Positions 1 to 60,986 of a stretch of DNA of 60,986 nt are shown here, in pieces. The notes beneath the pieces are model-generated. The model saw only the letters and a list, made by a program, of their open reading frames with translations, ran no database searches and had not been told where the DNA came from. Where the stretch lies: positions 1 through 60,986 of the IMG/VR virus record IMGVR_UViG_3300033182_001015; one strand, 5' to 3'. The DNA is from a virus. Numbering within the stretch: the stretch's first letter is position 1; every line of letters begins with the position of its first letter. The translations under genes and the position numbers were made by a program.

Positions 1-2
1 AA

Positions 3-773
3 GGTAATCCTGATGGTCCGCTTCCTAAGTGGGGTGAACCTGATGGTGTAGCTGATGCTATGAGCAAAACTCCAGGTCAAAAGAAAAAGAAAGTAGCAGA
101 AGAAGTCAAAACAATCAAAGTTGGCGAAGATGCTGTTGGTAGTGATAAGTGTCACTATGCTCTCGTCATGGATAGAAAAGTCACTGCAGTCGGTACGAAA
201 GACGAAATGTTGGCAAAGTGCAAAGAGGAGGGAGGCCGAGTTTGGGTGTCTACTAAAAAGGTTGGCGATATCGTAGAAGCAAAGTATGCGGTTGATATTG
301 AAGGCATGCCTCGTTTCTATATGGATTCAGATTCACCGGGCCGTGTCAAAGTTGCGCTGAGACAGATGTTAAAGAAAGCAAACGCTATTAAAAGTGTACA
401 ACGCACATATGATCCAGCAATCAAGGCAGATCTACGACAACGACTCAAAGATGCGAGTACGGATATGAAGACTAACTATGTCAATGAAGTACTGAAAAAA
501 TCAGATGATATGGGCAAATGGATAGACGACTTCAAAAAATCAGATGCACCACAATTTAAGGGCAAGTCTATGAAGAAGAGACGACAAATGGCTATCGCTG
601 CTAAACTTTCTGCGATGGAAGAAACAGGATCTTGGAAGAAAGATTCTGGTTGGAAAAAAGTTTCCGGTCCTCGCAAAGATGAGTTCGGTAACACAATTAA
701 GAAACAAAACATTGCTAAGCATCTTGCTAAAAAGGCAATGAATCAGACTAAAGCAATGAGAGATAAAAAATGA
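3..773 (+). CDS. Lysine-rich phage protein, 5' partial
   Basis: The frame is open from the first complete codon of the window (position 3), so the gene starts upstream; ATG at 60 is only the first Met seen. The visible part is very basic, especially the last 60 residues (GKSMKKRRQMA, KHLAKKAMNQ). The N-terminal part carries a Gly-Pro-Asp rich segment (NPDGPLPKWGEPDG). I see no catalytic motif and do not recognise the family. Its stop overlaps the ATG of the next small gene (ATGA), so the two are probably translationally coupled. The neighbouring small genes are virion-type, so a head or DNA-associated role is possible, but this is inference. Confidence 0.7.
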   Translation, partial: GNPDGPLPKWGEPDGVADAMSKTPGQKKKKVAEEVKTIKVGEDAVGSDKCHYALVMDRKVTAVGTKDEMLAKCKEEGGRVWVSTKKVGDIVEAKYAVDIEGMPRFYMDSDSPGRVKVALRQMLKKANAIKSVQRTYDPAIKADLRQRLKDASTDMKTNYVNEVLKKSDDMGKWIDDFKKSDAPQFKGKSMKKRRQMAIAAKLSAMEETGSWKKDSGWKKVSGPRKDEFGNTIKKQNIAKHLAKKAMNQTKAMRDKK

Positions 774-922
774 AAAAGTTTAAGGAATTTGTAACGGAGA
801 AAAAAGAATTGACTCCTGCACAAAAGAAACACATTGATGTAGACGATGATAATGATATCGACGCTGATGACTTCAAAAAGTTGCGAGCGAAGAAAGAGAA
901 AGCTGTCAAGGATGACGACTAA
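770..922 (+). CDS. 50-aa EF-hand-like peptide
   Basis: ATG at 770 overlaps the previous stop (ATGA) and the frame runs 50 codons to TAA at 920-922. The product is highly charged. Residues 24-35 (DVDDDNDIDADD) place acidic side chains at loop positions 1, 3, 5, 7, 9 and 12 with Ile at position 8. That is the layout of a single EF-hand or dockerin-type calcium loop, followed by a helix-like KKLRAKKEK segment. Calcium binding is inferred from this pattern alone. The stop codon overlaps the late-promoter-like box that precedes the next gene. Confidence 0.6.
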   Translation: MKKFKEFVTEKKELTPAQKKHIDVDDDNDIDADDFKKLRAKKEKAVKDDD

Positions 923-928
923 TAAATA
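921..928 (+). promoter_or_regulatory. T4-type late promoter box
   Basis: AATAAATA, one mismatch from the T4 late box TATAAATA. It lies 30 bp before the ATG at 959, which has a GGAG Shine-Dalgarno. It would start transcription of the 959 gene and the following virion-type genes. Confidence 0.5.
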
Positions 929-958
929 ACTGTTTAACACTAAGACGGAGAATAAGAA

Positions 959-1306
959 ATGTCTTTATTCGGTAAAAGAGACCAGAAGTCAGACGCACCT
1001 AAGTTTGTTGCGAAAGCAGAAACTGGTGAAACTGGACAAGATTTGTTCGGTAATGCTACTGACGGTGTATTTGGTGTAAGCGATGCTGAATCACAGGCAG
1101 CTCGTGGCGATGGTAAGGGTAGTGTGCCTCCCGGTTGGGTCCGCAAATATCCTCGCACTCGTAACGGTGTGACTGTTGATGTACACGAAACTCTTGCTTG
1201 TGTCAGCTCAATGACTACTGATGCAACTGATTTCGCCAATACATCTACATCAGATGTTGCTAACACTACTGGTACCGCTGACGATTCAGAATTTGCTGAT
1301 TCTTAA
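959..1306 (+). CDS. Small virion-type protein, unknown
   Basis: Encodes 115 residues from ATG 959, preceded by a GGAG-type ribosome site (cggagaataag). The N-terminal half is Gly/Asp/Ala rich. A central VPPGWVRKYPRTRNG segment is followed by VHETLACVSSM, and the C-terminus is Thr/Ser/Asp rich. The pattern GW-basic-stretch followed by ETL..xSM resembles small proteins of marine T4-like phages that I recall as hypothetical; I cannot assign a function. A late-type box upstream suggests expression with virion genes. Confidence 0.65.
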   Translation: MSLFGKRDQKSDAPKFVAKAETGETGQDLFGNATDGVFGVSDAESQAARGDGKGSVPPGWVRKYPRTRNGVTVDVHETLACVSSMTTDATDFANTSTSDVANTTGTADDSEFADS

Positions 1307-1322
1307 TCATAAGTAGTTTGTT

Positions 1323-1712
1323 ATGACACCATTGAATGAGTCTAACTTTTTGTTATACGCTGCGGCGAACTACACCAATACGGTGTATGATACTGAAGAA
1401 TTTTATGATGATTTGAAGAGGTTCAAGTATCTAAAGCGTCTCTTCTCAAGATACATCGAGAAGGGTGAATTGAAAGAAAGATTGATTCTCAACCATATTA
1501 TTACATTATATAATGTCTTTACACATGATGCTGCTACTCGCATGTTATTTTATAAGATAGGTGAGGAGCATTGGGAAATACTTAAGACATTTTTATTGTT
1601 TCTTCAGAATATGCCGCAAGTAATATACGACATACAGTTTGAAGGGTGTCACATCAAATCTGAAATGATTTCAGTAGATTTAAAGATCGCAGAAGTACTA
1701 AGGAACATATAG
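1323..1712 (+). CDS. Conserved T4-like phage protein, unknown
   Basis: Encodes 129 residues rich in Tyr, Leu and Phe and probably all-helical. It begins with NESNFLLYAA and includes the repeated hydrophobic segments LILNHIITLYNVF and FLLFLQNMPQVI. No catalytic motif is visible. Small helical proteins of this kind accompany structural genes in marine T4-like phages, which is recalled family knowledge rather than a search result. The stop TAG shares its final G with the GTG start of the next gene, indicating tight coupling. Confidence 0.6.
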   Translation: MTPLNESNFLLYAAANYTNTVYDTEEFYDDLKRFKYLKRLFSRYIEKGELKERLILNHIITLYNVFTHDAATRMLFYKIGEEHWEILKTFLLFLQNMPQVIYDIQFEGCHIKSEMISVDLKIAEVLRNI

Positions 1713-1852
1713 TGGCTAAAGCAGCAATCGGCGGAAAAGCAATCATCGAGCCTAATAATAAAGGGACCAGTATCGGCCGCAAGAATATTAAGATGGCATC
1801 GATGAATAAGTCTAGTAAGCGTAGCTTTAAGAAGTATCGAGGTCAGGGATAA
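1712..1852 (+). CDS. 46-aa basic peptide, GTG start
   Basis: The frame opens with GTG at 1712, overlapping the previous TAG by one base, and ends with TAA at 1850-1852 overlapping the next ATG. The product is Lys/Arg/Ser/Gly rich (KKTS-like segment NNKGTSIGRKN, then SKRSFKKYRGQG). Short proteins ending in SYKKYRGQG-like sequence occur in marine T4-like phages as I recall. The function is unknown; the basic composition would fit nucleic acid or capsid binding. One-base overlaps on both sides support it being a real gene. Confidence 0.6.
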   Translation: MAKAAIGGKAIIEPNNKGTSIGRKNIKMASMNKSSKRSFKKYRGQG

Positions 1853-2358
1853 TGGCGAAAGGTGCAATAGATCTAGCGGCGATTTACATGTTTTTAAAGC
1901 GGTTAGTAACACCTTTCGATCAATGGGATGCCTACAAAACTGGTCTTATCGACAAAGATGGTAAGGTAATTGTTGATAAAGCAGACCGTACACCTGAGCA
2001 GAACAAATCGTTCGGTTACTTCGATAGACTTGTTGCTAATCTGAAAAAGCTATTAGGTAAAATACCTGGTGGCAAATCACGTATCGCTTCATTTGCAGCG
2101 GCGCTCTTACTTTTGCGTGAGAAAAATATCGATCCTGATGATATTGAGTATCTAGAAGAATGTTTGCAACACTATATGAAAGAAGCGGAAATGCTAGTTG
2201 AAGAGGGAGAAGGTGGCCCAACTAATTCTACATCGATGGGCCCTGGTATGGGTGATGATCCTCAAGCATTTCCAAAGAAAAAGAAAAGAAAAACACAATT
2301 CATCACGCGCAACTACATTGAAGTCAATGGTAAGCGCAAACGTATTTTTAAGGGCTAA
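1852..2358 (+). CDS. Conserved phage protein with basic C-terminus
   Basis: Encodes 168 residues from ATG 1852. The N-terminal 100 residues look globular and helical (FLKRLVTPFDQWDAYKTGLID, then LRREKN-type helices ending LEECLQHYMKEAEML). They are followed by a Gly/Met/Pro linker and a KKKKRK basic cluster before ITRNYIEVNGKRKRIFKG. I recall proteins with the FDQWDAYKTGLID segment in T4-like phages but know no function. It is coupled to the preceding 46-aa gene and ends two bases before the next ATG. Confidence 0.6.
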   Translation: MAKGAIDLAAIYMFLKRLVTPFDQWDAYKTGLIDKDGKVIVDKADRTPEQNKSFGYFDRLVANLKKLLGKIPGGKSRIASFAAALLLLREKNIDPDDIEYLEECLQHYMKEAEMLVEEGEGGPTNSTSMGPGMGDDPQAFPKKKKRKTQFITRNYIEVNGKRKRIFKG

Positions 2359-2360
2359 CC

Positions 2361-2645
2361 ATGGCTGAAACACATGCAAAACGTTTAGATCGTATCGAAG
2401 AGAAGATCGACAAGATGACTGATGCAATGATCTCTCTTGCGCGTGCTGAAGAGAAGCTTATTCAGATAGAGAAGAATAATCATGCAGCTTTTGAACGTCT
2501 CAATCGCTTCTCTGCTAAGCTAGACGATATCGAGAAGAAGGTTGATGACAATGCTCATACCGTCTCGATCATCAATCGTCTCTTTTGGATTGTGACTATT
2601 GCCGTCGCATCCGTAGTCGTATCACAGCACTTCCCCTTTATATAA
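2361..2645 (+). CDS. Coiled-coil protein with C-terminal membrane anchor
   Basis: Encodes 94 residues. Residues 5-65 form long amphipathic helices with heptad-like spacing (RLDRIEEKIDKM, KLDDIEKKVDDN). Residues 72-90 (LFWIVTIAVASVVVSQHF) form a hydrophobic segment. This architecture resembles XhlA-type haemolysin or holin-accessory proteins of phages, so a membrane or lysis role is possible. I see no dedicated endolysin next to it, and the call rests on architecture only. Confidence 0.6.
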   Translation: MAETHAKRLDRIEEKIDKMTDAMISLARAEEKLIQIEKNNHAAFERLNRFSAKLDDIEKKVDDNAHTVSIINRLFWIVTIAVASVVVSQHFPFI

Positions 2646-2648
2646 GCA

Positions 2649-2676
2649 TGTACATTACTTGAAATAGCGGTATAAT
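2649..2676 (+). promoter_or_regulatory. Early-type promoter TGTACA-N16-TATAAT
   Basis: TGTACA (2649-2654), 16 bp spacer, then perfect TATAAT (2671-2676), 28 bp before the primase ATG. The same TGTACA/-10 arrangement recurs upstream of other early genes in this window. Confidence 0.6.
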
Positions 2677-2704
2677 AGCTCTATCGCTATTCAGGTATTT
2701 TATT

Positions 2705-3718
2705 ATGTGGTTAGAACAAAAATATATTGGTTTGATCTCCAACCGATTAGACCGATTTAAAAGAGTCAAGGCTCAACACTACAACTTTAGGTGCCCTGTT
2801 TGTGGAGACTCCAGAAAAAATAAGTACAAAGCACGTGGTTGGATATTTCCGAAAGACGATGGCGGATATTTGTACCATTGTCATAATTGTAGCATTACTT
2901 TGGGTATCGATAAACTCCTTGAGTTCGTCGATCCAATAGTATATCAGGAATTTATCCGCGAGAAGATCAGCGAAAATCTGATTCCTCAAGAAAGAAAGGT
3001 ATCAGAGGCTGAAGTACTCGCCGTTAAAATGAAACCTCCCAAGTTCGTTAAATCTAGCGAGCTAAAAAATCTCAAAAAAATCTCGCAATTATCTCACGAT
3101 CATCCCGCCAAGGCATATATAAACAAGAGACAAATTCCTACATCATATCATACTAAGCTGTTCTATGCTCCGCGGTTCAAGCAATTCGTTAACAGCGTGA
3201 TACCAGGAAAGTTTGATACATTAGATAACGATGAACCACGTCTCATTATACCGTTTCTCGATGAGGACAAGAACCTCTTCGGATTTCAGGGACGATCCTT
3301 CCGTAAGGACGGCATACGGTATATAACAATAATGATCGATTCTCAGAAGTCGAAAGTGTTCGGCTTAGATACCTGTGATCGCTCTAAAACTCACTACATT
3401 CTCGAAGGTCCAATTGATTCGATGTTTGTAGATAACTCAATCGCGATGGCAGGTGGTTCCATTGATTGGGATCTAGTGAATGAAAATAGCGTTTTTGTTT
3501 ACGATAATGAACCGCGATCACGTGAAACATGTGCTAAGATTGAGAAGACAATAGATAAAGGATATAAGGTGGTCATATTCCCAGAGACGATCAAATCGAA
3601 GGATGTCAATGATATGATTTTGTCGTCCGAGACTATGTACATCAACGAAGTTTTAAGAGATAATATATCTTCTGGACTTGAAGCAAAGATACATTACATG
3701 GCATGGAAAAGGATATGA
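2705..3718 (+). CDS. 61: DNA primase, T4 gp61-like
   Basis: Synthesises RNA primers on the lagging strand together with the gp41 helicase (known role of the family). The N-terminus carries a zinc ribbon with Cys30-x2-Cys33 (CPVCGDS) and Cys59-x2-Cys62 (YHCHNC). A TOPRIM-like region follows: LEGPIDSMF near residue 232 provides the acidic residue, and VYDNEPRSRE near 264 resembles the DxD-type motif. At 337 residues it matches the size of T4 gp61 (about 340). It starts a run of replication genes behind a strong promoter and its stop overlaps the next ATG. Confidence 0.88.
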   Translation: MWLEQKYIGLISNRLDRFKRVKAQHYNFRCPVCGDSRKNKYKARGWIFPKDDGGYLYHCHNCSITLGIDKLLEFVDPIVYQEFIREKISENLIPQERKVSEAEVLAVKMKPPKFVKSSELKNLKKISQLSHDHPAKAYINKRQIPTSYHTKLFYAPRFKQFVNSVIPGKFDTLDNDEPRLIIPFLDEDKNLFGFQGRSFRKDGIRYITIMIDSQKSKVFGLDTCDRSKTHYILEGPIDSMFVDNSIAMAGGSIDWDLVNENSVFVYDNEPRSRETCAKIEKTIDKGYKVVIFPETIKSKDVNDMILSSETMYINEVLRDNISSGLEAKIHYMAWKRI

Positions 3719-3942
3719 ATCATCTATTGATTTCGACATTTATTAATGAAGACAACGCTCGCAAAGCTGAAGTCTTTAAAGATAAGTATCATTATGGTGT
3801 ACATATGTACGAACGAGAAACAAGGGCTTGGGGATATGGCCGTTGGATTCTTCGACGTACTGAGTTGTTAGAAAAACATAATGTACACTATGCAGAAGAT
3901 TTAGCAGAAAATTACGTCGAACGATGGGGTGCATTCAAATGA
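3715..3942 (+). CDS. Small conserved phage protein, unknown
   Basis: I place the start at ATG 3715 because it overlaps the primase stop (ATGA) and has aaaagga just upstream; an ATG at 3703 inside the primase gene is possible but less likely. The 75-residue product contains RETRAWGYGRWILRRTELLEKH, an aromatic and basic segment, and an acidic C-terminal helix. I do not recognise the family. Coupling to the primase and to the next gene suggests a replication-region accessory. Confidence 0.55.
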   Translation: MNHLLISTFINEDNARKAEVFKDKYHYGVHMYERETRAWGYGRWILRRTELLEKHNVHYAEDLAENYVERWGAFK

Positions 3943-4154
3943 GTGTAGAAATGACAGTCTTTATCACACTTTCATTAATGTTTATTTCTTATCATGTGGG
4001 CAATCTTATCGGTAAAGCAGAAGCATATCACGCAGGATTCTTAGTCGGTGCAAGTAATGGTATCGATAAGATTCTACAAGTTCTAAAGAAAGACTACGGT
4101 ATAATCATGGGTTATGATGATATCGTAGTCGAAGCAGATAATAAGGCAGAATAA
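3939..4154 (+). CDS. Small membrane protein
   Basis: Start chosen at ATG 3939, overlapping the previous TGA; an in-frame ATG at 3924 would begin inside the upstream gene. The 71-residue product has an N-terminal hydrophobic segment (MTVFITLSLMFISYHVGNLIG), a second mildly hydrophobic Gly/Ala stretch and a charged C-terminus. It is a probable inner-membrane protein of unknown role. It ends immediately before the ATG of the nuclease gene. Confidence 0.55.
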   Translation: MSVEMTVFITLSLMFISYHVGNLIGKAEAYHAGFLVGASNGIDKILQVLKKDYGIIMGYDDIVVEADNKAE

Positions 4155-4592
4155 ATGTTTAGATACAATTGCGTAATTCGCAGGGTGGTCGATGGCGACA
4201 CTGTGGATGTAGATATCGATCTCGGTTTCGGGATCTGGCAACATAACGAGCGAGTACGTATTCACGGTATCGATACTCCTGAATCACGAACTCGAGATAA
4301 AATAGAAAAACAGTTTGGATTGCTTGCGAAGAAGTTTGTAGAAGGACGCTTGCCAGTAGGATCTAAACAAGTACTCGTTACCGAAAAACCTGGTGACGAT
4401 GCAAAGGGTAAATTCGGCCGAATTTTGGGGAAGTTCGAAGTATATGATGGCGAAACTGACAGTACCATGTTTTTAGGAGATATTATGATCCGCGAAGGTC
4501 ATGCAGTTCCTTATTTTGGTTTAAGTAAGGAAGCGATCAAGGAGGCACATCTTGCCAATCGTCAAAAACTGCATGAACGCGGAGTTATCTAA
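4155..4592 (+). CDS. Staphylococcal-nuclease-like (thermonuclease) protein
   Basis: The 145-residue protein has the SNase fold signature: VVDGDTVDVDIDLGF near residues 10-23 contains the metal-binding Asp residues. RVRIHGIDTPESRTRD near 33-48 contains the catalytic Arg and Glu, and GKFGRILGKF near 92 supplies the second Arg. Members hydrolyse DNA or RNA phosphodiesters with calcium. In this replication operon it could degrade host DNA for nucleotide salvage ahead of NrdA, which is an inference. No signal peptide is present, so it should act in the cytoplasm. Confidence 0.8.
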   Translation: MFRYNCVIRRVVDGDTVDVDIDLGFGIWQHNERVRIHGIDTPESRTRDKIEKQFGLLAKKFVEGRLPVGSKQVLVTEKPGDDAKGKFGRILGKFEVYDGETDSTMFLGDIMIREGHAVPYFGLSKEAIKEAHLANRQKLHERGVI

Positions 4593-6895
4593 TGATTCAG
4601 AACATTCAAGTTACGAAGAGAGATGGTGAAAAAGAAGTACTAGATCTCGAAAAGTTCCATCGTGTAGCTGCGTACGCTTGTGATGGTCTTAACGGTGTAT
4701 CTGCCTCAGAACTCGAAATCAAAACACATATTCAGTTTTATAACAATATCAAAACTGTCGATGTACAGGAGATGTTGATCAAAGCTGCTGCTGATTTGAT
4801 TACCGAAGAAACACCGAACTATCAATATGTAGCAGGCCGTCTTATTAATTATGGGCTGCGTAAGGAAGTCTACGGTAAGTTCGAACCACCCTCATTAGTA
4901 GAACACATCATCGAGAATATTTCATTTGGTCGTTACGATGGTGTGCTCATGAACAAATATAGTCGAGAAGACATTGAGTTTCTCGATACAAAGATTGACC
5001 ATGATCGAGACTTTGCTTTAACTTATGCCGCAATGGAACAAATGCGTGGTAAGTATCTCGTCAAAGATCGAGTGACCGGTGAAATTTTTGAAACACCTCA
5101 GATGGCGATGATGTGTATCGCTATGACACTGTTTGCAGATTACGAAAAGAACAGAATGGACTGGGTTGTGAAGCTGTATAACGCACTCAGTAATTTTGAT
5201 ATTAGTTTGCCTACACCAATTATGGCGGGAGTACGAACGCCTCAACGACAGTTCTCGTCATGCGTACTTATCGAGACTGATGACTCACTGGATTCTATTA
5301 ATGCAACGGCTTCGTCAATTGTCAAATACGTTTCTCAAAAAGCTGGTATCGGCGTCGGTGCCGGTCGCATCCGTGCTTTGGGTTCTGCTGTGCGCAACGG
5401 TGATACTAGTCATACTGGTATTATCCCCTTTCTTAAGTATTTTCAAAGTGCTGTTAAATCTTGTTCTCAAGGCGGCGTCCGTGGTGGGGCGGCAACTATA
5501 TATTACCCCATTTGGCACCTCGAAGTAGAAGATCTGCTAGTACTGAAGAACAATAAAGGTACCGAAGAGAATCGTGTCCGCAATATGGATTATGGTGTGC
5601 AATTCAACCAAGTCATGTACGAGCGACTCGTCAAAGGCGAAGACATTACTCTGTTCTCACCTCATGAATGTAAAGATATGTACGAAGCATTCTTTACTGA
5701 CACCGATAAGTTCCGTGAATTGTATGAGAAGTATGAGCGCAAGACTTCTATTTTGAAACGTTCTATTCCTGCTCGTGATCTGTTTTCAGCATTCATGCAA
5801 GAGCGAAAGGACACTGGACGTATCTATTTGATGAATGTTGATAACTCTAATGACCACGGCGCATTTAAGAAAGAGCTTGCACCGATTCGTCAGTCGAATC
5901 TCTGCTGCGAAATCAACCTACCGACTACACCACTCAACGATCTACACGATGAGAATGGCGAGATCAGCCTATGTACTCTGGCAGCTATCAATTGGGGCAA
6001 CGTCAAGAAACCAGCTGACTTTGCGTTGCCTTGCGAATTGGCTGTACGTGCACTCGATGCATTGCTCGATTATCAAGACTATCCGGTCAAGGCCGCTTTT
6101 GTGGGCTCTATGAATCGTCGACCTCTTGGTGTTGGTATCATCAACTTTGCACATTGGTTAGCGAAGAACGATACTAACTATCAAGATCCTAATCTCAAGC
6201 TAGTACACGAATATGCTGAGGCATGGTCATACTACTTGATTCAAGCATCTGCTGTACTTGCCGCTGAGAAAGGAGCATGTCTCAAGTCTGAAGAAACGAA
6301 ATATCATGAGGGTGTATTGCCTATCGACACTTATAAGCGTACAGTCGATGAATTGATCGAACCAAATTATAAAATGAATTGGGACGAGTTGCGTGATCTA
6401 CTCAAAAAGGTTGGTATTCGTAATTCAACACTGATGGCGCTGATGCCTGCTGAGACGTCTGCGCAGATCAGTAATAGTACGAATGGTATTGAACCTCCTC
6501 GCTCTCTTATCTCCGTGAAGCAATCAAAAGACGGTGTGCTGAAACAGGTCGTACCTCAAATTGGCCGTCTCAAGAACAAGTACGATTTACTTTGGGATCA
6601 AAAGTCACCTGAAGGTTATCTCAAGATCATGGCTGTATTGCAGAAGTTTATCGATCAAGGTATCTCAGTTAATACTAGCTACAATCCTCTGCACTATGAT
6701 GAAGAGAAGATTCCACTGTCACTCATGATGCAACACATGTTGATGTTCTATAAGTATGGTGGCAAGCAACTTTACTACAATAACACTTATGACGGAGCTG
6801 GCGAAATCACAGACGAACGTGATCCACCACTTGAAAAAGAACCTGCAGTATGTGATCTGAGTAATCCCGAAGACTGTGACGCTTGTAAGATATGA
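4592..6895 (+). CDS. nrdA: Class Ia ribonucleotide reductase, large subunit
   Basis: Reduces ribonucleoside diphosphates to deoxyribonucleotides. The 767-residue protein has an N-terminal ATP-cone region (residues 1-90) and the catalytic barrel with Cys224 (FSSCVLI). NLCCE at 436-440 holds the thiyl Cys438 and Glu440, and Cys461 (SLCTLAAINWG) is the redox partner of Cys224. LYYNNT is the radical-transfer Tyr pair, and the C-terminal CDACKI is the mobile redox Cys pair. All expected residues are present. The gene starts one base inside the nuclease stop and its own stop overlaps a small membrane gene; nrdB lies 650 bp downstream. Confidence 0.95.
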   Translation: MIQNIQVTKRDGEKEVLDLEKFHRVAAYACDGLNGVSASELEIKTHIQFYNNIKTVDVQEMLIKAAADLITEETPNYQYVAGRLINYGLRKEVYGKFEPPSLVEHIIENISFGRYDGVLMNKYSREDIEFLDTKIDHDRDFALTYAAMEQMRGKYLVKDRVTGEIFETPQMAMMCIAMTLFADYEKNRMDWVVKLYNALSNFDISLPTPIMAGVRTPQRQFSSCVLIETDDSLDSINATASSIVKYVSQKAGIGVGAGRIRALGSAVRNGDTSHTGIIPFLKYFQSAVKSCSQGGVRGGAATIYYPIWHLEVEDLLVLKNNKGTEENRVRNMDYGVQFNQVMYERLVKGEDITLFSPHECKDMYEAFFTDTDKFRELYEKYERKTSILKRSIPARDLFSAFMQERKDTGRIYLMNVDNSNDHGAFKKELAPIRQSNLCCEINLPTTPLNDLHDENGEISLCTLAAINWGNVKKPADFALPCELAVRALDALLDYQDYPVKAAFVGSMNRRPLGVGIINFAHWLAKNDTNYQDPNLKLVHEYAEAWSYYLIQASAVLAAEKGACLKSEETKYHEGVLPIDTYKRTVDELIEPNYKMNWDELRDLLKKVGIRNSTLMALMPAETSAQISNSTNGIEPPRSLISVKQSKDGVLKQVVPQIGRLKNKYDLLWDQKSPEGYLKIMAVLQKFIDQGISVNTSYNPLHYDEEKIPLSLMMQHMLMFYKYGGKQLYYNNTYDGAGEITDERDPPLEKEPAVCDLSNPEDCDACKI

Positions 6896-7038
6896 AACAC
6901 TTAGAAGAAAATAACGTCACATATTTCCAGCATTTGCGTTTTGCTTGGACTGTAGCTTTTATTCTTCTTGTACATGGTCTTATACCTTTTGTATGGACAG
7001 ACCGCGGTTCTCAACTTCTTTGTAAAGACGATGATTAA
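6892..7038 (+). CDS. DUF6356-like small membrane protein
   Basis: ATG at 6892 overlaps the nrdA stop (ATGA); 48 codons to TAA 7036-7038, which overlaps the next ATG. The sequence has the layout TYFQHLRFAWTVAF followed by HGLIPFVWTDRGS. This matches the order I recall for DUF6356 (a YxxHxxFA segment, then a hydrophobic helix ending in HxxxPFxFxxxGS). One transmembrane helix spans residues 17-35. The function of the family is unknown to me. Its lodging between nrdA and nrdB looks like operon filler conserved by coupling. Confidence 0.6.
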   Translation: MKHLEENNVTYFQHLRFAWTVAFILLVHGLIPFVWTDRGSQLLCKDDD

Positions 7039-7247
7039 TGGAAGATAAAAAGTCAAAAGCATTAAAAGAAGTTATTGACAAATATCCAGAGACACTTGAT
7101 ATTTTGAAAGATGACTATGTTGAATTTCATGAAAATTATAAAGAAGCACTAGCAGATTATACAAGAGTAAGAGAAGATAATGAGCGATACAGACATCGAA
7201 AAAAAGTCGCTAAGCGAAGAAGAGATAAGCAATCTAACGGCGACTGA
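7038..7247 (+). CDS. Small charged coiled-coil protein
   Basis: Encodes 69 residues, nearly all charged or polar, predicted to be a single long helix (KALKEVIDKYPETLDILKDD, then a basic RHRKKVAKRRRDKQ tail). No motif recognised. The start overlaps the preceding TAA by one base. Its 3' end overlaps the next gene by 68 bases, unusual among otherwise minimal overlaps. The 7180 start is supported by gagaagataATG. Confidence 0.5.
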   Translation: MEDKKSKALKEVIDKYPETLDILKDDYVEFHENYKEALADYTRVREDNERYRHRKKVAKRRRDKQSNGD

Positions 7248-7539
7248 TCTACATGAGATTGCTGAATCACATGATCAAATATTTGAGTCAGTAACACCTA
7301 AGAATACTCTAGATTGGTATATTAAATGGGCTTCAAGTATTATTATTCTTGGCGCGATCTCTGTTCGAGCATCGGGTGTACCAGAATTACTTTGGATAGA
7401 TATGCTATTATCATGGATCGGTGGAGTAGGATGGTTCATCGTATCGTATATGTGGCGAGATAGAGCACTTATTCTTTTGAACGGTGTAATCAGTATTATG
7501 CTGTTCGGTGGATTAATTAATTATTTTTTTGGAAATTAA
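7180..7539 (+). CDS. Two- to three-helix membrane protein
   Basis: Encodes 119 residues. An acidic N-terminal cytoplasmic segment (residues 1-45) is followed by hydrophobic segments near 50-66 (WASSIIILGAISVRA), 71-92 (LLWIDMLLSWIGGVGWFIVSY) and 97-117 (ALILLNGVISIMLFGGLINY). The arrangement recalls small membrane proteins of marine phages, possibly DUF6552-like, but I am unsure. It sits directly upstream of nrdB and overlaps the previous gene by 68 bases. Confidence 0.55.
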   Translation: MSDTDIEKKSLSEEEISNLTATDLHEIAESHDQIFESVTPKNTLDWYIKWASSIIILGAISVRASGVPELLWIDMLLSWIGGVGWFIVSYMWRDRALILLNGVISIMLFGGLINYFFGN

Positions 7540-7540
7540 A

Positions 7541-8584
7541 ATGTCCGTATTTCATACAGAAAAAATTGACTTTACAACACAACCAGCATTCTTCGGTCCT
7601 CGTGTAAATATTGCACGTTATGACAAACAACGATATCGTATCTTCGAGACGCTAACCGACAAACAACTCGGTTTCTTCTGGCGTCCTGAAGAAGTGGACA
7701 TTAGTCGCGACAGCAAAGATTTTAAAAGTTTGACAGACCACGAACAACATATTTTTACGAGCAATCTCAAACGTCAGATCTTGCTCGACTCAGTTCAGGG
7801 CCGTGGACCAGTCGAAACGTTTATGCCATTGTGTTCATTGCCTGAACTTGAAAACTGGCTTGTGACTTGGGCATTCAGCGAGACTATTCACTCTCGTTCG
7901 TATACTCATATTATCCGTAACGTCTACCCAGATCCGTCGAAGGTATTTGACGAGATGTTGGATATTCAGGAAATCGTTGATTGCGCCAAGTCCATTTCTA
8001 AATACTATGATAATCTTGCCGATAATCCAAACGAAAAAAATCTATGGTTAGCATTAAATGCTGTAAACGCACTCGAAGGTATTCGTTTCTATGTGTCATT
8101 CGCTTGTAGTTGGGCATTTGCTGAACTGAAGAAGATGGAAGGCAACGCAAAGATCATCAAGTTTATAGCACGAGATGAAAACGTGCATATGGCTTCTACT
8201 CAACAATTGATCAAGCTATTACCAAAAGAAGATCCAGTCTATGCCCAAATTGCTATAGATACACAGGACGAAGTAAAGCAAATCTTCCGTGATGTACTTG
8301 ATCAAGAAAAAGCGTGGGCTGAATATCTCTTTAAAGAAGGTTCAATGATCGGTCTGAACGCAGAACTCTTGGGTGAGTATGTGGAGTGGTTAGGCAATAA
8401 GCGTATGTATGCTATTGGTTTGTCTAATGAGCGAGGAGGATCAGATCCGTTGCCATGGACACAAAAATGGATTAGCGGTGCTGAAGTACAAGTCGCACCA
8501 CAAGAAACAGAAATCACATCGTATATCGTAGGTGGTATTAAGAAAGATATAGACGATGATACATTTAAGGACTTTTCGTTTTGA
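7541..8584 (+). CDS. nrdB: Class Ia ribonucleotide reductase, small subunit
   Basis: Provides the di-iron/tyrosyl radical for NrdA. ATG 7541 is preferred over an upstream in-frame TTG at 7529. Signature residues are visible: WRPEEVD with the first carboxylate region, SETIHSRSYTHIIRN containing the Glu-x2-His ligands and the radical Tyr four residues after the His, and ARDENVHMA with the second Glu/His ligand set. At 347 residues it is slightly shorter than E. coli NrdB (375). It lacks nothing obvious in the radical site. The order nrdA - small membrane genes - nrdB is typical of T4-like phages with inserted small genes. Confidence 0.94.
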   Translation: MSVFHTEKIDFTTQPAFFGPRVNIARYDKQRYRIFETLTDKQLGFFWRPEEVDISRDSKDFKSLTDHEQHIFTSNLKRQILLDSVQGRGPVETFMPLCSLPELENWLVTWAFSETIHSRSYTHIIRNVYPDPSKVFDEMLDIQEIVDCAKSISKYYDNLADNPNEKNLWLALNAVNALEGIRFYVSFACSWAFAELKKMEGNAKIIKFIARDENVHMASTQQLIKLLPKEDPVYAQIAIDTQDEVKQIFRDVLDQEKAWAEYLFKEGSMIGLNAELLGEYVEWLGNKRMYAIGLSNERGGSDPLPWTQKWISGAEVQVAPQETEITSYIVGGIKKDIDDDTFKDFSF

Positions 8585-9237
8585 CAGTATTGAAAGATTT
8601 TTTTGCTGAATGTTTGTTTGAAGTAACTGATAATTTTATTGACGATGCAGCAAACACAAGTGTTTTACATATTGGTGATGATCGTATAGAAGATTGGAAA
8701 GTAGTAAAAAGACATTTAGACAAACATGACATCGCGACTCGGCCACAAAATATGACAGAATTGTATGAATGCTTGGGTTTTAAAGATATAGATATTGTTG
8801 ATATAAATGATATAGACAATTGGGGAATGAAAGGTAAAACTTATGATTTCATTTTTAATTGTCACTCAGCAGACAAGATGTTTGATGTCATAAGATTTTT
8901 TGAAGTAGTCGATAATATTGCAAATGATAATTCTCATATGACTCATATTCATCCATATCAAACATATGATGAGTTAGGATTTCATTGTTTAAATCCATCG
9001 TTTTATCATGAATTATCTCATAATATGCGATATGATTATGCTTTTACGTGGATTGGTTCTCTTGAAGCTGACCATCATGATAATATACAAATAGCTGAAC
9101 ATATTGCTAATGAGAGATATAAAAAGAGACATTACCTTGATCTCAGATATCAACCAAACGAAGGCTTTGATTTTCCATCATTTTTAGCAATTACTTATTA
9201 TAAGAGTAAAAAAGAAGATGTACAAGAAGACAATTAA
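8581..9237 (+). CDS. Possible degenerate methyltransferase-fold protein
   Basis: The start is TTG 8581, overlapping the nrdB stop; the next in-frame ATG is far inside, so TTG is likely. The 218-residue protein has strand/loop elements reminiscent of a class I methyltransferase: VLHIGDD near residue 28, DIDIVDIND near 68, and YDFIFNCHSADKMFDV near 88 in the position of a motif-4 strand. The glycine-rich SAM loop is not convincing, so activity is doubtful. Composition is Asp/His/Tyr rich. Substrate and role unknown. Confidence 0.5.
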   Translation: MTVLKDFFAECLFEVTDNFIDDAANTSVLHIGDDRIEDWKVVKRHLDKHDIATRPQNMTELYECLGFKDIDIVDINDIDNWGMKGKTYDFIFNCHSADKMFDVIRFFEVVDNIANDNSHMTHIHPYQTYDELGFHCLNPSFYHELSHNMRYDYAFTWIGSLEADHHDNIQIAEHIANERYKKRHYLDLRYQPNEGFDFPSFLAITYYKSKKEDVQEDN

Positions 9238-9391
9238 TTGCAGATCATGTGAAGTAAAGTGTGATGTAATTATTCGTCAAACTAATTTTGATGACGAAGA
9301 AATGCCTATTGAATACTGTCCGATATGTAGTGCGGCTATAGATGATCAACAATTCGAATACGACGATGATATGGAATTAACAGAATGGTAA
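9218..9391 (+). CDS. 57-aa zinc-ribbon protein
   Basis: ATG 9218 lies inside the end of the previous gene (20-base overlap) and the frame runs to TAA 9389-9391. Residues 8-15 (CRSCEVKC) and 34-37 (CPIC) provide the two Cys knuckles of a small zinc ribbon, followed by an acidic C-terminal tail. Zinc-ribbon peptides of this size in phages often contact DNA or RNA polymerase, but no partner can be named here. The dCMP deaminase start overlaps its stop. Confidence 0.65.
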   Translation: MYKKTINCRSCEVKCDVIIRQTNFDDEEMPIEYCPICSAAIDDQQFEYDDDMELTEW

Positions 9392-9861
9392 ATATGGGTC
9401 ACCACTGGGACAAAAGATTTCTTCAACTTGCATCTAACATAGCACAGTGGTCTAAAGATCCATCGAGACAAATTGGAGCTGTCGCGATTGGAGAAAATAG
9501 ACAAGTACTTGCTACGGGTTATAATGGATTTCCTCGAGGAATTTACGATACAGATGAGAGATTGACAGATCGCTCCGAAAAATATAAATTTATGGTACAT
9601 GCAGAAATGAATTGTATATACAATGCAACTCAAAACGGTGTATCACTAAATGATACACATCTGTATGTGTACGGATTGCCAGTGTGTCATGAGTGTGCAA
9701 AAGGAATAGTGCAAGTTGGTATATCTCGTGTTATTATGCCAGATGATGTATGGGTTCTCGATGAAAATATTGAGAACGATAAGAAGTGGATCGACAGTTG
9801 GCAATTAACCAAACAAATTTTTACTGAAGGAAATGTAGTTGTTAACACAATCAAGCTATGA
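9385..9861 (+). CDS. cd: dCMP (deoxycytidylate) deaminase
   Basis: Converts dCMP to dUMP for dTMP synthesis. The zinc site is complete: HAEMNCIYNA (His72, proton-shuttle Glu74) and CHEC (Cys101, Cys104). The family's DPSRQIGAVAI strand and TGYNGFPRGI substrate loop are both visible. Start could be ATG 9385 (MVNMGHHWDKRF) or ATG 9394; 9385 overlaps the preceding stop and is kept. At 158 residues it is shorter than T4 Cd (193). It cooperates with NrdA/NrdB and glutaredoxin in the same region. Confidence 0.9.
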   Translation: MVNMGHHWDKRFLQLASNIAQWSKDPSRQIGAVAIGENRQVLATGYNGFPRGIYDTDERLTDRSEKYKFMVHAEMNCIYNATQNGVSLNDTHLYVYGLPVCHECAKGIVQVGISRVIMPDDVWVLDENIENDKKWIDSWQLTKQIFTEGNVVVNTIKL

Positions 9862-10273
9862 CAATCCGTGGATACATCTACTTGAGGGTTGGGCATTAGA
9901 ATCAGAACATGTACAAAACTATTACGGTATGGTATATTTGTTAATTAATAAAGAAACGAAGCGCAAGTATATTGGTAAAAAGTTTTTTTGGTCGAAAGTA
10001 ACACGCAGTGTTAAAGGAAAGAAAAAGAAAGTCTTAGTCGAATCAGATTGGAAAAAATACTACGGATCAAATAAAGAACTCAAAGAAGAGCTCGCTAATG
10101 GTGCAGAGTTCGAACGTTATGTAGTTCATTTATGCAAATCAAAAACAGAGTGTGCATACTGGGAAATGGATTATCAGATAAGGTGCGAAGCTCTGTTAAC
10201 AGAAGAATACTATAACCAATTTATTGGTGGGAAGATAAACGGAAAATGGTTGAAGAGAAACCTCATTACGTAG
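9839..10273 (+). CDS. GIY-YIG-like nuclease-family protein
   Basis: The segment YGMVYLLINKETKRKYIGKKFFW (residues 29-51) matches the GIY...YIG pattern (YGMVY, 11 residues, YIGKKFF). It is followed by a basic loop and ESDWKKYYGSNKELKEEL. This arrangement occurs in a family of T4-like phage proteins. Start is TTG 9839, with AAGGA eight bases upstream; the in-frame N-terminal SSYDNPW segment matches relatives I recall, so a later ATG would truncate the protein. A single-strand or junction nuclease activity is possible; the catalytic Glu of GIY-YIG enzymes is not certain. Confidence 0.7.
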   Translation: MLTQSSYDNPWIHLLEGWALESEHVQNYYGMVYLLINKETKRKYIGKKFFWSKVTRSVKGKKKKVLVESDWKKYYGSNKELKEELANGAEFERYVVHLCKSKTECAYWEMDYQIRCEALLTEEYYNQFIGGKINGKWLKRNLIT

Positions 10274-10488
10274 CAATTACACAGGCTGGTTGTCAACCTT
10301 GTGAAATGCTTAAATTATATGTTGAACAAAATGATATGCAATGTGAAATGCTAGAAATTGATGTAGATATTTCTCGTGATACACTACAAAGATTATATCC
10401 TTCAATCAAAGAAGAAGGATTTCCATTTTGTACAGTAGATGGTAAACCGGTAGGTAATTTAATTTATTATTGGGAGAGTGGTTTATAA
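10246..10488 (+). CDS. nrdC: Glutaredoxin
   Basis: The 80-residue thioredoxin-fold protein has the redox motif Cys16-Gln-Pro-Cys19 and a cis-Pro loop (GFPFCTVDGKPVG). It is the likely electron donor for the phage ribonucleotide reductase, by analogy with T4 NrdC. The symbol reflects that role, not demonstrated orthology. The start ATG 10246 lies 28 bases inside the preceding gene. Its TAA overlaps the next ATG (TAATG). Confidence 0.85.
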   Translation: MVEEKPHYVAITQAGCQPCEMLKLYVEQNDMQCEMLEIDVDISRDTLQRLYPSIKEEGFPFCTVDGKPVGNLIYYWESGL

Positions 10489-10664
10489 TGTTAGATGTAT
10501 GGAGAGTTAAGAAGACTCGCGAGATTGTTTATCCAATTGGCAATCAAGATAATAATTATACCTTATGCTTGTTTCGACACAGGACAAAAACATATAAAGG
10601 TAATTACGGGGATGTACGATCAGTACGAACCGATAATCTGATCAAGGATCGTGAGAATGGCTGA
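10488..10664 (+). CDS. Small basic phage protein, unknown
   Basis: ATG 10488 overlaps the glutaredoxin stop, so it is preferred over an in-frame ATG at 10470. The 58-residue product starts LDVWRVKKTREIVYPIG and is rich in Arg, Lys, Tyr and Asp. It may be a small SH3-like barrel, but no family is recognised. Its end overlaps the glycosyltransferase start by eight bases. Confidence 0.5.
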   Translation: MLDVWRVKKTREIVYPIGNQDNNYTLCLFRHRTKTYKGNYGDVRSVRTDNLIKDRENG

Positions 10665-11652
10665 GATCATTAGTGGCGAGTTTGTTCGTAATGAAATAAA
10701 TCAAAAATCTTTTGGTGGTACTGAGCAACTAACAAGTAAAGTAGCTGAAAGACTGCCTAAAGATTTATTGCAAGATTTTCAAATTGTTTCGTCTCGTGTC
10801 AGAGAGCTAGATGAAGATAAGATTCGAATCTTTTGGGCTCATGATTTACCTGGTGATCCCGAATCAGAGTTTCTTGCGACTTATATTGGCCGTAATCAGT
10901 TTCATAAGTATGTGTTTGTTTCTAATTGGCAAATGCAGGGATATATCCAACGCTATGGTCTTAAACCATCTCAATGTGTAGTACTACGTAATTTTATTGA
11001 TCCTATCGAAGAGCACGAAAAACCAGATGATAAGATCAATATCATTTATCATACAACTCCACATCGTGGTTTGAATATTCTAGTACCAGTTTTTAATAAG
11101 CTATGCGAGAAATATGATAATATTCATCTCGATGTGTATTCATCATTTGCTCTTTATGGCTGGGAAGTGCGTGATAAAGAATATGAACAAACATATCAGA
11201 TGATTAAGGATAATCCTCAGTCTACATATCATGGTACTCAGCCGAATGATGTTGTACGTGAAGCATTAAAGAAATCACATATCTTTGCGTATCCAACTAT
11301 TTGGAATGAAACATCATGTCTTTGTTTAATGGAAGCGATGTCAGCTAAAAACCTCTGTGTACATTCTAATTTTGGTGGCATATATGAAACTGCATCACAT
11401 TGGACTAACATGTACCAATATCATGAACATCCGAATTCACATGCATCAGCTTGTTACAATATGTTAGATCTTACTATTGAGAATTATGCACAGATGCAAT
11501 TGAATACTGCACCAACAAAAGTGTACACTGATACCTTTTATAGTTGGGCAAATAGAGAAGCAGAATGGCTAGCACTATTGAATTCACTAAAAGCTGCGGT
11601 CGATGATAGATCAATTCCTAAAGAAACATTTTCGTACTCAACCGTCGCATGA
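10657..11652 (+). CDS. Glycosyltransferase, GT-B (GT4-like)
   Basis: The 331-residue protein begins with an acceptor-domain signature (FGGTEQLTSKVAERLP). A FVSNWQMQGYIQRYGL segment and a nucleotide-sugar half follow, with INIIYHTTPHRGLNILV and the EAMSAKNLCVHSNFGGIYE segment, the usual GT4 E-x7-E region. It transfers a sugar from an activated donor. Targets could be host surface glycans or phage DNA/protein; nothing here decides. ATG 10657 is preferred to GTG 10651. The stop lies against a late promoter box for the next gene. Confidence 0.82.
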   Translation: MAEIISGEFVRNEINQKSFGGTEQLTSKVAERLPKDLLQDFQIVSSRVRELDEDKIRIFWAHDLPGDPESEFLATYIGRNQFHKYVFVSNWQMQGYIQRYGLKPSQCVVLRNFIDPIEEHEKPDDKINIIYHTTPHRGLNILVPVFNKLCEKYDNIHLDVYSSFALYGWEVRDKEYEQTYQMIKDNPQSTYHGTQPNDVVREALKKSHIFAYPTIWNETSCLCLMEAMSAKNLCVHSNFGGIYETASHWTNMYQYHEHPNSHASACYNMLDLTIENYAQMQLNTAPTKVYTDTFYSWANREAEWLALLNSLKAAVDDRSIPKETFSYSTVA

Positions 11653-11660
11653 TATAAATA
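11653..11660 (+). promoter_or_regulatory. T4-type late promoter, leaderless arrangement
   Basis: Perfect TATAAATA ending five bases before ATG 11666 (TATAAATAACTCTATG). Late initiation normally falls about six bases past the box, so the mRNA should start at or next to the AUG. The identical 16-base string recurs at 13468. Confidence 0.7.
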
Positions 11661-11665
11661 ACTCT

Positions 11666-11986
11666 ATGAGCAACGTCATAGAGTTTCCGATAGACCGCCG
11701 ACTCGAGCAAATGGCGATTGAGGAAGGATTTAATATCTACGATAAAGTAGAGACAGCAGAATTAGATACGGATCAATACCTATCTGAAATGCTGAGTAGT
11801 ATGTTTAATAATGATTATCGTGTTGATAATGAAGATTACGTTTACGATATTTCTTTCCTCTACGAAACACTTAAATCATTTATCTATAAGATGAATGACT
11901 GCCATCATCCTATTCAGCACTTCGCTAAAAACTTATACTGGGATGCCGTACATCCTGACACCGCGCAATTAGAATTTGATTTTTAG
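11666..11986 (+). CDS. Conserved T4-like phage protein, unknown (leaderless)
   Basis: Start ATG 11666 (MSNVIEFPIDRRLEQ) directly follows a late box. An upstream in-frame ATG at 11603 would run through the promoter and the glycosyltransferase end and is rejected. The 106-residue acidic protein ends with QHFAKNLYWDAVHPDTAQLEFDF. A short N-terminal NVIxFP segment is shared, as I recall, with small proteins of other T4-like phages. No Shine-Dalgarno exists in the five bases between promoter and ATG. Function unknown. Confidence 0.65.
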   Translation: MSNVIEFPIDRRLEQMAIEEGFNIYDKVETAELDTDQYLSEMLSSMFNNDYRVDNEDYVYDISFLYETLKSFIYKMNDCHHPIQHFAKNLYWDAVHPDTAQLEFDF

Positions 11987-11987
11987 G

Positions 11988-12016
11988 TTTACAAGACCAC
12001 TTTTATTTGGTAGAAT
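11988..12016 (+). promoter_or_regulatory. Early-type promoter TTTACA-N17-TAGAAT
   Basis: TTTACA (11988-11993), 17-bp spacer, TAGAAT (12011-12016). It begins right after the preceding stop codon and lies 28 bp before the GTG start of the Rnh-type nuclease gene. Confidence 0.65.
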
Positions 12017-12043
12017 ATATCAGTAAATAAGTGGAGTTTAACA

Positions 12044-12880
12044 GTGATTATTTTAGATTACAACCAAGTAGCCCTCGCCAATCTCATGGTTAGTGGCCCA
12101 AAGAATGTTCAAGTAAACGAGGATTTGCTACGACATATGATCCTCAACTCAATTCGCTCAAACAAAGTCAAGTTCGAACAAGAATTCGGCGAGCTAGTCA
12201 TTGCCTGCGATGCTACGTCTAACTGGCGCAAACAGTTTTTCCCGTACTATAAAGCAAATCGTAAGAAGAATCGTCAAGATTCTGGACTAGATTGGAATGA
12301 GATTTTTCGTGTGCTAAATATGGTCCGCGATGAACTCGCCGAGTTCTTCCCTTATCCCACTGTTCGAGTAGAAAATGCTGAAGCAGACGATGTTATTGCT
12401 ACACTCTGTCATGAGCATGGTCGTGAACTCGGCGGTGAACCTATCCTCATTCTTTCAGGTGACAAAGACTTCCAACAACTGCAGAAGTATGCGAACGTGC
12501 AACAGTTCGATCCAGTACGTAAGCGTTGGATCAAGTGTAATGATCCTGAACTCTTCCTCAAAGAACACATTATTAAAGGTGACACCGGTGATGGTATCCC
12601 TAATGTGTTAAGTTCTGATGATACATTTGTAGCCAATGCACGACAGAAGCCATTACGAGCAAAGCGTATGGATGAATTATTGAAAGAAGTTCCTGAAGAA
12701 TTACTACACAACTATCATCGTAATCGTATGATGATAGATCTTGATCGTGTACCTGCAGAAATCAAGCAAGAAACGTTACAGCAAATGTCAGAGCAAAGTA
12801 GTAAGACTCGGGCAAAGCTGTTCAACTATTTTATCAAATATAAATTAAAGAACCTTACTGAATGTATTTCGGAGTTTTAA
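12044..12880 (+). CDS. rnh: T4 RNase H-like 5' nuclease (FEN family)
   Basis: Removes RNA primers and adjacent DNA from Okazaki fragments in T4. The 278-residue protein has the FEN-family acidic sites: MIILDYN at the N-terminus, VIACDATSNWRKQFFPYYKANR near residue 50-70 (Asp and the basic arch start), ENAEADDVIATL near 110, LSGDKDFQQLQ near 140 and KGDTGDGIPNV near 182. GTG 12044 is the start, with ggag upstream. In T4 rnh lies beside genes 33-59-32; here those are about 11 kb away. The stop abuts the next ATG. Confidence 0.9.
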   Translation: MIILDYNQVALANLMVSGPKNVQVNEDLLRHMILNSIRSNKVKFEQEFGELVIACDATSNWRKQFFPYYKANRKKNRQDSGLDWNEIFRVLNMVRDELAEFFPYPTVRVENAEADDVIATLCHEHGRELGGEPILILSGDKDFQQLQKYANVQQFDPVRKRWIKCNDPELFLKEHIIKGDTGDGIPNVLSSDDTFVANARQKPLRAKRMDELLKEVPEELLHNYHRNRMMIDLDRVPAEIKQETLQQMSEQSSKTRAKLFNYFIKYKLKNLTECISEF

Positions 12881-13309
12881 ATGGCAAAGTTAATCAGCGA
12901 TATCTTTAAAGAGATTGAGAAAACAACTGGTCGAAAAAATAAGATCGCTAAACTAAAAGAATATGAATCTAATAATGCTTTTATGCAGATCTTAGAAGCA
13001 GTATGTGATGTACGTGTTATCTTTGAATTGCCTGAAGGAGCTCCTCCTTTTAATTCGCCAGAAGATATGATCGATAATACTGGCGGTCTGTATCAAGAGA
13101 TGCGTAAGATGTATATCTTTACAAAGAATCAACGTAGTGCTAACATTCATAAGATTAAGCGTGAACGTGTATTCATAGAGATGCTAGAGAGTATTCATCC
13201 AGAAGATGCGAAGCTAATGCTTAGTGTCAAGGATAAGAAACTGCCATATAAGGGTATCACAACAAAACTAGTACAGGAAGCATTCCCCGAAAGGTTCAAA
13301 TATGAGTAA
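12881..13309 (+). CDS. DUF6433-like phage protein
   Basis: The 142-residue helical basic protein follows the Rnh-type gene without a gap. Features are ISDIFKEIEKTTGRKNKIAKL, a conserved-looking LPEGAPPFNSPED loop near residue 54 and the C-terminal SVKDKKLPYKGITTKLVQEAFP. I recall this as the DUF6433 family of T4-like marine phages, unknown function. Its location suggests a replication accessory, which is inference. The stop overlaps the next ATG. Confidence 0.65.
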   Translation: MAKLISDIFKEIEKTTGRKNKIAKLKEYESNNAFMQILEAVCDVRVIFELPEGAPPFNSPEDMIDNTGGLYQEMRKMYIFTKNQRSANIHKIKRERVFIEMLESIHPEDAKLMLSVKDKKLPYKGITTKLVQEAFPERFKYE

Positions 13310-13472
13310 ATCTAAACGAGAAAGTAACTATCGCAAAGAAGAACGCCGTTATCAAGACGGCGATTCACGAGAATTTATCCATGAGTATCGTGAACATAAG
13401 CACGAAAAAAGAGTACAAAACTTGCTGCGATCTAACGATATTGAGGCCTTGTTGGAAGAAGACGAGTTATAA
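13302..13472 (+). CDS. 56-aa charged peptide
   Basis: ATG 13302 lies eight bases inside the preceding gene and the frame ends with TAA 13470-13472, within the following late box. Very rich in Arg, Lys, Glu and His (SKRESNYRKEERRYQ, HEYREHKHEKRVQN), with an acidic C-terminal LLEEDEL. It is probably helical. The pattern resembles small RNA- or DNA-associated phage peptides, but no family is recognised. Confidence 0.55.
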   Translation: MSKSKRESNYRKEERRYQDGDSREFIHEYREHKHEKRVQNLLRSNDIEALLEEDEL

Positions 13473-13475
13473 ATA
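13468..13475 (+). promoter_or_regulatory. T4-type late promoter, leaderless arrangement
   Basis: Perfect TATAAATA followed by ACTCT and ATG 13481; the 16 bases are identical to those at 11653-11668. The box overlaps the stop of the preceding 56-aa gene. Confidence 0.7.
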
Positions 13476-13480
13476 ACTCT

Positions 13481-13714
13481 ATGCCGACATACACATATCT
13501 AAATAATGAGACCGGTGAGTACGAAGACCATCTGCACAAGATCTCCGAAATGGATGACTTCACTTCCAGGCACCCGCATCTCACTCGTGTTATCACAACG
13601 AATAAGACAAGTATTGTTACTGGCGTCAATCAAAGACCTGACGCCGGATTTCGTGATGTTCTCAAATCAATCAAGAAAGCCTCAGGGAGGGGCAACACAA
13701 TCGAAACTTTTTAA
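13481..13714 (+). CDS. FmdB-type small phage protein (leaderless)
   Basis: The 77-residue protein starts MPTYTYLNNETGE, the hallmark N-terminus of FmdB-like small proteins, but lacks their CxxC zinc pair. KISEMDDF and HPHLTRVI follow, then GFRDVLKSIKKASGR. Relatives in T4-like phages are common as I recall, but their role is not established. Because the MPTY start is so characteristic, the start codon is secure, which strengthens the case that this late gene is leaderless. Confidence 0.7.
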   Translation: MPTYTYLNNETGEYEDHLHKISEMDDFTSRHPHLTRVITTNKTSIVTGVNQRPDAGFRDVLKSIKKASGRGNTIETF

Positions 13715-13746
13715 CCCGTAAGTATAACAAAAAAAGAGTAGGTTAT

Positions 13747-14487
13747 ATGGCACTTTCGAAGAGACAGCGTCGTTCGCTGAGAAAAAACGGTATCTTAGAC
13801 TCGAACGAACACGTACCACAGAGAGGCATGAAACTTCAGCCAATCTTACCGAAAACTTTTGCTCAACAATTGACGTTTGATGCATTCGACTCAGGAGATC
13901 ACTTACTACTTCATGGAATGGCAGGTACAGGTAAAACGTTTATATCATTTTACTTGGCACTGTCCGAACTTTTCAATAACCCCGACTGCGAATTCTATGA
14001 CATCACTGTCGTAAGATCTGCGGTACCAACCAGAGATATCGGCTTCCTTCCGGGTAATGAAGACGAAAAGCTATCAGTATATGAAGAACCTTATCGAGCA
14101 ATTTGTAACGAGTTGTTTCGACGTGGTGACGCATACGATATCCTGAAAGAGAAAGACCTCGTAAAATTTATGTGTACATCTTTTGTCAGAGGCTGTACAA
14201 TGGATAATACTATTGTCATAGTAGACGAAGTGAATAACATGAATTTTCACGAATTAGATTCGCTTATTACACGAATTGGTGACAACGCACGACTCATCTT
14301 TTGCGGTGACTTCCGCCAAAGTGATTTGACCAAACAACAGGAGAGACAAGGTCTCTTAGATTTTATGAAGATTATTGACAGACTGAATGGATTCGAGCAT
14401 ATTGAATTCCGTGCTAACGATATCGTTAGATCAGTACTGGTGAAGGAGTATATCATTGCAAGAGAAGAGCTCGGACTTTGCGCTTAA
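13747..14487 (+). CDS. phoH: PhoH-like ATPase
   Basis: The 246-residue P-loop ATPase has Walker A GMAGTGKT near residues 58-65. A Walker B IVIVDEVNN follows near 156, and FCGDFRQSDL near 192 is typical of the PhoH family. Related domains occur with RNA helicase or nuclease functions; the phage role is unproven and linked only loosely to phosphate stress. ATG 13747 has a weak aguagg ribosome site. Its 3' end overlaps the next gene by 32 bases. Confidence 0.88.
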   Translation: MALSKRQRRSLRKNGILDSNEHVPQRGMKLQPILPKTFAQQLTFDAFDSGDHLLLHGMAGTGKTFISFYLALSELFNNPDCEFYDITVVRSAVPTRDIGFLPGNEDEKLSVYEEPYRAICNELFRRGDAYDILKEKDLVKFMCTSFVRGCTMDNTIVIVDEVNNMNFHELDSLITRIGDNARLIFCGDFRQSDLTKQQERQGLLDFMKIIDRLNGFEHIEFRANDIVRSVLVKEYIIAREELGLCA

Positions 14488-15139
14488 ATTATTTGAACCC
14501 AAAACCCTAAAACGCATCAACGAGGACGGCAAGCGGCTGTACGTTACTGAAAGCGGAGAAAAGTATCCATCAGTAACGTCAGCCCTTGGCGCATTATCGA
14601 GGAAGAAAATATGGGAATGGCGAAAACGTGTGGGCGCGGAGACTGCCAACAAGATCTCAACACAGGCATCGCGCGCAGGTACTGCAGTGCACCAAATTGC
14701 CGAGGACTATATTCTGAATCAGATGAAAGAAGACGCGAATCCGATCGCGCTAAACACTTTCAGAACCATCCAACCTTATCTCGATCAGAACGTGGACGAA
14801 ATCTACGGGGTCGAACTGCAAATGTATTCGGACGAATTAAAAACGGCAGGTACAGCTGATCTCATTTGCCGTTACGAAGGTAAGAATACAATTCTTGATT
14901 TTAAAACATCTAAACGTTACAAGTCTAAAGACGAGATTCACTCGTACTTTATGCAAGGTGCTGCATATGCCACGATGGTCAAAGAACACTATGATATGGA
15001 TATAGATAGAATTGTTATTCTCATGGCTGTCAATGCTGGCGAAAGTGCAATTGTATTTGACGAACCTCTTGAAAATTGGCAACCAATGACACGTAAATTC
15101 TTTGATCTATATCATAAAGGCAAACTAAAGGACTTCTAA
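14456..15139 (+). CDS. PD-(D/E)XK exonuclease, RecB/Cas4-like
   Basis: The 227-residue protein has the RecB-nuclease layout. A helical N-terminus carries PSVTSALGAL, then GTAVHQIAEDY (His of motif I) and ELKTAGTADLICRYEGKNTI (catalytic Asp). ILDFKTSKR (D-x-K) and the YFMQGAAYATMV helix with the conserved Gln complete it. It should cleave DNA ends with magnesium. The start is TTG 14456, preceded by AAGGAG nine bases away. Marine T4-like phages commonly encode it near PhoH or the Rnh-type nuclease. Stop and next start overlap by one base. Confidence 0.85.
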   Translation: MQEKSSDFALKLFEPKTLKRINEDGKRLYVTESGEKYPSVTSALGALSRKKIWEWRKRVGAETANKISTQASRAGTAVHQIAEDYILNQMKEDANPIALNTFRTIQPYLDQNVDEIYGVELQMYSDELKTAGTADLICRYEGKNTILDFKTSKRYKSKDEIHSYFMQGAAYATMVKEHYDMDIDRIVILMAVNAGESAIVFDEPLENWQPMTRKFFDLYHKGKLKDF

Positions 15140-15783
15140 TGAGAGCTGTACAATATATTGTAATACCCAATGCAATATCTGCTGAACTTTGTGAAAAAGC
15201 TATTGATTTGGGAGATAGTTTAGAACTACGATATGCTACGACTGACGGCGGAAAAGATTCTCCAACTGCGCATGTAAGAAACTCAAGTGTAGAATGGTTT
15301 ATCGAGGATAATTTTAATAGTAAAGAAGATAAAGAAACAATGGTTGAGGTGTATGACGCAGTCGATGGTTGTTTTAATAGAGCTCTTGCTGATTGGGCTA
15401 TGGATGATATTCAAATTGTAGATAGACAGCCATATCAATATACTAATTATCGAAAAGGACAATACTACGATTGGCATCGTGATTCACGTGAAGAGCCATA
15501 TGATACGACTGAATATACCGGTCTACAACGCAAATTTAGTTTAAGCGTATTATTAAATCCGACCGATGAATATGAAGGTGGTAATTTTCAAATAGAAACG
15601 AACTGGCACCACGGTCCACATGAAAATTGGAATAGAGTAGTAACGTTCGATCCAAATCAATATGATATAGGTCAGGGTACTGTCATTATTTTTTGGTCAC
15701 ACTTATATCATCGTGTAGCACCAGTAAGGAAGGGCATACGTAAGTCACTAGTTGCTTGGTATCTTGGTCCGCCCTTCGTTTAA
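15139..15783 (+). CDS. 2OG-Fe(II) oxygenase (PKHD/prolyl-hydroxylase type)
   Basis: The 214-residue double-stranded beta-helix protein has the iron triad His113-x-Asp115 (YYDWHRD) and a distal His near 188-191 (WSHLYHRVAP). A 2-oxoglutarate-binding basic residue follows in RKGIRKSLVAWYLG. FSLSVLLNPTDEYEGGNFQI is a family strand. It hydroxylates an unknown protein or nucleic acid substrate. It is the last gene of the + strand replication module and converges with the minus-strand operon with 23 bp between. A second, divergent oxygenase is at 59163. Confidence 0.86.
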   Translation: MRAVQYIVIPNAISAELCEKAIDLGDSLELRYATTDGGKDSPTAHVRNSSVEWFIEDNFNSKEDKETMVEVYDAVDGCFNRALADWAMDDIQIVDRQPYQYTNYRKGQYYDWHRDSREEPYDTTEYTGLQRKFSLSVLLNPTDEYEGGNFQIETNWHHGPHENWNRVVTFDPNQYDIGQGTVIIFWSHLYHRVAPVRKGIRKSLVAWYLGPPFV

Positions 15784-15806
15784 TTGGATTAACTGATCTA
15801 TTCCAC

Positions 15807-16283
15807 TTAATTATTCAGCGGATTATCAAGTATAATCTGAATCTTCTCTTCGAGATCATTTCTCGTCTGACGTAAATCTTCATCGAGCGTTCGCATGCGC
15901 TCGTTTACTTTAGACTCAATACTATACACATCATCACGTAGTTCACGTTGAGTGCTATTAGTAGTATCATCAATACGTCTAGCAAGTGTTTCGACTTTAT
16001 CCATATCCTCAGTGAGTCTGTCATCGGTCAATTCGATCTGCTTCTCTAGCTGATCCATCATATCACTGAGTGTATTCATTGTTTCTAACTGTACTGCTAA
16101 CTCTTGTTCAATATGAGACAGGTCAGGAGCCACGTACTCCTCAATCTGTGCCTTCATATTGCGGTAATCATTATAAAATTCGAATGCTCCCCACGCACCA
16201 CCGCCGAGGGTTGATAATGCTGTCAACACGACAAACATCTTACCACCTTTAAACGTCATGCCAGCAAATTCAAATTCTGCCAT
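15807..16283 (-). CDS. Membrane-anchored coiled-coil protein
   Basis: Last gene of the minus operon, 158 residues. A short N-terminus (MAEFEFAGMTFKGGK) precedes one hydrophobic helix (residues 16-35, MFVVLTALSTLGGGAWGAFEF). A long coiled coil to the end follows, with many Gln, Asp, Glu and Arg (DRLTEDMDKVETLARRID). The topology resembles spanin-like or envelope-spanning rods, but there is no lipobox or Pro-rich region. The function is unknown and the exported neighbours suggest a cell-envelope role. Confidence 0.65.
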   Translation of the reverse strand: MAEFEFAGMTFKGGKMFVVLTALSTLGGGAWGAFEFYNDYRNMKAQIEEYVAPDLSHIEQELAVQLETMNTLSDMMDQLEKQIELTDDRLTEDMDKVETLARRIDDTTNSTQRELRDDVYSIESKVNERMRTLDEDLRQTRNDLEEKIQIILDNPLNN

Positions 16284-16368
16284 CTTTCTTTGCCTTCTCT
16301 GCTAATTTTCTATCTGTAGTTCTGATGATAATAGCACCATCTTTATCGTAAATCGTATACCACTTCAT
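16270..16368 (-). CDS. 32-aa peptide bridging two minus-strand genes
   Basis: ATG (complement 16366-16368) overlaps the stop of the gene before it (ATGA) and the stop lies 14 bases inside the gene after it. The product begins MKWYTIYDKDGAIIIRTTDR and ends AKKDGRI, a small beta-hairpin-like sequence plus a Lys-rich helix. Double coupling makes it likely to be translated. No family recognised. Confidence 0.5.
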   Translation of the reverse strand: MKWYTIYDKDGAIIIRTTDRKLAEKAKKDGRI

Positions 16369-16826
16369 AGTATACTCACAAAGCCGGCAATTAATACACC
16401 ACAAAATACAAAGAAGCCGGCGATAGCTGCTACATCAATATAAAATGCTTTTTTACGGGCAGCTGCTTGTGCTGCTTCGATTCTACGTTGACGAATGACT
16501 CGTCTTTCTTTCATCATATCTTCGTAGAATTGTTGTTGACCAGTATAAAGCAAAAATTCGTATAGTTCTTTTTCGAGTTGCTTTATCTTGTGTCGTGCTG
16601 CGGTGACCTGTAGTGCCTGTGCTTCTACACTACTTCCACCAAATAATGATCCCACCATGGATGGGTTTTTAGCGTGTTGATCTGCTTCTGCTAGTGTTTC
16701 CTTCGCATCAAAGAATTTTGCAAAAACATCGTACATATCTTGGACCTCTTGGCCCTTCTCAATCGCTCCTTTAATCATATTAAATGCAGAACCAGCCATC
16801 GACAACGCGGCGGCTATTTCTACCAT
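16365..16826 (-). CDS. Helical protein with C-terminal membrane segment
   Basis: Encodes 153 residues: a mildly hydrophobic N-terminus (AAALSMAGSAFNMIKGAI), a long amphipathic middle with many Glu, Gln and Lys, a basic segment ERRVIRQRRIEAAQAAARKK, then a transmembrane helix (DVAAIAGFFVFCGVLIAGFV) at the very end. Comparable proteins with an RRxIRxxR-helix-TM ending occur in marine T4-like phages as hypothetical genes, as far as I recall. It lies in the exported-protein operon, five bases after the preceding gene. Confidence 0.62.
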   Translation of the reverse strand: MVEIAAALSMAGSAFNMIKGAIEKGQEVQDMYDVFAKFFDAKETLAEADQHAKNPSMVGSLFGGSSVEAQALQVTAARHKIKQLEKELYEFLLYTGQQQFYEDMMKERRVIRQRRIEAAQAAARKKAFYIDVAAIAGFFVFCGVLIAGFVSIL

Positions 16827-16831
16827 TATGA

Positions 16832-17287
16832 CTAATCTCCGTTAGCTATTACGTTCCCTGCTTTTGGTGCCTCAAACTGTAAATTCTTTAACATCTGAAT
16901 CTCACGTTGCAGTTTGAGTACTTCTAACCGCTTCTTCTCAAGTTCTAATTCATACAGTCTATTACAGTTCAATCTCTTTTTAGGTGCGCCGATAGGAATT
17001 GTAATTCTACCGTATACACCGATATCTCTCAAAAACTCATCTTGATTGTAGTTCAGTGTAGGATCATTATTGAACTGATACATCGGATCGTTCTGATTCA
17101 GAATGCCTACTACACCAAACTCTACGTTCGTTGACGAACCAATTGCTGCTGAACATTCTACATCACCGGCTCGTACTCTGTCAGATTGAAAACTCTGAGG
17201 AGCATTCGGTATGGCAATGTTAACACCAGTATTTTGTGCATAAACAAAAGAAGGCAGCAACATCAAAATTGTCAATAGTTTTTTCAT
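16832..17287 (-). CDS. Exported protein with C-terminal coiled coil
   Basis: Start taken as the ATG at complement 17285-17287, which overlaps the upstream stop (ATGA) and opens directly with a signal peptide (KKLLTILMLLPSFVYAQ, cleavage likely after Ala). The mature part has RAGDVECSAAIGSSTNVEFGVVG and DIGVYGRITIPIGAPKKRLNCN, two Cys residues that could pair, then a heptad coiled coil (LELEKKRLEVLKLQREIQML). Periplasmic or envelope location is predicted. Similar proteins are recalled in marine phages, without known function. Confidence 0.68.
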   Translation of the reverse strand: MKKLLTILMLLPSFVYAQNTGVNIAIPNAPQSFQSDRVRAGDVECSAAIGSSTNVEFGVVGILNQNDPMYQFNNDPTLNYNQDEFLRDIGVYGRITIPIGAPKKRLNCNRLYELELEKKRLEVLKLQREIQMLKNLQFEAPKAGNVIANGD

Positions 17288-17658
17288 CGTTTTACTTTCG
17301 AACATATTCTAGACGAGACCAATGACGCCGTATCTTTACGCTTTACAATCTGTGTTCGTGAACAGACGTATACAACTCTGTCGAGGTCTTCCGCTTTTAT
17401 GTATATATTTATGACTTTCCTTTCTAAGTAGGCAACATGAGTAGTACGTTCATACGCAGCCCATGGTATATGCATAAACTCAACATCTAATACGTCGAAA
17501 GTAAAGTAGTTGATATCGGCACGAGAGTTCCAGAGAGTCATATCAAACTGATATATCCCTTCGGCCCACGATTGAATTGGTTTAGGATAGGTGGGAGTCC
17601 ACGAATGGGCCGCAACGGGCCCACTCAGGACTAACAGAAGTGCCATGATATAACGCAT
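17284..17658 (-). CDS. Exported small protein
   Basis: The 124-residue product has an N-terminal signal peptide (MRYIMALLLVLSGPVAAHSW, predicted cleavage after VAA or AHS). The mature domain is Tyr/Trp rich and then basic, with SRTQIVKRKDTASLVSSRIC; two Cys residues (CSRTQ... and ...RICSK) could form a disulfide. No family recognised. Gene spacing is three bases to the upstream gene and an ATGA overlap with the downstream gene. Confidence 0.62.
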   Translation of the reverse strand: MRYIMALLLVLSGPVAAHSWTPTYPKPIQSWAEGIYQFDMTLWNSRADINYFTFDVLDVEFMHIPWAAYERTTHVAYLERKVINIYIKAEDLDRVVYVCSRTQIVKRKDTASLVSSRICSKVKR

Positions 17659-17661
17659 GGT

Positions 17662-18159
17662 TTAGAGTGCTATACAGTTAGCTTCCACGATAGAGGTGTA
17701 AGTACCACCAGGAAGTGCTTTGCTATAACCATAATCAGCTTCTGAGCTGACCTTAAACCACGTGCTACCAGCGATTGACAGATCTACTTCTGTCGTATTA
17801 TCGTATTCGATCTTATCAGTATCATACGCAGACATACCAGCATCTGACACAGCCTCGACTGAAGTGGATCCAGTCCATGTTACCGTATCATTGAGTGCAG
17901 GACTCTGAGAGAAAGAGATAGGATGAGAGATAACAGCTTTGTATGCATCGGCCAATACGACGTCGAAGCGTACAACGGGTTCTACACCACCGTCAGCTGC
18001 ATCGGTTGAGAGGATGCTTGCTGAAGGGTTACCATACACACCTTGCTTGTCGATGGTCACTACACACTTTGACTCTACGTTACCAATGATAGGAACGTCG
18101 GCAGCTTGTGCGCCGATGGCCATCATAGGAATTGAAGCGGCCAAAATTTTCTTGAACAT
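17662..18159 (-). CDS. Exported beta-rich protein, pilin/SCPU-like
   Basis: The 165-residue product has a clear signal peptide (FKKILAASIPMMAIGAQA followed by ADVP). The mature chain has two Cys residues, one near the start (ESKCVVTID) and one four residues from the end (VEANCIAL). They bracket a beta-strand rich, Thr/Ser/Val/Asp composition ending GGTYTSIVEANC. This resembles secreted immunoglobulin-like or spore-coat-U/fimbrial subunits, where an N- and C-terminal disulfide is usual. The analogy is structural guesswork. The role could be display on or passage through the envelope. Confidence 0.6.
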   Translation of the reverse strand: MFKKILAASIPMMAIGAQAADVPIIGNVESKCVVTIDKQGVYGNPSASILSTDAADGGVEPVVRFDVVLADAYKAVISHPISFSQSPALNDTVTWTGSTSVEAVSDAGMSAYDTDKIEYDNTTEVDLSIAGSTWFKVSSEADYGYSKALPGGTYTSIVEANCIAL

Positions 18160-19043
18160 TAACGTTCTCCTTTATATTGTGATTTGACTAATTTGTCATG
18201 AAGTAAATCTTGCGCATACTGTAATCTGCGTCCACGATTATTACGTGGCAATGTACTATCTTTCAATGTAACAGTCTCATTATAAACAGTATCGGGCAGT
18301 TGAGTATAATATACATTCGAGAAGTTATTCAGTGCCATCATTTGTTGTTGCTTGACTGTATCTACATCATTCTGTAAGGAACGACCAACTATACCTAATA
18401 CATTTTCAAGATCAACTTCTTCTTCATCCTCTTCTTCTTTTTCAGACATCCTTTGTCTTTCACGTTCATCTTCATCTTCGTCTCTCATAGTCATTTTCCG
18501 ATCGATCTCATTTTGAATAGCTTGATCATCAAGTGGATCAATGGGTTCAACTGATGGTATATCAGGCATTTCTACCTTATATCCCGGACATGATGGATCC
18601 GATTGTGGATCAAAACATGTGTCATACTGATAAGTGTAAACCACTACTGGATCAGTGACTTTACCTTCACCTTCCCATACTATTGAGCCATCTCCCCAAT
18701 AATCGATAGGAACTCTACCAACACCAACTACTTTGTTGATAGAATTACCTGGCAATCCAGTCCAGTCGTCGGTCTCTCGGAAAATGTAACCACCGTCGAC
18801 TGCATTTTCGTTCTGTACCGTTACAAATAATGGATCATCAATATCCTTGATCGTAGTGTAACGATACAAAACAGTATTGACTTGCAAACCTGCCTGCTGA
18901 GGTAAAAGATTGCTCATTACCCACGCATATCCATTCTGGGCCGCGTTGGTCGTTTGACCAAATACTTGCTCAGAGTAGGAGTAAGAGGGCGAGCAAGCCA
19001 GCGACGCCGCCGCCAGCCATTGCAGTATCTTTAGTCTGCTCAT
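18159..19043 (-). CDS. Large exported protein of marine T4-like phages
   Basis: The 294-residue product has a signal peptide (SRLKILQWLAAASLACSPSYSYS) and then a beta-rich domain (IFRETDDWTGLPGNSINKVV, DYWGDGSIVWEGEG). A Cys pair sits in CFDPQSDPSCPGY. A Pro-rich hinge leads to an extremely acidic/basic alternating helix (residues about 185-215, DEDEDERERQRMSEKEEEDE) and a C-terminal domain. I recall homologues in marine T4-like phages annotated only as hypothetical. Its first 74 bases overlap the end of the upstream gene in a different frame. The ACS in the signal could be a degenerate lipobox. Confidence 0.66.
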   Translation of the reverse strand: MSRLKILQWLAAASLACSPSYSYSEQVFGQTTNAAQNGYAWVMSNLLPQQAGLQVNTVLYRYTTIKDIDDPLFVTVQNENAVDGGYIFRETDDWTGLPGNSINKVVGVGRVPIDYWGDGSIVWEGEGKVTDPVVVYTYQYDTCFDPQSDPSCPGYKVEMPDIPSVEPIDPLDDQAIQNEIDRKMTMRDEDEDERERQRMSEKEEEDEEEVDLENVLGIVGRSLQNDVDTVKQQQMMALNNFSNVYYTQLPDTVYNETVTLKDSTLPRNNRGRRLQYAQDLLHDKLVKSQYKGER

Positions 19044-19575
19044 CCATACCTTCTTCTAATTCGACTTCGTCTGGACTTGAAGTTACACCTTGTGCTTGCC
19101 ATGCGGCTTTCGCTTCAGGTCCAATGAGTCCGTCGTAAGGACATGGTGTACCAGCATTCATCATTGCACTAAAGACTCTCTTGTCTTGGCACATCAATGA
19201 TACTGCCGCTACCTTCATACCCATGTCGTAAAGTGTTTTGGCATTCTTCAGTCGTTCACAGTTTTCATCGGTAAATTGTGTACCTGTAGAAATACCGAGA
19301 ATTTGTGTTTGTACTGCTCCAGCTACACCAAAAGTACAAAGATCAGAGTTCGATGTATTGATCGTTGGTGTAATCGCCGATGCAGGAGGCGACTTCAGTG
19401 TCGTGGTAGTATTACCGTTTGTTGTGATCGTACTTGTAGTTGTCGACTCAGTTCTTATCACGTTAGGATCTACAGCTTGTTCTTGTGCCAATGCAGCAGG
19501 CAGCCAAGATACTAACAAAATAACACCAATACCGACGCACAAGATTCTGATCAAGCTCGCGTCTAGTTTATGCAT
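18970..19575 (-). CDS. Exported protein with C-terminal hydrophobic tail
   Basis: First gene of the minus operon, 201 residues. The signal-anchor near residues 8-30 (LIRILCVGIGVILLVSWLPA) ends at ALAQEQ. A Thr-rich spacer follows (TTTSTITTNGNTTTT). The globular domain has four Cys residues (DLCTFGVAGAVQTQI, DENCERLK, LMCQDKR, GTPCPYDG), and the C-terminal hydrophobic stretch is GGGVAGLLALLLLL. The GMKVAAVSLMCQDKRVF segment is similar to proteins I recall from marine myoviruses. Role unknown; two potential membrane contacts suggest envelope association. A late box lies 72 bp upstream. Confidence 0.68.
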   Translation of the reverse strand: MHKLDASLIRILCVGIGVILLVSWLPAALAQEQAVDPNVIRTESTTTSTITTNGNTTTTLKSPPASAITPTINTSNSDLCTFGVAGAVQTQILGISTGTQFTDENCERLKNAKTLYDMGMKVAAVSLMCQDKRVFSAMMNAGTPCPYDGLIGPEAKAAWQAQGVTSSPDEVELEEGMDEQTKDTAMAGGGVAGLLALLLLL

Positions 19576-19646
19576 TGTTATTTTTACCTATAAAATTGGA
19601 AATCATCAATATAGGCATGCTGTAGAATGGGGCTCATCCACAAAAG

Positions 19647-19654
19647 TATTTATA
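19647..19654 (-). promoter_or_regulatory. T4-type late promoter for minus operon
   Basis: TATTTATA on the + strand reads TATAAATA on the minus strand. It is 72 bp upstream of the first minus-strand gene and nothing else on that strand lies between, so it likely drives the eight-gene exported-protein operon late in infection. Confidence 0.65.
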
Positions 19655-19670
19655 CAAATAGGATCCTAGC

Positions 19671-19690
19671 CCTGTCCATTTATTGACAGG
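19671..19690. other. Hairpin CCTGTC/GACAGG
   Basis: Perfect 6-bp stem (19671-19676 with 19685-19690) and 8-base loop. There is no T-run on either side, so it is not a standard terminator. It is adjacent to the three-helix element at 19692-19753. Confidence 0.5.
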
Positions 19691-19691
19691 C

Positions 19692-19753
19692 CCTTGCAAC
19701 TCACGGCTTATACGCTATGGTTATAAGCTTAGACGTAAAAAGTCTAAGCAAGG
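19692..19753. ncRNA. Candidate three-way-junction RNA element
   Basis: A 62-base intergenic block folds without mismatches into an outer stem (CCTTGC 19692-19697 with GCAAGG 19748-19753) enclosing two hairpins: GCTTATA/TATAAGC (19706-19712, 19722-19728, 9-base loop) and GCTTAGAC/GTCTAAGC (19727-19734, 19742-19749, loop GTAAAAA). The hairpins share two bases with each other and with the outer stem, so only near-complete pairing fits at once. It does not match tRNA. Strand of transcription and function are unknown; a structured DNA site is an alternative. Confidence 0.4.
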
Positions 19754-19755
19754 CA

Positions 19756-19784
19756 TGTAATGGGGCCTCCCCATGAGGTAGAAT
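19756..19784 (+). promoter_or_regulatory. Early-type promoter with palindromic spacer
   Basis: TGTAAT (19756-19761), 17-bp spacer, TAGAAT (19779-19784). The spacer is mostly the palindrome ATGGGGCCTCCCCAT (19760-19774), an operator candidate. It drives the 19809 gene. Confidence 0.5.
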
Positions 19785-19808
19785 AACAGGCCCCGAAAGG
19801 AGAATACT

Positions 19809-20021
19809 ATGCAATCTATAACTCATCTTGAAAACCACCTCCCTCATCAACTCGAAATCTACCCAAACAGCTATAAAACTTTACCCCAAAATCGCATCAT
19901 TCTCGAACTTCCAAACTACGAATCTTGCATCAATTATCTCAAAAAACACTATCCAAACTTACCTTTAGATGTGGAATATGCAATTGCAATTCCTATTCCA
20001 AAAAATTCTAAGAAAAAGTAA
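19809..20021 (+). CDS. Small early protein, unknown
   Basis: The 70-residue product starts at ATG 19809 behind aaaggagaatact, a strong ribosome site also found unchanged before the 20119 gene. The sequence is Pro/Asn/Leu rich (PHQLEIYPNSYKTLP, IAIPIPKNSKKK) with a possible alpha/beta fold (RIILELPNYESCINYLKKHYP). No family recognised. Position just downstream of a promoter with an operator-like palindrome suggests an early, regulated host-takeover protein, which is inference. Confidence 0.55.
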   Translation: MQSITHLENHLPHQLEIYPNSYKTLPQNRIILELPNYESCINYLKKHYPNLPLDVEYAIAIPIPKNSKKK

Positions 20022-20051
20022 ATATTAACAATATTTTTTCGTGAAAATCTC

Positions 20052-20106
20052 TAATAAAATCAATAACTTACAAGTGCCCAAAAAGTCCAATAAAATCAGT
20101 AACTTA
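20052..20106 (+). repeat. Iteron pair A (19-bp repeats, 36-bp period)
   Basis: TAATAAAATCAATAACTTA (20052-20070) and CAATAAAATCAGTAACTTA (20088-20106), separated by 17 bases. The second copy ends against the Shine-Dalgarno of the 20119 gene. The unit recurs as pair B at 20344-20398 with identical 36-bp spacing. Confidence 0.75.
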
Positions 20107-20118
20107 GAGGAGAATACT

Positions 20119-20310
20119 ATGCATACTTACCAACTCGACTGCGCTTCTGACTGCACTCTCGGCTACCTCTCTGATCTTTGCACCAAATACAATGCACACT
20201 ATCGCTCTCTCATCCATTATGGACCTGCCGGCGGTAATCCTTATATCGAATTCATTTTTAATAACCAAAACGACTTAGATCATTTTATTACCGATTATGT
20301 AAATAATTAA
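20119..20310 (+). CDS. Small early protein, unknown
   Basis: ATG 20119 is chosen because of the adjacent gaggagaatact ribosome site; an earlier in-frame GTG at 20041 would translate the iteron pair and is rejected. The 63-residue product (HTYQLDCASDCTLGYLSD, then GPAGGNPYIEFIF) has two Cys residues and an alternating hydrophobic pattern. No family recognised. It shares leader and ribosome site with the 19809 gene, though the proteins are not obviously related. Confidence 0.55.
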   Translation: MHTYQLDCASDCTLGYLSDLCTKYNAHYRSLIHYGPAGGNPYIEFIFNNQNDLDHFITDYVNN

Positions 20311-20343
20311 CAAAAATAATCTAAAAAATGTCAAAAAAATGGC

Positions 20344-20398
20344 TAATGAAATCAATAACTTGCATGCGCCCAAAAAGTCCAATGAAATCAATAACTTA
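20344..20398 (+). repeat. Iteron pair B (19-bp repeats, 36-bp period)
   Basis: TAATGAAATCAATAACTTG (20344-20362) and CAATGAAATCAATAACTTA (20380-20398), spacer almost identical to pair A (CGCCCAAAAAGTC part shared). It ends four bases before a TGTACA -35 element at 20403. Confidence 0.75.
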
Positions 20399-20402
20399 GA
20401 GA

Positions 20403-20431
20403 TGTACAACCCCATCTCAGCAGGGTATAAT
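20403..20431 (+). promoter_or_regulatory. Early-type promoter TGTACA-N17-TATAAT
   Basis: TGTACA (20403-20408), 17-bp spacer, perfect TATAAT (20426-20431), 26 bp before ATG 20458. Immediately preceded by iteron pair B, which could be its operator. Confidence 0.7.
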
Positions 20432-20457
20432 GACTCTTGTCAAATGGAGATATACTT

Positions 20458-20964
20458 ATGAAAGCGATCATTCAGACTCAACACATGGAAAACTACGGCG
20501 CCCACGATTGGGACGGTAAGGGCGAGTGCCCTCAGTACTGGAAGCCAAAAGGTGGCAACACCTATATTTTCCAGTGCTCGATCGAGGACAACATGAACCC
20601 CGAGTGGTGGGCCCGAGTCGAGGCTGCTTGCACCAGCAAGAGCGAGTACTTCGAGGAGTACTCAATGGGTGAGACTGTTGTCGATGATATCGACTTCCGT
20701 CTTTCTGATCACATCGCTGATTGGGATTCTCCCTACTATGGTACGATCAAAGAAGATCGTATCTCTTTCAATCGCACGGTTGAAAACAAGCCGATGTCTG
20801 GCATGCGAGCTGAAATCGCGAAGGAGTTCACTGCATATGACGTGTTGGACAATGGTGAGAAAGTACATCACGGTGTTGCCTTCGAAATGGTAAACGGTGA
20901 TGTAATTCCTTTCGCTGAGCTTCGCGCTTGGCTTGATAAATATGCACCCGCGGAGGCAGCGTAA
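20458..20964 (+). CDS. Early phage protein, unknown
   Basis: ATG 20458 follows ggagatatact; an upstream TTG at 20437 would overlap the promoter start region and is not used. The 168-residue acidic protein starts KAIIQTQHMENYGAHDWDGKG and is rich in Trp, Glu and Asp. Notable segments are QYWKPKGGNTYIFQCS and a C-terminal VIPFAELRAWLDKYAPAEAA. GC content appears higher than that of its neighbours in the first third. I recall similar phage proteins but no function. Placed behind the strongest early-type promoter of the region. Confidence 0.6.
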   Translation: MKAIIQTQHMENYGAHDWDGKGECPQYWKPKGGNTYIFQCSIEDNMNPEWWARVEAACTSKSEYFEEYSMGETVVDDIDFRLSDHIADWDSPYYGTIKEDRISFNRTVENKPMSGMRAEIAKEFTAYDVLDNGEKVHHGVAFEMVNGDVIPFAELRAWLDKYAPAEAA

Positions 20965-21044
20965 TGAAAGATACACTGACTGGAATTTTTGTCATGGCAC
21001 TACTTGGTGCCGCCCTTGGAATCATGTTAGGAGTTTCAATATAA
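20964..21044 (+). CDS. 26-aa membrane peptide
   Basis: TAATG overlap with the previous gene (ATG 20964-20966) and again with the next (TAA 21042-21044). The product (MKDTLTGIFVMALLGAALGI then MLGVSI) is almost entirely one hydrophobic helix. One-base overlaps on both sides indicate coupled translation. It could be a toxin-like or inhibitor peptide acting at the host membrane, but that is speculative. Confidence 0.55.
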   Translation: MKDTLTGIFVMALLGAALGIMLGVSI

Positions 21045-21409
21045 TGGGTAGAAAAAGAAAGAACGATCCGTTTGCAGTCGAAGAAGTCGAAGTGTTTGAC
21101 CCCGACTTTAAGCAACCACAAATGATCATTCAGCTTCGTAAGATCGTCGACTCTATCGGCAATCCGAAGCCACTTCATTGGGTTCGCACTGACGGTGGTC
21201 GTAATATTTGGGTTGCTCATAAGCACGCCAAAACTATCGTCAATATGTACGATCAGCTGACGAGTCAAGAGTCTACCTCTTTCTCTTCGGTAGACAATCG
21301 TCAAGATCCTGCTATTAATGCTAAACGAACGCGGCTTAAGCGCGAGTTTATGCAGCGTCTACAAACCACTATCGGTCTTCAATCCATTCTCAAGGAGCTG
21401 CGCGCATGA
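21044..21409 (+). CDS. Small basic phage protein, unknown
   Basis: Start ATG 21044 overlaps the TAA of the 26-aa peptide. A frame extension upstream exists but runs antiparallel to no sensible protein and is ignored. The 121-residue product begins GRKRKNDPFAVEEVEVFDPD, contains LHWVRTDGGRNIWVAHKHAK, and ends in a basic helical segment INAKRTRLKREFMQRLQTT. Nucleic acid binding is plausible from composition only. Its end overlaps the next start by four bases. Confidence 0.55.
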   Translation: MGRKRKNDPFAVEEVEVFDPDFKQPQMIIQLRKIVDSIGNPKPLHWVRTDGGRNIWVAHKHAKTIVNMYDQLTSQESTSFSSVDNRQDPAINAKRTRLKREFMQRLQTTIGLQSILKELRA

Positions 21410-21618
21410 CTAAGAGAGAGTTAGCAGCTTGCGAGTTTGGTAATCTGATGGACCACTATTTCGCGTATGACGATTTTCATCTCGGTGTATTTCCTCTGAT
21501 GAAGAGAACAATTGGTCGTGAGGATGCAGTTGATGACCGCGAATGGAGAAAGTTCGAAGCGCAACTGCTTGAGCTTATACTGAAGCAAATACCACCGGAG
21601 TTACCGAACGAACTATGA
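21406..21618 (+). CDS. Small acidic protein, unknown
   Basis: ATG 21406 overlaps the upstream stop (ATGA). The 70-residue helical product reads TKRELAACEFGNLMDHYFAY followed by DDFHLGVFPLMKRTIGRED and ends PPELPNEL. No motif recognised. It is one of a chain of three coupled small genes in the early region, and its stop overlaps the next ATG. Confidence 0.5.
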   Translation: MTKRELAACEFGNLMDHYFAYDDFHLGVFPLMKRTIGREDAVDDREWRKFEAQLLELILKQIPPELPNEL

Positions 21619-21845
21619 GAATCTTCAAAGAAATTACTGATTGGCCTGAGGTCGAGTATGACGTCAAAAACCACACTTATGCTGTCAACGATGCAGGCAA
21701 GTGTGTTGGCTACTGCAAGTCAGGTACCACAGAGTGGATCTTCTTCAGTAAGCCTCGCTTCTTTGATCGAGCTCGCCGTAAGTTTATCCAACTCAAGTCA
21801 GGAAATATTTTTAATTTATTTCACAAAAACTATGTACAACACTAG
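21615..21845 (+). CDS. Small protein, unknown
   Basis: ATG 21615 overlaps the preceding stop (ATGA). The 76-residue product has a beta-rich N-terminus (YDVKNHTYAVNDAGKCVGYC, TTEWIFFSKPRFFDRARRKF) and a basic, aromatic C-terminus. The last codons overlap the -35 element of the next promoter (TGTACA 21833-21838). No family recognised. Confidence 0.5.
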   Translation: MRIFKEITDWPEVEYDVKNHTYAVNDAGKCVGYCKSGTTEWIFFSKPRFFDRARRKFIQLKSGNIFNLFHKNYVQH

Positions 21846-21861
21846 TTTTTTTTGATAGAAT
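21833..21861 (+). promoter_or_regulatory. Early-type promoter TGTACA-N17-TAGAAT
   Basis: TGTACA (21833-21838), 17-bp spacer, TAGAAT (21856-21861). Transcription should begin near 21868 and include a structured leader of about 120 bases before the DUF932 gene. Confidence 0.65.
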
Positions 21862-21880
21862 GGTATCTGTAAATTGAATT

Positions 21881-21957
21881 GGCGGACGAATGCAGTGGAG
21901 GGGTTGCAACCCGATACCGCCCAAATAGCTAAAATGAATATGAACCCCACTGCATTC
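21881..21957 (+). promoter_or_regulatory. Structured leader, pseudoknot-capable (riboswitch-like)
   Basis: An 11-bp perfect stem, GAATGCAGTGG (21888-21898) with CCACTGCATTC (21947-21957), encloses the 12-base palindrome GGGTTGCAACCC (21901-21912) and CCGCC (21917-21921). CCGCC can pair with GGCGG (21881-21885) just outside the stem, giving an H-type pseudoknot. GGTATC (21862-21867) can alternatively pair with GATACC (21913-21918), overlapping the same bases, so two states are possible. The ribosome site (tgtaggaggg) and ATG 21988 lie 15-30 bases downstream. Confidence 0.55.
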
Positions 21958-21987
21958 ACCTTAATTAGCCTGTAGGAGGGCATTATT

Positions 21988-22974
21988 ATGGCACATATGG
22001 TTGAAACAATGGCATATGCTGGTGAAGTTCCGTGGCATGGATTGGGGGTCAAGGTATCAGACGATCTGACGCCAAAAGAAATGATGAAGGTTGCTGGTCT
22101 CGATTGGTCAGTAGATCGTCATCCGATAACGACTGTCGTTGATGGTGAAGAGATCACTATCGAAGGCAAAAAAGCTTTGGTTCGTTCATCTGACAACAAA
22201 GTACTCGACGTTGTAGGAGATCAGTGGATCCCAGTCCAAAATGCTGATGCGTTCGAGTTCTTTGACGAGTATGTGAAGGCTGGCGGCATGACGATGCACA
22301 CTGCTGGATCGTTGAAAGATGGCCAGATTGTTTGGGGACTCGCTAAGATCAACGAATCTTTTTCTCTCTTTGGCGGTAAGGATCAGGTAGACTCCTACCT
22401 CTTGCTATCAAATCCACATAATTATGGTCGCGGTGTTGATGTTCGATTCACACCCATTCGGGTTGTTTGCAATAACACCCTGTCAATGTCTCTTGAAGGC
22501 AAAGCATCGCTCGGTATTTCTCTGAACCACAAGTCAGAGTTTGACGCAGAGCGTGTCCGCCTTGCCCTCGATGAGGCATCTAAGAAGATGGAAACTTACC
22601 ACCAAATGGCTGATTTTCTGTCGAAGAAGTACTACAAGCAAACTGAACTGTTCGAGTACTTCAACCAAGTCTTCCCTGTTACCACCAATCGTGCTGGTAC
22701 AATGGACTTTGACGAGCTAATGAAGTCATTCCAAGAAGGTAAGAAAGCTGGTTCGCGTAATGCTCGAACTGCGATGGAAGTTATCAACACTCAACCTGGT
22801 GCAGATCTCGCCGAAGGTACATGGTGGAATGCTTACAACGCAGTGACTTACATGACTAACCACACTCTCGGCAACAGTCAAGATACTCGATTGCAGTCAG
22901 CTTGGTTCGGTCATAACAAGAACACGAACATCAATGCTTTAGGTATGGCAATTGAATACGCTCAAGCAGCGTAA
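21988..22974 (+). CDS. DUF932 phage/plasmid-like protein
   Basis: The 328-residue protein matches the DUF932/TIGR03299 layout as I recall it. It opens MVETMAYAGEVPWHGLG, then has LDWSVDRHPI near residue 35, LLLSNPHNYGRGVDVRFTPIRVVCNNTLS near 140-168 and a C-terminal WWNAYNAVTYMTNHTLG. The molecular function of the family is not established to my knowledge. It is preceded by an early-type promoter, a structured leader and a near-perfect Shine-Dalgarno, and followed by a strong terminator. It therefore forms a one-gene transcription unit under its own control. Confidence 0.85.
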   Translation: MAHMVETMAYAGEVPWHGLGVKVSDDLTPKEMMKVAGLDWSVDRHPITTVVDGEEITIEGKKALVRSSDNKVLDVVGDQWIPVQNADAFEFFDEYVKAGGMTMHTAGSLKDGQIVWGLAKINESFSLFGGKDQVDSYLLLSNPHNYGRGVDVRFTPIRVVCNNTLSMSLEGKASLGISLNHKSEFDAERVRLALDEASKKMETYHQMADFLSKKYYKQTELFEYFNQVFPVTTNRAGTMDFDELMKSFQEGKKAGSRNARTAMEVINTQPGADLAEGTWWNAYNAVTYMTNHTLGNSQDTRLQSAWFGHNKNTNINALGMAIEYAQAA

Positions 22975-22980
22975 AGGTTT

Positions 22981-23005
22981 GGCGCCCGAAAGGGCGTCTT
23001 TTTTT
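22981..23005 (+). terminator. Intrinsic terminator after DUF932
   Basis: GGCGCCC (22981-22987), GAAA loop, GGGCGTC (22992-22998) with one G-T pair, then seven T (22999-23005). Immediately followed by a late box. Confidence 0.9.
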
Positions 23006-23009
23006 GACA

Positions 23010-23017
23010 TATAAATA
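23010..23017 (+). promoter_or_regulatory. T4-type late promoter
   Basis: Perfect TATAAATA, 26 bp before ATG 23044, which has AGGAGG at 23031-23036. It follows a terminator and precedes a TM/SAP-like gene and gp33. Confidence 0.75.
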
Positions 23018-23043
23018 TTATTCCATACAGAGGAGGATTTGTT

Positions 23044-23373
23044 ATGGAATTTGTAATTGCAGGATTGGTAGCGGTAGCAATTGCCGCTTTTGTTTTTTGG
23101 CCTCGCGTTAGCGAAAAGATCGATGATGTACAAGAAGACATCACCGAAGTTCGCGAAGAAGTTGTAGAGGCATTTGAAGAAGTCATTGACGATGTTGAGG
23201 ATGCAGTGCAAGAAGCGTTGGAAAAACTTCCTACTAAAGCGCAACTAATGAAACTGACCAAAGCAAAGATTGATGAACTGGCCGCTGAGGTTGGTATTAA
23301 GCTTGATCGTCGTCAGACGAAAGAGAAGATGGTTGCTGAACTTCAAAAGCAAGCTAAAAAAGCGAAAAAGTAA
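23044..23373 (+). CDS. Membrane-anchored protein with C-terminal SAP-like domain
   Basis: Encodes 109 residues: an N-terminal transmembrane helix (residues 2-20, EFVIAGLVAVAIAAFVFW), a very acidic coiled coil (residues 25-60), and a Lys-rich C-terminal helix-turn-helix (LTKAKIDELAAEVGIKLD). The last resembles SAP or Rho-N type DNA-binding motifs. In T4 the gene in this position before 33-59-32 is dsbA, a double-strand DNA binder. Homology to dsbA is not visible, so this may be a functional replacement tethered to the membrane. Late box and strong ribosome site upstream. Confidence 0.6.
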   Translation: MEFVIAGLVAVAIAAFVFWPRVSEKIDDVQEDITEVREEVVEAFEEVIDDVEDAVQEALEKLPTKAQLMKLTKAKIDELAAEVGIKLDRRQTKEKMVAELQKQAKKAKK

Positions 23374-23374
23374 T

Positions 23375-23623
23375 ATGTCAAAAGTAATCGACGACGCACC
23401 GAAAGAGTTCGGTGCTCAGTCTTTTCTATTCGAAATAGAGAAGCTACGTGAGAAAGATTCGATCGATTATATGGATGCCATTTTACATTATTGCGAAAGA
23501 AACGACATTGAGATCGAGGCAGTGGCTCAGTACATTCGTAAGAATCTAGTACTCAAAGCAAAGATACAAGAAGAGGCCGAAGAGCTTAATTTTCTACAAA
23601 AGACGGTAAGACTACCTATATAA
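23375..23623 (+). CDS. 33: Late transcription co-activator, gp33-like
   Basis: In T4, gp33 binds host RNA polymerase and the sliding clamp to activate late promoters with gp55. The 82-residue protein resembles T4 gp33 in its core: YMDAILHYCERNDIEIEAVAQYI parallels the YLEATTAFLEEN...FAKFI helix region, followed by KIQEEAEELNFL. The gene order 33-59-32 is as in T4. Start is ATG 23375, one base after the previous TAA. Its stop overlaps the gp59 ATG. Its presence agrees with the late boxes mapped in this window. Confidence 0.75.
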   Translation: MSKVIDDAPKEFGAQSFLFEIEKLREKDSIDYMDAILHYCERNDIEIEAVAQYIRKNLVLKAKIQEEAEELNFLQKTVRLPI

Positions 23624-24192
23624 TGGAGCCGTTCGAAGCCTACCAAAAATATCTTGCTCTCAAATTACATTTCGATTCTGAATCCTATGACTACTTCAAG
23701 TATCGTGGTAAGACGAATGCCAAGAAAGACAAATTTGATTTGAGGCAAGATCGTTTCTTTTTCCATCGTCTATCAAAGAAGGACGATCTCGAGTTGTACC
23801 TAGCCAGCAATCTGTTTGAGAAATCAGATGCTTGGGTAGGACAACTCCTTGATCAAGAATGCGTTGATAGATTCAAAGAGACCAAAAAACGTCATCAATC
23901 CTTAAAATATTTGTTTCAGCAAGACATGTCACAGTTCGATAGCCTTGACGAGGCCCTTGTTGTAAAGAACGGTGACTACCCGAAAGTACTCAACATGTAT
24001 AATAGAAAGGAGATCATGCCTGAAACCATGGTCATCTTGAATGCTACGTGTAGAGTATTTTGGTATTGGAAAGAAAACATTTCTGATACTATTATATGGC
24101 CGAAGACAATGAACAAGCTGTTGAAGTATCAACCGTTTGTGAAGTTTGATGTAGAAGATTATGTTGAACTCGTCGGCAATTTATATAAATAA
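23623..24192 (+). CDS. 59: Helicase loader, gp59-like
   Basis: In T4, gp59 loads gp41 helicase onto gp32-coated forked DNA. The 189-residue basic protein begins EPFEAYQKYLALKLHFDSES and YDYFKYRGKTNAKKDKFDLR, the N-terminal pattern of gp59 proteins in T4-like phages, then FFFHRLSKKDD. Shorter than T4 gp59 (217). The lysine/arginine richness suits fork binding. It is coupled to gp33 (TAATG) and followed by gp32. A late box overlaps its stop codon. Confidence 0.82.
   Translation: MEPFEAYQKYLALKLHFDSESYDYFKYRGKTNAKKDKFDLRQDRFFFHRLSKKDDLELYLASNLFEKSDAWVGQLLDQECVDRFKETKKRHQSLKYLFQQDMSQFDSLDEALVVKNGDYPKVLNMYNRKEIMPETMVILNATCRVFWYWKENISDTIIWPKTMNKLLKYQPFVKFDVEDYVELVGNLYK
24184..24191 (+). promoter_or_regulatory. 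Late box before gp32
   Basis: Perfect TATAAATA overlapping the gp59 stop. It could provide late gp32 synthesis in addition to the early-type promoter at 24205. Confidence 0.5.
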
Positions 24193-24204
24193 GGGGGAGG
24201 GGGG

Positions 24205-24233
24205 TGTACAAGCACTCTCTTTTATAGTAAGAT
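24205..24233 (+). promoter_or_regulatory. Early-type promoter TGTACA-N17-TAAGAT
   Basis: TGTACA (24205-24210), 17-bp spacer, TAAGAT (24228-24233), about 67 bp before the gp32 ATG. The intervening A/T-rich leader is unstructured, which could allow gp32 autoregulation as in T4. Confidence 0.5.
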
Positions 24234-24299
24234 ATACTTGTTATATGATGAATACTGTGAATAAACTGTTAATACATTCGCACATACAAGGAAATACAT

Positions 24300-25211
24300 A
24301 TGGATTTTGCAACATTAAAATCAAACCGTAAGTCGTCGTTCGATAAGCTTACAGCAGCCGCAGAAAAAGTTAGCGGCAATCAATCACAAAACAATGGCCC
24401 TGACGAGCGCTTTTGGAAACCCACAGTCGACACAGCAGGTAATGGTTCTGCCATTATCCGATTCTTGCCTGCACCCTCAGGTGAAGATGTGCCTTTCGTT
24501 CGATATTGGGACCATGGCTTCCAAGGTCCTGGTGGTTGGTACATCGAGAAGTCACTGACTTCTATCGGTCTCGACGATCCTGTCGGTGAATACAACTCTA
24601 AGTTGTGGAACTCTGGTCTTGAATCAGACAAAGAAATTGCACGTAAGCAGAAGCGACGCCTTCACTACGTGTCTAATATCTTGGTCGTCTCTGATCCCGC
24701 CAATCCTCAAAACGAAGGCAAAGTCTTCCTCTATGAGTATGGCAAAAAGATCTTTGATAAGATCAATGACCTCATGCACCCCGCTTTTGAAGACGAGGAT
24801 GCAGTTAACCCATTTGATCTGTGGGAAGGTGCCAACTTCCGCCTGCGCATTCGCAAGGTAGAAGGTTATCGTAACTACGACAAGTCAGCATTCGACTCTC
24901 CGTCTACTCTGTCTAACGATGATAGCGAACTTGAAACCATTTGGAAACAGGAACATGGTCTTGCCGAGTTCCTTGATCAGAAGAACTTCAAGTCGTATGA
25001 AGAGCTTCAACAGAAGTTGATGCGTGTACTTGGCGGTCAGCAACCTGGAACGATGGCTGAAGATGTACCTGATGCATCGCCTGCTGCTCCTGAAGTTGCG
25101 TCCGCATGGACTCCACCTGCAGCTGAAGCAGAACCAGTAACAGAAACAACAACGTCTTTCGATGACGATGACGAGTCACTGGATTTCTTTAGGAAGCTTG
25201 CTAACGAATAA
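24300..25211 (+). CDS. 32: Single-stranded DNA-binding protein, gp32-like
   Basis: Coats single-stranded DNA in replication and recombination. The 303-residue protein has a basic N-terminus (DFATLKSNRKSSFDKLT), an OB-fold core (WYIEKSLTSIGLDDPVGEYN, KQKRRLHYVSNILVVSDP, FRLRIRKVEGYRNYDKS), a Pro/Ala linker and an acidic C-terminal tail (FDDDDESLDFFRKLANE). There are no cysteines, so the T4 gp32 zinc site is absent; I recall the same loss in cyanophage gp32. The ribosome site is aaggaaatacat. Confidence 0.92.
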   Translation: MDFATLKSNRKSSFDKLTAAAEKVSGNQSQNNGPDERFWKPTVDTAGNGSAIIRFLPAPSGEDVPFVRYWDHGFQGPGGWYIEKSLTSIGLDDPVGEYNSKLWNSGLESDKEIARKQKRRLHYVSNILVVSDPANPQNEGKVFLYEYGKKIFDKINDLMHPAFEDEDAVNPFDLWEGANFRLRIRKVEGYRNYDKSAFDSPSTLSNDDSELETIWKQEHGLAEFLDQKNFKSYEELQQKLMRVLGGQQPGTMAEDVPDASPAAPEVASAWTPPAAEAEPVTETTTSFDDDDESLDFFRKLANE

Positions 25212-25228
25212 TGCTTGGGAAGCTACAC

Positions 25229-25250
25229 GGCCACTTCGGTGGCCTTTTTT
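25229..25250 (+). terminator. Intrinsic terminator after gp32
   Basis: GGCCAC-TTCG-GTGGCC (25229-25244) with a UUCG tetraloop, followed by TTTTTT (25245-25250). The minus-strand gene ends inside the T-run, so the hairpin also lies just after that gene. On that strand no T-run follows it. Confidence 0.92.
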
Positions 25251-27933
25251 ATGTCTGATAGAAATTGGCTTCTGACATAAATGAATCGCTTGTATCAAAA
25301 TTAGGAGATGCGCTGTCAGGCAACGATCCAAAACCAGATGCACCTGTCACAACTGATCTATTATTCTGTGGGCCTCTCATTTGATTCATGACGATTGGAA
25401 TAATCTGCGTTGCTTTCTCTTTGATTTCAGAAGATACGTTGGGCATATATCTTTCTAGCATTTCTGTCATGGCAGCTTCAGACACAACTTCGGCTACTTG
25501 ATTTGTATCGCCTTTCATAATTGTGTCGATTACTTCGGCGTTCTCTTCGCCTACAATATTTTCTAAATCACGTTTTAAAGCTCGTCCAGTCGATTCTTCA
25601 TAAACCTTTTTGACTTGTTCATAGTTACCATCTTCTGCAACCTCAATTGCAGTTGACATAATACCTTCAAACTTTTCAACCGGATCAGAGTCAGAGAAAG
25701 CAGTTTGTAACTTAGCAACATTTTCATACGTTTCGGGATAAATCTCGGTTTCAGTAATATCAGAAACACTATTAATACCACCCGTCTCATATGATTCAGT
25801 AACACCGCTTGGTCTCTCACTTGCCAGTGATGGATCATATACTTTTCTTCTTGTAATTTTACCATTTCTTCCTGCAGCAGATCGAGCATTTTGGAAATTC
25901 GTATATACCTTCTCTTCACCGTCTACGACTACAACAAATTCTTCTTTCATTTCATTTCTAATGTCGATACCACTACCTCCATTACCTGCTAATGCTCTAT
26001 CTAAATACGCATCAAATTGATCACGCTCATCTTGAGTCCGAAGATTTTCATGAGCATATTCACGTAATGTCATACCGGTTTTTTCAACCATTTCTTTGTT
26101 TACTTGTTCTAAATGTTCTTGACTTGTAATAGAATCAGCAACATGGAAAATAGCATTCTCATCTTTATTTGCTCTGTCCATAGATTCAATAGCGATATCG
26201 GTTAATGTTGCATCTTCACCGTATTCTTCTGCTAATTCTTCAGTTGTGGCTACTCTATCAACCAATCCTAAAACTTCACCTGCGTTTATCATTGTATCTT
26301 TGAATACTTGACCAATCCTTTCGAATTCTGCTTTAGCAGCACTCATGATTCTACCGCCGATACCTGCAAATGCTTCTTTCCATGCCTCAATTCCTTCTTT
26401 ATCACTTGTAATGGCATCATACATCGCTGCTACGATTTCATCGGCTCCAATAATTTTCCATAAAGATTCACCAAATAATACGCCTATCGCAACACCTAAA
26501 AGACTGCCTGTAAGTGTACCAAAAAAAGGAATAACTAATGTACCTACACCAGTTCCTAATATAGAAAAAATAGTACATATGATCCATGTACCACCAATGA
26601 TTTGCATAAATTCTCTGAGGTTTGCTTTTGTCCTCTTATGGAATTCTTCTTCTGTAATCATTTGTAAAGCCCAAGATAGCGCAGCATCTTTAATAGCAAC
26701 TAACGCATAGAAAGCTGCCATCCATCTGACTGGTTTGGCCAAAAATCCTTTAAATAAAGAAGCAGCTACTGCACCCATTTTACCAATTACACTGGTGACA
26801 TTTGCGATAGCACCTGTAAATGGTTTAATAATTTTTCCAATGAGTTCTGTAAATCCTTTCATTAATTCATATGCGCGCATCGCTTTTGTATTGGGTTTTG
26901 GAGCCCATGCTCTGACTTGAGCGATGCTTTCTGCCATTCTTGCAATACGACTCGGCTGTTGCGGACCAATTGCCATGGCTTTTTCGATTCTAGCAAGTTT
27001 CCAATCACTAAATTTATCAATCATATTAACTGCTATTTGTGCCATACCCCTTTTAATATTTCCGCCCAATGCTCCCAAACCAATAGCAATTTGTGTATAC
27101 TTTTCTTCTATATTATCTAACCATCCGAGATTATCTTCTACAACCTCTCCGAGTGTTGCATCCGGATCATCTGGTTCAAAATCTTTTGCGAGTTGAGCAA
27201 AACCTAATGCAATAGCGGGGAATGCTAGCTTTGTTAATAGATCTTCGAGGAAATTACTTAAACCTGCACTACCTTTCGCTAAAGCTTGCATCGGTCCAAG
27301 CGCTTCTTCTTTTTTCTCAATTGCCTCTTCGTCTCGCCTTCTTTCATTTTGCCTTTTGGTTCTTCTGTTTTCGTCAACAGCATCATCTACAGAATCCGAA
27401 AGGGTATTCATCGCAGCAGTCTGTGCTGCTAATGCACCTATAGAATTAGAAATAGCATTGATTTCCGTGCCCTGTTTAATAGCAGATTCAATTTTTACTG
27501 GAGTATAGTTATCATCGAAATAATTTTCGACTATTTCTTGAGGAGGTATTTTAATATCAAGCGGGGCGTCTTCTATCAGAGTAAGATCAGTACGCTCAGC
27601 AATAGGTGTAAGTGCTTCGAGAGATGCCGGTAGTCCAGCTAGATTTATTTCTGGATCATCTAATTTTATTGATCCAATTCCAGCATTACCGCCTTGTTGA
27701 CCTACGTCTACATTATTAGAACCTGCAGCAGCATCATCACTACCACCACTACCTTTTAATAAACTGCCGACTATAAGAGCATTGCGCATACGCGCGAGCA
27801 TGCCGGCACTTTTACCAACTTTATCGGCAGTTTTACTTGCTGTACGGGCAACACGCGCATTCTTACCTTTGGCCACTCTACGTAAGCCAATGATTAATTT
27901 TCGTATTCCTTTAGCTGCTTTTAATTTAGACAT
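25249..27933 (-). CDS. Probable tail tape measure protein (inverted)
   Basis: Start chosen at complement 27931-27933 (MSKLKAAKGIRKLI), 33 bases downstream of a minus-strand late box; a longer upstream extension would overlap the opposite gene and promoter. The 894-residue product has a basic N-terminus, long helical segments and central hydrophobic stretches (IIGGTWIICTIFSILGTGVG, LVIPFFGTLTGSLLGVAIGV), then an acidic helical C-terminal half. Length, helix content and central hydrophobic segments fit a tape measure, and tail assembly genes lie next to it. No diagnostic motif exists, and it is opposite in strand to the rest of the tail genes. Confidence 0.5.
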   Translation of the reverse strand: MSKLKAAKGIRKLIIGLRRVAKGKNARVARTASKTADKVGKSAGMLARMRNALIVGSLLKGSGGSDDAAAGSNNVDVGQQGGNAGIGSIKLDDPEINLAGLPASLEALTPIAERTDLTLIEDAPLDIKIPPQEIVENYFDDNYTPVKIESAIKQGTEINAISNSIGALAAQTAAMNTLSDSVDDAVDENRRTKRQNERRRDEEAIEKKEEALGPMQALAKGSAGLSNFLEDLLTKLAFPAIALGFAQLAKDFEPDDPDATLGEVVEDNLGWLDNIEEKYTQIAIGLGALGGNIKRGMAQIAVNMIDKFSDWKLARIEKAMAIGPQQPSRIARMAESIAQVRAWAPKPNTKAMRAYELMKGFTELIGKIIKPFTGAIANVTSVIGKMGAVAASLFKGFLAKPVRWMAAFYALVAIKDAALSWALQMITEEEFHKRTKANLREFMQIIGGTWIICTIFSILGTGVGTLVIPFFGTLTGSLLGVAIGVLFGESLWKIIGADEIVAAMYDAITSDKEGIEAWKEAFAGIGGRIMSAAKAEFERIGQVFKDTMINAGEVLGLVDRVATTEELAEEYGEDATLTDIAIESMDRANKDENAIFHVADSITSQEHLEQVNKEMVEKTGMTLREYAHENLRTQDERDQFDAYLDRALAGNGGSGIDIRNEMKEEFVVVVDGEEKVYTNFQNARSAAGRNGKITRRKVYDPSLASERPSGVTESYETGGINSVSDITETEIYPETYENVAKLQTAFSDSDPVEKFEGIMSTAIEVAEDGNYEQVKKVYEESTGRALKRDLENIVGEENAEVIDTIMKGDTNQVAEVVSEAAMTEMLERYMPNVSSEIKEKATQIIPIVMNQMRGPQNNRSVVTGASGFGSLPDSASPNFDTSDSFMSEANFYQT

Positions 27934-27943
27934 GGGTATATCG

Positions 27944-27951
27944 CATAAATA
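27944..27951 (+). promoter_or_regulatory. Late box (+) of an overlapping bidirectional pair
   Basis: CATAAATA, one mismatch from consensus, 30 bp before GTG 27982 on the + strand. Predicted start near 27957. Confidence 0.55.
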
Positions 27952-27965
27952 AGAAAAACTATTTC

Positions 27966-27973
27966 TATTTATA
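27966..27973 (-). promoter_or_regulatory. Late promoter (-) of an overlapping bidirectional pair
   Basis: TATTTATA on the + strand, perfect TATAAATA on the minus strand, 33 bp before the tape-measure-like ATG. Predicted start near 27960, only a few bases from that of the + strand box. Confidence 0.65.
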
Positions 27974-27981
27974 AGGCAATC

Positions 27982-28581
27982 GTGGCTACATACATTTTCC
28001 AAAAGATAGCTCAAGAGGGACAAACACAAGATTTTTCTGATGCAGAAGAATCACGTGACTGGTATCGCGATAAAGCTCAATCAATAAAGTCCGTAAATAT
28101 GAAGCGTGAGCTTCGTAATCGCGATCGTACATATAACAAAATGGTAGCTACTGATATCGGTCGTATGTATATGTTTCAATACGACCCGAAAGGCAAAGAT
28201 ACCTTACCTTATTATGATGTGTTTCCTTTGATTTTCGTGTTAGAAAAATATAATGATGGATTTTTAGGCATGAACCTTCATTATTTACCTCCCGTTTTTA
28301 GAGCTCGATTGATGGATCGTTTATATAGCATCGAGAGACAAGATAATTTACGTGAGTCGAAAAAATTAAGATTGAATTATGGTCTACTCAATTCTGTGGC
28401 GAAGTATAAATACTTTAGGCCTACCGTTAAACGCTACTTGAATTCACAGGTAAGATCACGATTTCTTTGGGTACCATATGAAGAATGGGATATCGCATTA
28501 ATGTTACCTACACAGAGATTTAGAAAAGGTAAGGCCAACGTCGTATGGCGCGATTCAAAACAATTAATAACGAGATCATAA
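27982..28581 (+). CDS. 2: Probable DNA end protector, gp2-like
   Basis: The 199-residue basic protein starts at GTG 27982. Key segments are RMYMFQYDPKGKDTLPYYDV, FPLIFVLEKYNDGFLGMNLH, YLPPVFRARLMDRLY and EEWDIALMLPTQRF. I recall this pattern as the gp2 DNA end protector annotation of marine T4-like phages. In T4 gp2 binds packaged DNA ends and protects them from RecBCD. T4 gp2 is longer (about 270), so orthology is tentative. T4 also groups genes 2, 4, 53 and 5, matching the order here. Confidence 0.5.
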   Translation: MATYIFQKIAQEGQTQDFSDAEESRDWYRDKAQSIKSVNMKRELRNRDRTYNKMVATDIGRMYMFQYDPKGKDTLPYYDVFPLIFVLEKYNDGFLGMNLHYLPPVFRARLMDRLYSIERQDNLRESKKLRLNYGLLNSVAKYKYFRPTVKRYLNSQVRSRFLWVPYEEWDIALMLPTQRFRKGKANVVWRDSKQLITRS

Positions 28582-28582
28582 T

Positions 28583-29104
28583 ATGCCATTTTCTATAGAC
28601 GGATGGAAAGGACAAATGAAGGAAAGTCTGCCTGCTAGCATGTATGAGCTAGCAGTCTCGCCTCCTTCTGGTGGATCTGAATTAATCAGAGTCAGAACAG
28701 AATCTGTGTCTGCTCCGGGTATTTCATTTCTTTCTGTAGATAATTATGCCTATGCTGGTACTGGTATTGCTTTAAATATACCTTATAGATTTAATCCTCA
28801 AGAAGTTAATATGATACATACAATTGATGATGATGGAGAATTATATAGAGTATTTAGAGAATGGGGAAATAAAATTGTAGATCTAGATGGTGGCGAAAAA
28901 TACGCTGCGTACTATTTAAAAGATTATGCTGTAGATATGACTCTGACTATGTTTAAAAGAAATGCACAAGATATGGCGAAAATGGTTATTTTTACAGAAG
29001 CGTTTCCTATGTCAATTGAACCAATTCAATTGAGTTGGGGACAACACGACGAAATAGCAAGATTAAGTGTGAGTTATCGATTCACAAAATTTGAAGTAAT
29101 TTAA
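28583..29104 (+). CDS. Tail-tube-fold protein (gp19/gp54 family)
   Basis: The 173-residue protein has the T4 gp19-like pattern. It contains SMYELAVSPPSG near the start, VRTESVSAPGISFLSVDNYAY in the position of the gp19 C-K-A-T-A-L-P strand, and a C-terminal PIQLSWGQHDEIARLSVSYRF that parallels gp19's ELQLDWDSNNEIQTFEVTLA. It could be the tube initiator at the baseplate (gp54-like) rather than the main tube protein, because it sits among baseplate genes. It starts two bases after the previous stop. Confidence 0.65.
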   Translation: MPFSIDGWKGQMKESLPASMYELAVSPPSGGSELIRVRTESVSAPGISFLSVDNYAYAGTGIALNIPYRFNPQEVNMIHTIDDDGELYRVFREWGNKIVDLDGGEKYAAYYLKDYAVDMTLTMFKRNAQDMAKMVIFTEAFPMSIEPIQLSWGQHDEIARLSVSYRFTKFEVI

Positions 29105-29119
29105 TATTGGAGATATATT

Positions 29120-29830
29120 ATGGCCCTCCCTAAAATTTCAACCCCGACATTTGAGTGCGAATTGCCTTCTACGAAGGAATCAATTCGTTATCGGCCATTT
29201 CTTGTTAAAGAAGAAAAGGTTTTGCTGATTGCAAAAGAATCGGGTGAGAAGGTCGACATCTATAATGCGATTAAAACAATCGTAAATAACTGCGTTTTAA
29301 AAGAAGGCTTTGATGTTAACGATTGTCCGACATGGGACATGGAGTATTTGTTTATTCAAATCCGCTCTGTATCCGTTGGAAACATCGTAAAGTTTAAAGT
29401 CGTTGATAGTAACGATGGCATCGAATATGATTTGCAGTTAGATCTAAACGATGTTGTAGTTCAATTTCCTGAAGAACATGATAACAAAATTATGTTAACT
29501 GATGAGATTGGTCTAACATTGAAATATCCCACACCTGCTTTATCCGATAAAATTACTAATATCGAATCATTAGTAGAACTCAATGAAACAATGATTGGTG
29601 AGTGTATCGATACAATTTTTGACTCTGAAGATGTGTATTCATGGAAACAGGAGTCGAAGAAAGACAAAAAAGAATTTATTGAAAATATGCCGGTCGAGGC
29701 GTTTTCAAAAATTCAAGACTTTTTTAGTTCTTCACCGAAAATTGAGCACATAGTTAACTATACGAATAGCGAAGGCACAGAAAAGAAAGTTGTGTTTAGG
29801 GATCTTGAGGATTTTTTTCAATTGGGCTGA
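29120..29830 (+). CDS. 26: Baseplate hub assembly protein, gp26-like (0-frame product)
   Basis: The 236-residue product begins ALPKISTPTFECELPSTKES and IRYRPFLVKEEKVLLIAKE, the conserved N-terminus of T4 gp26/gp51-type hub proteins. In the family it takes part in hub assembly, probably as a chaperone. Start ATG 29120 follows ggagatatatt. Near its end the frame passes T-TTT-TTT (29812-29818), and the -1 frame continues openly into a 60-residue segment, so this stop at 29828 may be only one of two ends. See the fusion entry at 29812. Confidence 0.8.
   Translation: MALPKISTPTFECELPSTKESIRYRPFLVKEEKVLLIAKESGEKVDIYNAIKTIVNNCVLKEGFDVNDCPTWDMEYLFIQIRSVSVGNIVKFKVVDSNDGIEYDLQLDLNDVVVQFPEEHDNKIMLTDEIGLTLKYPTPALSDKITNIESLVELNETMIGECIDTIFDSEDVYSWKQESKKDKKEFIENMPVEAFSKIQDFFSSSPKIEHIVNYTNSEGTEKKVVFRDLEDFFQLG
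29812..29818 (+). promoter_or_regulatory. Candidate -1 ribosomal frameshift site (T TTT TTT)
   Basis: The gp26 frame reads GAT-TTT-TTT-CAA-TTG-GGC-TGA. The seven T residues fit X-XXY-YYZ in exact phase, letting both tRNAs re-pair one base back. The shifted frame reads TCA-ATT-GGG-CTG-AGT-TAT-ATG and stays open to 30000, giving a predicted 293-residue fusion. A homopolymer sequencing error would look the same. Confidence 0.6.
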
Positions 29831-29835
29831 GTTAT

Positions 29836-30000
29836 ATGACGCTCTACAATCATTATAAGCTCAACTTTGACGTAACTCAGTCGCACAACTTCTCAATCAC
29901 AGAAATAAATGATATGATACCTTTCGAAAGAGAGGTATATGTAGATCTTATTATTGAGAAAAATAATAAAGAAAAAGAAGGACCTCAGTTAGAATTTTAA
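29836..30000 (+). CDS. gp26 C-terminal extension (-1 frame), or separate 54-aa gene
   Basis: Reads MTLYNHYKLNFDVTQSHNFS followed by ITEINDMIPFEREVYVDLII. The ...MIPFERE.Y segment is typical of the C-terminal part of gp26-type proteins that in relatives, as I recall, is in one frame with gp26. The ATG at 29836 has no convincing ribosome site, favouring expression by frameshift from gp26. Its last 12 bases overlap the 3' end of the convergent gp4 gene. Confidence 0.65.
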   Translation: MTLYNHYKLNFDVTQSHNFSITEINDMIPFEREVYVDLIIEKNNKEKEGPQLEF

Positions 30001-30435
30001 TCCTAACTCTTTTTCTGTGATAATCGTAAATTCCCATCCTCTATCAGCACAATAACTACGCGCTGCTTGCCATTTAGAAGAATTTACACCCCATGTCCTT
30101 ACTTCGTATAAATACCTCTTAGTAAGATTTTTTTGCGGAGTTGGTTCTACGGTTTCTTTAAATGGTTTAATTTCCACTACAACCGTATCCAGTTTCCCTT
30201 CGCTGTTAATCTTCTTAATCCAAAAATCTGGAAAGTATCGATGAACTCTGCCATCGATTGGTGAACGATACGGAATGATCAGCTCTTCACTTGCCCATTC
30301 CTTAATGCCACTATTGTTGTCGAGATATCTCATGAATAGTAACTCCCACCTACTTCGATAAATAATGTTGGTAGGATCGCCACGATACTTACTCGGATTT
30401 TTAGGTTTGAAGACACCTTTATAAGTTTTCGCCAT
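29989..30435 (-). CDS. 4: Head completion nuclease, gp4-like
   Basis: Start at complement 30433-30435 gives MAKTYKGVFKPKNPSKYRGD, the standard gp4 N-terminus; upstream in-frame ATGs would read through the promoter box. The 148-residue protein contains IIYRSRWELLFMRYLD, a PD-(D/E)XK-like core YFPDFWIKKI...VVVEIKPFKE (D-x-n-E-x-K) and KWQAARSYCADRGWEF. In T4, gp4 (gp50/65) acts at the portal in head completion. It is the only minus-strand gene inside the + strand baseplate operon. The late box at 30441 is just five bases upstream. Confidence 0.85.
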   Translation of the reverse strand: MAKTYKGVFKPKNPSKYRGDPTNIIYRSRWELLFMRYLDNNSGIKEWASEELIIPYRSPIDGRVHRYFPDFWIKKINSEGKLDTVVVEIKPFKETVEPTPQKNLTKRYLYEVRTWGVNSSKWQAARSYCADRGWEFTIITEKELGLKF

Positions 30436-30440
30436 ACACA

Positions 30441-30448
30441 TATTTATA
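30441..30448 (-). promoter_or_regulatory. Late box for gp4, leaderless arrangement
   Basis: TATTTATA on the + strand, perfect TATAAATA on the minus strand, five bases before the gp4 ATG. The gap before the divergent gp48 ATG at 30458 is nine bases. Confidence 0.55.
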
Positions 30449-30457
30449 GGAATAGAC

Positions 30458-31660
30458 ATGGCAAATGACAATCAAATAAGACCGATAGAAACACAATTAA
30501 AACAAAAGTTTTCTTCGTCTGAAAGAACACAGATAAATTCACTCAAGAATTTAGGCGGTGGATTGCCTTCGAAGGCTGGAGGTATTACGTCGAGTGTTAG
30601 TCAACAAGTAAGTAATATCGACGCTCGACAAAAGTCAGCTATGGAGATAGGAGCAAACCTAGCGAAAAAACTTGAGAGCGCTGGAGCATATCCTAAAACA
30701 GCTGAAAGAGTTATTGCTCCTGCTGTTACATCAACTGTCTATGATAAAATTCCTTTGGCCGAAAAGAGAGGCGATCGAGTTTTAAATAAGCGGATTAATG
30801 TCAGACCTAAAAATCCTCGAAAACAAATTCAAAATACTAAAGATAGATTAGTAGGTGAACAAGATTTAAGATTCGCCGGTTTAGAGTTTCCTACTACTTT
30901 GACGTCAGAAGCGGCGTCATATGTTTATCTTCATTTTCAAATTTATAATCGTGGTACACCAGAATCTGGTGGATCATTTTCTCCAGGAGATAAAATATTT
31001 TTACCTATTCCGGAAAACTTGTCTACTGGTTTTAACATGAGATTTGAAGAAAGAGATACCGGCGCGTTAGGAGATCTTGCTAATGGAGATGCAGTAAGAA
31101 ATGCTATTAAAACTTACAAGAATGTAGGTAGTGTAGGAGAAGCTGTTTCAGGAATAACTGTGGGCGAAGCTCAAGATGCAATTAAAGCTATTGCTCAAAG
31201 ATCTATTTTTGCTGGTTTAAATTCAGTCAGTGAAACATTAGGCGGTATTGCTAGTCAAAACGCTGGCATAGTCAATAACCCGTTGCCTACAGTTTTCTTT
31301 AAAGGTATGGATTTGCGTTCATTTACATGGACATGGAAACTTGTGCCTAAATCATCAGAAGATGCAAGCGCAATCAAAAATATTTTAAAAACTTTACGAA
31401 AAAATGTTTTACCAGAAAAATTAGATGGTGAGACTACATATTTAAAATATCCTAATATGGTTTTGCCAAATGTTTTAGAAGCTGGTGGAGCGTCAAATCT
31501 AGATCTATATGGAAAATTTAAAAAGAGTTCGGTAAAAGAATTGCTTATTAATTATACAGCTGAAGGTACATCAGCATATTTTGTTGATGGTCACCCTGTA
31601 GCTATCAATTTGCAAATTACTTTCCAAGAAATTGAAGCGTATACGAAGGAAGATGCATAA
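30458..31660 (+). CDS. 48: Baseplate tail-tube cap, gp48-like
   Basis: The 400-residue protein has a low-complexity N-terminal third (possible tape-measure or tube contact). The tube-cap pattern VFFKGMDLRSFTWTWKLVPK follows, then SSEDASAIKNILKTLRKNV, KYPNMVLPNVLEAGG and the C-terminal FVDGHPVAINLQITFQEIEA. Gp48 caps the baseplate and starts tube polymerisation with gp54. The start lies 23 bases from the divergent gp4 start. The stop overlaps the gp53 ATG. Confidence 0.8.
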   Translation: MANDNQIRPIETQLKQKFSSSERTQINSLKNLGGGLPSKAGGITSSVSQQVSNIDARQKSAMEIGANLAKKLESAGAYPKTAERVIAPAVTSTVYDKIPLAEKRGDRVLNKRINVRPKNPRKQIQNTKDRLVGEQDLRFAGLEFPTTLTSEAASYVYLHFQIYNRGTPESGGSFSPGDKIFLPIPENLSTGFNMRFEERDTGALGDLANGDAVRNAIKTYKNVGSVGEAVSGITVGEAQDAIKAIAQRSIFAGLNSVSETLGGIASQNAGIVNNPLPTVFFKGMDLRSFTWTWKLVPKSSEDASAIKNILKTLRKNVLPEKLDGETTYLKYPNMVLPNVLEAGGASNLDLYGKFKKSSVKELLINYTAEGTSAYFVDGHPVAINLQITFQEIEAYTKEDA

Positions 31661-32532
31661 TGGATAGACATCAGTATTTTCGTAAGTTTCCTATCACTCC
31701 GTATCGTGGTGTACCATCATTAAATATTTTGAGGAGAGTTGACTTCAACAATAAAGTAAAGAATTTTTTTACTGCTTTCTATGCATTTGATGTAACCGCT
31801 GGTGAAAAGCCAGAAACTATTGCATTCGATTATTATGATGATGTAGATTACGATTGGTTGATATATCATACAAATGATATAATCGATCCGTATCATGGTG
31901 TGGCACTTGAATTAGAAGACTTCGAAAATATGGTAATAAAAAAATATGGTTCAATTGAAAGAGCTCGTAAAATTACCATTATATATAGAACCAACTACGA
32001 AAGTGATATGTCAATTTTACCACTCAATGGTACAGCAAGTTATAGTGCTTTGATCGGAGCCAGAAAAAAATATTGGGAACCAGTATTCACTGCTAATTCA
32101 CTTGCTGGTTATCAAAGAAAGAAAGAAGACATTTATATTTCTACTAATCGTATTATATCTTTTTCTCTTGCATCATCGACAACTACTCCACTAACAGTCG
32201 ATGAAACAGTTACGGCTACAAACGGGGCTACAGCAACAGTCGCTTCATGTACCAACGATTATGTTGTTCTTAAACATATTGACGGCGATTGGGATGGTCC
32301 AACCAGTAATTTTAATGTGACTGGCGATGATTCGAATATTACTGTGACATTTGATTACAATTCTTACAAATTAATACAGCATGTAATACCAGAACTCGAG
32401 CAAATATATTTTACAAAATATAGTGCATATGATTTTTTACTTGATCTGAATGAACAGAAGAGAGCTATATCGTTAGTAGAAAAAGACTATGCTCATGAGC
32501 TAAACAAACAACTTGAAGATTTGATGAAGTAA
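31660..32532 (+). CDS. 53: Baseplate wedge, gp53-like, with inserted domain
   Basis: Residues 1-165 show the gp53 pattern: RKFPITPYRGVPSLNILRRV, KNFFTAFYAFDVTAGEKPE, AFDYYDDVDYDWLIYHTNDI and the following YHGVALELEDFE region. T4 gp53 is 196 residues; this one is 290 because of an inserted Thr/Ala/Val rich segment near residues 170-232 (TVDETVTATNGATATVASC). The C-terminal EQIYFTKYSAYDFLLDLNE helix resumes the gp53 end. The insert is similar to modules in the larger wedge proteins below. Confidence 0.82.
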   Translation: MDRHQYFRKFPITPYRGVPSLNILRRVDFNNKVKNFFTAFYAFDVTAGEKPETIAFDYYDDVDYDWLIYHTNDIIDPYHGVALELEDFENMVIKKYGSIERARKITIIYRTNYESDMSILPLNGTASYSALIGARKKYWEPVFTANSLAGYQRKKEDIYISTNRIISFSLASSTTTPLTVDETVTATNGATATVASCTNDYVVLKHIDGDWDGPTSNFNVTGDDSNITVTFDYNSYKLIQHVIPELEQIYFTKYSAYDFLLDLNEQKRAISLVEKDYAHELNKQLEDLMK

Positions 32533-32538
32533 CGACTT

Positions 32539-33795
32539 ATGAGTCAACCAAAAGATCCAGCACACGTAGAAATATCAAAGATAGAAATGACTACCTTTTC
32601 AGGCGGGAATCCGCGTGACATTAAAAATATAGTACACAGTTTTGATATATTCGAGTCATTAGACAATTACACCGTGACTGCTGATTTTTACATGGCAGAA
32701 GGTGCTGACTTACAACATCTGATGCCCATGGGTGGTGAAGAAATGATTAATATAACATTGCAAACACCAGGAAAAGCATCGATTACATATAAATTCTTTG
32801 TTCATACAATTGAAGGTATGAAATCAAATGATCAAGCGACGTTGAAAACGTATAGAATTTCATGTTGTACAAAAGATTTTTTGTTAAATGCATCTCAAAA
32901 ATATACTAAAAGATATACAGAAATGAAATATGATGTCGCTCTGCAGGCAGTGTTGACAGATATGGGTGCAGAAGAATCGATACAAGAATTAGAACCAACT
33001 ATTGGAAAATTCGATTACGTTGTTAATAATGTCAGGCCGTTTCAAACAATCAGTCTTATTAAAGAGCGCGCCGTATCACCTGATAATAAATCATGTTCAT
33101 ATGTTTTTTATCAAGACAATAAAGGTTATAACTTTCAAACGATAGAAAAGATTATCAAAGATAGAAAAAGCGCCGCGGTTAAATTTACATATGATCCAGG
33201 TCAAAGATTAAACCCATATGAATCAGTAAACTATCGAAATATTTTGCATTACGAAACATTAGGTCAAGGTAATTCAGTTCGTAAAGTACAAGCAGGTGGC
33301 CAAAAAAATCAAGTAAGAGAATTTGACTTTCATCGTGGAACATATTACAAAAAAGAAGAATATGTGAATCAGTCCGATCAAGGAAGTTTTGCACATACTG
33401 ACGATAATAACGACTTTAATAGCGGTGATTTTAACGGATTTACACAAAAATTACCAGGTCGTACGTTGATGACCATAAAAGATGCAACTCGACCTGATAT
33501 GAAACATAACGAGAAGATACATTATCAAAGGGCATTTAGAGAAAAACTAGTACAGCATCAATTACGTGTTCGTGTTTACGGCGATACTAACTTTAGAGTA
33601 GGAGATGTTGTACGATTAGTTATTCCTGAAATTACTGGCGTAAGCAGACCAGTAAATCAACAAGAAATATTTTCTGAAAAATATATTATTACTAATTTAA
33701 AACATCGTTGTAATGCATCGAGAGCTGGTGGTTTTGAACACTTTATGATTATGGATGTTTCGAAGACTGGCAACTACGGCAGACCATTAGGATAA
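32539..33795 (+). CDS. Baseplate hub protein, gp27-like position
   Basis: The 418-residue protein has tandem beta-barrel-like strands (FDIFESLDNYTVTADFYMAE, INITLQTPGKASITYKFFVH), a YVVNNVRPFQTISLIKERAV helix and a C-terminal barrel (LRVRVYGDTNFRVGDVVRLV). It sits between gp53 and the gp5 spike. T4 gp27 is the trimeric hub that carries gp5, and a beta-barrel hub of about 390 residues fits. I see no unambiguous sequence match, so the symbol is left empty. Confidence 0.62.
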   Translation: MSQPKDPAHVEISKIEMTTFSGGNPRDIKNIVHSFDIFESLDNYTVTADFYMAEGADLQHLMPMGGEEMINITLQTPGKASITYKFFVHTIEGMKSNDQATLKTYRISCCTKDFLLNASQKYTKRYTEMKYDVALQAVLTDMGAEESIQELEPTIGKFDYVVNNVRPFQTISLIKERAVSPDNKSCSYVFYQDNKGYNFQTIEKIIKDRKSAAVKFTYDPGQRLNPYESVNYRNILHYETLGQGNSVRKVQAGGQKNQVREFDFHRGTYYKKEEYVNQSDQGSFAHTDDNNDFNSGDFNGFTQKLPGRTLMTIKDATRPDMKHNEKIHYQRAFREKLVQHQLRVRVYGDTNFRVGDVVRLVIPEITGVSRPVNQQEIFSEKYIITNLKHRCNASRAGGFEHFMIMDVSKTGNYGRPLG

Positions 33796-33798
33796 TTT

Positions 33799-36054
33799 AT
33801 GGCATTTTATAATATCGGTGAATCTTTTAAATGGTTTATGGGTCGAGTGGTTGAACTTGATCCTGTAGAAGATCCACCAGAAGAAAGATATATGGGCCGT
33901 GTAAAAGTACGAGTATTACACGACCAAACTGGTGAGTTAGGAAAAGATACATCGCCATACGGTATCGTTGATAGCGATTTGCTATGGGCGTGGCCGCTCT
34001 CGTCTATTCAATCTGCTTCACTGAGTTATCGTAAAATCGTAGAGCACGAAGAATATCAAACTCCATTTTGGATTGATGCGGTTGGTACATCTCCTACAGG
34101 TTTAGCAGTTGGTACATATGTGTTTGGTTTTTATCTCGACGGACATGAAGCCAATATCCCTGTTATTTTCCAAACATATCATAAGCTATCGATATATCCT
34201 GAACCGCCGACAGATGGAGATAATAAGTTCTTACAAATAAAAGAACCAGAACAAGATTTTAAATATTATGATATATCTGGTTTGGCAAAAGGTTTTCATA
34301 CTGATCCACAGCGTGAGCTCAATCATCCGATGGGTCAAGATATGCCAACTGACACTGCACCTGAAGAAGGTGGTCAGATATTGCCAAAGCACTTTAATAA
34401 ACAATATTCGCCGAAAGGTTATCAAAAAGGTGGAATGAATATTGTTTGGGAACCGCCATCAGATTATGACACAAAATATCCTTTTAATTTAACTCATACA
34501 ACTAAATCAGGTCATGCATTTGAAATAGACGATACGCCTGGTCATGAACGTATTCAATGGTGGCACAGATCAGGAAGTTATGAGGAAGTGTCAAACGGAC
34601 CACCTGAAAAAAATAGAGATGGTTTAAAAGGCGAATATCCTTTTGCTATGTTTAATGGCTGGAATGAACCAGGTGATCACCATGAACCAGGTTCTCCTAA
34701 ACAAAAATGGGAAGGTCGTCGAGTACGTAAGACAACCGAAAGCGAATATAACCTTGTATGGGGTAATAAAGAAACACTCGTAAACTCGAGCTTAAAGTTA
34801 GAAGTTGCTAATAATTCTACAACTGGTTTAGGTAATAATCAGATTCAGACAGTTGGTAATAACGTATTCCTCGCTGTCGGTTATTATCCACGTACTGCGA
34901 ATACAAAGGTACATAGCGGTGAGTCAGCACGATATCAGTTAAAAGATTCGTGGGACAAAGAAACAACAGTTGATAATGCATTAGCGAGTACAGATAAAAA
35001 GAAACAGATTATTCCTGATACACATAAGTTTGATTTTATTACAGATGTAGCAAACAACGTACAGTTGTCTATTGGTTGGACATGGAAAAAAGCGAGAGAG
35101 TTAGATACACATTCTGAGAAAAACAATTATGTTGAGATAGCAAATAATCAATATACATCTCTCGGTTGGATACCACAAAACAATTATGATAAGGACGGTG
35201 AGAGTAGACAACTGTCCGACTTTGAGAAAACCAATCAATACTTCGATATCAAAGGTAATAGCGTTACTAATATTGGTTGGAAACCGAAAGACGAGGCACG
35301 TCTATTAACTGATAAGGATATTAATAACGTAGTAGTTGATATTAAAAATAATAATTTGATTAATCTTGGTTGGCATCCTATTGATGAAGCACGTCAAATT
35401 AATTACGATACAACTACTAATTATAGTTTAGACATCAAGAACAATAGTTTTATTAATATCGGTTGGAATCCTCAAGAAGAAGGACGTCCAATCACTACAG
35501 ATGATATTGCTAATCATGTTGTAGATGTCAAAAATAATCATATGTTGAATATTGGTTATGAGCCTGCAGACACCGATACGCGTAAGCTATCAAGCGACGA
35601 TACTTATAATTATTATGTTGATGTAAAAAATTCGACATCGATGTCGACACAAAATAATTTCTATTTGAATGTAGGTAATTTACCAAAAGACGATATACCG
35701 AGAACAGACAAAGTTAGAAGTTTGTTTATTAGTACATCAAATGATAGAGTTGATCGTGTTGGTAAAGATTATGTAATAGATATTAGAGGTAATGCTAATT
35801 TCCAAACCATCGGAAATACTTTATGGGATTTCCACGGTTTAGCAACATTTGATGCACGTAATGAATTTGTTTTGAATTCTCCTGTTGGTATTACTTTAAA
35901 CGCACCATCTGTTGTTGTTTTAGGTCCGCTTTATGCGCAAAAAGGTGTAGGTCAACCAATCAAATTGGCAGCATCAGGAACGTTTACAGCTATGAATGGT
36001 AGGGTAATTACAGTTACAAATGGTATTATTACGGATATTGGCGATCCGCAGTAG
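33799..36054 (+). CDS. 5: gp5-like spike with OB fold and repeat beta-helix
   Basis: The 751-residue protein opens with an OB-fold (ESFKWFMGRVVELDPVEDPP, RVKVRVLHDQTG). It later has SGHAFEIDDTPGHERIQWWH, the segment that starts the trimeric beta-helix in gp5 and VgrG proteins. No lysozyme catalytic pattern lies between. Residues about 340-630 contain repeats of roughly 30 residues (INLGWHPIDEAR, INIGWNPQEEGR, TNIGWKPKDEAR, LNIGYEPADTDT), probably extending the needle. The C-terminus (INAPS-like LNAPSVVVLGPLYAQKG) ends the helix. It pierces the outer membrane in T4. Confidence 0.75.
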   Translation: MAFYNIGESFKWFMGRVVELDPVEDPPEERYMGRVKVRVLHDQTGELGKDTSPYGIVDSDLLWAWPLSSIQSASLSYRKIVEHEEYQTPFWIDAVGTSPTGLAVGTYVFGFYLDGHEANIPVIFQTYHKLSIYPEPPTDGDNKFLQIKEPEQDFKYYDISGLAKGFHTDPQRELNHPMGQDMPTDTAPEEGGQILPKHFNKQYSPKGYQKGGMNIVWEPPSDYDTKYPFNLTHTTKSGHAFEIDDTPGHERIQWWHRSGSYEEVSNGPPEKNRDGLKGEYPFAMFNGWNEPGDHHEPGSPKQKWEGRRVRKTTESEYNLVWGNKETLVNSSLKLEVANNSTTGLGNNQIQTVGNNVFLAVGYYPRTANTKVHSGESARYQLKDSWDKETTVDNALASTDKKKQIIPDTHKFDFITDVANNVQLSIGWTWKKARELDTHSEKNNYVEIANNQYTSLGWIPQNNYDKDGESRQLSDFEKTNQYFDIKGNSVTNIGWKPKDEARLLTDKDINNVVVDIKNNNLINLGWHPIDEARQINYDTTTNYSLDIKNNSFINIGWNPQEEGRPITTDDIANHVVDVKNNHMLNIGYEPADTDTRKLSSDDTYNYYVDVKNSTSMSTQNNFYLNVGNLPKDDIPRTDKVRSLFISTSNDRVDRVGKDYVIDIRGNANFQTIGNTLWDFHGLATFDARNEFVLNSPVGITLNAPSVVVLGPLYAQKGVGQPIKLAASGTFTAMNGRVITVTNGIITDIGDPQ

Positions 36055-36063
36055 GTAAAAAAT

Positions 36064-36759
36064 ATGTCAGTAGAAGCTACAGTAGCAAGAATTAATGAGA
36101 TGAAGGCGGAATTAGAAGCCGCCACAGGAGTCACTGAAGTTGAAATTCCGGGTCCTCCCGAAGGGACAACCGCAATGGTTGCTGGCGAGTTTAGTTGTGA
36201 AAGACTCGAATTAATTGTAGAAGAGCATGTAAAAGGTGTGACAGATATTATTAAAGAGAAAGCTGCAGAGATTTCCGCTTTGATGTCAAACTATGCACCG
36301 ATACTATCTGTTCCATCTAATCCAATGAAAATCATATCATGGGCCAAAAAAGTTGTATCAGGTATTGCTGGACCTGCAGTCGCAGCTGCGATTGAATTAG
36401 CCATTGATATTGCTCAACTTGCTGGCGCAATCGCTGGTCTCGCAGCGGCGGCCGCGGCAGCTGCAAGTCGATTAGCTAATTGTATTACTAACTTAGTTTT
36501 TGATACTTTGCAAACTTTAAAAAATACTTTATTAGAAAATGCTGTCAAGCTATATGATCAAGCATTAGGCATTTATGAATCATTAAAAGATCAAGCTTTG
36601 GAAGATCTTGGTTATAATGAATTATTGGCATTGAAAGACGATGTTCGTGGACAAGTCGATGGTTTGATGGCTACTGTAGGTGATATTGAAGCATCGGTTG
36701 ATTCGTTGCAAGATAGCGCGGATACACTTTCTAATATCACAATTCCTGGAGATATTTAA
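36064..36759 (+). CDS. Baseplate-region protein with Ala-rich helix
   Basis: The 231-residue protein is helical. It has a Pro/Gly segment (VEIPGPPEGTTAMVAGEFSC) and WAKKVVSGIAGPAVAAAIEL, then a hydrophobic Ala/Leu-rich stretch (AIAGLAAAAAAAASRLANCI) and a coiled C-terminus. Position between the gp5 spike and the tip-type protein suggests a spike-associated or chaperone role; proteins of this composition occur there in marine T4-like phages. No firm identification. Ends one base inside the next ATG. Confidence 0.6.
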   Translation: MSVEATVARINEMKAELEAATGVTEVEIPGPPEGTTAMVAGEFSCERLELIVEEHVKGVTDIIKEKAAEISALMSNYAPILSVPSNPMKIISWAKKVVSGIAGPAVAAAIELAIDIAQLAGAIAGLAAAAAAAASRLANCITNLVFDTLQTLKNTLLENAVKLYDQALGIYESLKDQALEDLGYNELLALKDDVRGQVDGLMATVGDIEASVDSLQDSADTLSNITIPGDI

Positions 36760-37478
36760 TGCAAGACATGCATGGAAATGGAAATAGCGACGGTAAAACA
36801 GGAAGTTTATGGGGCTGTGAACGAATACATGGACCACCTGGCGGACCAGAAGAACAGTCTGGAAGTAATACTGTTACACATATTTTTACTGGTGTATTAG
36901 TACCATCATTTACTATACCAGTAAGAGTTCAACCGACAACTGATAACGCGGTTTTAGGTATTGGTCAAGTTTTACCAGCACGTCCATATTTGACAATTCC
37001 CATAGCAAATACAGAGACTTTTCCTGGCGGTTCCGTTGATTCAAATAATGAAGTCGATTTTATTACGTACTGCGAAGTACTGCAATCAAAAGCTGAAACT
37101 TTAGCAGAAGATTTACAAACACTATACAATGAAAAGATTGCAGTAGCGATTGGATCCGCGGGCGCGGGTGCAGGCGGAGGCGGTGTTAGTGAAGGTGTAG
37201 GTAATAGTTGCGAAGAAGACTTTGAAATCAAAGCAAATACATTTGTAATTAATTGTAATGCACTCATTGTTGATCAATGTGAAACTGCGCCTCCTGTCAC
37301 TTTTACGACAGGATCAGTTGATATTACAACTGATGGTTCTGACGTAACAATTACTAATGGTTCGGTCACACTCACAATCAGTGGTAGTACAGTCAATGTA
37401 ACAGGAGGCACGCTACAAATTGGAGGTGAAGATGTTGCAACTGAAGCATATGCAGACGCTGCCGCCGGCGGCAGCTAA
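36759..37478 (+). CDS. Putative spike-tip protein, C-terminally truncated
   Basis: The 239-residue product has a His/Gly/Cys-containing N-terminus (HGNGNSDGKTGSLWGCERIH) and a Gly-rich linker (GSAGAGAGGGGVSEGVGNSC). A triple-strand beta-helix-like Thr-rich region follows (FTTGSVDITTDGSDVTITNG, GSVTLTISGSTVNVTGGTL). The His/Cys residues might hold iron as in PAAR or gp5.4-like tips, but the PAAR fold is not evident. It stops at TAA 37476; the same frame continues downstream into a plausible C-terminus, see the remnant at 37479-37597. Confidence 0.6.
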   Translation: MQDMHGNGNSDGKTGSLWGCERIHGPPGGPEEQSGSNTVTHIFTGVLVPSFTIPVRVQPTTDNAVLGIGQVLPARPYLTIPIANTETFPGGSVDSNNEVDFITYCEVLQSKAETLAEDLQTLYNEKIAVAIGSAGAGAGGGGVSEGVGNSCEEDFEIKANTFVINCNALIVDQCETAPPVTFTTGSVDITTDGSDVTITNGSVTLTISGSTVNVTGGTLQIGGEDVATEAYADAAAGGS

Positions 37479-37597
37479 TTGCAGTTAGCGGCGCCGGCTC
37501 AAAGCGCAGCAGAATCCTATGCTAATAGTATTGCTGGGTAGAAGTTGATGGAAACACCACGCCGACAGAATATACTGGTTGGGCAGGAACACCATAA
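37479..37597 (+). pseudogene. Remnant of the tip protein C-terminus
   Basis: After TAA 37476-37478 the same frame reads LQLAAPAQSAAESYANSIAG to a TAG. Shifting -1 gives VEVDGNTTPTEYTGWAGTP and a TAA at 37595-37597, a sensible phage C-terminus. One stop and one -1 shift therefore separate the gene from its likely ancestral end. Without a ribosome site this stretch is unlikely to be translated on its own. It also contains the late box for gp25. Confidence 0.5.
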
Positions 37598-37600
37598 ATA
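37593..37600 (+). promoter_or_regulatory. Late box before gp25
   Basis: CATAAATA, one mismatch, 19 bp before the gp25 ATG at 37620, with aagagaaaa as ribosome site in between. Unlike the leaderless set it leaves room for a short leader. Confidence 0.55.
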
Positions 37601-37619
37601 AGAATTAAAAGAGAAAAAT

Positions 37620-38051
37620 ATGGGTGTAAAAACAGCTAAGAAAAACTCAGAGTTTCAAGAGGTTACTGATCAGGAAGTTTATAGTGACTTCAATCATACC
37701 TTTTTGCCTCATCCAAGTACAAAACAAATTGGCCGCAAAACAAATGTTGATGCGGTTAAATTAGCTGTACGTAATCTGATATTGACTAATAAATATGAAA
37801 GATTAAGAAATCCAGAATTTGGAGGCAATATTAGTCATTATCTTTTCGAACCGTATAGTCCCTTGTTATTGAGAGAAATTAGTGATGAAATCAAAACTAT
37901 GATACAGACGTATGAACCGAGGGTAGAAGTAGAAGACGTAGTAGTAACTGGATCCGAAGATAATTTAGAGCTCGACGTAAGAATTACTTTTTCAGTTATT
38001 ACATCACAAGTTTCACAAGATCTCGATCTCACACTTTATAGAGTAAGATAA
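37620..38051 (+). CDS. 25: Baseplate wedge, gp25-like
   Basis: The 143-residue protein has the gp25/GPW lysozyme-like fold pattern: VYSDFNHTFLPHPSTKQIGR, VDAVKLAVRNLILTNKYERL, RNPEFGGNISHYLFEPYSPL and the C-terminal beta strands. Gp25 bridges the sheath and the wedge in contractile tails. T4 gp25 is 132 residues. It begins the gp25-gp6-wedge block, one base before gp6. Confidence 0.9.
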   Translation: MGVKTAKKNSEFQEVTDQEVYSDFNHTFLPHPSTKQIGRKTNVDAVKLAVRNLILTNKYERLRNPEFGGNISHYLFEPYSPLLLREISDEIKTMIQTYEPRVEVEDVVVTGSEDNLELDVRITFSVITSQVSQDLDLTLYRVR

Positions 38052-38052
38052 A

Positions 38053-39828
38053 ATGGCCACTAGTAGTAACGATCTCACAACACTCGACTTTGAATCGGTT
38101 AAAGAGAATTTAAAAACATATTTAAAAGCTCAACCAATCTTTAACGATTATGATTTTGAAGCTTCGAATATTAATGTTTTGCTTGATATTCTAGCTTACA
38201 ATACTAATTTAAATGGTTTCTATTTAAATATGATTGCAAATGAAATGTTTATGGATTCTTCGTTGTTAAAAGATTCTATCATTTCACATGCAAAAGAACT
38301 AAACTACTTGCCGCGGTCATTTAGATCAGCTATTGCTACAGTCGATATAGAATTATCTGATTCATCGCCCGACGCTACTATTACTATTCCACGTGGTACA
38401 TCATTTACTGGTTCTTTGGGTAATAAATCATTTACATTTACGACAGATGAAAATATTCAGGCTATTGCTACTACAAGCGGTAAATTTGAAGCAAAAAATG
38501 TATTCTTATACGAAGGTGACTACGTACAAGATTCATATGTTACTTCTGTTGATAATCCGCAATATATTATTTCTAATAAAACAGTAGATACAAATAGTAT
38601 TCGCGTCACCGTTATCGAAGATAATGGCGCGGAAGTTTTATCATATACGGTTCGTGATTCACTTTTCGATATTAGTTCTATTGATCAAGTATTCTTTATT
38701 CAACCAGCTGTTAATGACACATATGAAATTATATTTGGTGATGGTGTCATTGGTCGGAAACCTAAATTAAATTCTATTGTTGTAATTGAATATCGTACAG
38801 GTAACGGAGAATTACCTAACGGTATTAGTATATTTACTGCAGATGACGATATCGGTTCAGCAACAGTTGAAAATATTACAACTATATCAGCAGCAACTGG
38901 TGGTTCAATTCCCGAATCACTAGAATCTATTAAGTTTAACGCGCCTCGAGCATTTACTACACAAGAACGAGTTGTAACTGCTCAAGATTATGCTACGCTA
39001 CTCAGAGCTAATTTTTCTGAGATTAATGATGTAGCCGCATATGGTGGAGAAGAATTTGACCCGCCTATGTTTGGACGTGTTATTGTGGCTGTAGATTTAA
39101 AAAATACTGATGATCTACCGCAGAGCTATACGAATAAGTATAGGCAATTTTTAAAGCCGCGTAGCCCTCTTTCTATTAATCCGATGTTTATGAAACCTGA
39201 ATACATGTATTTGTCTATTAATACAAATGTCAAATACGATATTTCGCAAACAAGTTTGGGCGTTGATGACATCAAAACTCTTGTTACTTCAGGTATTCAA
39301 AATTTTAATCAAGAAAATCTTGACGGTTTTAATAAGACATTGTTTTATAGTAAATTAGTAGCAGCTATCGACGACACACAGACAGCTATTATTAGTAATG
39401 ATACAACTGTTAATGTATCACGTTATATTCAATTATCACGCGTAGAACGAATGAATTACAGATTAGACTTTGGCATGCCACTTGTCAATGATATTAGATC
39501 AAAACAAGGCACACATAGTTCTGGTCAAAGATCTGTAGTCACATCATCTGTATTTGTATTTGATGGCACAACATGTTTTATTGAAGACAACGGATTAGGT
39601 ATATTGAATATTGTGAGAGATGAAACTCATACAGTTTTAGCAGAAATAGGCCGTGTAGCTTATAATACCGGTGTAATAGAACTTGATAACTTTTATGTTA
39701 ATCAAGATTATAATCAATTAAAAATTACTGTAACTCCGAGAGAAAAAGATATTGTTGCTGCGAAACGAAGTATTTTGCGTGTTCTCGAAGATGATATTAA
39801 TGTAGCTATTACACAGGTTAGAAATTAA
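38053..39828 (+). CDS. 6: Baseplate wedge, gp6-like
   Basis: The 591-residue protein matches gp6/GpJ-type wedge proteins. The N-terminus is LTTLDFESVKENLKTYLKAQ, followed by NINVLLDILAYNTNLNGFYL and NEMFMDSSLLKDSIISHAKE. A central QERVVTAQDYATLLRANFSE is the gp6-type helix. It forms the inner baseplate ring with gp25 and gp53. T4 gp6 is 660 residues. The stop overlaps the next ATG by one base. Confidence 0.9.
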   Translation: MATSSNDLTTLDFESVKENLKTYLKAQPIFNDYDFEASNINVLLDILAYNTNLNGFYLNMIANEMFMDSSLLKDSIISHAKELNYLPRSFRSAIATVDIELSDSSPDATITIPRGTSFTGSLGNKSFTFTTDENIQAIATTSGKFEAKNVFLYEGDYVQDSYVTSVDNPQYIISNKTVDTNSIRVTVIEDNGAEVLSYTVRDSLFDISSIDQVFFIQPAVNDTYEIIFGDGVIGRKPKLNSIVVIEYRTGNGELPNGISIFTADDDIGSATVENITTISAATGGSIPESLESIKFNAPRAFTTQERVVTAQDYATLLRANFSEINDVAAYGGEEFDPPMFGRVIVAVDLKNTDDLPQSYTNKYRQFLKPRSPLSINPMFMKPEYMYLSINTNVKYDISQTSLGVDDIKTLVTSGIQNFNQENLDGFNKTLFYSKLVAAIDDTQTAIISNDTTVNVSRYIQLSRVERMNYRLDFGMPLVNDIRSKQGTHSSGQRSVVTSSVFVFDGTTCFIEDNGLGILNIVRDETHTVLAEIGRVAYNTGVIELDNFYVNQDYNQLKITVTPREKDIVAAKRSILRVLEDDINVAITQVRN

Positions 39829-42764
39829 TGGCAGTCGATGTCGAAAAATTAATTAGTCCGCTGGTACAAAATCAGTTTCCTGAGTTTTATAAAAAAGAAG
39901 GTGAGCTGTTTATTACTTTTGTCAAAGCGTATTACGAATGGTTAGAAACACAGACATTTATAGACGCTGATGGCAATACTGTAGAAAATCCTGCTGCTGC
40001 ACTATATCATTCTCGTCGATTAGCTGAATATAGAGATATCGATAAAACAATCGAAGATTTTATTGTTGACTTTAAAAACAAATATTTGCCTAACGTACAG
40101 TTTAATACTGCAACGAACAAGCGACTTTTTATTAAAAACGCACTTGATTTTTACAGAGCGAAAGGCACAGAGCGTGCCGTTGATTTATTCTTTAAACTCG
40201 TTTATGGTCTAGAAGCACAAGTCTATTATCCAGGTGATGATTTATTTAGATTGTCAGACAACTCATGGCAAAATGTTAGATATATCGAAATTATTCCTAA
40301 TCCCAATAATATAAATTTTGTAGGTGAACCAATCTTTGGTGTTGAAAGTAATGCCCGGGCATTTTGTGATAAGCTTGTTAAAGTTAAAAAGGGTTCTAAA
40401 CTCATTGATGTTCTCTATTTGTCGGGCCTCGTAGGAACATTTCAAGCAGGAGAAGATGTACAATGTTTTCCTGATCCTGAAAGCGAAGGAAATAAAATCG
40501 TTAATAAAAACACTATCATCGGTAGTTTAAACCGATTTGAAATTATCAGTTCAGATTCAGATTTTGGTATCGGCGAAAGAGTTTATGTAGCAGATGGTCT
40601 TGGCAAAAGAGCGACAGCACTTGTAAGCTCTACAGAATCTGCTATTGGAATTGTCGATTTTGAAATTATTGATGATTATAAGGGATGGGGATATAGTGCA
40701 GATGCAGAGGTAATCGGCACTGATAGAATAATCCAAGCAAATCAACTCGTATTTGAAAACACAGATTATTTTTATCATAAAGATCCGTTTCAACAATTTG
40801 ATCTCGCTAAACAAGATTTAATTACGCTACGCATAGAAACAGCTAATACGAATTTAGATGATATTGATTTGTTAGATGAATTGACAGTACACACTAATGA
40901 TGATTATAATCAAAATGTAGTGTTTACTTGCACAGTTGTTGAAAAAAATGTTATCGACGATTTATTAATTTGTAACTATACAAAAGAGAATTATACACTC
41001 AGTAGTAATAATATTCCCATGACCGATGATAATCGAGAAATTTGGGGACAAGAAATTACTACATTGTTTGCAAATAATAGTGGTAATACGGTTACAGTTG
41101 TTTTAGAATCAAGTAATAGTTCGTTAGATACCATCGTAGATTCGTCAATACAAGCGAATGTCATTGCTGTAGGTAATACACTTACTATTGAATATTCGAA
41201 CAATAATGATGTTGTATTGAAAATTGGAGATGTTCTTACTCAGCGTGAGCCAGTAGCTCAGCAACGTTTTGCATATGTAACAATTGACAATTTATTTGAA
41301 ATACCAAATGAGAATAGGTACTTCATTAATGGTACACGAACATCCGGCTATTTTAGATCTAACATGGATTTCTATCGTGAATCAGATAATGCTGAATTTA
41401 CAATTGAAGGTCTGTCAAATGTACAGATTGGTTTAATTCAATATGATGCGCAGATTAATAAGGGCACACCATTTAAAAGGTTGGCTAATACATATTCTGC
41501 TAATACTAGTTTGAATTCATTTATACCGGGATCATCTGAAAACCGTAGTTTTACATATGTTGATAGAGCGAAATTTAGAGGCCCGGATATTGCTTTAACA
41601 AATCAAGTTGATTTCTTTTATTACAATGCAATCGATTCTAATGGCAATCCATTGAAATTAAGTTCGCTTAATCTAGATACTATTATAGCAAATACCGAAT
41701 ATATTGACAGCGATGATCAAGCAAATTCAGATTTTTACTACTTGTCATCTGATGCGAACAATACGATTGAGTTTTCTAATACAATATTAGAAGATGCATT
41801 AAATTATACAAATACAGCAGTAACCGTTGGTGGTTTAGAATCAATTGTAATGACAGATCCTGGCGATGGATATAGCGCAGATCCAATGTTTTTAGTTTAT
41901 GATGCGAGAGCACATCATTTAGAACGATATGATTTTTATATTAAGTTTTTATCTGAAGGAGAAGCGAATGACTTGCAAAAGGCTTTTCAGGTTGGAGAAG
42001 AAATAAAAGTTGAAACATCGTATGCTCGCGGTATTATTACATCATTCAATGTAACTACTCGTGAAATGACTGTAACTAGAACTTATCTTTCTAATGAGAT
42101 GGATGATGCTAATACTGCTATAGAAGAAAACAATTTGTGGACAGAAAAAGATTTTAGAATTGGTGATACGATCGTAGGACAAACAACAGGTATTGCAGCT
42201 GTCATTGAAAATGTAAACGAAATGAGAATGATGCCGCGCACTGGTTTGAATGCTAGAATTTCATCTAAAGCCAAATCAGGTGATGGATTTGTGACTGGAT
42301 TATCGATTCTTGATTCAGGATTTGGTTATTCTGGTAAAAAATATGATTCAACGTTTGACTCATATGTGCCCGGAGAACCTTTAAAATTAAAATCATTTGA
42401 TGATGAAAATAAAAAAATTAATGTCGAAGGTTTTGTTGAAAAAAATGGTGTGGCTCCTGGTTTGCATCCATCAAGAAGGTCTTTTCTTAGTTCAGATAAA
42501 TACCTTCAGGATAATGATTTTTATCAAGAATATTCATATCAAGTTTTGACTGCACTACCATTTAGTCAATACAAATCAACATTAATTGAAGTGTTGCACT
42601 TGGCAGGAAGTAAGCCATTTGGAGGCTATAAAGGTACTGCTGAAAATGAAATTAACATTATTAGTACTAGTTCAGAATCAACATTCGATATTAAACAATT
42701 CGGATTATTCATAAACGAAAATACGTTTGCACTTGGTGGCAATACGGTAATACAGTCTACGTAG
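39828..42764 (+). CDS. Large baseplate wedge-type protein (gp7 position)
   Basis: The 978-residue protein starts VEKLISPLVQNQFPEFYKKE and ...LFITFVKAYYEWLET, a well-known start of large structural proteins next to gp6 in marine T4-like phages. The rest is beta-rich with repeated switch-like modules (FRIGDTIVGQTTGIAAVIEN; FQVGEEIKVETSYARGIITS). It occupies the place of T4 gp7 (1032 residues) between gp6 and gp8. I cannot confirm orthology with gp7. The C-terminus is a helical wedge-like segment (LIEVLHLAGSKPFGGYKG). Confidence 0.65.
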   Translation: MAVDVEKLISPLVQNQFPEFYKKEGELFITFVKAYYEWLETQTFIDADGNTVENPAAALYHSRRLAEYRDIDKTIEDFIVDFKNKYLPNVQFNTATNKRLFIKNALDFYRAKGTERAVDLFFKLVYGLEAQVYYPGDDLFRLSDNSWQNVRYIEIIPNPNNINFVGEPIFGVESNARAFCDKLVKVKKGSKLIDVLYLSGLVGTFQAGEDVQCFPDPESEGNKIVNKNTIIGSLNRFEIISSDSDFGIGERVYVADGLGKRATALVSSTESAIGIVDFEIIDDYKGWGYSADAEVIGTDRIIQANQLVFENTDYFYHKDPFQQFDLAKQDLITLRIETANTNLDDIDLLDELTVHTNDDYNQNVVFTCTVVEKNVIDDLLICNYTKENYTLSSNNIPMTDDNREIWGQEITTLFANNSGNTVTVVLESSNSSLDTIVDSSIQANVIAVGNTLTIEYSNNNDVVLKIGDVLTQREPVAQQRFAYVTIDNLFEIPNENRYFINGTRTSGYFRSNMDFYRESDNAEFTIEGLSNVQIGLIQYDAQINKGTPFKRLANTYSANTSLNSFIPGSSENRSFTYVDRAKFRGPDIALTNQVDFFYYNAIDSNGNPLKLSSLNLDTIIANTEYIDSDDQANSDFYYLSSDANNTIEFSNTILEDALNYTNTAVTVGGLESIVMTDPGDGYSADPMFLVYDARAHHLERYDFYIKFLSEGEANDLQKAFQVGEEIKVETSYARGIITSFNVTTREMTVTRTYLSNEMDDANTAIEENNLWTEKDFRIGDTIVGQTTGIAAVIENVNEMRMMPRTGLNARISSKAKSGDGFVTGLSILDSGFGYSGKKYDSTFDSYVPGEPLKLKSFDDENKKINVEGFVEKNGVAPGLHPSRRSFLSSDKYLQDNDFYQEYSYQVLTALPFSQYKSTLIEVLHLAGSKPFGGYKGTAENEINIISTSSESTFDIKQFGLFINENTFALGGNTVIQST

Positions 42765-42773
42765 AGATAAAAA

Positions 42774-44927
42774 ATGGCTAAGACACTCGTTCCAGCAGAG
42801 TTCAAGACACATATCATCGATCAGTTACTCGAGTCTATTACTGAAACGAGTAATACTACTTATTATGCATTTATCGGTGATCATGAAACTGTAGCCTCTA
42901 CAATCGAAGAAGTAAATCAGCCATTAGAAAACGTAAAGAAAACAAACCAATTTGTTTTCCGTAATATGATTTATGGTAAAAGATTGACAGCATCAGATAT
43001 TAGATTTGTAGTGAATCGTCATGATTGGGTTTCTGGTACAATATATGCGATGTATGATGATGAGGTTAGCGAACTACAAGATAAAAACTTCTATGTAGTT
43101 GTTGACGAAGATTCATTTAAACACGTTTATAAGTGTCTGTCTAATAATAATGGCTCGCCGAGTGTTTATCAACCTCTTTTTCAAGACGCAAAATATGATG
43201 CTGATCTTTATACCGAGGGAGATGATTACTATCAAACAGCTGATGGGTATCAATGGAAATATCTATATACTATTGATTCGACTACTTTTAGTAAGTTTGC
43301 ATCTCAAAAATATATTCCTATCGTTGCTAATACTACCGTACAAAATAACGCAGTCGAAGGAGCCATCGATGTAGTGAAGATTGAATCTGCAGGTAAAAAT
43401 TATAATAACTATGTTATCGGAAAATTTGCTCTTAATGACTTTAATAGAATTGGATCTAATTTTAGTGATTATGGATTTACTGCAGCCTCGACCGTATATA
43501 AATTACCTTTGGGATCGAATCAAACAACTAACTATTATCAAAATACTATCATTTACTTAACGAGCGGTACCGGAGCTGGTCAATTTAAAAGAGTTATTCG
43601 ATCTGTAGAAATCGAAGCATTAAATGGTGTTTTCATAGAGCTAGAATCAAACTTTGCTACACTGCCAGATTTTACAACTACATATGAAATTTATCCAGAA
43701 GTTGCGATTATTGGTGATGGTAATCAATCAAAAGATGCAGTGGCGCGGGCTATTGTAGATAGAACGAACGCAAATCATCCAATTTTAAGTGTTGATATTC
43801 TTGAAAGAGGCGCTAATTATTCTTATGCTACAGCTGTTGTTAGAAAAGGTACACCTACAACTGATAACTCCGGTACGTCGATTACTGTTACTGATGCAGT
43901 AGTTCGACCAATTTTACCTCCACAGGGCGGCCATGGCGCTAATACGGCTATTGAACTTGGTGCTAAGCGCGTTTCTTTTTATAGTAAGTTCAATAGAAAC
44001 GAATCAGGTATTGTAGAACCTACAAATACATTTGCGCAATTTGGTTTGATGCGTGATCCTCAATTCGCGAATGTAGAAATATACTACACAGATGAGCAAG
44101 GATTTTTCCTTGAAGGTGAAAAAGTACAACAGTTTACTCAGCTACAAATCTCTGGTACTTTTACATCAAGTACTTCATTGGGTGCTACGATTGAAGCTTC
44201 TGTAGAACAAGATTTCGCTAGAGATCTCAAAGTCGGAGATAAACTTTTACTTAAAACAGCTACGCAGCAACATATTGTCAATGTTGTTTTGGGTTCCAAT
44301 ACTTCTGTAATTACTATTGACGAAACGCCAGTTTTTGCTGATTCTGCAAACGTTTCATGTAATGCCTATTATATAGAAGTACAAGCAGAAGGAACTATTA
44401 CTAATATTAATCCACCTGCAGTGAATGGCGCGAAAGCATTTTTGATCGACAATGTTATTCCAAAATTTAGTAAAGATTCATTGATTTATGGTGTCAATTC
44501 TAAAACAATCGCGACGATAGCAGGAATTGATATAAATAACAGAATATCATCAGAGTTTGCTGATTTTACATTTGATACATTTAATCAAATGTTGCGTATC
44601 GAAGGTACAATTACTGGTGGAGATTTTGTTGAAGATGAAACAGTTACACAAGGTAGTAGCTCAGCTCAATTACATTCGGTGTCTGAAATAAGTGGATCAA
44701 AGAAAACCCTTTCACTGACAAATGTAGTAGGCAAATTTAGAGCGGACACTGAAATCGTTGGTTCTGTGAGCGGCGCATTGTGTAGTCCAACAGCTACTGA
44801 TACATTAGATATAATACCGGGTGATGTTGATCCAAATACTGGTTCGATCATCTACTTACAAAACGATATTCCAGTTGATAGATCAGAAAATCAATCAGAA
44901 GAAATACGCGTAATCTTGGAGTTTTAA
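42774..44927 (+). CDS. 8: Baseplate wedge, gp8-like
   Basis: The 717-residue protein starts AKTLVPAEFKTHIIDQLLES and has NTTYYAFIGDHETVAS. RLTASDIRFVVNRHDWVSGT and YDDEVSELQDKNFYVVVDED are the characteristic gp8 N-terminal region of T4-like phages. It is longer than T4 gp8 (334); extra modules after residue 350 include FVEDETVTQGSSSAQLHSVS, related to the module in gp53 and the wedge protein before it. Gp8 dimers bind gp7 and gp10 in the wedge. Confidence 0.82.
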   Translation: MAKTLVPAEFKTHIIDQLLESITETSNTTYYAFIGDHETVASTIEEVNQPLENVKKTNQFVFRNMIYGKRLTASDIRFVVNRHDWVSGTIYAMYDDEVSELQDKNFYVVVDEDSFKHVYKCLSNNNGSPSVYQPLFQDAKYDADLYTEGDDYYQTADGYQWKYLYTIDSTTFSKFASQKYIPIVANTTVQNNAVEGAIDVVKIESAGKNYNNYVIGKFALNDFNRIGSNFSDYGFTAASTVYKLPLGSNQTTNYYQNTIIYLTSGTGAGQFKRVIRSVEIEALNGVFIELESNFATLPDFTTTYEIYPEVAIIGDGNQSKDAVARAIVDRTNANHPILSVDILERGANYSYATAVVRKGTPTTDNSGTSITVTDAVVRPILPPQGGHGANTAIELGAKRVSFYSKFNRNESGIVEPTNTFAQFGLMRDPQFANVEIYYTDEQGFFLEGEKVQQFTQLQISGTFTSSTSLGATIEASVEQDFARDLKVGDKLLLKTATQQHIVNVVLGSNTSVITIDETPVFADSANVSCNAYYIEVQAEGTITNINPPAVNGAKAFLIDNVIPKFSKDSLIYGVNSKTIATIAGIDINNRISSEFADFTFDTFNQMLRIEGTITGGDFVEDETVTQGSSSAQLHSVSEISGSKKTLSLTNVVGKFRADTEIVGSVSGALCSPTATDTLDIIPGDVDPNTGSIIYLQNDIPVDRSENQSEEIRVILEF

Positions 44928-44929
44928 GG

Positions 44930-47900
44930 ATGCCACTTAGTACAAACTTATCAGCTGCACCATATTTTGACGATTTCGATCAGTCGAAAGACTATTATCG
45001 AATTTTGTTCAAGCCCGCTACTGCGGTACAGGTGCGAGAAGTCAACCAGCTTCAAACGATTCTACAAGATCAAGTAGAACAGTTTGGCGATCATATTCTA
45101 AAAGCTGGTACTATTATCGATGGCTGTGATTTTAAATTCTTCAATTCAATGCCTTATGTTAAAATTCTTGATACAACCTTATCAGGTGCTGCTGTTGATC
45201 TGAACGAAATTAATGGTTATTTCCTTAAAGGTACCAACGGTAAAGAAGCTCGTATTCAACACATTGAACCAGGTTTTGAAAGTGACGGCATCAACCTTAA
45301 AACTTTGTATCTGAATTATACCGACGATGAAGAACTGACTCTTGAATTTGATACATTCCAAGCTGGAGAAATACTACAAGTCATCGCAAAAGATAATCGT
45401 GTTTGGTCATTTAATGTAGATGGCGGTGGTAATGTTCAAGGCTTTTCAAACTCAGATGCTATTGCGGTTGTATCAGCTATCGAAGTATCAACAGAGACAG
45501 ACAGTTTAGATTTTGCTAATACTTTCTTCGAAGGCGAACGCTTATCAAATGAAGCTGGTACTGTACAAGTACTATTGACCGATGATGCAGATTTTGCAAC
45601 TCAAACCGAAGATGGTACATATATTCTAAGAATCAAACCTGATCCTGCTTTCCAATATGGCAGCAATATCAATACTAATACGTGGCAAGATCTTGTCGCT
45701 GGCATGACTTTGACTTCTAATACTTCAGTCAATGCTATGAAAGTTGTTCGAAAAATTGGTATTGATGCGAGTGCGACGGTTGTTACAACAGCAACAGGTC
45801 AGATTGCAGAAATTGCTCTGTCAACTGCCGGCCAAGGTTATGAAGTACCTCCACATGTTTCAATTTATTCTGCTGGTGCTACAAGCCAATCAAAAGTTTC
45901 GAATCTGATTATTACACCGCAAATGTTTTATAATCGTGTAATAGTTGCAGATGCAACGAACTATGAAGATCCGGTTGGTGTCGGTTATGGTATGTCAATT
46001 GGCGCTGGTAAAATCTACCAGAAAGGATTGTTCTTAAACGTACAGTCGCAGTTTAAGATGATTTCTAAATATTCTAATACTCCTGATGCTTTGTCAGTTG
46101 GATTTGATAGTATTGAAACTGTAGTTAACGTATTTACGGATTCTACTCTCTATGATAATGCTGCTGGTTTCCTCAACCAATCTGCTCCTGGCGCTGATAG
46201 ATTAAAGTTAACTCCACAACTAATTGTAAAAGCAGAAAGTGAAGAAATCAATTCTTCTAACTTTTTCCCGATTGTCAGATTTGCAGACGGACGTCCTTAT
46301 CAACAAAATAAAGAAACGCAATATAGCAAGATTGGTGACATGCTTGCTCAGCGAACGTTCGAAGAATCTGGTAACTATGCTCTTGATCCGTTCGATGCAA
46401 CCACACGATCGATGGAAACATTTGCAGATACTGCGTCTGAATTCCAATATGTAGTTGATCCAGGTCATGCATATATTAGGGGTTATAGAATTACAACCGA
46501 AACCAATTTTGCAAAAGATGTCTCTAAAGGTTTAGAAACTTTTGCTGAAACAGAACAAGGTTTTGATGTACTTTATGGCAGCTTCTTTAGGGTCAATGAA
46601 GTTGGTGGTTTCCATAGCTTTAAGAATAATCAGCTAATTGAGTTGAGACCAAATGCTGTCAACTTCCTCTCTACATACGATGGAACTGACATTACTACTA
46701 GTACTGGTGGAACATGTATGGGTACAGCTCGTATCCGTATGATCTCACATGAAAGTGGTATTCAAGGTACACCAGATGCAGTATATAGAATTTATGTCTA
46801 TGATATTCAAATGGAACCAGGCAAACGTCTTGAAGATTCACAGTCAATATATTCACCGCAAGATAACGGCGCGCCTGACGGTATCGCCGATATTGTACTG
46901 ACGCCTGGTAATAAAGATCTATTAAGAAATGTTAGAGGCGCGGTATTTGATGAGCTATCGTTGACTCCAGTTCCATCAGCGTTTGCTGAACTGCATCAAC
47001 CAAATGATTTATCACTTGTATATGATTTAGGTGTACCAGCTAAAGAACTCACTAACTTTACCTATCGTTATCGTTCGTCAGTTAGTGGTGTATATGCAAA
47101 TACGAGTGGTGCGCTTTCTATCAGTGCTGAAGGCGGAGCAAATACTCAATTCCCATATTTCCAAGGTCTGAGCGATGTAGAAGAACACGATATTATTCTC
47201 ATTCCTGAAGATGATATCGATGCTACTTCAGCAACCTATACTGGAGTAACTTCTACTAGATTGGTTACTGGCAATGAAGTTACTGTTACTATTGTCGGTA
47301 GTGCTTCGACACCGACTACTGCCGCAACACCTTTTACAACAGCATTTAAAGTTGGTGATTGGGTAACCGACGGTACAAATAATGCATGTATCATTCGTAT
47401 CAATAGTGCATCTTCAATGACATTGACTGGTGACACTGGCTTTAATCCAAATGGTGGAACTATTAGTCGTGTGTTCCCGAAAGATGTACCGATTCAATTG
47501 GCGAGTCGTACTGATATGTCTGCTAATGTTTCTTCTGATCAACAAACAATGACAATCAATTTAGGTTTGGCAATTTCTAATACCAATTCATTCACTGTTA
47601 TTTACGATCAAGAAGTTGAAGATGAAAGATCAGCTCTTTCTGTTACTCGAAGTGCTTTTGTCAAATTGTCTACTAGCGGTACTTTCCCCAAGTGTTTGGG
47701 TATTCCAGGTATTTTCCGTCTAAAAGCTGTATACAATGGAATAGATACGAGCGCCGAAGATATTACAACTTCATTCTATGTTGATCATAACCAAAACGAA
47801 AGCTTTTATGGTTTGGGCTATTTGTATAAGCGAGAGTTTAGTACGGTATCTCTTGCATCTACTATTCTTATAGAAGTTGATGCAATCATAGAAACTACTC

Positions 47901-50266
47901 ATGGTCTAAAGATTGTTAACTCATATAGTATTCAAGATAATGTGAAGCTCGAAGAATTTGGCGGTGCAAATACTGGTATTAATACTCTTGAGATCCCAGA
48001 ATTCAATGCTACGAATGGTCGTTATTATGACCTTCGAGAATGTGTTGACTTTAGACCGATGGTAGCTAATACAGCAGATTATGCAACGTCTGCAGCAACT
48101 GCAACAACTGATCCATCTGATGTAGTCACATTCCCTACTGGTCAAATACGAGTACCAAAACCACAAAGCGACTTTACATATGATGTTACTTTCTATAAAG
48201 CGCGGCGCGATCAAATTAGTATTAAGCATGATGGATCTTTTGATATATCTATTGGTGGTTTTGAATTACAACCGAAAGAAAATGCAGATAAATTGCCTCT
48301 ATACGATTGTATCGTAGCACCCTATCCTTCATTGCCAGCAGTATTTTCGCCTGATATGAAAGTAATGGCTGAAACAGGCGTATATAATGTTACAGCTTTG
48401 GGTCAAAGAATACAAAAATATTCGAATCAAGTTCTTCGAATTAAAGAAATTACACAGGCGTATACAATGGACGAGATTGCAAATCTCGAACGTCGTATCG
48501 AAGCTCTTGAATATAATCAAAATCTATCGTCACTTGAAAATGCAGCTCTAAATAAAACTATTCAGAGTGGTGTTGATAGTACATTAGAAAGATTTAAATT
48601 TGGCTTCTTTGCAGATAATTTCGAAAATTATGATTTCTCAGATGTAGACAATGCAGCTTATGCAGCTACAATATATGAATATGTATTGCAACCAGCTTCT
48701 GGTCAAATTAATATTGAATTTGAGATTGCACAAAAATCTAAGAAATATAAAGATGGTGGTAAAGTTGTATTCCCATATGCTCGTAAGAGACTACTAGAAC
48801 AAAATATTGCAACCTATGGACCTAAACCTCCAGAACCTGTATTACCAAAAATTGAAATGGAATGCACTTTTGAAAGCAATAGAAATATGAGATCGGTTGG
48901 TGACCGGGTGGCTAAGTATATTATTCGCGACGAGGTTTGGGAAGAATTTACATTTATCGCTGCTGATGATACAGACGGTACATCAAGAAATGTAGAGATA
49001 CGCTTCTTTAATCCAAGCGGCAATATTTCATATGAAGTAATTCAAAGTCGAACTCCTCCGACCACACGAAGAGCAGAGGCTGGAAATATTGTTTGGGCGC
49101 CGACACAAGCACCAGTTCCGATTACACAGCCAACCGATGCTATCGAATTGTATAATCGATTATATCCTGTTAAGAGTAAATCAAATCAAATATACAACTA
49201 TGCTACGAATCCGTGGTTTACTCCCGGTGTGATTGGTAATGACCTCGATGTTTATCCTGATCCGACTGATGCGACTAAGACATCTTATAAAACTATGATT
49301 GGTTCAGGTAAAATAACGTTTGCTTATAATCATTTGAATGGCAAATATTTGACTGTAAGAGTACATAAAGGAGATCCAGTATTTAACTTCGAGATTTGCT
49401 ATCCTGCAACAAAAGTATATGATGAAATTTACGATCAAGGTTCTGGTAGTTATGATACTACTCCGCCTCCATGCCCGCGAGGTACTGTATTGTATAGACG
49501 TTGTCGCGGTGATGACTTATATACATACGTATGCAATGGCACAGGTGGACAAATGGTTGGTAGCGTTTCTCGTAATCATCCAAATTGTGTTACAATACCA
49601 GAACCTCCTGGTCCTCTGGACCCGCCAGACTTTAAATGTCCGCCGGCCGGTACATTCCAAGACGATAACTGTGATGGATACACTTATCGTGTGTACGAAT
49701 ATACTGGAAGATTTAAATATGGTACAATCGCGGGCGGAACACAGGTCGTCAATGAGAGTTACGCAAACTTAGGTAATTGTGCTGTAAGAGTTCGTTTGAC
49801 ACAAGTCAATTCAACAGAGTGCGGTTATGTACCAGAAGAAGATACACCTGATTGCGATACTCCAGGAGGTTATGGCGTTGTTCCAAGTCCTGGCGGCACC
49901 GATGATGACGGCTGTATTCCAAATGTAGATCCGCATTGCCCAATTGAAGGTAGTTCGGGCGATAATAATATCACACCTTCGTATACTCCTGGTGGATATG
50001 GCAACACGTCTAATCCGAGCAGAACGCCTCCTGTTACACCGACTAGTGGCGGTTACGGCGGCTCTTCTCCGAGTAGAACTTCACCACCATCACGCACTAC
50101 ACCGAATAATCCAGTCGTTGGCGGATATGGAATTAGATGGCCGTACTATACACCAAATACAACTGTACCGTCGCGTAGTTCACGTCCTACACGGCCGACT
50201 AGAAGAACACCACCGCCGCGCGGTGGTGGTAGAATTTATCCATACAAAAGATACAAGCATCGCTAA
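44930..50266 (+). CDS. Giant baseplate/adhesin protein (DUF4815 type)
   Basis: The 1778-residue protein has a DUF4815-type N-terminus (PYFDDFDQSKDYYRILFKPA, TAVQVREVNQLQTILQDQVE, QFGDHILKAGTIIDGCDFKF) of marine T4-like phages, in the place of T4 gp9/gp10. From about residue 1515 it has a Cys-rich region (PPPCPRGTVLYRRCRGDDLY, DPPDFKCPPAGTFQDDNCDG). The last 120 residues are a Pro/Ser/Arg/Gly/Tyr disordered tail (GGYGGSSPSRTSPPSRTTP, RPTRPTRRTPPPRGGG) ending very basic. It probably links the wedge to fibres or touches the host. Confidence 0.75.
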   Translation: MPLSTNLSAAPYFDDFDQSKDYYRILFKPATAVQVREVNQLQTILQDQVEQFGDHILKAGTIIDGCDFKFFNSMPYVKILDTTLSGAAVDLNEINGYFLKGTNGKEARIQHIEPGFESDGINLKTLYLNYTDDEELTLEFDTFQAGEILQVIAKDNRVWSFNVDGGGNVQGFSNSDAIAVVSAIEVSTETDSLDFANTFFEGERLSNEAGTVQVLLTDDADFATQTEDGTYILRIKPDPAFQYGSNINTNTWQDLVAGMTLTSNTSVNAMKVVRKIGIDASATVVTTATGQIAEIALSTAGQGYEVPPHVSIYSAGATSQSKVSNLIITPQMFYNRVIVADATNYEDPVGVGYGMSIGAGKIYQKGLFLNVQSQFKMISKYSNTPDALSVGFDSIETVVNVFTDSTLYDNAAGFLNQSAPGADRLKLTPQLIVKAESEEINSSNFFPIVRFADGRPYQQNKETQYSKIGDMLAQRTFEESGNYALDPFDATTRSMETFADTASEFQYVVDPGHAYIRGYRITTETNFAKDVSKGLETFAETEQGFDVLYGSFFRVNEVGGFHSFKNNQLIELRPNAVNFLSTYDGTDITTSTGGTCMGTARIRMISHESGIQGTPDAVYRIYVYDIQMEPGKRLEDSQSIYSPQDNGAPDGIADIVLTPGNKDLLRNVRGAVFDELSLTPVPSAFAELHQPNDLSLVYDLGVPAKELTNFTYRYRSSVSGVYANTSGALSISAEGGANTQFPYFQGLSDVEEHDIILIPEDDIDATSATYTGVTSTRLVTGNEVTVTIVGSASTPTTAATPFTTAFKVGDWVTDGTNNACIIRINSASSMTLTGDTGFNPNGGTISRVFPKDVPIQLASRTDMSANVSSDQQTMTINLGLAISNTNSFTVIYDQEVEDERSALSVTRSAFVKLSTSGTFPKCLGIPGIFRLKAVYNGIDTSAEDITTSFYVDHNQNESFYGLGYLYKREFSTVSLASTILIEVDAIIETTHGLKIVNSYSIQDNVKLEEFGGANTGINTLEIPEFNATNGRYYDLRECVDFRPMVANTADYATSAATATTDPSDVVTFPTGQIRVPKPQSDFTYDVTFYKARRDQISIKHDGSFDISIGGFELQPKENADKLPLYDCIVAPYPSLPAVFSPDMKVMAETGVYNVTALGQRIQKYSNQVLRIKEITQAYTMDEIANLERRIEALEYNQNLSSLENAALNKTIQSGVDSTLERFKFGFFADNFENYDFSDVDNAAYAATIYEYVLQPASGQINIEFEIAQKSKKYKDGGKVVFPYARKRLLEQNIATYGPKPPEPVLPKIEMECTFESNRNMRSVGDRVAKYIIRDEVWEEFTFIAADDTDGTSRNVEIRFFNPSGNISYEVIQSRTPPTTRRAEAGNIVWAPTQAPVPITQPTDAIELYNRLYPVKSKSNQIYNYATNPWFTPGVIGNDLDVYPDPTDATKTSYKTMIGSGKITFAYNHLNGKYLTVRVHKGDPVFNFEICYPATKVYDEIYDQGSGSYDTTPPPCPRGTVLYRRCRGDDLYTYVCNGTGGQMVGSVSRNHPNCVTIPEPPGPLDPPDFKCPPAGTFQDDNCDGYTYRVYEYTGRFKYGTIAGGTQVVNESYANLGNCAVRVRLTQVNSTECGYVPEEDTPDCDTPGGYGVVPSPGGTDDDGCIPNVDPHCPIEGSSGDNNITPSYTPGGYGNTSNPSRTPPVTPTSGGYGGSSPSRTSPPSRTTPNNPVVGGYGIRWPYYTPNTTVPSRSSRPTRPTRRTPPPRGGGRIYPYKRYKHR

Positions 50267-50287
50267 TGCTAATAGGATTTAATCAAA

Positions 50288-53101
50288 ATGGCTAGAAAAT
50301 TTTTACCAAGAAATTTAAATACAATGAGACAGATGGGAGAAAGTATTTTCTCTATGCCGAACCGCATGAAAGGGGCGGCGATTACTCGTCCTGTTTATAT
50401 TAGAACAAACGGATTAAAGCCTAATACACGTTATAAAGTAATGTTGGATAATCATCCAGGAAATAAGTTTGAAGATATTACAGAATATAGTATTCCAGTC
50501 GGTGATTCTGTAAAAAATAATCCTAAAGTTGGTGGTAAAGCAAGAGCTACATATTTTAAGAGTGACGAAGAAGGAAGACTCGATCTAAGAGTTAGATCAT
50601 ACGGCACTGAGTCTGCATCTTATACAGTCTCTGGCGGAATGCGTTTTGATAATCTTTGGAAATATTATAGTTCTAGAACTCGTGATGATGACAGATTGCG
50701 CAATAAGGTAAAACTCATTGCATATAATCATGTTAAAAATCCGTCTAGTACACAAAAAATTAAAGAATTAAAAAATGATGTATCTGGTAGTGTTGTAACT
50801 GGAGGTACGTACGGCTATGGTACTTTGCCTCCAATCAGACCAGAAGATGCCGTACCTCCTGGTATTATATGTGACTGCACATTTGGTTTACCAGGTATTA
50901 TTAACTCTGAAATACCTATTCATACACGTGCTCGTTATTATCAAACCTTTTATGTTGATGCTGATTCTGTCGATGGTTCTGATTATTGCGATATTACTGA
51001 TATTGAACTTTTCTTTAGGCGTAAACCTGGATTTAAAAATAACAGATCAGGGCGCCGTGGGCCTGGTGTAAGGGTTCACATTCTTCCATGTAATGCTGAT
51101 GGTACTCCTCAGCTTTTTAATCGATATAGAAATGCCACGGCTCGAGCATCATGGCATCAATGTAAGGTGTCAGGTAATGCGACAGCGCCAACAGTATTTA
51201 AATTCCATAGTCCGGTTTCGGTTAAAACTAATCGCTTTTATGCAATTGCTGTACAAGAAGAAGATGACGATTATATTATTTGGGAAAATAAGAAAGGACA
51301 TCGCGAACTTATTAATGGTGTGAAGCGTGAGTCTATTTCACAGGGTTCGTCGAAAGGTCATCGAGGTCAATTGTATTTTTACAATAATCTTGTACGTCTA
51401 AGACCAGGAAAAATACCATGGAATGCGAGGCCCGAACTTGATATTAAATTTAATGTTAATATCGCTCAGTATCGTGTTAATGATATTGATGTAACTCTCG
51501 TAAATAAGCCATACGAATTTTTTAATGTATCAGCTAGTTCTAGCAATTGGGCTCCAGGCGAAAGAGTATACAAAAATGTACCCAATGCGGCCGGCACTGT
51601 TTCAATGGCACGTGGATCAAAGAAAATAGTCGGCGTTGGAACTGATTTTAGTACTCTTCGTGATGGCGAAGTCATTGCTATTACAAATTTTGCTGATGCA
51701 CAAGATACACAAATCTTTACTGTTAATCGTAGTATCGGTAGCTCGTCATCGCAAACTATTCTATATGTCAACGAATGGTCAGCGAGCACTATCGCATCAG
51801 GTAGTACATATAAAGTAACAGTTGTTGGTGAGTTAGAAATTTACGACTCTACATTCAATACGATTAGATTGGCGGATTCGAGTGTAAACTGGGATCAATA
51901 TAACTATCGAAGTGATATGATCTTTGAGCCCGGTGATACAATCGTGGGTGAAGAAACCGGTTCGACTGCAGTAATTGATGATTACAATGAATTACCAGTT
52001 TCAGTATTTAGATCTGATTGGAACGCTACATTGCCTGCTCAATTCAAACCGACAACATATTATAATCTATCAAAAGAAAATACTACTTACACTGGAAATA
52101 CAGATCAATTCTCTATTTCAAGTGATAACAAGATTTTCTATATGAATGCACCAAACCATGTAAAAAATTACGAAGGTTTGATTTTGTCGAGATCACAAGA
52201 GGTTATTCAGACAGATTCAGGTATTGTCAATACTGGTGGTTTGCGTGAACACAAATCTGCAGAAATTTTATTGAATTATCAATATCAAGGCGCTAATACA
52301 AAAGTTTATCAAGCACCTACATTGACAATTGATGAAGTTAATATGATTACGCATCGATGGTACATCAATAATGATGCTGAATATGAATATCTCAATGAAG
52401 GTAACGCAAATACTCGCCACATTTCTAAAACACTTGAATTGGGTAACGATGGTAAAGCCGAAGATATTCGAGTATATATGAATGCATACAGACCTAAGGG
52501 TACTAAGATCGAAGCGTATGCTAAGGTTATCAATTCAGCTGATCCGGATGCATTCGACGATAAACAATGGACAAAGCTTGTATTGATCAATGGTGGTTCT
52601 GAGTTCAGTAATAAAGAAGAGTTGTATGATTATCGCGAACTTGAATTTACTTGGCCTGATTTCCCAGATTATGAACTGAAGCTTGATGGTACATTTACAA
52701 CAAACGTGGGTGATACTACAGTTGTCGCTGAATCGGCAAACTCAACACAGATTGATGCTCTTTCAAGTGGTGATATCATTCGAATTTATAGTCCTCTCTT
52801 TGATGATTCATATCAATTGTTCTCAGTAAACAGTGCTAATTCATCTCTTAACCAAATTGTATTGAATGAGCCGGTAGCAAATGTGAGTCTCGAAGGTGAT
52901 GGTTTCCTTATCGAAACTGTTAAAGCTCAAGAAAGTGCATTCAGAAATCCGGATAATTACAATATTTGTCGTTATTTTAACTCGCGTGGCACTATATACG
53001 ACACATATAATAAGGTAGCAATTAAAATTGTATTGCTTGCTGAGTCTCGAAAGCTTGTGCCAAAAGTTGATGACTACAGAGTAATTGCGGTATCAGCATA
53101 A
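50288..53101 (+). CDS. Large structural protein after the DUF4815 protein
   Basis: The 937-residue protein is beta-rich with a basic N-terminus (RKFLPRNLNTMRQMGESIFS, MPNRMKGAAITRPVYIRTNG). Repeated jelly-roll-like segments occur, and the switch module FEPGDTIVGEETGSTAVIDD resembles those in gp53, the gp7-position protein and gp8. Its C-terminal third (LEFTWPDFPDYELKLDGTFT) may be a fibre-attachment domain. Marine T4-like phages encode comparable pairs of giant proteins beyond gp8. Stop overlaps the next ATG. Confidence 0.65.
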   Translation: MARKFLPRNLNTMRQMGESIFSMPNRMKGAAITRPVYIRTNGLKPNTRYKVMLDNHPGNKFEDITEYSIPVGDSVKNNPKVGGKARATYFKSDEEGRLDLRVRSYGTESASYTVSGGMRFDNLWKYYSSRTRDDDRLRNKVKLIAYNHVKNPSSTQKIKELKNDVSGSVVTGGTYGYGTLPPIRPEDAVPPGIICDCTFGLPGIINSEIPIHTRARYYQTFYVDADSVDGSDYCDITDIELFFRRKPGFKNNRSGRRGPGVRVHILPCNADGTPQLFNRYRNATARASWHQCKVSGNATAPTVFKFHSPVSVKTNRFYAIAVQEEDDDYIIWENKKGHRELINGVKRESISQGSSKGHRGQLYFYNNLVRLRPGKIPWNARPELDIKFNVNIAQYRVNDIDVTLVNKPYEFFNVSASSSNWAPGERVYKNVPNAAGTVSMARGSKKIVGVGTDFSTLRDGEVIAITNFADAQDTQIFTVNRSIGSSSSQTILYVNEWSASTIASGSTYKVTVVGELEIYDSTFNTIRLADSSVNWDQYNYRSDMIFEPGDTIVGEETGSTAVIDDYNELPVSVFRSDWNATLPAQFKPTTYYNLSKENTTYTGNTDQFSISSDNKIFYMNAPNHVKNYEGLILSRSQEVIQTDSGIVNTGGLREHKSAEILLNYQYQGANTKVYQAPTLTIDEVNMITHRWYINNDAEYEYLNEGNANTRHISKTLELGNDGKAEDIRVYMNAYRPKGTKIEAYAKVINSADPDAFDDKQWTKLVLINGGSEFSNKEELYDYRELEFTWPDFPDYELKLDGTFTTNVGDTTVVAESANSTQIDALSSGDIIRIYSPLFDDSYQLFSVNSANSSLNQIVLNEPVANVSLEGDGFLIETVKAQESAFRNPDNYNICRYFNSRGTIYDTYNKVAIKIVLLAESRKLVPKVDDYRVIAVSA

Positions 53102-53292
53102 TGAAAGAAAGTTATGATTATGAAAAAACTAATGAAGGTATGTTTATAAATACCAATAACGATGAATATGCTCGATTTGTAATGAATAGAGAAAAAGCCC
53201 ATCGCGAGAAACATTTAGCCGAAAAAGTAAATAGACTAGAAGCTGAATTAAATAAAATCAAAAAAATACTTCAAAAACATTTAGTAGGATAG
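53101..53292 (+). CDS. 63-aa coiled-coil protein between structural genes
   Basis: The 63-residue charged peptide has a heptad-rich C-terminus (KVNRLEAELNKIKKILQKH) and a Tyr/Asn N-terminus. It starts one base inside the previous stop and ends four bases before the fibre gene. A TATAAATA box at 53145-53152 lies inside it and could start transcription of the fibre genes. It is probably a fibre chaperone or adaptor, by position only. Confidence 0.5.
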   Translation: MKESYDYEKTNEGMFINTNNDEYARFVMNREKAHREKHLAEKVNRLEAELNKIKKILQKHLVG

Positions 53293-53296
53293 AATA

Positions 53297-56008
53297 ATGG
53301 CATTATTGTCAGGATTTGATCAGTTAAACGCGGCTAACAGTACATTTAGTGACTGGTTAAACAAAACAAATGAGTTGATTTTGCTAGTTCGTGGCGACAC
53401 GGTTTCTGGTCAAACATCTATTGTCACTGCAAACTCTCAGCCCGGTGGTTCTCTTACATATGGGAATGCAACTCTTTTTGGTCAAGTTTCTGCTAATGCC
53501 TTTGTAGTATTTAATGATGGAGGAGATTCTTCTAATACTCTCGTAGATCTTGAATACGGTGGCCTGAGGGGTGGTGCTTGGGATGGTATAACAAATACCG
53601 TCATCAACGATACTCTTTACGTAGTTACTAACACGAACTTTACAAGTGAAACTGGTCAAGTCAACATTCATTCTACTTATGGTCTATATGTAGAAAATAA
53701 TATTGATGTTGAAGGAGATGTGTTCTTTGTTGGTAATACTGGTTCGAACACCGATCCTCAAATGCATTGGGAATCAGATAATAATATTCTGAACTTCAAT
53801 GACAATGTTAAAGGTACATGGGGTAATGGTGATGACCTTGAGGTCTATTATACTGGAACTCGAGGAAATGTAAACACCGATATTCTCGATATACGCGGTT
53901 CGACTAATACAAACATTTTCACAGATGACTTTGAGATGCGTTCTCAAGCCAATAATGAGTTGATGTTGACAGCAAATGTCGCGAACGGTGTAGAACTTTA
54001 TTGGGACGGCATTAAGAAAGTATCTTCTAATACTTATGGTGTCGAAGTATACGGTCAAGTTCTAGCTGATAATGGATTTGTTACCTATAACAACCAACCT
54101 ATCGAGATGGGTGGCGCAAACTATGCAGCAGCCCATAATTTCACCATCGTTACTGATGGCACAGATACAACCATAACAGAAACCTCTAATGATTTGTCAG
54201 TTCGTGTTGAGGATAACTTCCGCGTCACTGACGATACTGGTGCTACTAGTCTTATCGTTGCTAATACATCTGGCGAAGTTACACTGTATCACAACAATAA
54301 CCAAAAGATGCAGACAAATGCTTACGGTGTAGAAATCACCGGTGAAGCAAATACTGGTACATTACGAGTGCGAGGAGATGCTGCATTTGATGGATCAGGT
54401 GGTTTAGATTCAGACACACTCAATTGGGAATCATCTAATAATACGCTGAATTGGAAAGACAGTGCGAAAGCAACGTTCGGTGACGGCGATGATTTGCAAG
54501 TATGGCACGATGGTACTGATTCTTGGATTACTGAGAATGGAACTGCCGGCAGCCTTTATATTCAAGCAAATAACTTTATATTAGAAGATACAGACGGCAG
54601 TAATTATATCTCAATGACAGCGGGTGGTAGTGTTGAAGTCACACATGCCGGCGCCGTCAAAATTACAACGACTGCTATTGGTGTTAATATCGAAGGCGAA
54701 GCCAACACTGATACATTACGTGTTCAGTCTACTACATTGCTCGAAGATGATGTATACTTCGATGGTACTGCCAACGATCAAATCCATTGGAATGCATCAC
54801 AAGATTATCTGCATATCAAAGATGATGTAGATATATATTTTGGTGACGGATATGACCTACGTATCTATCACGACTCTTCTAATAATGTCTCTTATATCAA
54901 AGAATCAGGCACTGGAGATTTTATTCTTCAAGCCAATAATATTCAATTAGAAAATACGGATGGTGAATCATATTTCTGCGGTATTGCTGGTCAAGGAGCA
55001 TCGCTACATTATAATAGTGTACAAAAACTTATTACAAGAAACGATGGTATAGAGGCCAACGGTATTGTAGACACTGATACACTACTCGTTACATCAACTG
55101 CAAACTTCGAAGCTGACGTCTACATCGATGGTTCTGCTTCGAACAACGAATTACATTGGCATGCATCATCTAATACGCTTCATATGAAGGATAATGTCAA
55201 GCTTGTACTTGGTGCACATGAAACATTCGAAATGTACCACGAAGGTGCAAACACCTATATGATCGAGAATGGATCAGGTGACTTTGTACTACAAGCTAAT
55301 AACATTCAAATCGAAGACACAAGCGGCCAAGCATATTTCTGCGGTATTGCAGGTGCTGGTAGTTCTATCTATTATAACGGTGATCAAAAGTTAATCACTA
55401 CCAATATCGGTGTAGACATTACTGGTCTTGTTCTTGGTGATAGTCTTCAGATCGATGGCAATGTAGATTTAGGTGCATCGAATGCACACTCAGTCAGTGT
55501 ACTTGGCGAGTTCGATACTAATCTTATCTCAAGTAATCAAGCAAATGTTGGTTCGAGCGTTGCTCCATGGGATTGGGGTTATTTCAACGATATCAATGTA
55601 GCTAATACTGCGACTATCCTCAATCTCGAGGTAACCTCGCTCGAAGCAAATGGTGTCGCATTGACTGGTACAGGTGGAGATGTGACAACTACATCTGCTA
55701 CAGAGATTGACGCTATTGATTTGCAGTCTTTGAATAAGACACAAGGATTTAAATACTTTGTGCATGGTAAAGATTTGGCCGATTCAGATTCAGGTTATGC
55801 TGTTGAGATTAACGTTATTATTACCGATAACGACGACATCTACTACACACGATATGGTGAAGTAGAAAGTAATATGTCAGACGTATCGCTTGTTCCAGCA
55901 CTCGCAGCAAATACTACTCACGTAGTATTGAATGCTACATGTGGCTCTGCATCAGGTACAAATATACATAGATTTAATGTGATGAAGATTGAGACGAGAG
56001 ACAACTAA
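53297..56008 (+). CDS. Tail fibre with long beta repeats
   Basis: The 903-residue protein has a conserved-looking N-terminal virion-binding segment (SGFDQLNAANSTFSDWLNKT). At least four long repeats of roughly 80-100 residues follow, each with a pattern such as FGDGDDLQVWHDGTDSWITE, then ILEDTDGSNYISMTAGGSVE and VKITTTAIGVNIEGEANTD. Such repeats form triple beta-helical fibre shafts. The C-terminal domain has DSGYAVEINVIITDNDDIYY. It is probably a receptor-binding or long fibre component. It is followed by three more fibre-type genes in the same direction. Confidence 0.75.
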   Translation: MALLSGFDQLNAANSTFSDWLNKTNELILLVRGDTVSGQTSIVTANSQPGGSLTYGNATLFGQVSANAFVVFNDGGDSSNTLVDLEYGGLRGGAWDGITNTVINDTLYVVTNTNFTSETGQVNIHSTYGLYVENNIDVEGDVFFVGNTGSNTDPQMHWESDNNILNFNDNVKGTWGNGDDLEVYYTGTRGNVNTDILDIRGSTNTNIFTDDFEMRSQANNELMLTANVANGVELYWDGIKKVSSNTYGVEVYGQVLADNGFVTYNNQPIEMGGANYAAAHNFTIVTDGTDTTITETSNDLSVRVEDNFRVTDDTGATSLIVANTSGEVTLYHNNNQKMQTNAYGVEITGEANTGTLRVRGDAAFDGSGGLDSDTLNWESSNNTLNWKDSAKATFGDGDDLQVWHDGTDSWITENGTAGSLYIQANNFILEDTDGSNYISMTAGGSVEVTHAGAVKITTTAIGVNIEGEANTDTLRVQSTTLLEDDVYFDGTANDQIHWNASQDYLHIKDDVDIYFGDGYDLRIYHDSSNNVSYIKESGTGDFILQANNIQLENTDGESYFCGIAGQGASLHYNSVQKLITRNDGIEANGIVDTDTLLVTSTANFEADVYIDGSASNNELHWHASSNTLHMKDNVKLVLGAHETFEMYHEGANTYMIENGSGDFVLQANNIQIEDTSGQAYFCGIAGAGSSIYYNGDQKLITTNIGVDITGLVLGDSLQIDGNVDLGASNAHSVSVLGEFDTNLISSNQANVGSSVAPWDWGYFNDINVANTATILNLEVTSLEANGVALTGTGGDVTTTSATEIDAIDLQSLNKTQGFKYFVHGKDLADSDSGYAVEINVIITDNDDIYYTRYGEVESNMSDVSLVPALAANTTHVVLNATCGSASGTNIHRFNVMKIETRDN

Positions 56009-56421
56009 TGGCTAACGCTATCTACAATAAATATAAAGAAGCCTTATTAAAGGGTGATGCTGATATTGCTCTCGATGATGGCAACTTGAAAGTTGTATTA
56101 CTAAATACTGATAATGAGCCATATATGTCAACAGATCAGTTTTATGGCGATGTGAGTTCATTAGCCAATACAGTGATAGCTACTGCAACTCTTGCAAATG
56201 TCAGTGTCACAGACGGTGTATTTCAATGTGATGATGTAGATTTTGGTCCAGTTACTGATAGCACAGAATGTGAAGCACTCTTATTTTACATTGATACTGG
56301 AAATACAGTTACAAGTAGATTAGTCGCATATATGGATACGAATATCGACGGATTACCCATTACTCCTGATGGTTCAAATGTAGAGATTACATGGAGCACG
56401 TCAGGAATATTCAAACTATAA
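56008..56421 (+). CDS. Small tail-fibre-associated protein
   Basis: The 137-residue protein starts ANAIYNKYKEALLKGDADIA, then LDDGNLKVVLLNTDNEPYMS and DQFYGDVSSLANTVIAT. This is a common pattern of small phage fibre-adjacent proteins that I recall as a structural or adhesin-type family. ATG 56008 shares one base with the previous stop. It ends in a beta-strand rich WSTSGIFKL. Role inferred from context only. Confidence 0.65.
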   Translation: MANAIYNKYKEALLKGDADIALDDGNLKVVLLNTDNEPYMSTDQFYGDVSSLANTVIATATLANVSVTDGVFQCDDVDFGPVTDSTECEALLFYIDTGNTVTSRLVAYMDTNIDGLPITPDGSNVEITWSTSGIFKL

Positions 56422-56433
56422 GAAGAGATAGAA

Positions 56434-57462
56434 ATGGCAACTGCACAACAATTTGATACTCTCGACGGATTAGTAGTCACAGGCGAACTCAATACTGGTA
56501 CTTTGATAACGACTGGAAATGTTGTTGTCGATACAAACGTCCTCTACGTAGACACAGTAAACAATCGTATTGGTATCAATAAAGTTCCTACCGTTGCATT
56601 CGATGTTAATGGTAATGTCAACATCGACGGCGGTACAATCGATGGTCTGTCACAATTAAGTGTTGATAATCTCACACTCAACGGTTCTACTATAACTAGT
56701 ACACAAAATTTATTTTTAACCGCATCTGGTTCTAGTGCTATTGTTGCAAACTCGGGATCAAACGGATTAATTTTACGAGATGCCAATGTAGAATATGGTA
56801 GATTTGTAGAATCTACTGGTAATCTAGTCATTAAGGCTGGCAATCCAGCGACTACCGCATTAACACTTCAATCAGATGGCGACGCAGTTTTCGCAGCTGA
56901 CGTTGCTATGTCGAACGGTACTAAGATCGACTTCGGTTCGGCTATGGACATTACCGCCTCGGCAACTGGTGCAACATTTAGCGCAAATACATATCACAGC
57001 GGTCATATTGTTCACAGCGCGGCTGATCCGGATACACATATTAAATTTAACAATGATCAATTTGTATTAACAGTTGGTAATAGCCAAGTATTAACAGCAA
57101 ATAGCTCGGCTGTTGATATTGGTATCATTTCTGCTACTCAAGTTGTATCAGAAACAGTTGTATACGAGACAGTACAAACAGAAGCTACATTAGGTATTGA
57201 TCTCAATGATGGATCAGCTGTGATATGTACGGCTACTGGCGGTGGTACAGTATCATTTACTATGCCTTCAGGTACGACACCATCGGCTTTTTCATGGACT
57301 GTAAAATTCAATAATTCTGGTACACTTACATGGCCAGCGGCTGTAAAATGGGCTGAAGGACAAGTTCCGCCACCATCAAGCGGTACAGATATATACGCAT
57401 TTACAACATACGATAAAGGTGTAAATATTTATGGTTCACTAGCGATGCGTGATGCATCGTAA
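56434..57462 (+). CDS. Tail fibre protein
   Basis: The 342-residue protein has an N-terminal Thr/Asn/Gly repeat region (LDGLVVTGELNTGTLITTGN, RIGINKVPTVAFDVNGNVNI) typical of fibre shafts. A central segment contains VFAADVAMSNGTKIDFGSAM and a C-terminal head region has TVSFTMPSGTTPSAFSWTVK. The C-terminal FSWTVKFNNSGTLTWPAAVK fold resembles fibre tips of marine myoviruses. Paralogue-like to the preceding 903-residue fibre in style, not in sequence. Confidence 0.7.
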   Translation: MATAQQFDTLDGLVVTGELNTGTLITTGNVVVDTNVLYVDTVNNRIGINKVPTVAFDVNGNVNIDGGTIDGLSQLSVDNLTLNGSTITSTQNLFLTASGSSAIVANSGSNGLILRDANVEYGRFVESTGNLVIKAGNPATTALTLQSDGDAVFAADVAMSNGTKIDFGSAMDITASATGATFSANTYHSGHIVHSAADPDTHIKFNNDQFVLTVGNSQVLTANSSAVDIGIISATQVVSETVVYETVQTEATLGIDLNDGSAVICTATGGGTVSFTMPSGTTPSAFSWTVKFNNSGTLTWPAAVKWAEGQVPPPSSGTDIYAFTTYDKGVNIYGSLAMRDAS

Positions 57463-57471
57463 GAGGTAGCA

Positions 57472-59142
57472 ATGGCCGGCGCGGGTACAAAAGGATTTTT
57501 AGATAGAACTTGGGCAGAACCGTTTAATGAAACGCGGGATGTAGCTACTCGTAATACACCTATTGATCTACCATACGGAAAACAAATACTCGAAACTACA
57601 TTACGCGGTGGTCGAGGATTTGCACCTGTTATTAAAAATGCATATATCGTTGCACAAAATTATCCGTCGAGAGTTTACATTCAATCTGCTTATCAGATTG
57701 CTGAACCTGCATATAGTGTAACGACGAATTATCCGTCCCGAAATTATTTTCAAAATGCGTACAGTGTAACGACAAACTATCCTACGAGGCAAGTATCTCC
57801 TCAACCTGCGTATCAGGTACAGACAAATTATCCATCTCGGGGTTATTATCAAGGTGCTTATAGTGTAACAACTAATTATCCAACACGACTTCTACATGAT
57901 CAACCAAGCTATCATAATTCTGATAGTTATCCTTCACGATTTCAACAATCTCAACCAAGCTATGCGAACATACAATATTATCCATCGAGACAGGCTGGTT
58001 ATCAACCAGCGTATTCTGTTTCGACATATTATCCAAATCGTGTAACTTATACTGCATATCCGTCACGTTGGCAAAATAATAAGGAGCCAGCGTACGAAAT
58101 AATAGTATATTATCCAGCGAGAAGTAGTGTACAGCCAGGTTATGTTATTATCAACTACACTTATAATTTTTATACTGGCGGATATCTACCTGATGAAGGA
58201 ACTTCATATCCTTCACGGTTTATTACGGAGCCATCATATAGCAATGTTACATATTATCCTGCTCGCGGTGGCTATGTGGGTTCGTATGTTGTCGCTGCAA
58301 ATGAACCTCAATATACGGTTACGACAAATTACCCTACGCGTTCATTGATAGAACCAGCATACAGCAATATTACATATTATCCAACGCGAGCTTTGTATCA
58401 ACCGGCGTATACAATTTATACTGCTTATCCTTCACGTACTCTATATCAGCCATCATATAGTGTAACGACCAATTACCCTGCTCGTAGTTATTTCCAAAAT
58501 GCATATAGTAATGTAGCTTATTATCCATCTCGTAGCTATTTCCAAGCTGCCTATGAGTCGTCAACTTCTTATCCGACGCGTTTCCAACAAAATCAACCTG
58601 CGTATAGTGTAACGACCAATTACCCTGCTCGTAGTTATTTCCAAGATGTATATAATATCACAACATATTATCCAAGCAGATTTGTATATCAACCTGCCTA
58701 TAACAATGTTACATATTATCCATCACGTAATATCACTCAGCCCGCTTATAGTGTAACGACTAATTATCCATCGCGATATACTTACTATCCAGCGAGAAAT
58801 TATAGTCAGCCATCATACGCAATTTATTATTCATATCCTACACGTAACTACACTGGTTTAAATGCTGAAAATACAACATTATCTTTGACGGCAGCTGATG
58901 GTACAACATATACACAAACTGCACCAGCAAGAAATCAAAGTACAACAATTTATACTAATACGGCTGGGACATTCCAAAAAGCTCCGGCCGCTACACCGGT
59001 ATATGCTACATTGTATGCACCTGTTGTTAAACATCCCGCGGCAGCGGTCGCTGTTGGTTCTTATGTTGGTACTTCTCCAGCAAGCAACGTGCTATCTACC
59101 GATAAAGGCTTTATAAATATTAAGTACGACGGTAATCCATAA
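57472..59142 (+). CDS. Tyr/Pro/Arg repeat protein of the fibre region
   Basis: The 556-residue protein has a short globular N-terminus (GTKGFLDRTWAEPFNETRDV). From residue about 60 to 460 there are 24 copies of YP[S/T/A/N]R in units of roughly 12-20 residues, for example PAYSVTTNYPSRNYFQ, SNVTYYPARGGY and AYSVTTNYPARSYFQ. Each unit has a Tyr-rich strand and one Arg. The C-terminal 100 residues differ (NTTLSLTAADGTTYTQTAPA, STDKGFINIKYDGNP). The design suggests a fibrous or sticky surface protein; I recognise no family. Codon variation between repeats argues for maintained protein-level selection. Confidence 0.65.
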   Translation: MAGAGTKGFLDRTWAEPFNETRDVATRNTPIDLPYGKQILETTLRGGRGFAPVIKNAYIVAQNYPSRVYIQSAYQIAEPAYSVTTNYPSRNYFQNAYSVTTNYPTRQVSPQPAYQVQTNYPSRGYYQGAYSVTTNYPTRLLHDQPSYHNSDSYPSRFQQSQPSYANIQYYPSRQAGYQPAYSVSTYYPNRVTYTAYPSRWQNNKEPAYEIIVYYPARSSVQPGYVIINYTYNFYTGGYLPDEGTSYPSRFITEPSYSNVTYYPARGGYVGSYVVAANEPQYTVTTNYPTRSLIEPAYSNITYYPTRALYQPAYTIYTAYPSRTLYQPSYSVTTNYPARSYFQNAYSNVAYYPSRSYFQAAYESSTSYPTRFQQNQPAYSVTTNYPARSYFQDVYNITTYYPSRFVYQPAYNNVTYYPSRNITQPAYSVTTNYPSRYTYYPARNYSQPSYAIYYSYPTRNYTGLNAENTTLSLTAADGTTYTQTAPARNQSTTIYTNTAGTFQKAPAATPVYATLYAPVVKHPAAAVAVGSYVGTSPASNVLSTDKGFINIKYDGNP

Positions 59143-59162
59143 CATTTTTAGGTGATTATATT

Positions 59163-59768
59163 ATGACTTATCCTTTACGCAATATGCTTTTGCCTCCTCA
59201 TATTTTGCCTCATTTCGGTCAAATGAAGGCTGTCTTCAACGATGAAGAAATCGAAAGAATTCAATTCTTTAAAAAAATCTTAGACTTTTCTCCTGCTGAA
59301 ACTCACTCGTTAAGCGATGATGAAAAACCATTAGAAAACTATCGTGTCTGCGAAGCAGCTACAATGACGATTGATCAAAATACAGAATGGTTATGGAATA
59401 AAATTTCTGATCTATCTGCTCAAGCAAACTATGATTTATTTTTGTATGAAATAGAATATCTCGAAACTTTGCAATATCTAATATATGAAGGCAATGGCAA
59501 AAGTAAATATGATTGGCACTCTGATAGAACCATTGCTGGATATCGAAAGTATGATAGAAAAATTTCTGGTATTTTAATGTTATCTGATCCTTCAGAATAT
59601 GAAGGCGGTAAGTTTTTGATCAACAGATTTAATGAATCTGAAGCTGTTGAATTAGAAAAAGGTGACGTACTATTTTTTGATTCAACATTTAGTCATTGTG
59701 TTGAGCCAGTTCTAAAAGGTCAAAGAGAAGTCATTGTATTTTGGGTCCATGGTCAAACAAAATTATGA
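59163..59768 (+). CDS. Second 2OG-Fe(II) oxygenase
   Basis: The 201-residue protein has an iron triad in YDWHSDRTI (His-x-Asp near residue 119) and DSTFSHCVEPVLKGQREVIV (distal His near 179, 2OG-binding Arg near 189). MLSDPSEYEGGKFLI sits in the position of the family's SDP..YEGGxF strand. It differs clearly from the 15139 oxygenase, so it is not a recent duplicate. It could modify phage fibre or host surface protein side chains, given its place behind fibre genes. The stop overlaps the next ATG. Confidence 0.82.
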   Translation: MTYPLRNMLLPPHILPHFGQMKAVFNDEEIERIQFFKKILDFSPAETHSLSDDEKPLENYRVCEAATMTIDQNTEWLWNKISDLSAQANYDLFLYEIEYLETLQYLIYEGNGKSKYDWHSDRTIAGYRKYDRKISGILMLSDPSEYEGGKFLINRFNESEAVELEKGDVLFFDSTFSHCVEPVLKGQREVIVFWVHGQTKL

Positions 59769-60469
59769 TTTTTAAAGATGTGATTGAATTCGCTTGTCAT
59801 GAAAATTTATATGGTGCAATTCCTGAGCCAAAACCAGCAAATAAGTTTTTGCCAGAATGGTATAAAAAAATTAAACCGTATTGTGGCCGCGACCAACAAA
59901 AATTTCCTATTCGTACAGTAAAAAAATGTATGCCTGTTCTCGATGCTATGAGTTTAGGATATATTATACCCTTACCTGTCGATATACATTTTATCACGAA
60001 TCATGATTTAAGTTATATTAAGGGTACTGTTCGAACAGGCGAAGGACAATTTGGCACACCAGAAAGGCATGAATTTCGTCAAATAGAAAGTCAGAAATGG
60101 CCTATAAATAATCAAGATCCGATTAAGCTAATAAATCCGTGGTACATTAAAACAAAACCCGGATGGTCATGTTATATCACATCACCTGTAAATCATTTTG
60201 GTTGTCCTTTTACTATTATGTCTGGTGTTGTAGATACAGATAAATATCAATCGTTGATCCAGTTTCCTGCGATTTGGAATATACCGAATTTTGACGACAC
60301 ACTTTTTGCTGGTATGCCAATGGCTCAAGTAATACCATTTAAGCGTAGTAGACAAGATATGGTTTGTCGAGCGTTGACTGAAAAAGAAAGTAGAAATATA
60401 GAAAAAACAAATACTATGTTGGGCTCAAGAGCTGATTGTTATAAAAACAGTATTAGAGCAGAGAGATAA
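59765..60469 (+). CDS. DUF6065-like protein
   Basis: Start ATG 59765 overlaps the upstream stop (ATGA); an in-frame ATG at 59741 lies inside the oxygenase gene. The 234-residue protein begins IFKDVIEFACHENLYGAIPE, contains PANKFLPEWYKKIKP and IKLINPWYIKTKPGWSCYIT, then SPVNHFGCPFTIMSGVVDTD. I recall NPW.I.T.PG.S as the signature of DUF6065. Pairing of oxygenase and DUF6065 genes hints at a linked modification function, not established. A late box follows for the next gene. Confidence 0.7.
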   Translation: MIFKDVIEFACHENLYGAIPEPKPANKFLPEWYKKIKPYCGRDQQKFPIRTVKKCMPVLDAMSLGYIIPLPVDIHFITNHDLSYIKGTVRTGEGQFGTPERHEFRQIESQKWPINNQDPIKLINPWYIKTKPGWSCYITSPVNHFGCPFTIMSGVVDTDKYQSLIQFPAIWNIPNFDDTLFAGMPMAQVIPFKRSRQDMVCRALTEKESRNIEKTNTMLGSRADCYKNSIRAER

Positions 60470-60472
60470 ATA
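60465..60472 (+). promoter_or_regulatory. Late box, leaderless arrangement
   Basis: GATAAATA (one mismatch), then ACCTT and ATG 60478: the same five-base gap as at 11653 and 13468. It overlaps the end of the DUF6065-like gene. Confidence 0.55.
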
Positions 60473-60477
60473 ACCTT

Positions 60478-60732
60478 ATGAAGATATGGGATAAAATCAA
60501 ACATAAGATAGATGTATGGCTGCACGATGAGTGGGAAGTCACTATCTATTTTCAGCACCAAACTTTGCAAAAAGATGGTAATATAGTAACTACAAACAAA
60601 CCAAAAACTTATGTATGTAAGAAACTTGTCAAAGTGACTGAGACACATTTTAAGTTGAGAACAACAGATGGTAGATTAGTGGAGATCAAGACAGTTTCGC
60701 CTGTGGGATTTGATGTCGTGCAAACCAAATAG
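60478..60732 (+). CDS. Small phage protein, unknown (leaderless)
   Basis: ATG 60478 directly follows the late box with no Shine-Dalgarno space and no alternative upstream start in frame. The 84-residue product starts KIWDKIKHKIDVWLHDEWEV and then reads TIYFQHQTLQKDGNIVTTNK. The rest is a basic, beta-rich small domain (YVCKKLVKVTETHFKLRTTD). No family recognised. The EF-hand gene follows nine bases later. Confidence 0.6.
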   Translation: MKIWDKIKHKIDVWLHDEWEVTIYFQHQTLQKDGNIVTTNKPKTYVCKKLVKVTETHFKLRTTDGRLVEIKTVSPVGFDVVQTK

Positions 60733-60741
60733 GAGAAACAA

Positions 60742-60986
60742 ATGGCTGACGAAGAAAAGAAATTTCATCCAGCAGACACTAATGGTGATGGTAAAGTCAG
60801 TGAAGAAGAGCATGCGATGTATATGGAGTTTAAGAGAAAGGAACTAGAAGATGCAGACGCAATGCGAGATGCACAAAGAAATATGGCGTGGTTCTCTCTT
60901 GCTGGTATGCTTCTGTATCCCGCCATGGTTGTTATTACTGATCTTGCTGGGTTAGAAAAAGCATCGAACATTTTAGGTGATATGGC
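60742..60986 (+). CDS. EF-hand membrane protein, 3' partial
   Basis: The frame from ATG 60742 (with aggagaaacaa) is open to the window end, at least 81 residues. Residues 11-22 are a textbook EF-hand loop, DTNGDGKVSEEE, with D, N, D, K and E at positions 1, 3, 5, 7, 12 and the Gly at 6. An amphipathic EKRKEL-type helix follows, then a membrane segment (MAWFSLAGMLLYPAMVVITD). I recall similar EF-hand/membrane proteins in marine T4-like phages, function unknown; holin-like activity is possible. Confidence 0.75.
   Translation, partial: MADEEKKFHPADTNGDGKVSEEEHAMYMEFKRKELEDADAMRDAQRNMAWFSLAGMLLYPAMVVITDLAGLEKASNILGDM

Follow-up and report, generated by a model that had tools for sequence, protein, structure and literature searches.

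The eight genes located on the minus strand at positions 15807-19575 of the analyzed phage DNA form a real module and not a chance collection, and their operon is a conserved transcription unit with a single conserved late promoter site. We tentatively suggest that this late operon builds a trans-periplasmic assembly acting on the cell envelope late in infection, a possibility that we take seriously without considering it probable. The window (the whole stretch of 60,986 bases) is a viral fragment, which was assigned to a T4-like phage by PHROG-model matches to primase, ribonucleotide reductase, single-strand binding protein, baseplate and tail-tube genes.

All eight open reading frames, designated g1 to g8, were found at the positions given in the preliminary description, in a row and tightly packed. 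The junctions are overlaps or a few bases, as had been stated there: adjacent genes overlap by 74 nt (g1/g2), 1 nt (g2/g3), 4 nt (g6/g7) and 14 nt (g7/g8), gaps of 3-5 nt exist at g3/g4 and g5/g6, and the extent of the g4/g5 overlap varies with the start chosen for g5. Reading of the sequences revealed signal peptides in g1 to g5, each made up of basic residues at the start, a hydrophobic core and a motif of the cleavage type (ALA/Q in g1, SYS/E in g2, AQA/A in g3, VAA/H in g4 and VYA/Q in g5, the slash marking the cleavage position). Together with g6, which possesses a C-terminal membrane helix, and g8 with its N-terminal anchor, this gives the five exported and two membrane proteins originally reported. 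A crude signal-peptide rule was dropped as evidence because of 42% background positives. Compared with five relatives, g1 to g6 and g8 exhibited pN/pS values of 0.11-0.53, indicating purifying selection, and the tiny g7 gave 0.06-0.64.

A perfect T4-type late promoter box (TATAAATA) resides on the minus strand at 19647..19654, 72 nt ahead of the g1 start, where it had been noticed before. Within the window this 8-mer is mildly enriched (13 copies found versus 7.1 expected; two of 100 shuffles reached 13). In the relatives, 45 of 89 dereplicated loci have a late box shortly before g1, mostly 27-46 nt from the annotated g1 start, while approximately 2.5 such cases were expected (0.028 per site). 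No box was detected upstream of g2 (0/92), g3 (0/92) or g8 (0/85) of these relatives.

Scans of viral contigs yielded about 140 loci containing the cluster, across which the gene order g1-g2-g3-g4-g5-(g6-g7)-g8 was constant. Of the dereplicated marine viral loci, 104 have g2 and g8 as borders, and every one of them carries g3, g4 and g5 together in between. Hence, the homologues occur as a cluster and are not scattered, in agreement with the initial view of the genes as one set. Gene g8 came after g5 in 62 of 68 dereplicated loci, at a median distance of 13 nt; g6 was present in a minority of relatives (25/68 in a tally of neighbours), sometimes before g1, and g7 in about 50 loci. Among bacterial (host) genomes, g3 was encountered solely on two short MAG contigs, which are probably phage DNA since each of them harbored the whole cluster.

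Unrelated phages, among them those of SAR11 and roseobacters, share a core of three genes with the operon: g1, a gene whose product resembles g2, and either g8 or a look-alike of it. This core was found in HTVC033P, HTVC023P, HTVC202P, HTVC115P, Baldr, Mosig, MedDCM-S28-C10, CRP-207 and CRP-810. Relatives of g1 belong to podovirus-type pelagiphages, the T4-like phage Mosig and roseophages, in which the next gene after g1 usually encodes another exported protein and the one behind it a protein with an anchor and a coiled coil. In pelagiphages a different exported protein occupies the g2 position; the one after g1 carries a carbohydrate-binding annotation in HTVC033P and MedDCM-S28-C10. The g1/g2/g8 core is older than the operon, and in T4-like phages g3, g4 and g5 seem to have been inserted between g2 and g8. 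A literature search, most subscription journals being outside its scope, retrieved no paper describing the module.

The first core gene, g1 (18970..19575, on the minus strand like all others), encodes a protein of 201 aa with a signal peptide, a Ser/Thr-rich stretch, a conserved domain whose four cysteines are invariant in the alignment, and a C-terminal hydrophobic stretch. It matches PHROG 20531 (E 7e-17; no known function) and has relatives in 13 named phage records and in more than 590 viral stretches. The product of g2 (18159..19043; 294 aa) comprises a signal peptide, a conserved domain with the cysteine pair C143/C152 and an acidic linker, and its C-terminal region is conserved in the alignment. 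Gene g5 (16832..17305, with 17287 as the likelier start; about 151 aa) codes for a signal peptide, two invariant cysteines (C46 and C109), a conserved GVYARITIPIG segment and a C-terminal charged, helix-like segment, as judged from the alignment. At least 571 viral relatives of g5 exist, and it matches PHROG 37374 (E 1.9e-6), again a family of no known function. The g6 protein (16365..16826; 153 aa) is cytoplasmic-looking and helical with a C-terminal membrane tail, the helix residing at residues 132-150 in a near-identical relative; PHROG 32327 gave an E of 0.024 for g6 itself and of 2.1e-14 for a relative. A small accessory ORF, g7 (16270..16368; 32 aa), lacks a signal peptide and a membrane helix. 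PDB profile searches with g1 to g6 gave no matches.

The remaining core gene, g8 (15807..16283; 158 aa), encodes a protein without cysteine that is composed of an N-terminal membrane anchor, a coiled-coil-like body and a C-terminal tail of the Asn-Pro-Leu type (NPL tail). Among their last 15 residues, 134 of 138 unique g8-type proteins (97/101 plus 37/37) contain the motif NP[LMI], compared to a background of 0.18% among 7223 other ORFs. As the tail is conserved across the g8-type proteins, it may serve for docking. The coils of g8-type proteins of different phages differ, and their mutual matches are weak. Those of the pelagiphages matched the g8 profile so weakly (best E 0.001) that they may be analogues. 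The annotation "lysozyme" given to the g8 homologues of CRP-207 and CRP-810 is unsupported; they are anchor plus coiled-coil proteins.

Structure prediction, recommended in the preliminary description, was performed with AlphaFold2 for g4 and g3, and yielded a pilus-chaperone-like fold and an Ig-like fold, respectively. The g4 product (17284..17658; 124 aa) is confidently predicted to consist of a signal peptide and a single PapD/FimC-like pilus-chaperone domain (pLDDT 91.7). Its best Foldseek match was FaeE (E 3.4e-4), and comparison with FimC (VIA-align 2) gave a Z of 10.7 and an rmsd of 2.8 over 101 residues, with residues 17-124 of the model corresponding to FimC 1-115. FimC-type chaperones dominate among the structural matches; since MSP domains are close (Z 9.5, near the chaperone score), the fold stands as a prediction and the chaperone function as putative. 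Two invariant cysteines (C99 and C119) are located in strands F1 and G1, and K121 would fall on FimC K112 if the last strand is aligned without gaps. The protein ends after the G1 strand, where domain 2 of a chaperone would start, and this domain is absent. When g4 was compared with predicted structures of viral proteins, four matches had E < 0.001, none of which was informative; the only named one belongs to Klebsiella phage vB_KvM-Eowyn.

The g3 product (17662..18159; 165 aa) possesses a signal peptide, an N-terminal extension (DVPI-x-G-x-V-x-S-x-C), an immunoglobulin-like beta domain and two cysteines (C32 and C162) that are invariant in the alignment. The AlphaFold2 model (pLDDT 88) comprises the Ig-like domain and a disordered N-terminal extension. 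Foldseek returned weak matches (E 0.006-0.04) to other Ig-type proteins and to pilin-type proteins, namely the PapG pilin domain, FimF, FimG, CfaB and CsuA/B. The N-terminal G-x-V-x(3)-C resembles the G-x-V-x(4)-C of E. coli pilins. We regard g3 as a confidently predicted immunoglobulin-like domain, perhaps of pilin-like kind. In HMM-HMM comparisons of g3 and g4 with pilins and chaperones of E. coli K-12, the scores were no better than those of shuffled columns, and neither family had a Pfam match.

In the trans-periplasmic assembly proposed above, g8 would reside in the inner membrane and span the periplasm as a coiled coil, its NPL tail docking on an exported core partner, either g1 or g2. 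To this core, T4-like phages would add g3, g4 and g5. Going by the predicted folds, g4 may act as a half-size chaperone which holds or folds the Ig-like g3 and donates its last strand, both proteins may be stabilized by disulfides, and g5 may complete the exported structure. The task of the assembly might be a late envelope step around egress, in which the outer envelope is weakened or remodelled alongside holin and endolysin and not in replacement of a spanin; this suggestion is also a tentative one. Rather doubtful is the wider picture of an undescribed envelope machine, whose inner-membrane coiled-coil protein with NPL docking tail and exported partners would be found in many unrelated marine phages, T4-like phages adding an immunoglobulin-type fibre assisted by a half-chaperone and independent of an usher.

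The main rival to the trans-periplasmic assembly is a phage-encoded, usher-less surface fibre or adhesin, which would prevent superinfection or cause infected cells to adhere. Here, g3 would be the donor-strand-completed subunit and g4 a minimal chaperone, while g1, g2 and g5 would provide export and anchoring. We consider this unlikely, even though it would suit the Ig-like g3, with pilins among its matches and its pilin-resembling N-terminal motif, as well as the predicted PapD-like domain of g4 with its F1-G1 cysteine pair. The latter recalls FGL chaperones such as Caf1M, which have cysteines in the same two strands. Similar to PapD/FimC-type chaperones, g4 is predicted to adopt the domain 1 fold, beginning at the mature N-terminus; it is also exported and lies beside an exported Ig-like protein. 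However, g4 is domain 1 alone, sequence homology is undetectable, and the usher (PF00577) was absent from the records of 22 relatives (51-197 kb, which may be incomplete), the E. coli control being positive. For these reasons a true chaperone-usher system was rejected. The missing usher and domain 2 also argue against the surface fibre, as do the HMM-HMM scores at the level of shuffled columns and the best structural Z of g3 (7.2), which was to other Ig-type proteins. The literature search revealed no paper on phage chaperone-usher-like genes.

A point in favor of a fibre is that pelagiphages were reported to carry curli secretion genes (PMC9599517, PMC9004378). For CsgF/CsgG of pelagiphages and of the methylophage Melnitz, the authors proposed a role in lysis or as surface fibre (PMC9004378, PMC9599517). 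These published genes are the nearest precedent in kind, likewise constituting a marine phage operon of exported envelope proteins. Their protein families, though, differ from g1-g8, and CsgG (PF03783) was absent from 32 records (the window and 31 relatives including Mosig) in a search with a positive control. Thus, a curli system was rejected.

According to another explanation, the proteins of the g8 family are divergent i-spanins whose exported partner is not a lipoprotein, so that the core would be a new two-component spanin rupturing the outer membrane. This appears improbable to us. Sequence reading, hydropathy and alignment attribute to g8 the N-terminal anchor and the periplasmic coiled coil by which i-spanins are recognized, and as in two-component spanins (Rz/Rz1; T4 PseT.3/PseT.2) a conserved, docking-like C-terminal tail follows. 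The module core can also sit near holin or endolysin genes, and a simple scan of four pelagiphage genomes (two read whole) disclosed no lipobox spanin candidate. Unlike two-component spanins, however, the module is devoid of a lipoprotein partner: a lipobox was detected in 18 of 183 unique sequences of g1, 1/117 of g2, 0/99 of g3, 0/105 of g4 and 2/100 of g5, and was conserved in none of them. Nor does g1 qualify as a unimolecular spanin, since its C-terminal hydrophobic stretch is combined with a conventional signal peptide and that infrequent lipobox. Furthermore, the best PHROG spanin match of g8 had an E of 0.25, and canonical spanins coexist with the module in many T4-like relatives.

The module frequently has holin-like genes at its borders. 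Among pelagiphage-type loci, 16 encode an M15 peptidase shortly after g8, and 18 have the gene for a small membrane protein just ahead of g1. Of 91 T4-like loci, 31 encode an EF-hand two-helix membrane protein near the module, the gene starting 2-12 nt downstream of g8 in eight cases, and a member of this family directly follows g8 in roseophage CRP-207. In Mosig, g1 is preceded by the gene of a GTA_holin_3TM protein; an amidase, M15 peptidase or phage lysozyme is encoded close to the core in three further named phages. In HTVC202P and Baldr, the core adjoins the terminase, and the annotated peptidoglycan hydrolase is more than 10 kb off. A known lysis gene elsewhere in the genome had been expected to narrow the role. 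No endolysin was recognized in the window, which is a fragment; many of 38 T4-like records proved to contain canonical spanins (PHROG 739/812) and an endolysin, which frequently lay tens of kb away from the module. An i-spanin lay within 6 kb of it in six of 17 records (about 3.3 expected by hand arithmetic) and an endolysin in two of 14 (about 2.5 expected, calculated likewise), neither of which is significant. Because these distances are not significantly shorter than chance, a lysis cassette defined by proximity was rejected and the module is not claimed as such, though holin-like genes adjoin it. It is not the sole lysis system of T4-like phages, and an egress-related role is plausible. 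Of the dedicated envelope system suggested at the outset, a co-transcribed, late, envelope-directed and recurrent cluster was substantiated; a function in lysis timing or release was not established.

That the genes encode late structural or adsorption/ejection proteins, or are unrelated late genes merely sharing a promoter, is if anything still less probable: the core of small phages does lie in the late genome half near tail or terminase genes, and virion decoration proteins commonly have an Ig-like fold, but export signals on five products would divert them from cytoplasmic capsid assembly, and the strict co-occurrence of g3 to g5 argues against an accidental collection. Defence genes were rejected, as PADLOC gave no match of weight (weak coiled-coil-type matches of g8, the best being ZorA with E 2e-4, and one marginal match of g4 with E 0.006).

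The module somewhat resembles both a spanin-like trans-envelope complex and pilus-like, chaperone-assisted export, yet it lacks defining features of both. Few marine viruses are as abundant as SAR11 and roseobacter phages, and to our knowledge their breach of the streamlined two-membrane envelope has been little studied. As the module is apparently undescribed, it probably marks an unstudied way by which phages alter or break the host envelope. This late export module, which is conserved in strict order and includes one recognizable fold, supplies named genes for the study of this step. If the half-chaperone reading is true, donor-strand assembly would no longer be confined to two-domain chaperones working with ushers, and phages would be a further setting for it.

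The first two genes of the late operon, g1 and g2, overlap by 74 nt on the minus strand (window 18970-19043), and this stretch is coding in two frames. Within it, the run CTCTTACTCCTACTC is read in one frame as the LLLLL end of g1 and in the other as the g2 cleavage region, SYSYS; each of the two is kept in many relatives. Thus, the hydrophobic C-terminal stretch of g1 may in part simply result from the coding of the signal peptide of g2 in the overlapping frame. In the loci L127 and L129, where the cluster starts with g6-g1, genes upstream of g6, before that start, encode an exported protein resembling PstS and a coiled-coil protein with a membrane anchor.

Amid the plus-strand tail genes, a minus-strand ORF of 926 codons (window 25249-28029) is accompanied by a late box (27966-27973); it gave no PHROG match at all.

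Homologues of g8, the last gene, were deposited as 'lysozyme' in the roseophages CRP-207 (L159:3292-3873) and CRP-810 (L158:6219-6641). Both are built of an anchor and a coiled-coil, and the label is probably a misannotation. Directly 3′ of g8, unrelated phages often encode a small membrane protein that combines two transmembrane helices with a motif resembling an EF-hand (L103:10404-10733, L159:3870-4226, L074:5463-5801). This protein, which had no match in Pfam, has the look of a candidate holin bearing a calcium-binding-like head.

Follow-up and report, generated by a model that had tools for sequence, protein, structure and literature searches.

Does the gp26 gene of this T4-type phage yield one protein or two? 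The question arises at the 3′ end of the gene, within a 60,986-nucleotide stretch of viral DNA (hereafter, the window), where the 0 frame reads GAG GAT TTT TTT CAA TTG GGC TGA. A run of seven T at 29812–29818 begins at the third position of GAT, which places it in exact −1 phase, and sits four codons ahead of the gp26 stop, a UGA at 29828–29830. The −1 frame, read from 29818 as TCA ATT GGG CTG AGT TAT ATG ..., has 60 open codons before a TAA at 29998–30000. The elements of the gene are as follows, where TAC denotes a tail assembly chaperone:

29120–29830, plus strand: gp26, the short form (TAC-N), 236 aa in the 0 frame, matching Pfam T4_baseplate (PF12322, E = 1e-55) and PHROG 150 "baseplate hub" (E = 2e-63)
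29812–29818, plus strand: slippery heptamer T_TTT_TTT in −1 phase
29818–30000, plus strand: −1-frame extension of 60 codons plus stop, the TAC-C domain and the "gp51" ORF of relatives, matching PHROG 634 (E = 7e-19) and positions 241–282 of PHROG 150 (E = 1e-4) and aligning with the relatives
29120–30000, plus strand (29120–29818 in frame 0, 29818–29997 in frame −1): predicted frameshift product TAC-NC, 293 aa, with residue conservation beginning in the codons that directly follow the slip

The initial annotation had read this arrangement as a −1 frameshift like that of lambda G/GT, giving two proteins of 236 and 293 residues from one gene, the longer with a C-terminal segment typical of the gp26 family. 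Its coordinates and phase for the heptamer and both protein lengths proved correct, and the open −1 frame does run to 30000, matching PHROG 634 (named gp51 "baseplate hub assembly catalyst" in the database) as well as the C terminus of PHROG 150. Its remark that no ribosome site precedes the first −1-frame ATG, at 29836, also held, as we found no Shine-Dalgarno (SD) sequence in CAATTGGGCTGAGTTAT. The frameshift and its two-protein outcome are supported by conservation, as described below. We conclude that gp26 is very probably a TAC-N and that −1 ribosomal frameshifting at the T7 run would yield TAC-NC, following the logic of lambda G/GT.

We evaluated the heptamer across relatives obtained from a scan of IMG/VR (80 relatives), to which named phages were added. 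This gave 95 sequences including the window, one of which runs off its contig end, so that 94 were scored; 82 sequences that are <90% identical formed the non-redundant set. The closest relatives of the window in this sample were 67%, 61%, and 60% identical to it, and a search for other assemblies carrying the exact junction of this phage found none. A heptamer of the form X_XXY_YYZ occurred in the same, correct phase in 94/94 relatives (56 TTTTTTC, 36 TTTTTTT, and 2 TTTTTTG), at 0 to 8 codons from the stop, mostly 1 or 3, and the gp51/TAC-C domain followed in the −1 frame in every contig long enough to contain it. The named phages with the heptamer infect Synechococcus, Sinorhizobium, Rhizobium, Vibrio, Aeromonas, and Cronobacter, and the same arrangement was found in Caulobacter, Methylophilales, and Pelagibacter phages. 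The expectation that some relatives might carry both parts in one frame was not borne out (0/94): nearly all have the same frameshift, and T4 has two genes.

Codon usage at the heptamer is more fixed than the protein sequence requires. In the non-redundant set, the first Phe was encoded by TTT in 82/82 sequences, against a background of 68% (P = 3e-14 given the amino acids and codon usage, a value that ignores shared ancestry), and the codon ahead of the heptamer, be it Asp, Ser, Asn, or Ala, ended in T in 82/82 (P = 3e-16 given amino acids and usage, again ignoring shared ancestry). In a synonymous-site scan, these two codons stood out against the remainder of the gene, the start region excepted. 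The heptamer is thus conserved beyond amino-acid constraint, in a comparison that ignores phylogeny, and its retention in all relatives examined save one small group of Vibrio phages argues, at the level of sequence, that the slip site is real.

Signals that probably stimulate slippage were found on both sides of the heptamer, as judged by their conservation. The upstream one is:

29798–29802, plus strand: SD-like element AGGGA, 9 nt 5′ of the heptamer, a probable 5′ stimulator

Among the relatives, pairing with the anti-SD sequence peaked between −15 and −9 relative to the heptamer, where it exceeded that of synonymous recodings (t = −6 to −8.5), and an SD-like motif was present in 47/82 compared to 7.5% of control windows. 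We consider it probable that AGGGA promotes slippage. Downstream, RNA structure was maximal in the 45 nt that follow the heptamer. Compared with synonymous recoding of the −1 frame, it had a mean z of −2.45 ± 0.19, versus −0.43 ± 0.14 for a distal control, and a mean z of −2.01 when the first codons were kept fixed; the window's own value against synonymous recoding was −2.4, and the window folded alone gave a z of −2.15. The initial annotation had proposed predicting a stimulatory hairpin after 29818, and the prediction returned a stem with these arms:

29827–29834, plus strand: 5′ arm CUGAGUUA (= CTGAGTTA), overlapping the 0-frame UGA, from folding and covariation
29873–29880, plus strand: 3′ arm UAACUCAG (= TAACTCAG), from pairing and double changes

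We scored this stem in a gap-free alignment of 31 sequences of the window's group, where the stem and its flanking pairs had 86% of cells paired, compared to 24 to 41% when slid. Double changes at five stem pairs amounted to ten cells, versus 3.7 in shuffles, a count that, given the relatedness of the sequences, should not be read as a probability; one clear example is the compensatory exchange of A-U for C-G at columns 19 and 66 in L028. RNAalifold recovered the same stem. In a second group, mostly T6C, we observed structure in single sequences and no consensus stem. The covariation suggests that the stem spanning the 0-frame stop is a probable stimulator of slippage, and it joins the SD-like element as a probable stimulator that was absent from the first reading of the locus. 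Tentatively, and with some doubt on our part, the cassette may represent a distinct variant, combining a dnaX-like SD element with a stem that has a 38-nt loop and holds the 0-frame stop in its 5′ arm, such that terminating and frameshifting ribosomes would see different RNA structures, a difference that would set how much short relative to long chaperone is made.

A different reading would make the downstream ORF its own gene 51, started at 29836 by reinitiation after the gp26 stop, as it is annotated in many records (e.g., S-PM2, phiM7, and S-CRM01), most of which lack credible initiation signals; some records do have an overlapping stop-start, TAATG. The positions of the starts speak against this reading. 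Over half of the 82 sequences either have their first −1-frame ATG at least 15 codons past the heptamer or have none at all, and such late ATGs lie inside or beyond conserved residues. The residues right after the slip (FF..xLSHxxLENYY) are conserved in the −1 frame ahead of any start. In 15/82, a −1-frame stop directly abuts the heptamer, leaving the heptamer itself and a later start as the only ways into the frame. In the window itself, the ATG at 29836 lacks an SD, and a separate gene would leave both the frozen heptamer and its stimulators unexplained. We therefore judge a separate gene 51 very unlikely here. Homologues with the small ORF as a separate gene had been named initially as a finding that would argue against the frameshift; as a general rule such a gene is ruled out by the missing starts and the conserved junction residues, but it is likely, and probably the true arrangement, in one group that lacks the heptamer:

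L088 2663–2783, and L112 and L113 about 2020–2110: the region in Vibrio phages K469, K445, and D533, family members without a heptamer

These three phages have CTT TTT or CTT TTC in place of the heptamer, and their downstream ORF has an overlapping TAATG start. Their C-terminal domain may be encoded by a separate, coupled gene, and the overlap is possibly a third way of supplying this domain. Frameshifting is accordingly not universal in the family. A scan of viral contigs for further relatives of the K469 type found none. Separately, we noted that NC_006820, KR052480, NC_015569, and similar records list gp51 as an independent gene and leave the frameshift unannotated.

Slippage could also occur during transcription instead of translation, given the T7 run in the window. 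In bacteria, transcriptional slippage has been described at runs of nine A or T (PMC5009743), whereas 49/82 sequences have six T only. Moreover, the codon phase is fixed in 94/94 relatives, a regularity for which RNA polymerase would have no need, and an SD-like element and a stem after the heptamer are stimulators of ribosomal frameshifting. With T6 in most relatives, we regard transcriptional slippage as very unlikely. A sequencing or assembly error in the homopolymer, with a true gene in one frame, had been put forward as the main alternative and is excluded, since, although T runs are error-prone and the T5 in the record of Stenotrophomonas phage IME-SM1 is one base shorter than the counterpart in near-identical phages, runs of T6 to T8 with the same phase and frame relation occur in 94/94 relatives and a one-frame fusion in none.

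The IME-SM1 record (L085, KR560069, near 2740) is one base short at its T5, likely by an indel, and its annotated gp26 is stretched to 280 aa. Across the matched span, fourteen near-identical records are longer by one base, and L095 of that group, read directly, has T6, for which reason the T5 is likely itself the error. Given this one-base difference from near-identical records, we rejected IME-SM1 as a natural exception.

Returning to ribosomal frameshifting, we propose that the majority of ribosomes would terminate at 29828–29830 and produce TAC-N (gp26, 236 aa), while a minority, positioned on U_UUU_UUU with a Phe codon in each of the P and A sites, would slip by −1 and produce TAC-NC (293 aa). 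Slippage would probably be helped by pairing of the upstream AGGGA with 16S rRNA and by the stem further downstream, which spans the stop. If lambda gpG/gpGT is a guide, the two forms would both coat the tape measure protein, with TAC-C recruiting tail tube subunits, and the ratio of the two forms would be the point of a low-efficiency shift. We infer the slippage itself, its efficiency, and the chaperone function from what we observed directly, namely the sequence, its conservation, the frozen codons, and an SD-like element and stem that exceed synonymous controls.

The initial description of gp26 as a T4-type hub gene stood as to family, through PF12322 and PHROG 150, but not as to the label "hub": the gene combines a gp26 family sequence with a gp51-type C-terminal domain, as T4-like TAC-N/TAC-NC genes do, and the name tail assembly chaperone (TAC-N) suits it better than hub structural gene. 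The AlphaFold model of the 236-aa short form had a pLDDT of 90. Compared with solved structures, TAC-N gave no significant match by sequence or fold; weak fold matches were the HK97 chaperone 2OB9 (E = 3.0, probability 0.20) and 3FGX (probability 0.28). Among viral predicted structures, the named top matches were mostly gp26-type baseplate hub proteins.

The comparison with T4 is informative. T4 gp26 is homologous to the window's TAC-N and aligned to its last residues (E = 4e-10), while T4 gp51 matches TAC-N (E = 2e-4) and, with its C-terminal part, TAC-C (E = 5e-6). From these alignments, T4 seems to hold the short and the long chaperone as two genes, 26 and 51, which are divergent, and the end of T4 gene 26 has no frameshift site, in contrast to the single gene with a frameshift in the window phage and most relatives. 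These data support the reading that T4-type phages have a single kind of tail chaperone, whose short form is the "baseplate hub" gp26 and whose long form is the "hub assembly catalyst" gp51, with two genes in T4 and frameshifting elsewhere as two solutions to the same protein-ratio problem. They also support the reading that many records list a frameshift tail as a separate gene, and the evidence from codons, SD, and stem points to concrete mutants.

Other systems share parts of this arrangement. As in lambda gpG/gpGT, a short and a long chaperone come from one gene by a −1 shift near its 3′ end into a downstream domain in the −1 frame, but the lambda proteins have no recognised sequence similarity to the window's chaperone, and the lambda slippery sequence differs. 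P2 gpE/gpE+E′ resembles the window in its T-rich heptamer (T_TTT_TTG) and contractile tail and presumably belongs to a different protein family by sequence. Escherichia coli dnaX has the same order of SD-like element, slippery heptamer, and downstream stem, but there the shift leads to a premature stop and a 1:1 ratio, whereas the window's shift reads past the stop. In T4-like phages, the frameshift is reportedly conserved in several groups, according to the abstract of the 2022 study by Vladimirov and colleagues.

A 2016 review called G-T frameshifting widespread "except T4" (PMC5009743). Tail assembly chaperones have since been identified in T4-like phages (Vladimirov, Gautam & Davidson 2022, Virology 566:9), as cited in the accessible parts of PMC10885494 and PMC12846349, with the chaperone gene present as a short and a long copy in some of these phages (PMC10885494) and poly-T slippery sequences in T4-like TAC-N genes (PMC12846349). 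As far as these excerpts go, those chaperones resemble ours in having a TAC-N with a poly-T site, a TAC-C in the −1 frame, and T4-type members in which the short and long forms each have their own gene; the window genome is apparently not described there. The arrangement reported here is thus not new. The same accessible parts of PMC10885494 and PMC12846349 make no mention of an SD-like element or a stem across the stop for T4-like phages, and the stimulators appear to be new details, together with an inverted, upstream candidate tape measure gene:

25249–28029, minus strand: 926-aa ORF, a candidate tape measure whose client role is inferred (tblastn: L002, 5e-25; L003, 2e-18; L005, 2e-12)

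A tape measure gene usually lies next to the chaperone gene, which is not strictly defining. It directly follows the chaperone genes in lambda, unlike in the window, and Caulobacter phage Cr30 has an order close to lambda G, T, H: a gp26-like gene, the small −1 ORF (TAC-C), one small ORF, and an annotated tape measure protein. The downstream ORFs of other phages gave no phmmer match to a tape measure in the window, and the candidate was found through close relatives: in L002, L003, and L005, the homologue of the 926-aa ORF is the large ORF downstream of the heptamer on the same strand. In the window, no tape measure gene adjoins the chaperone gene; the ORF has seemingly moved and become inverted in this phage, which parts the candidate tape measure from its chaperone. 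The genes around the site are T4-type tail genes (DNA end protector, tail tube, gp26, gp4 on the other strand, gp48 tail tube cap, and gp53). The head closure gene gp4 (29989–30471, minus strand) lies tail to tail with the frameshift extension, and their ends share 12 nt.
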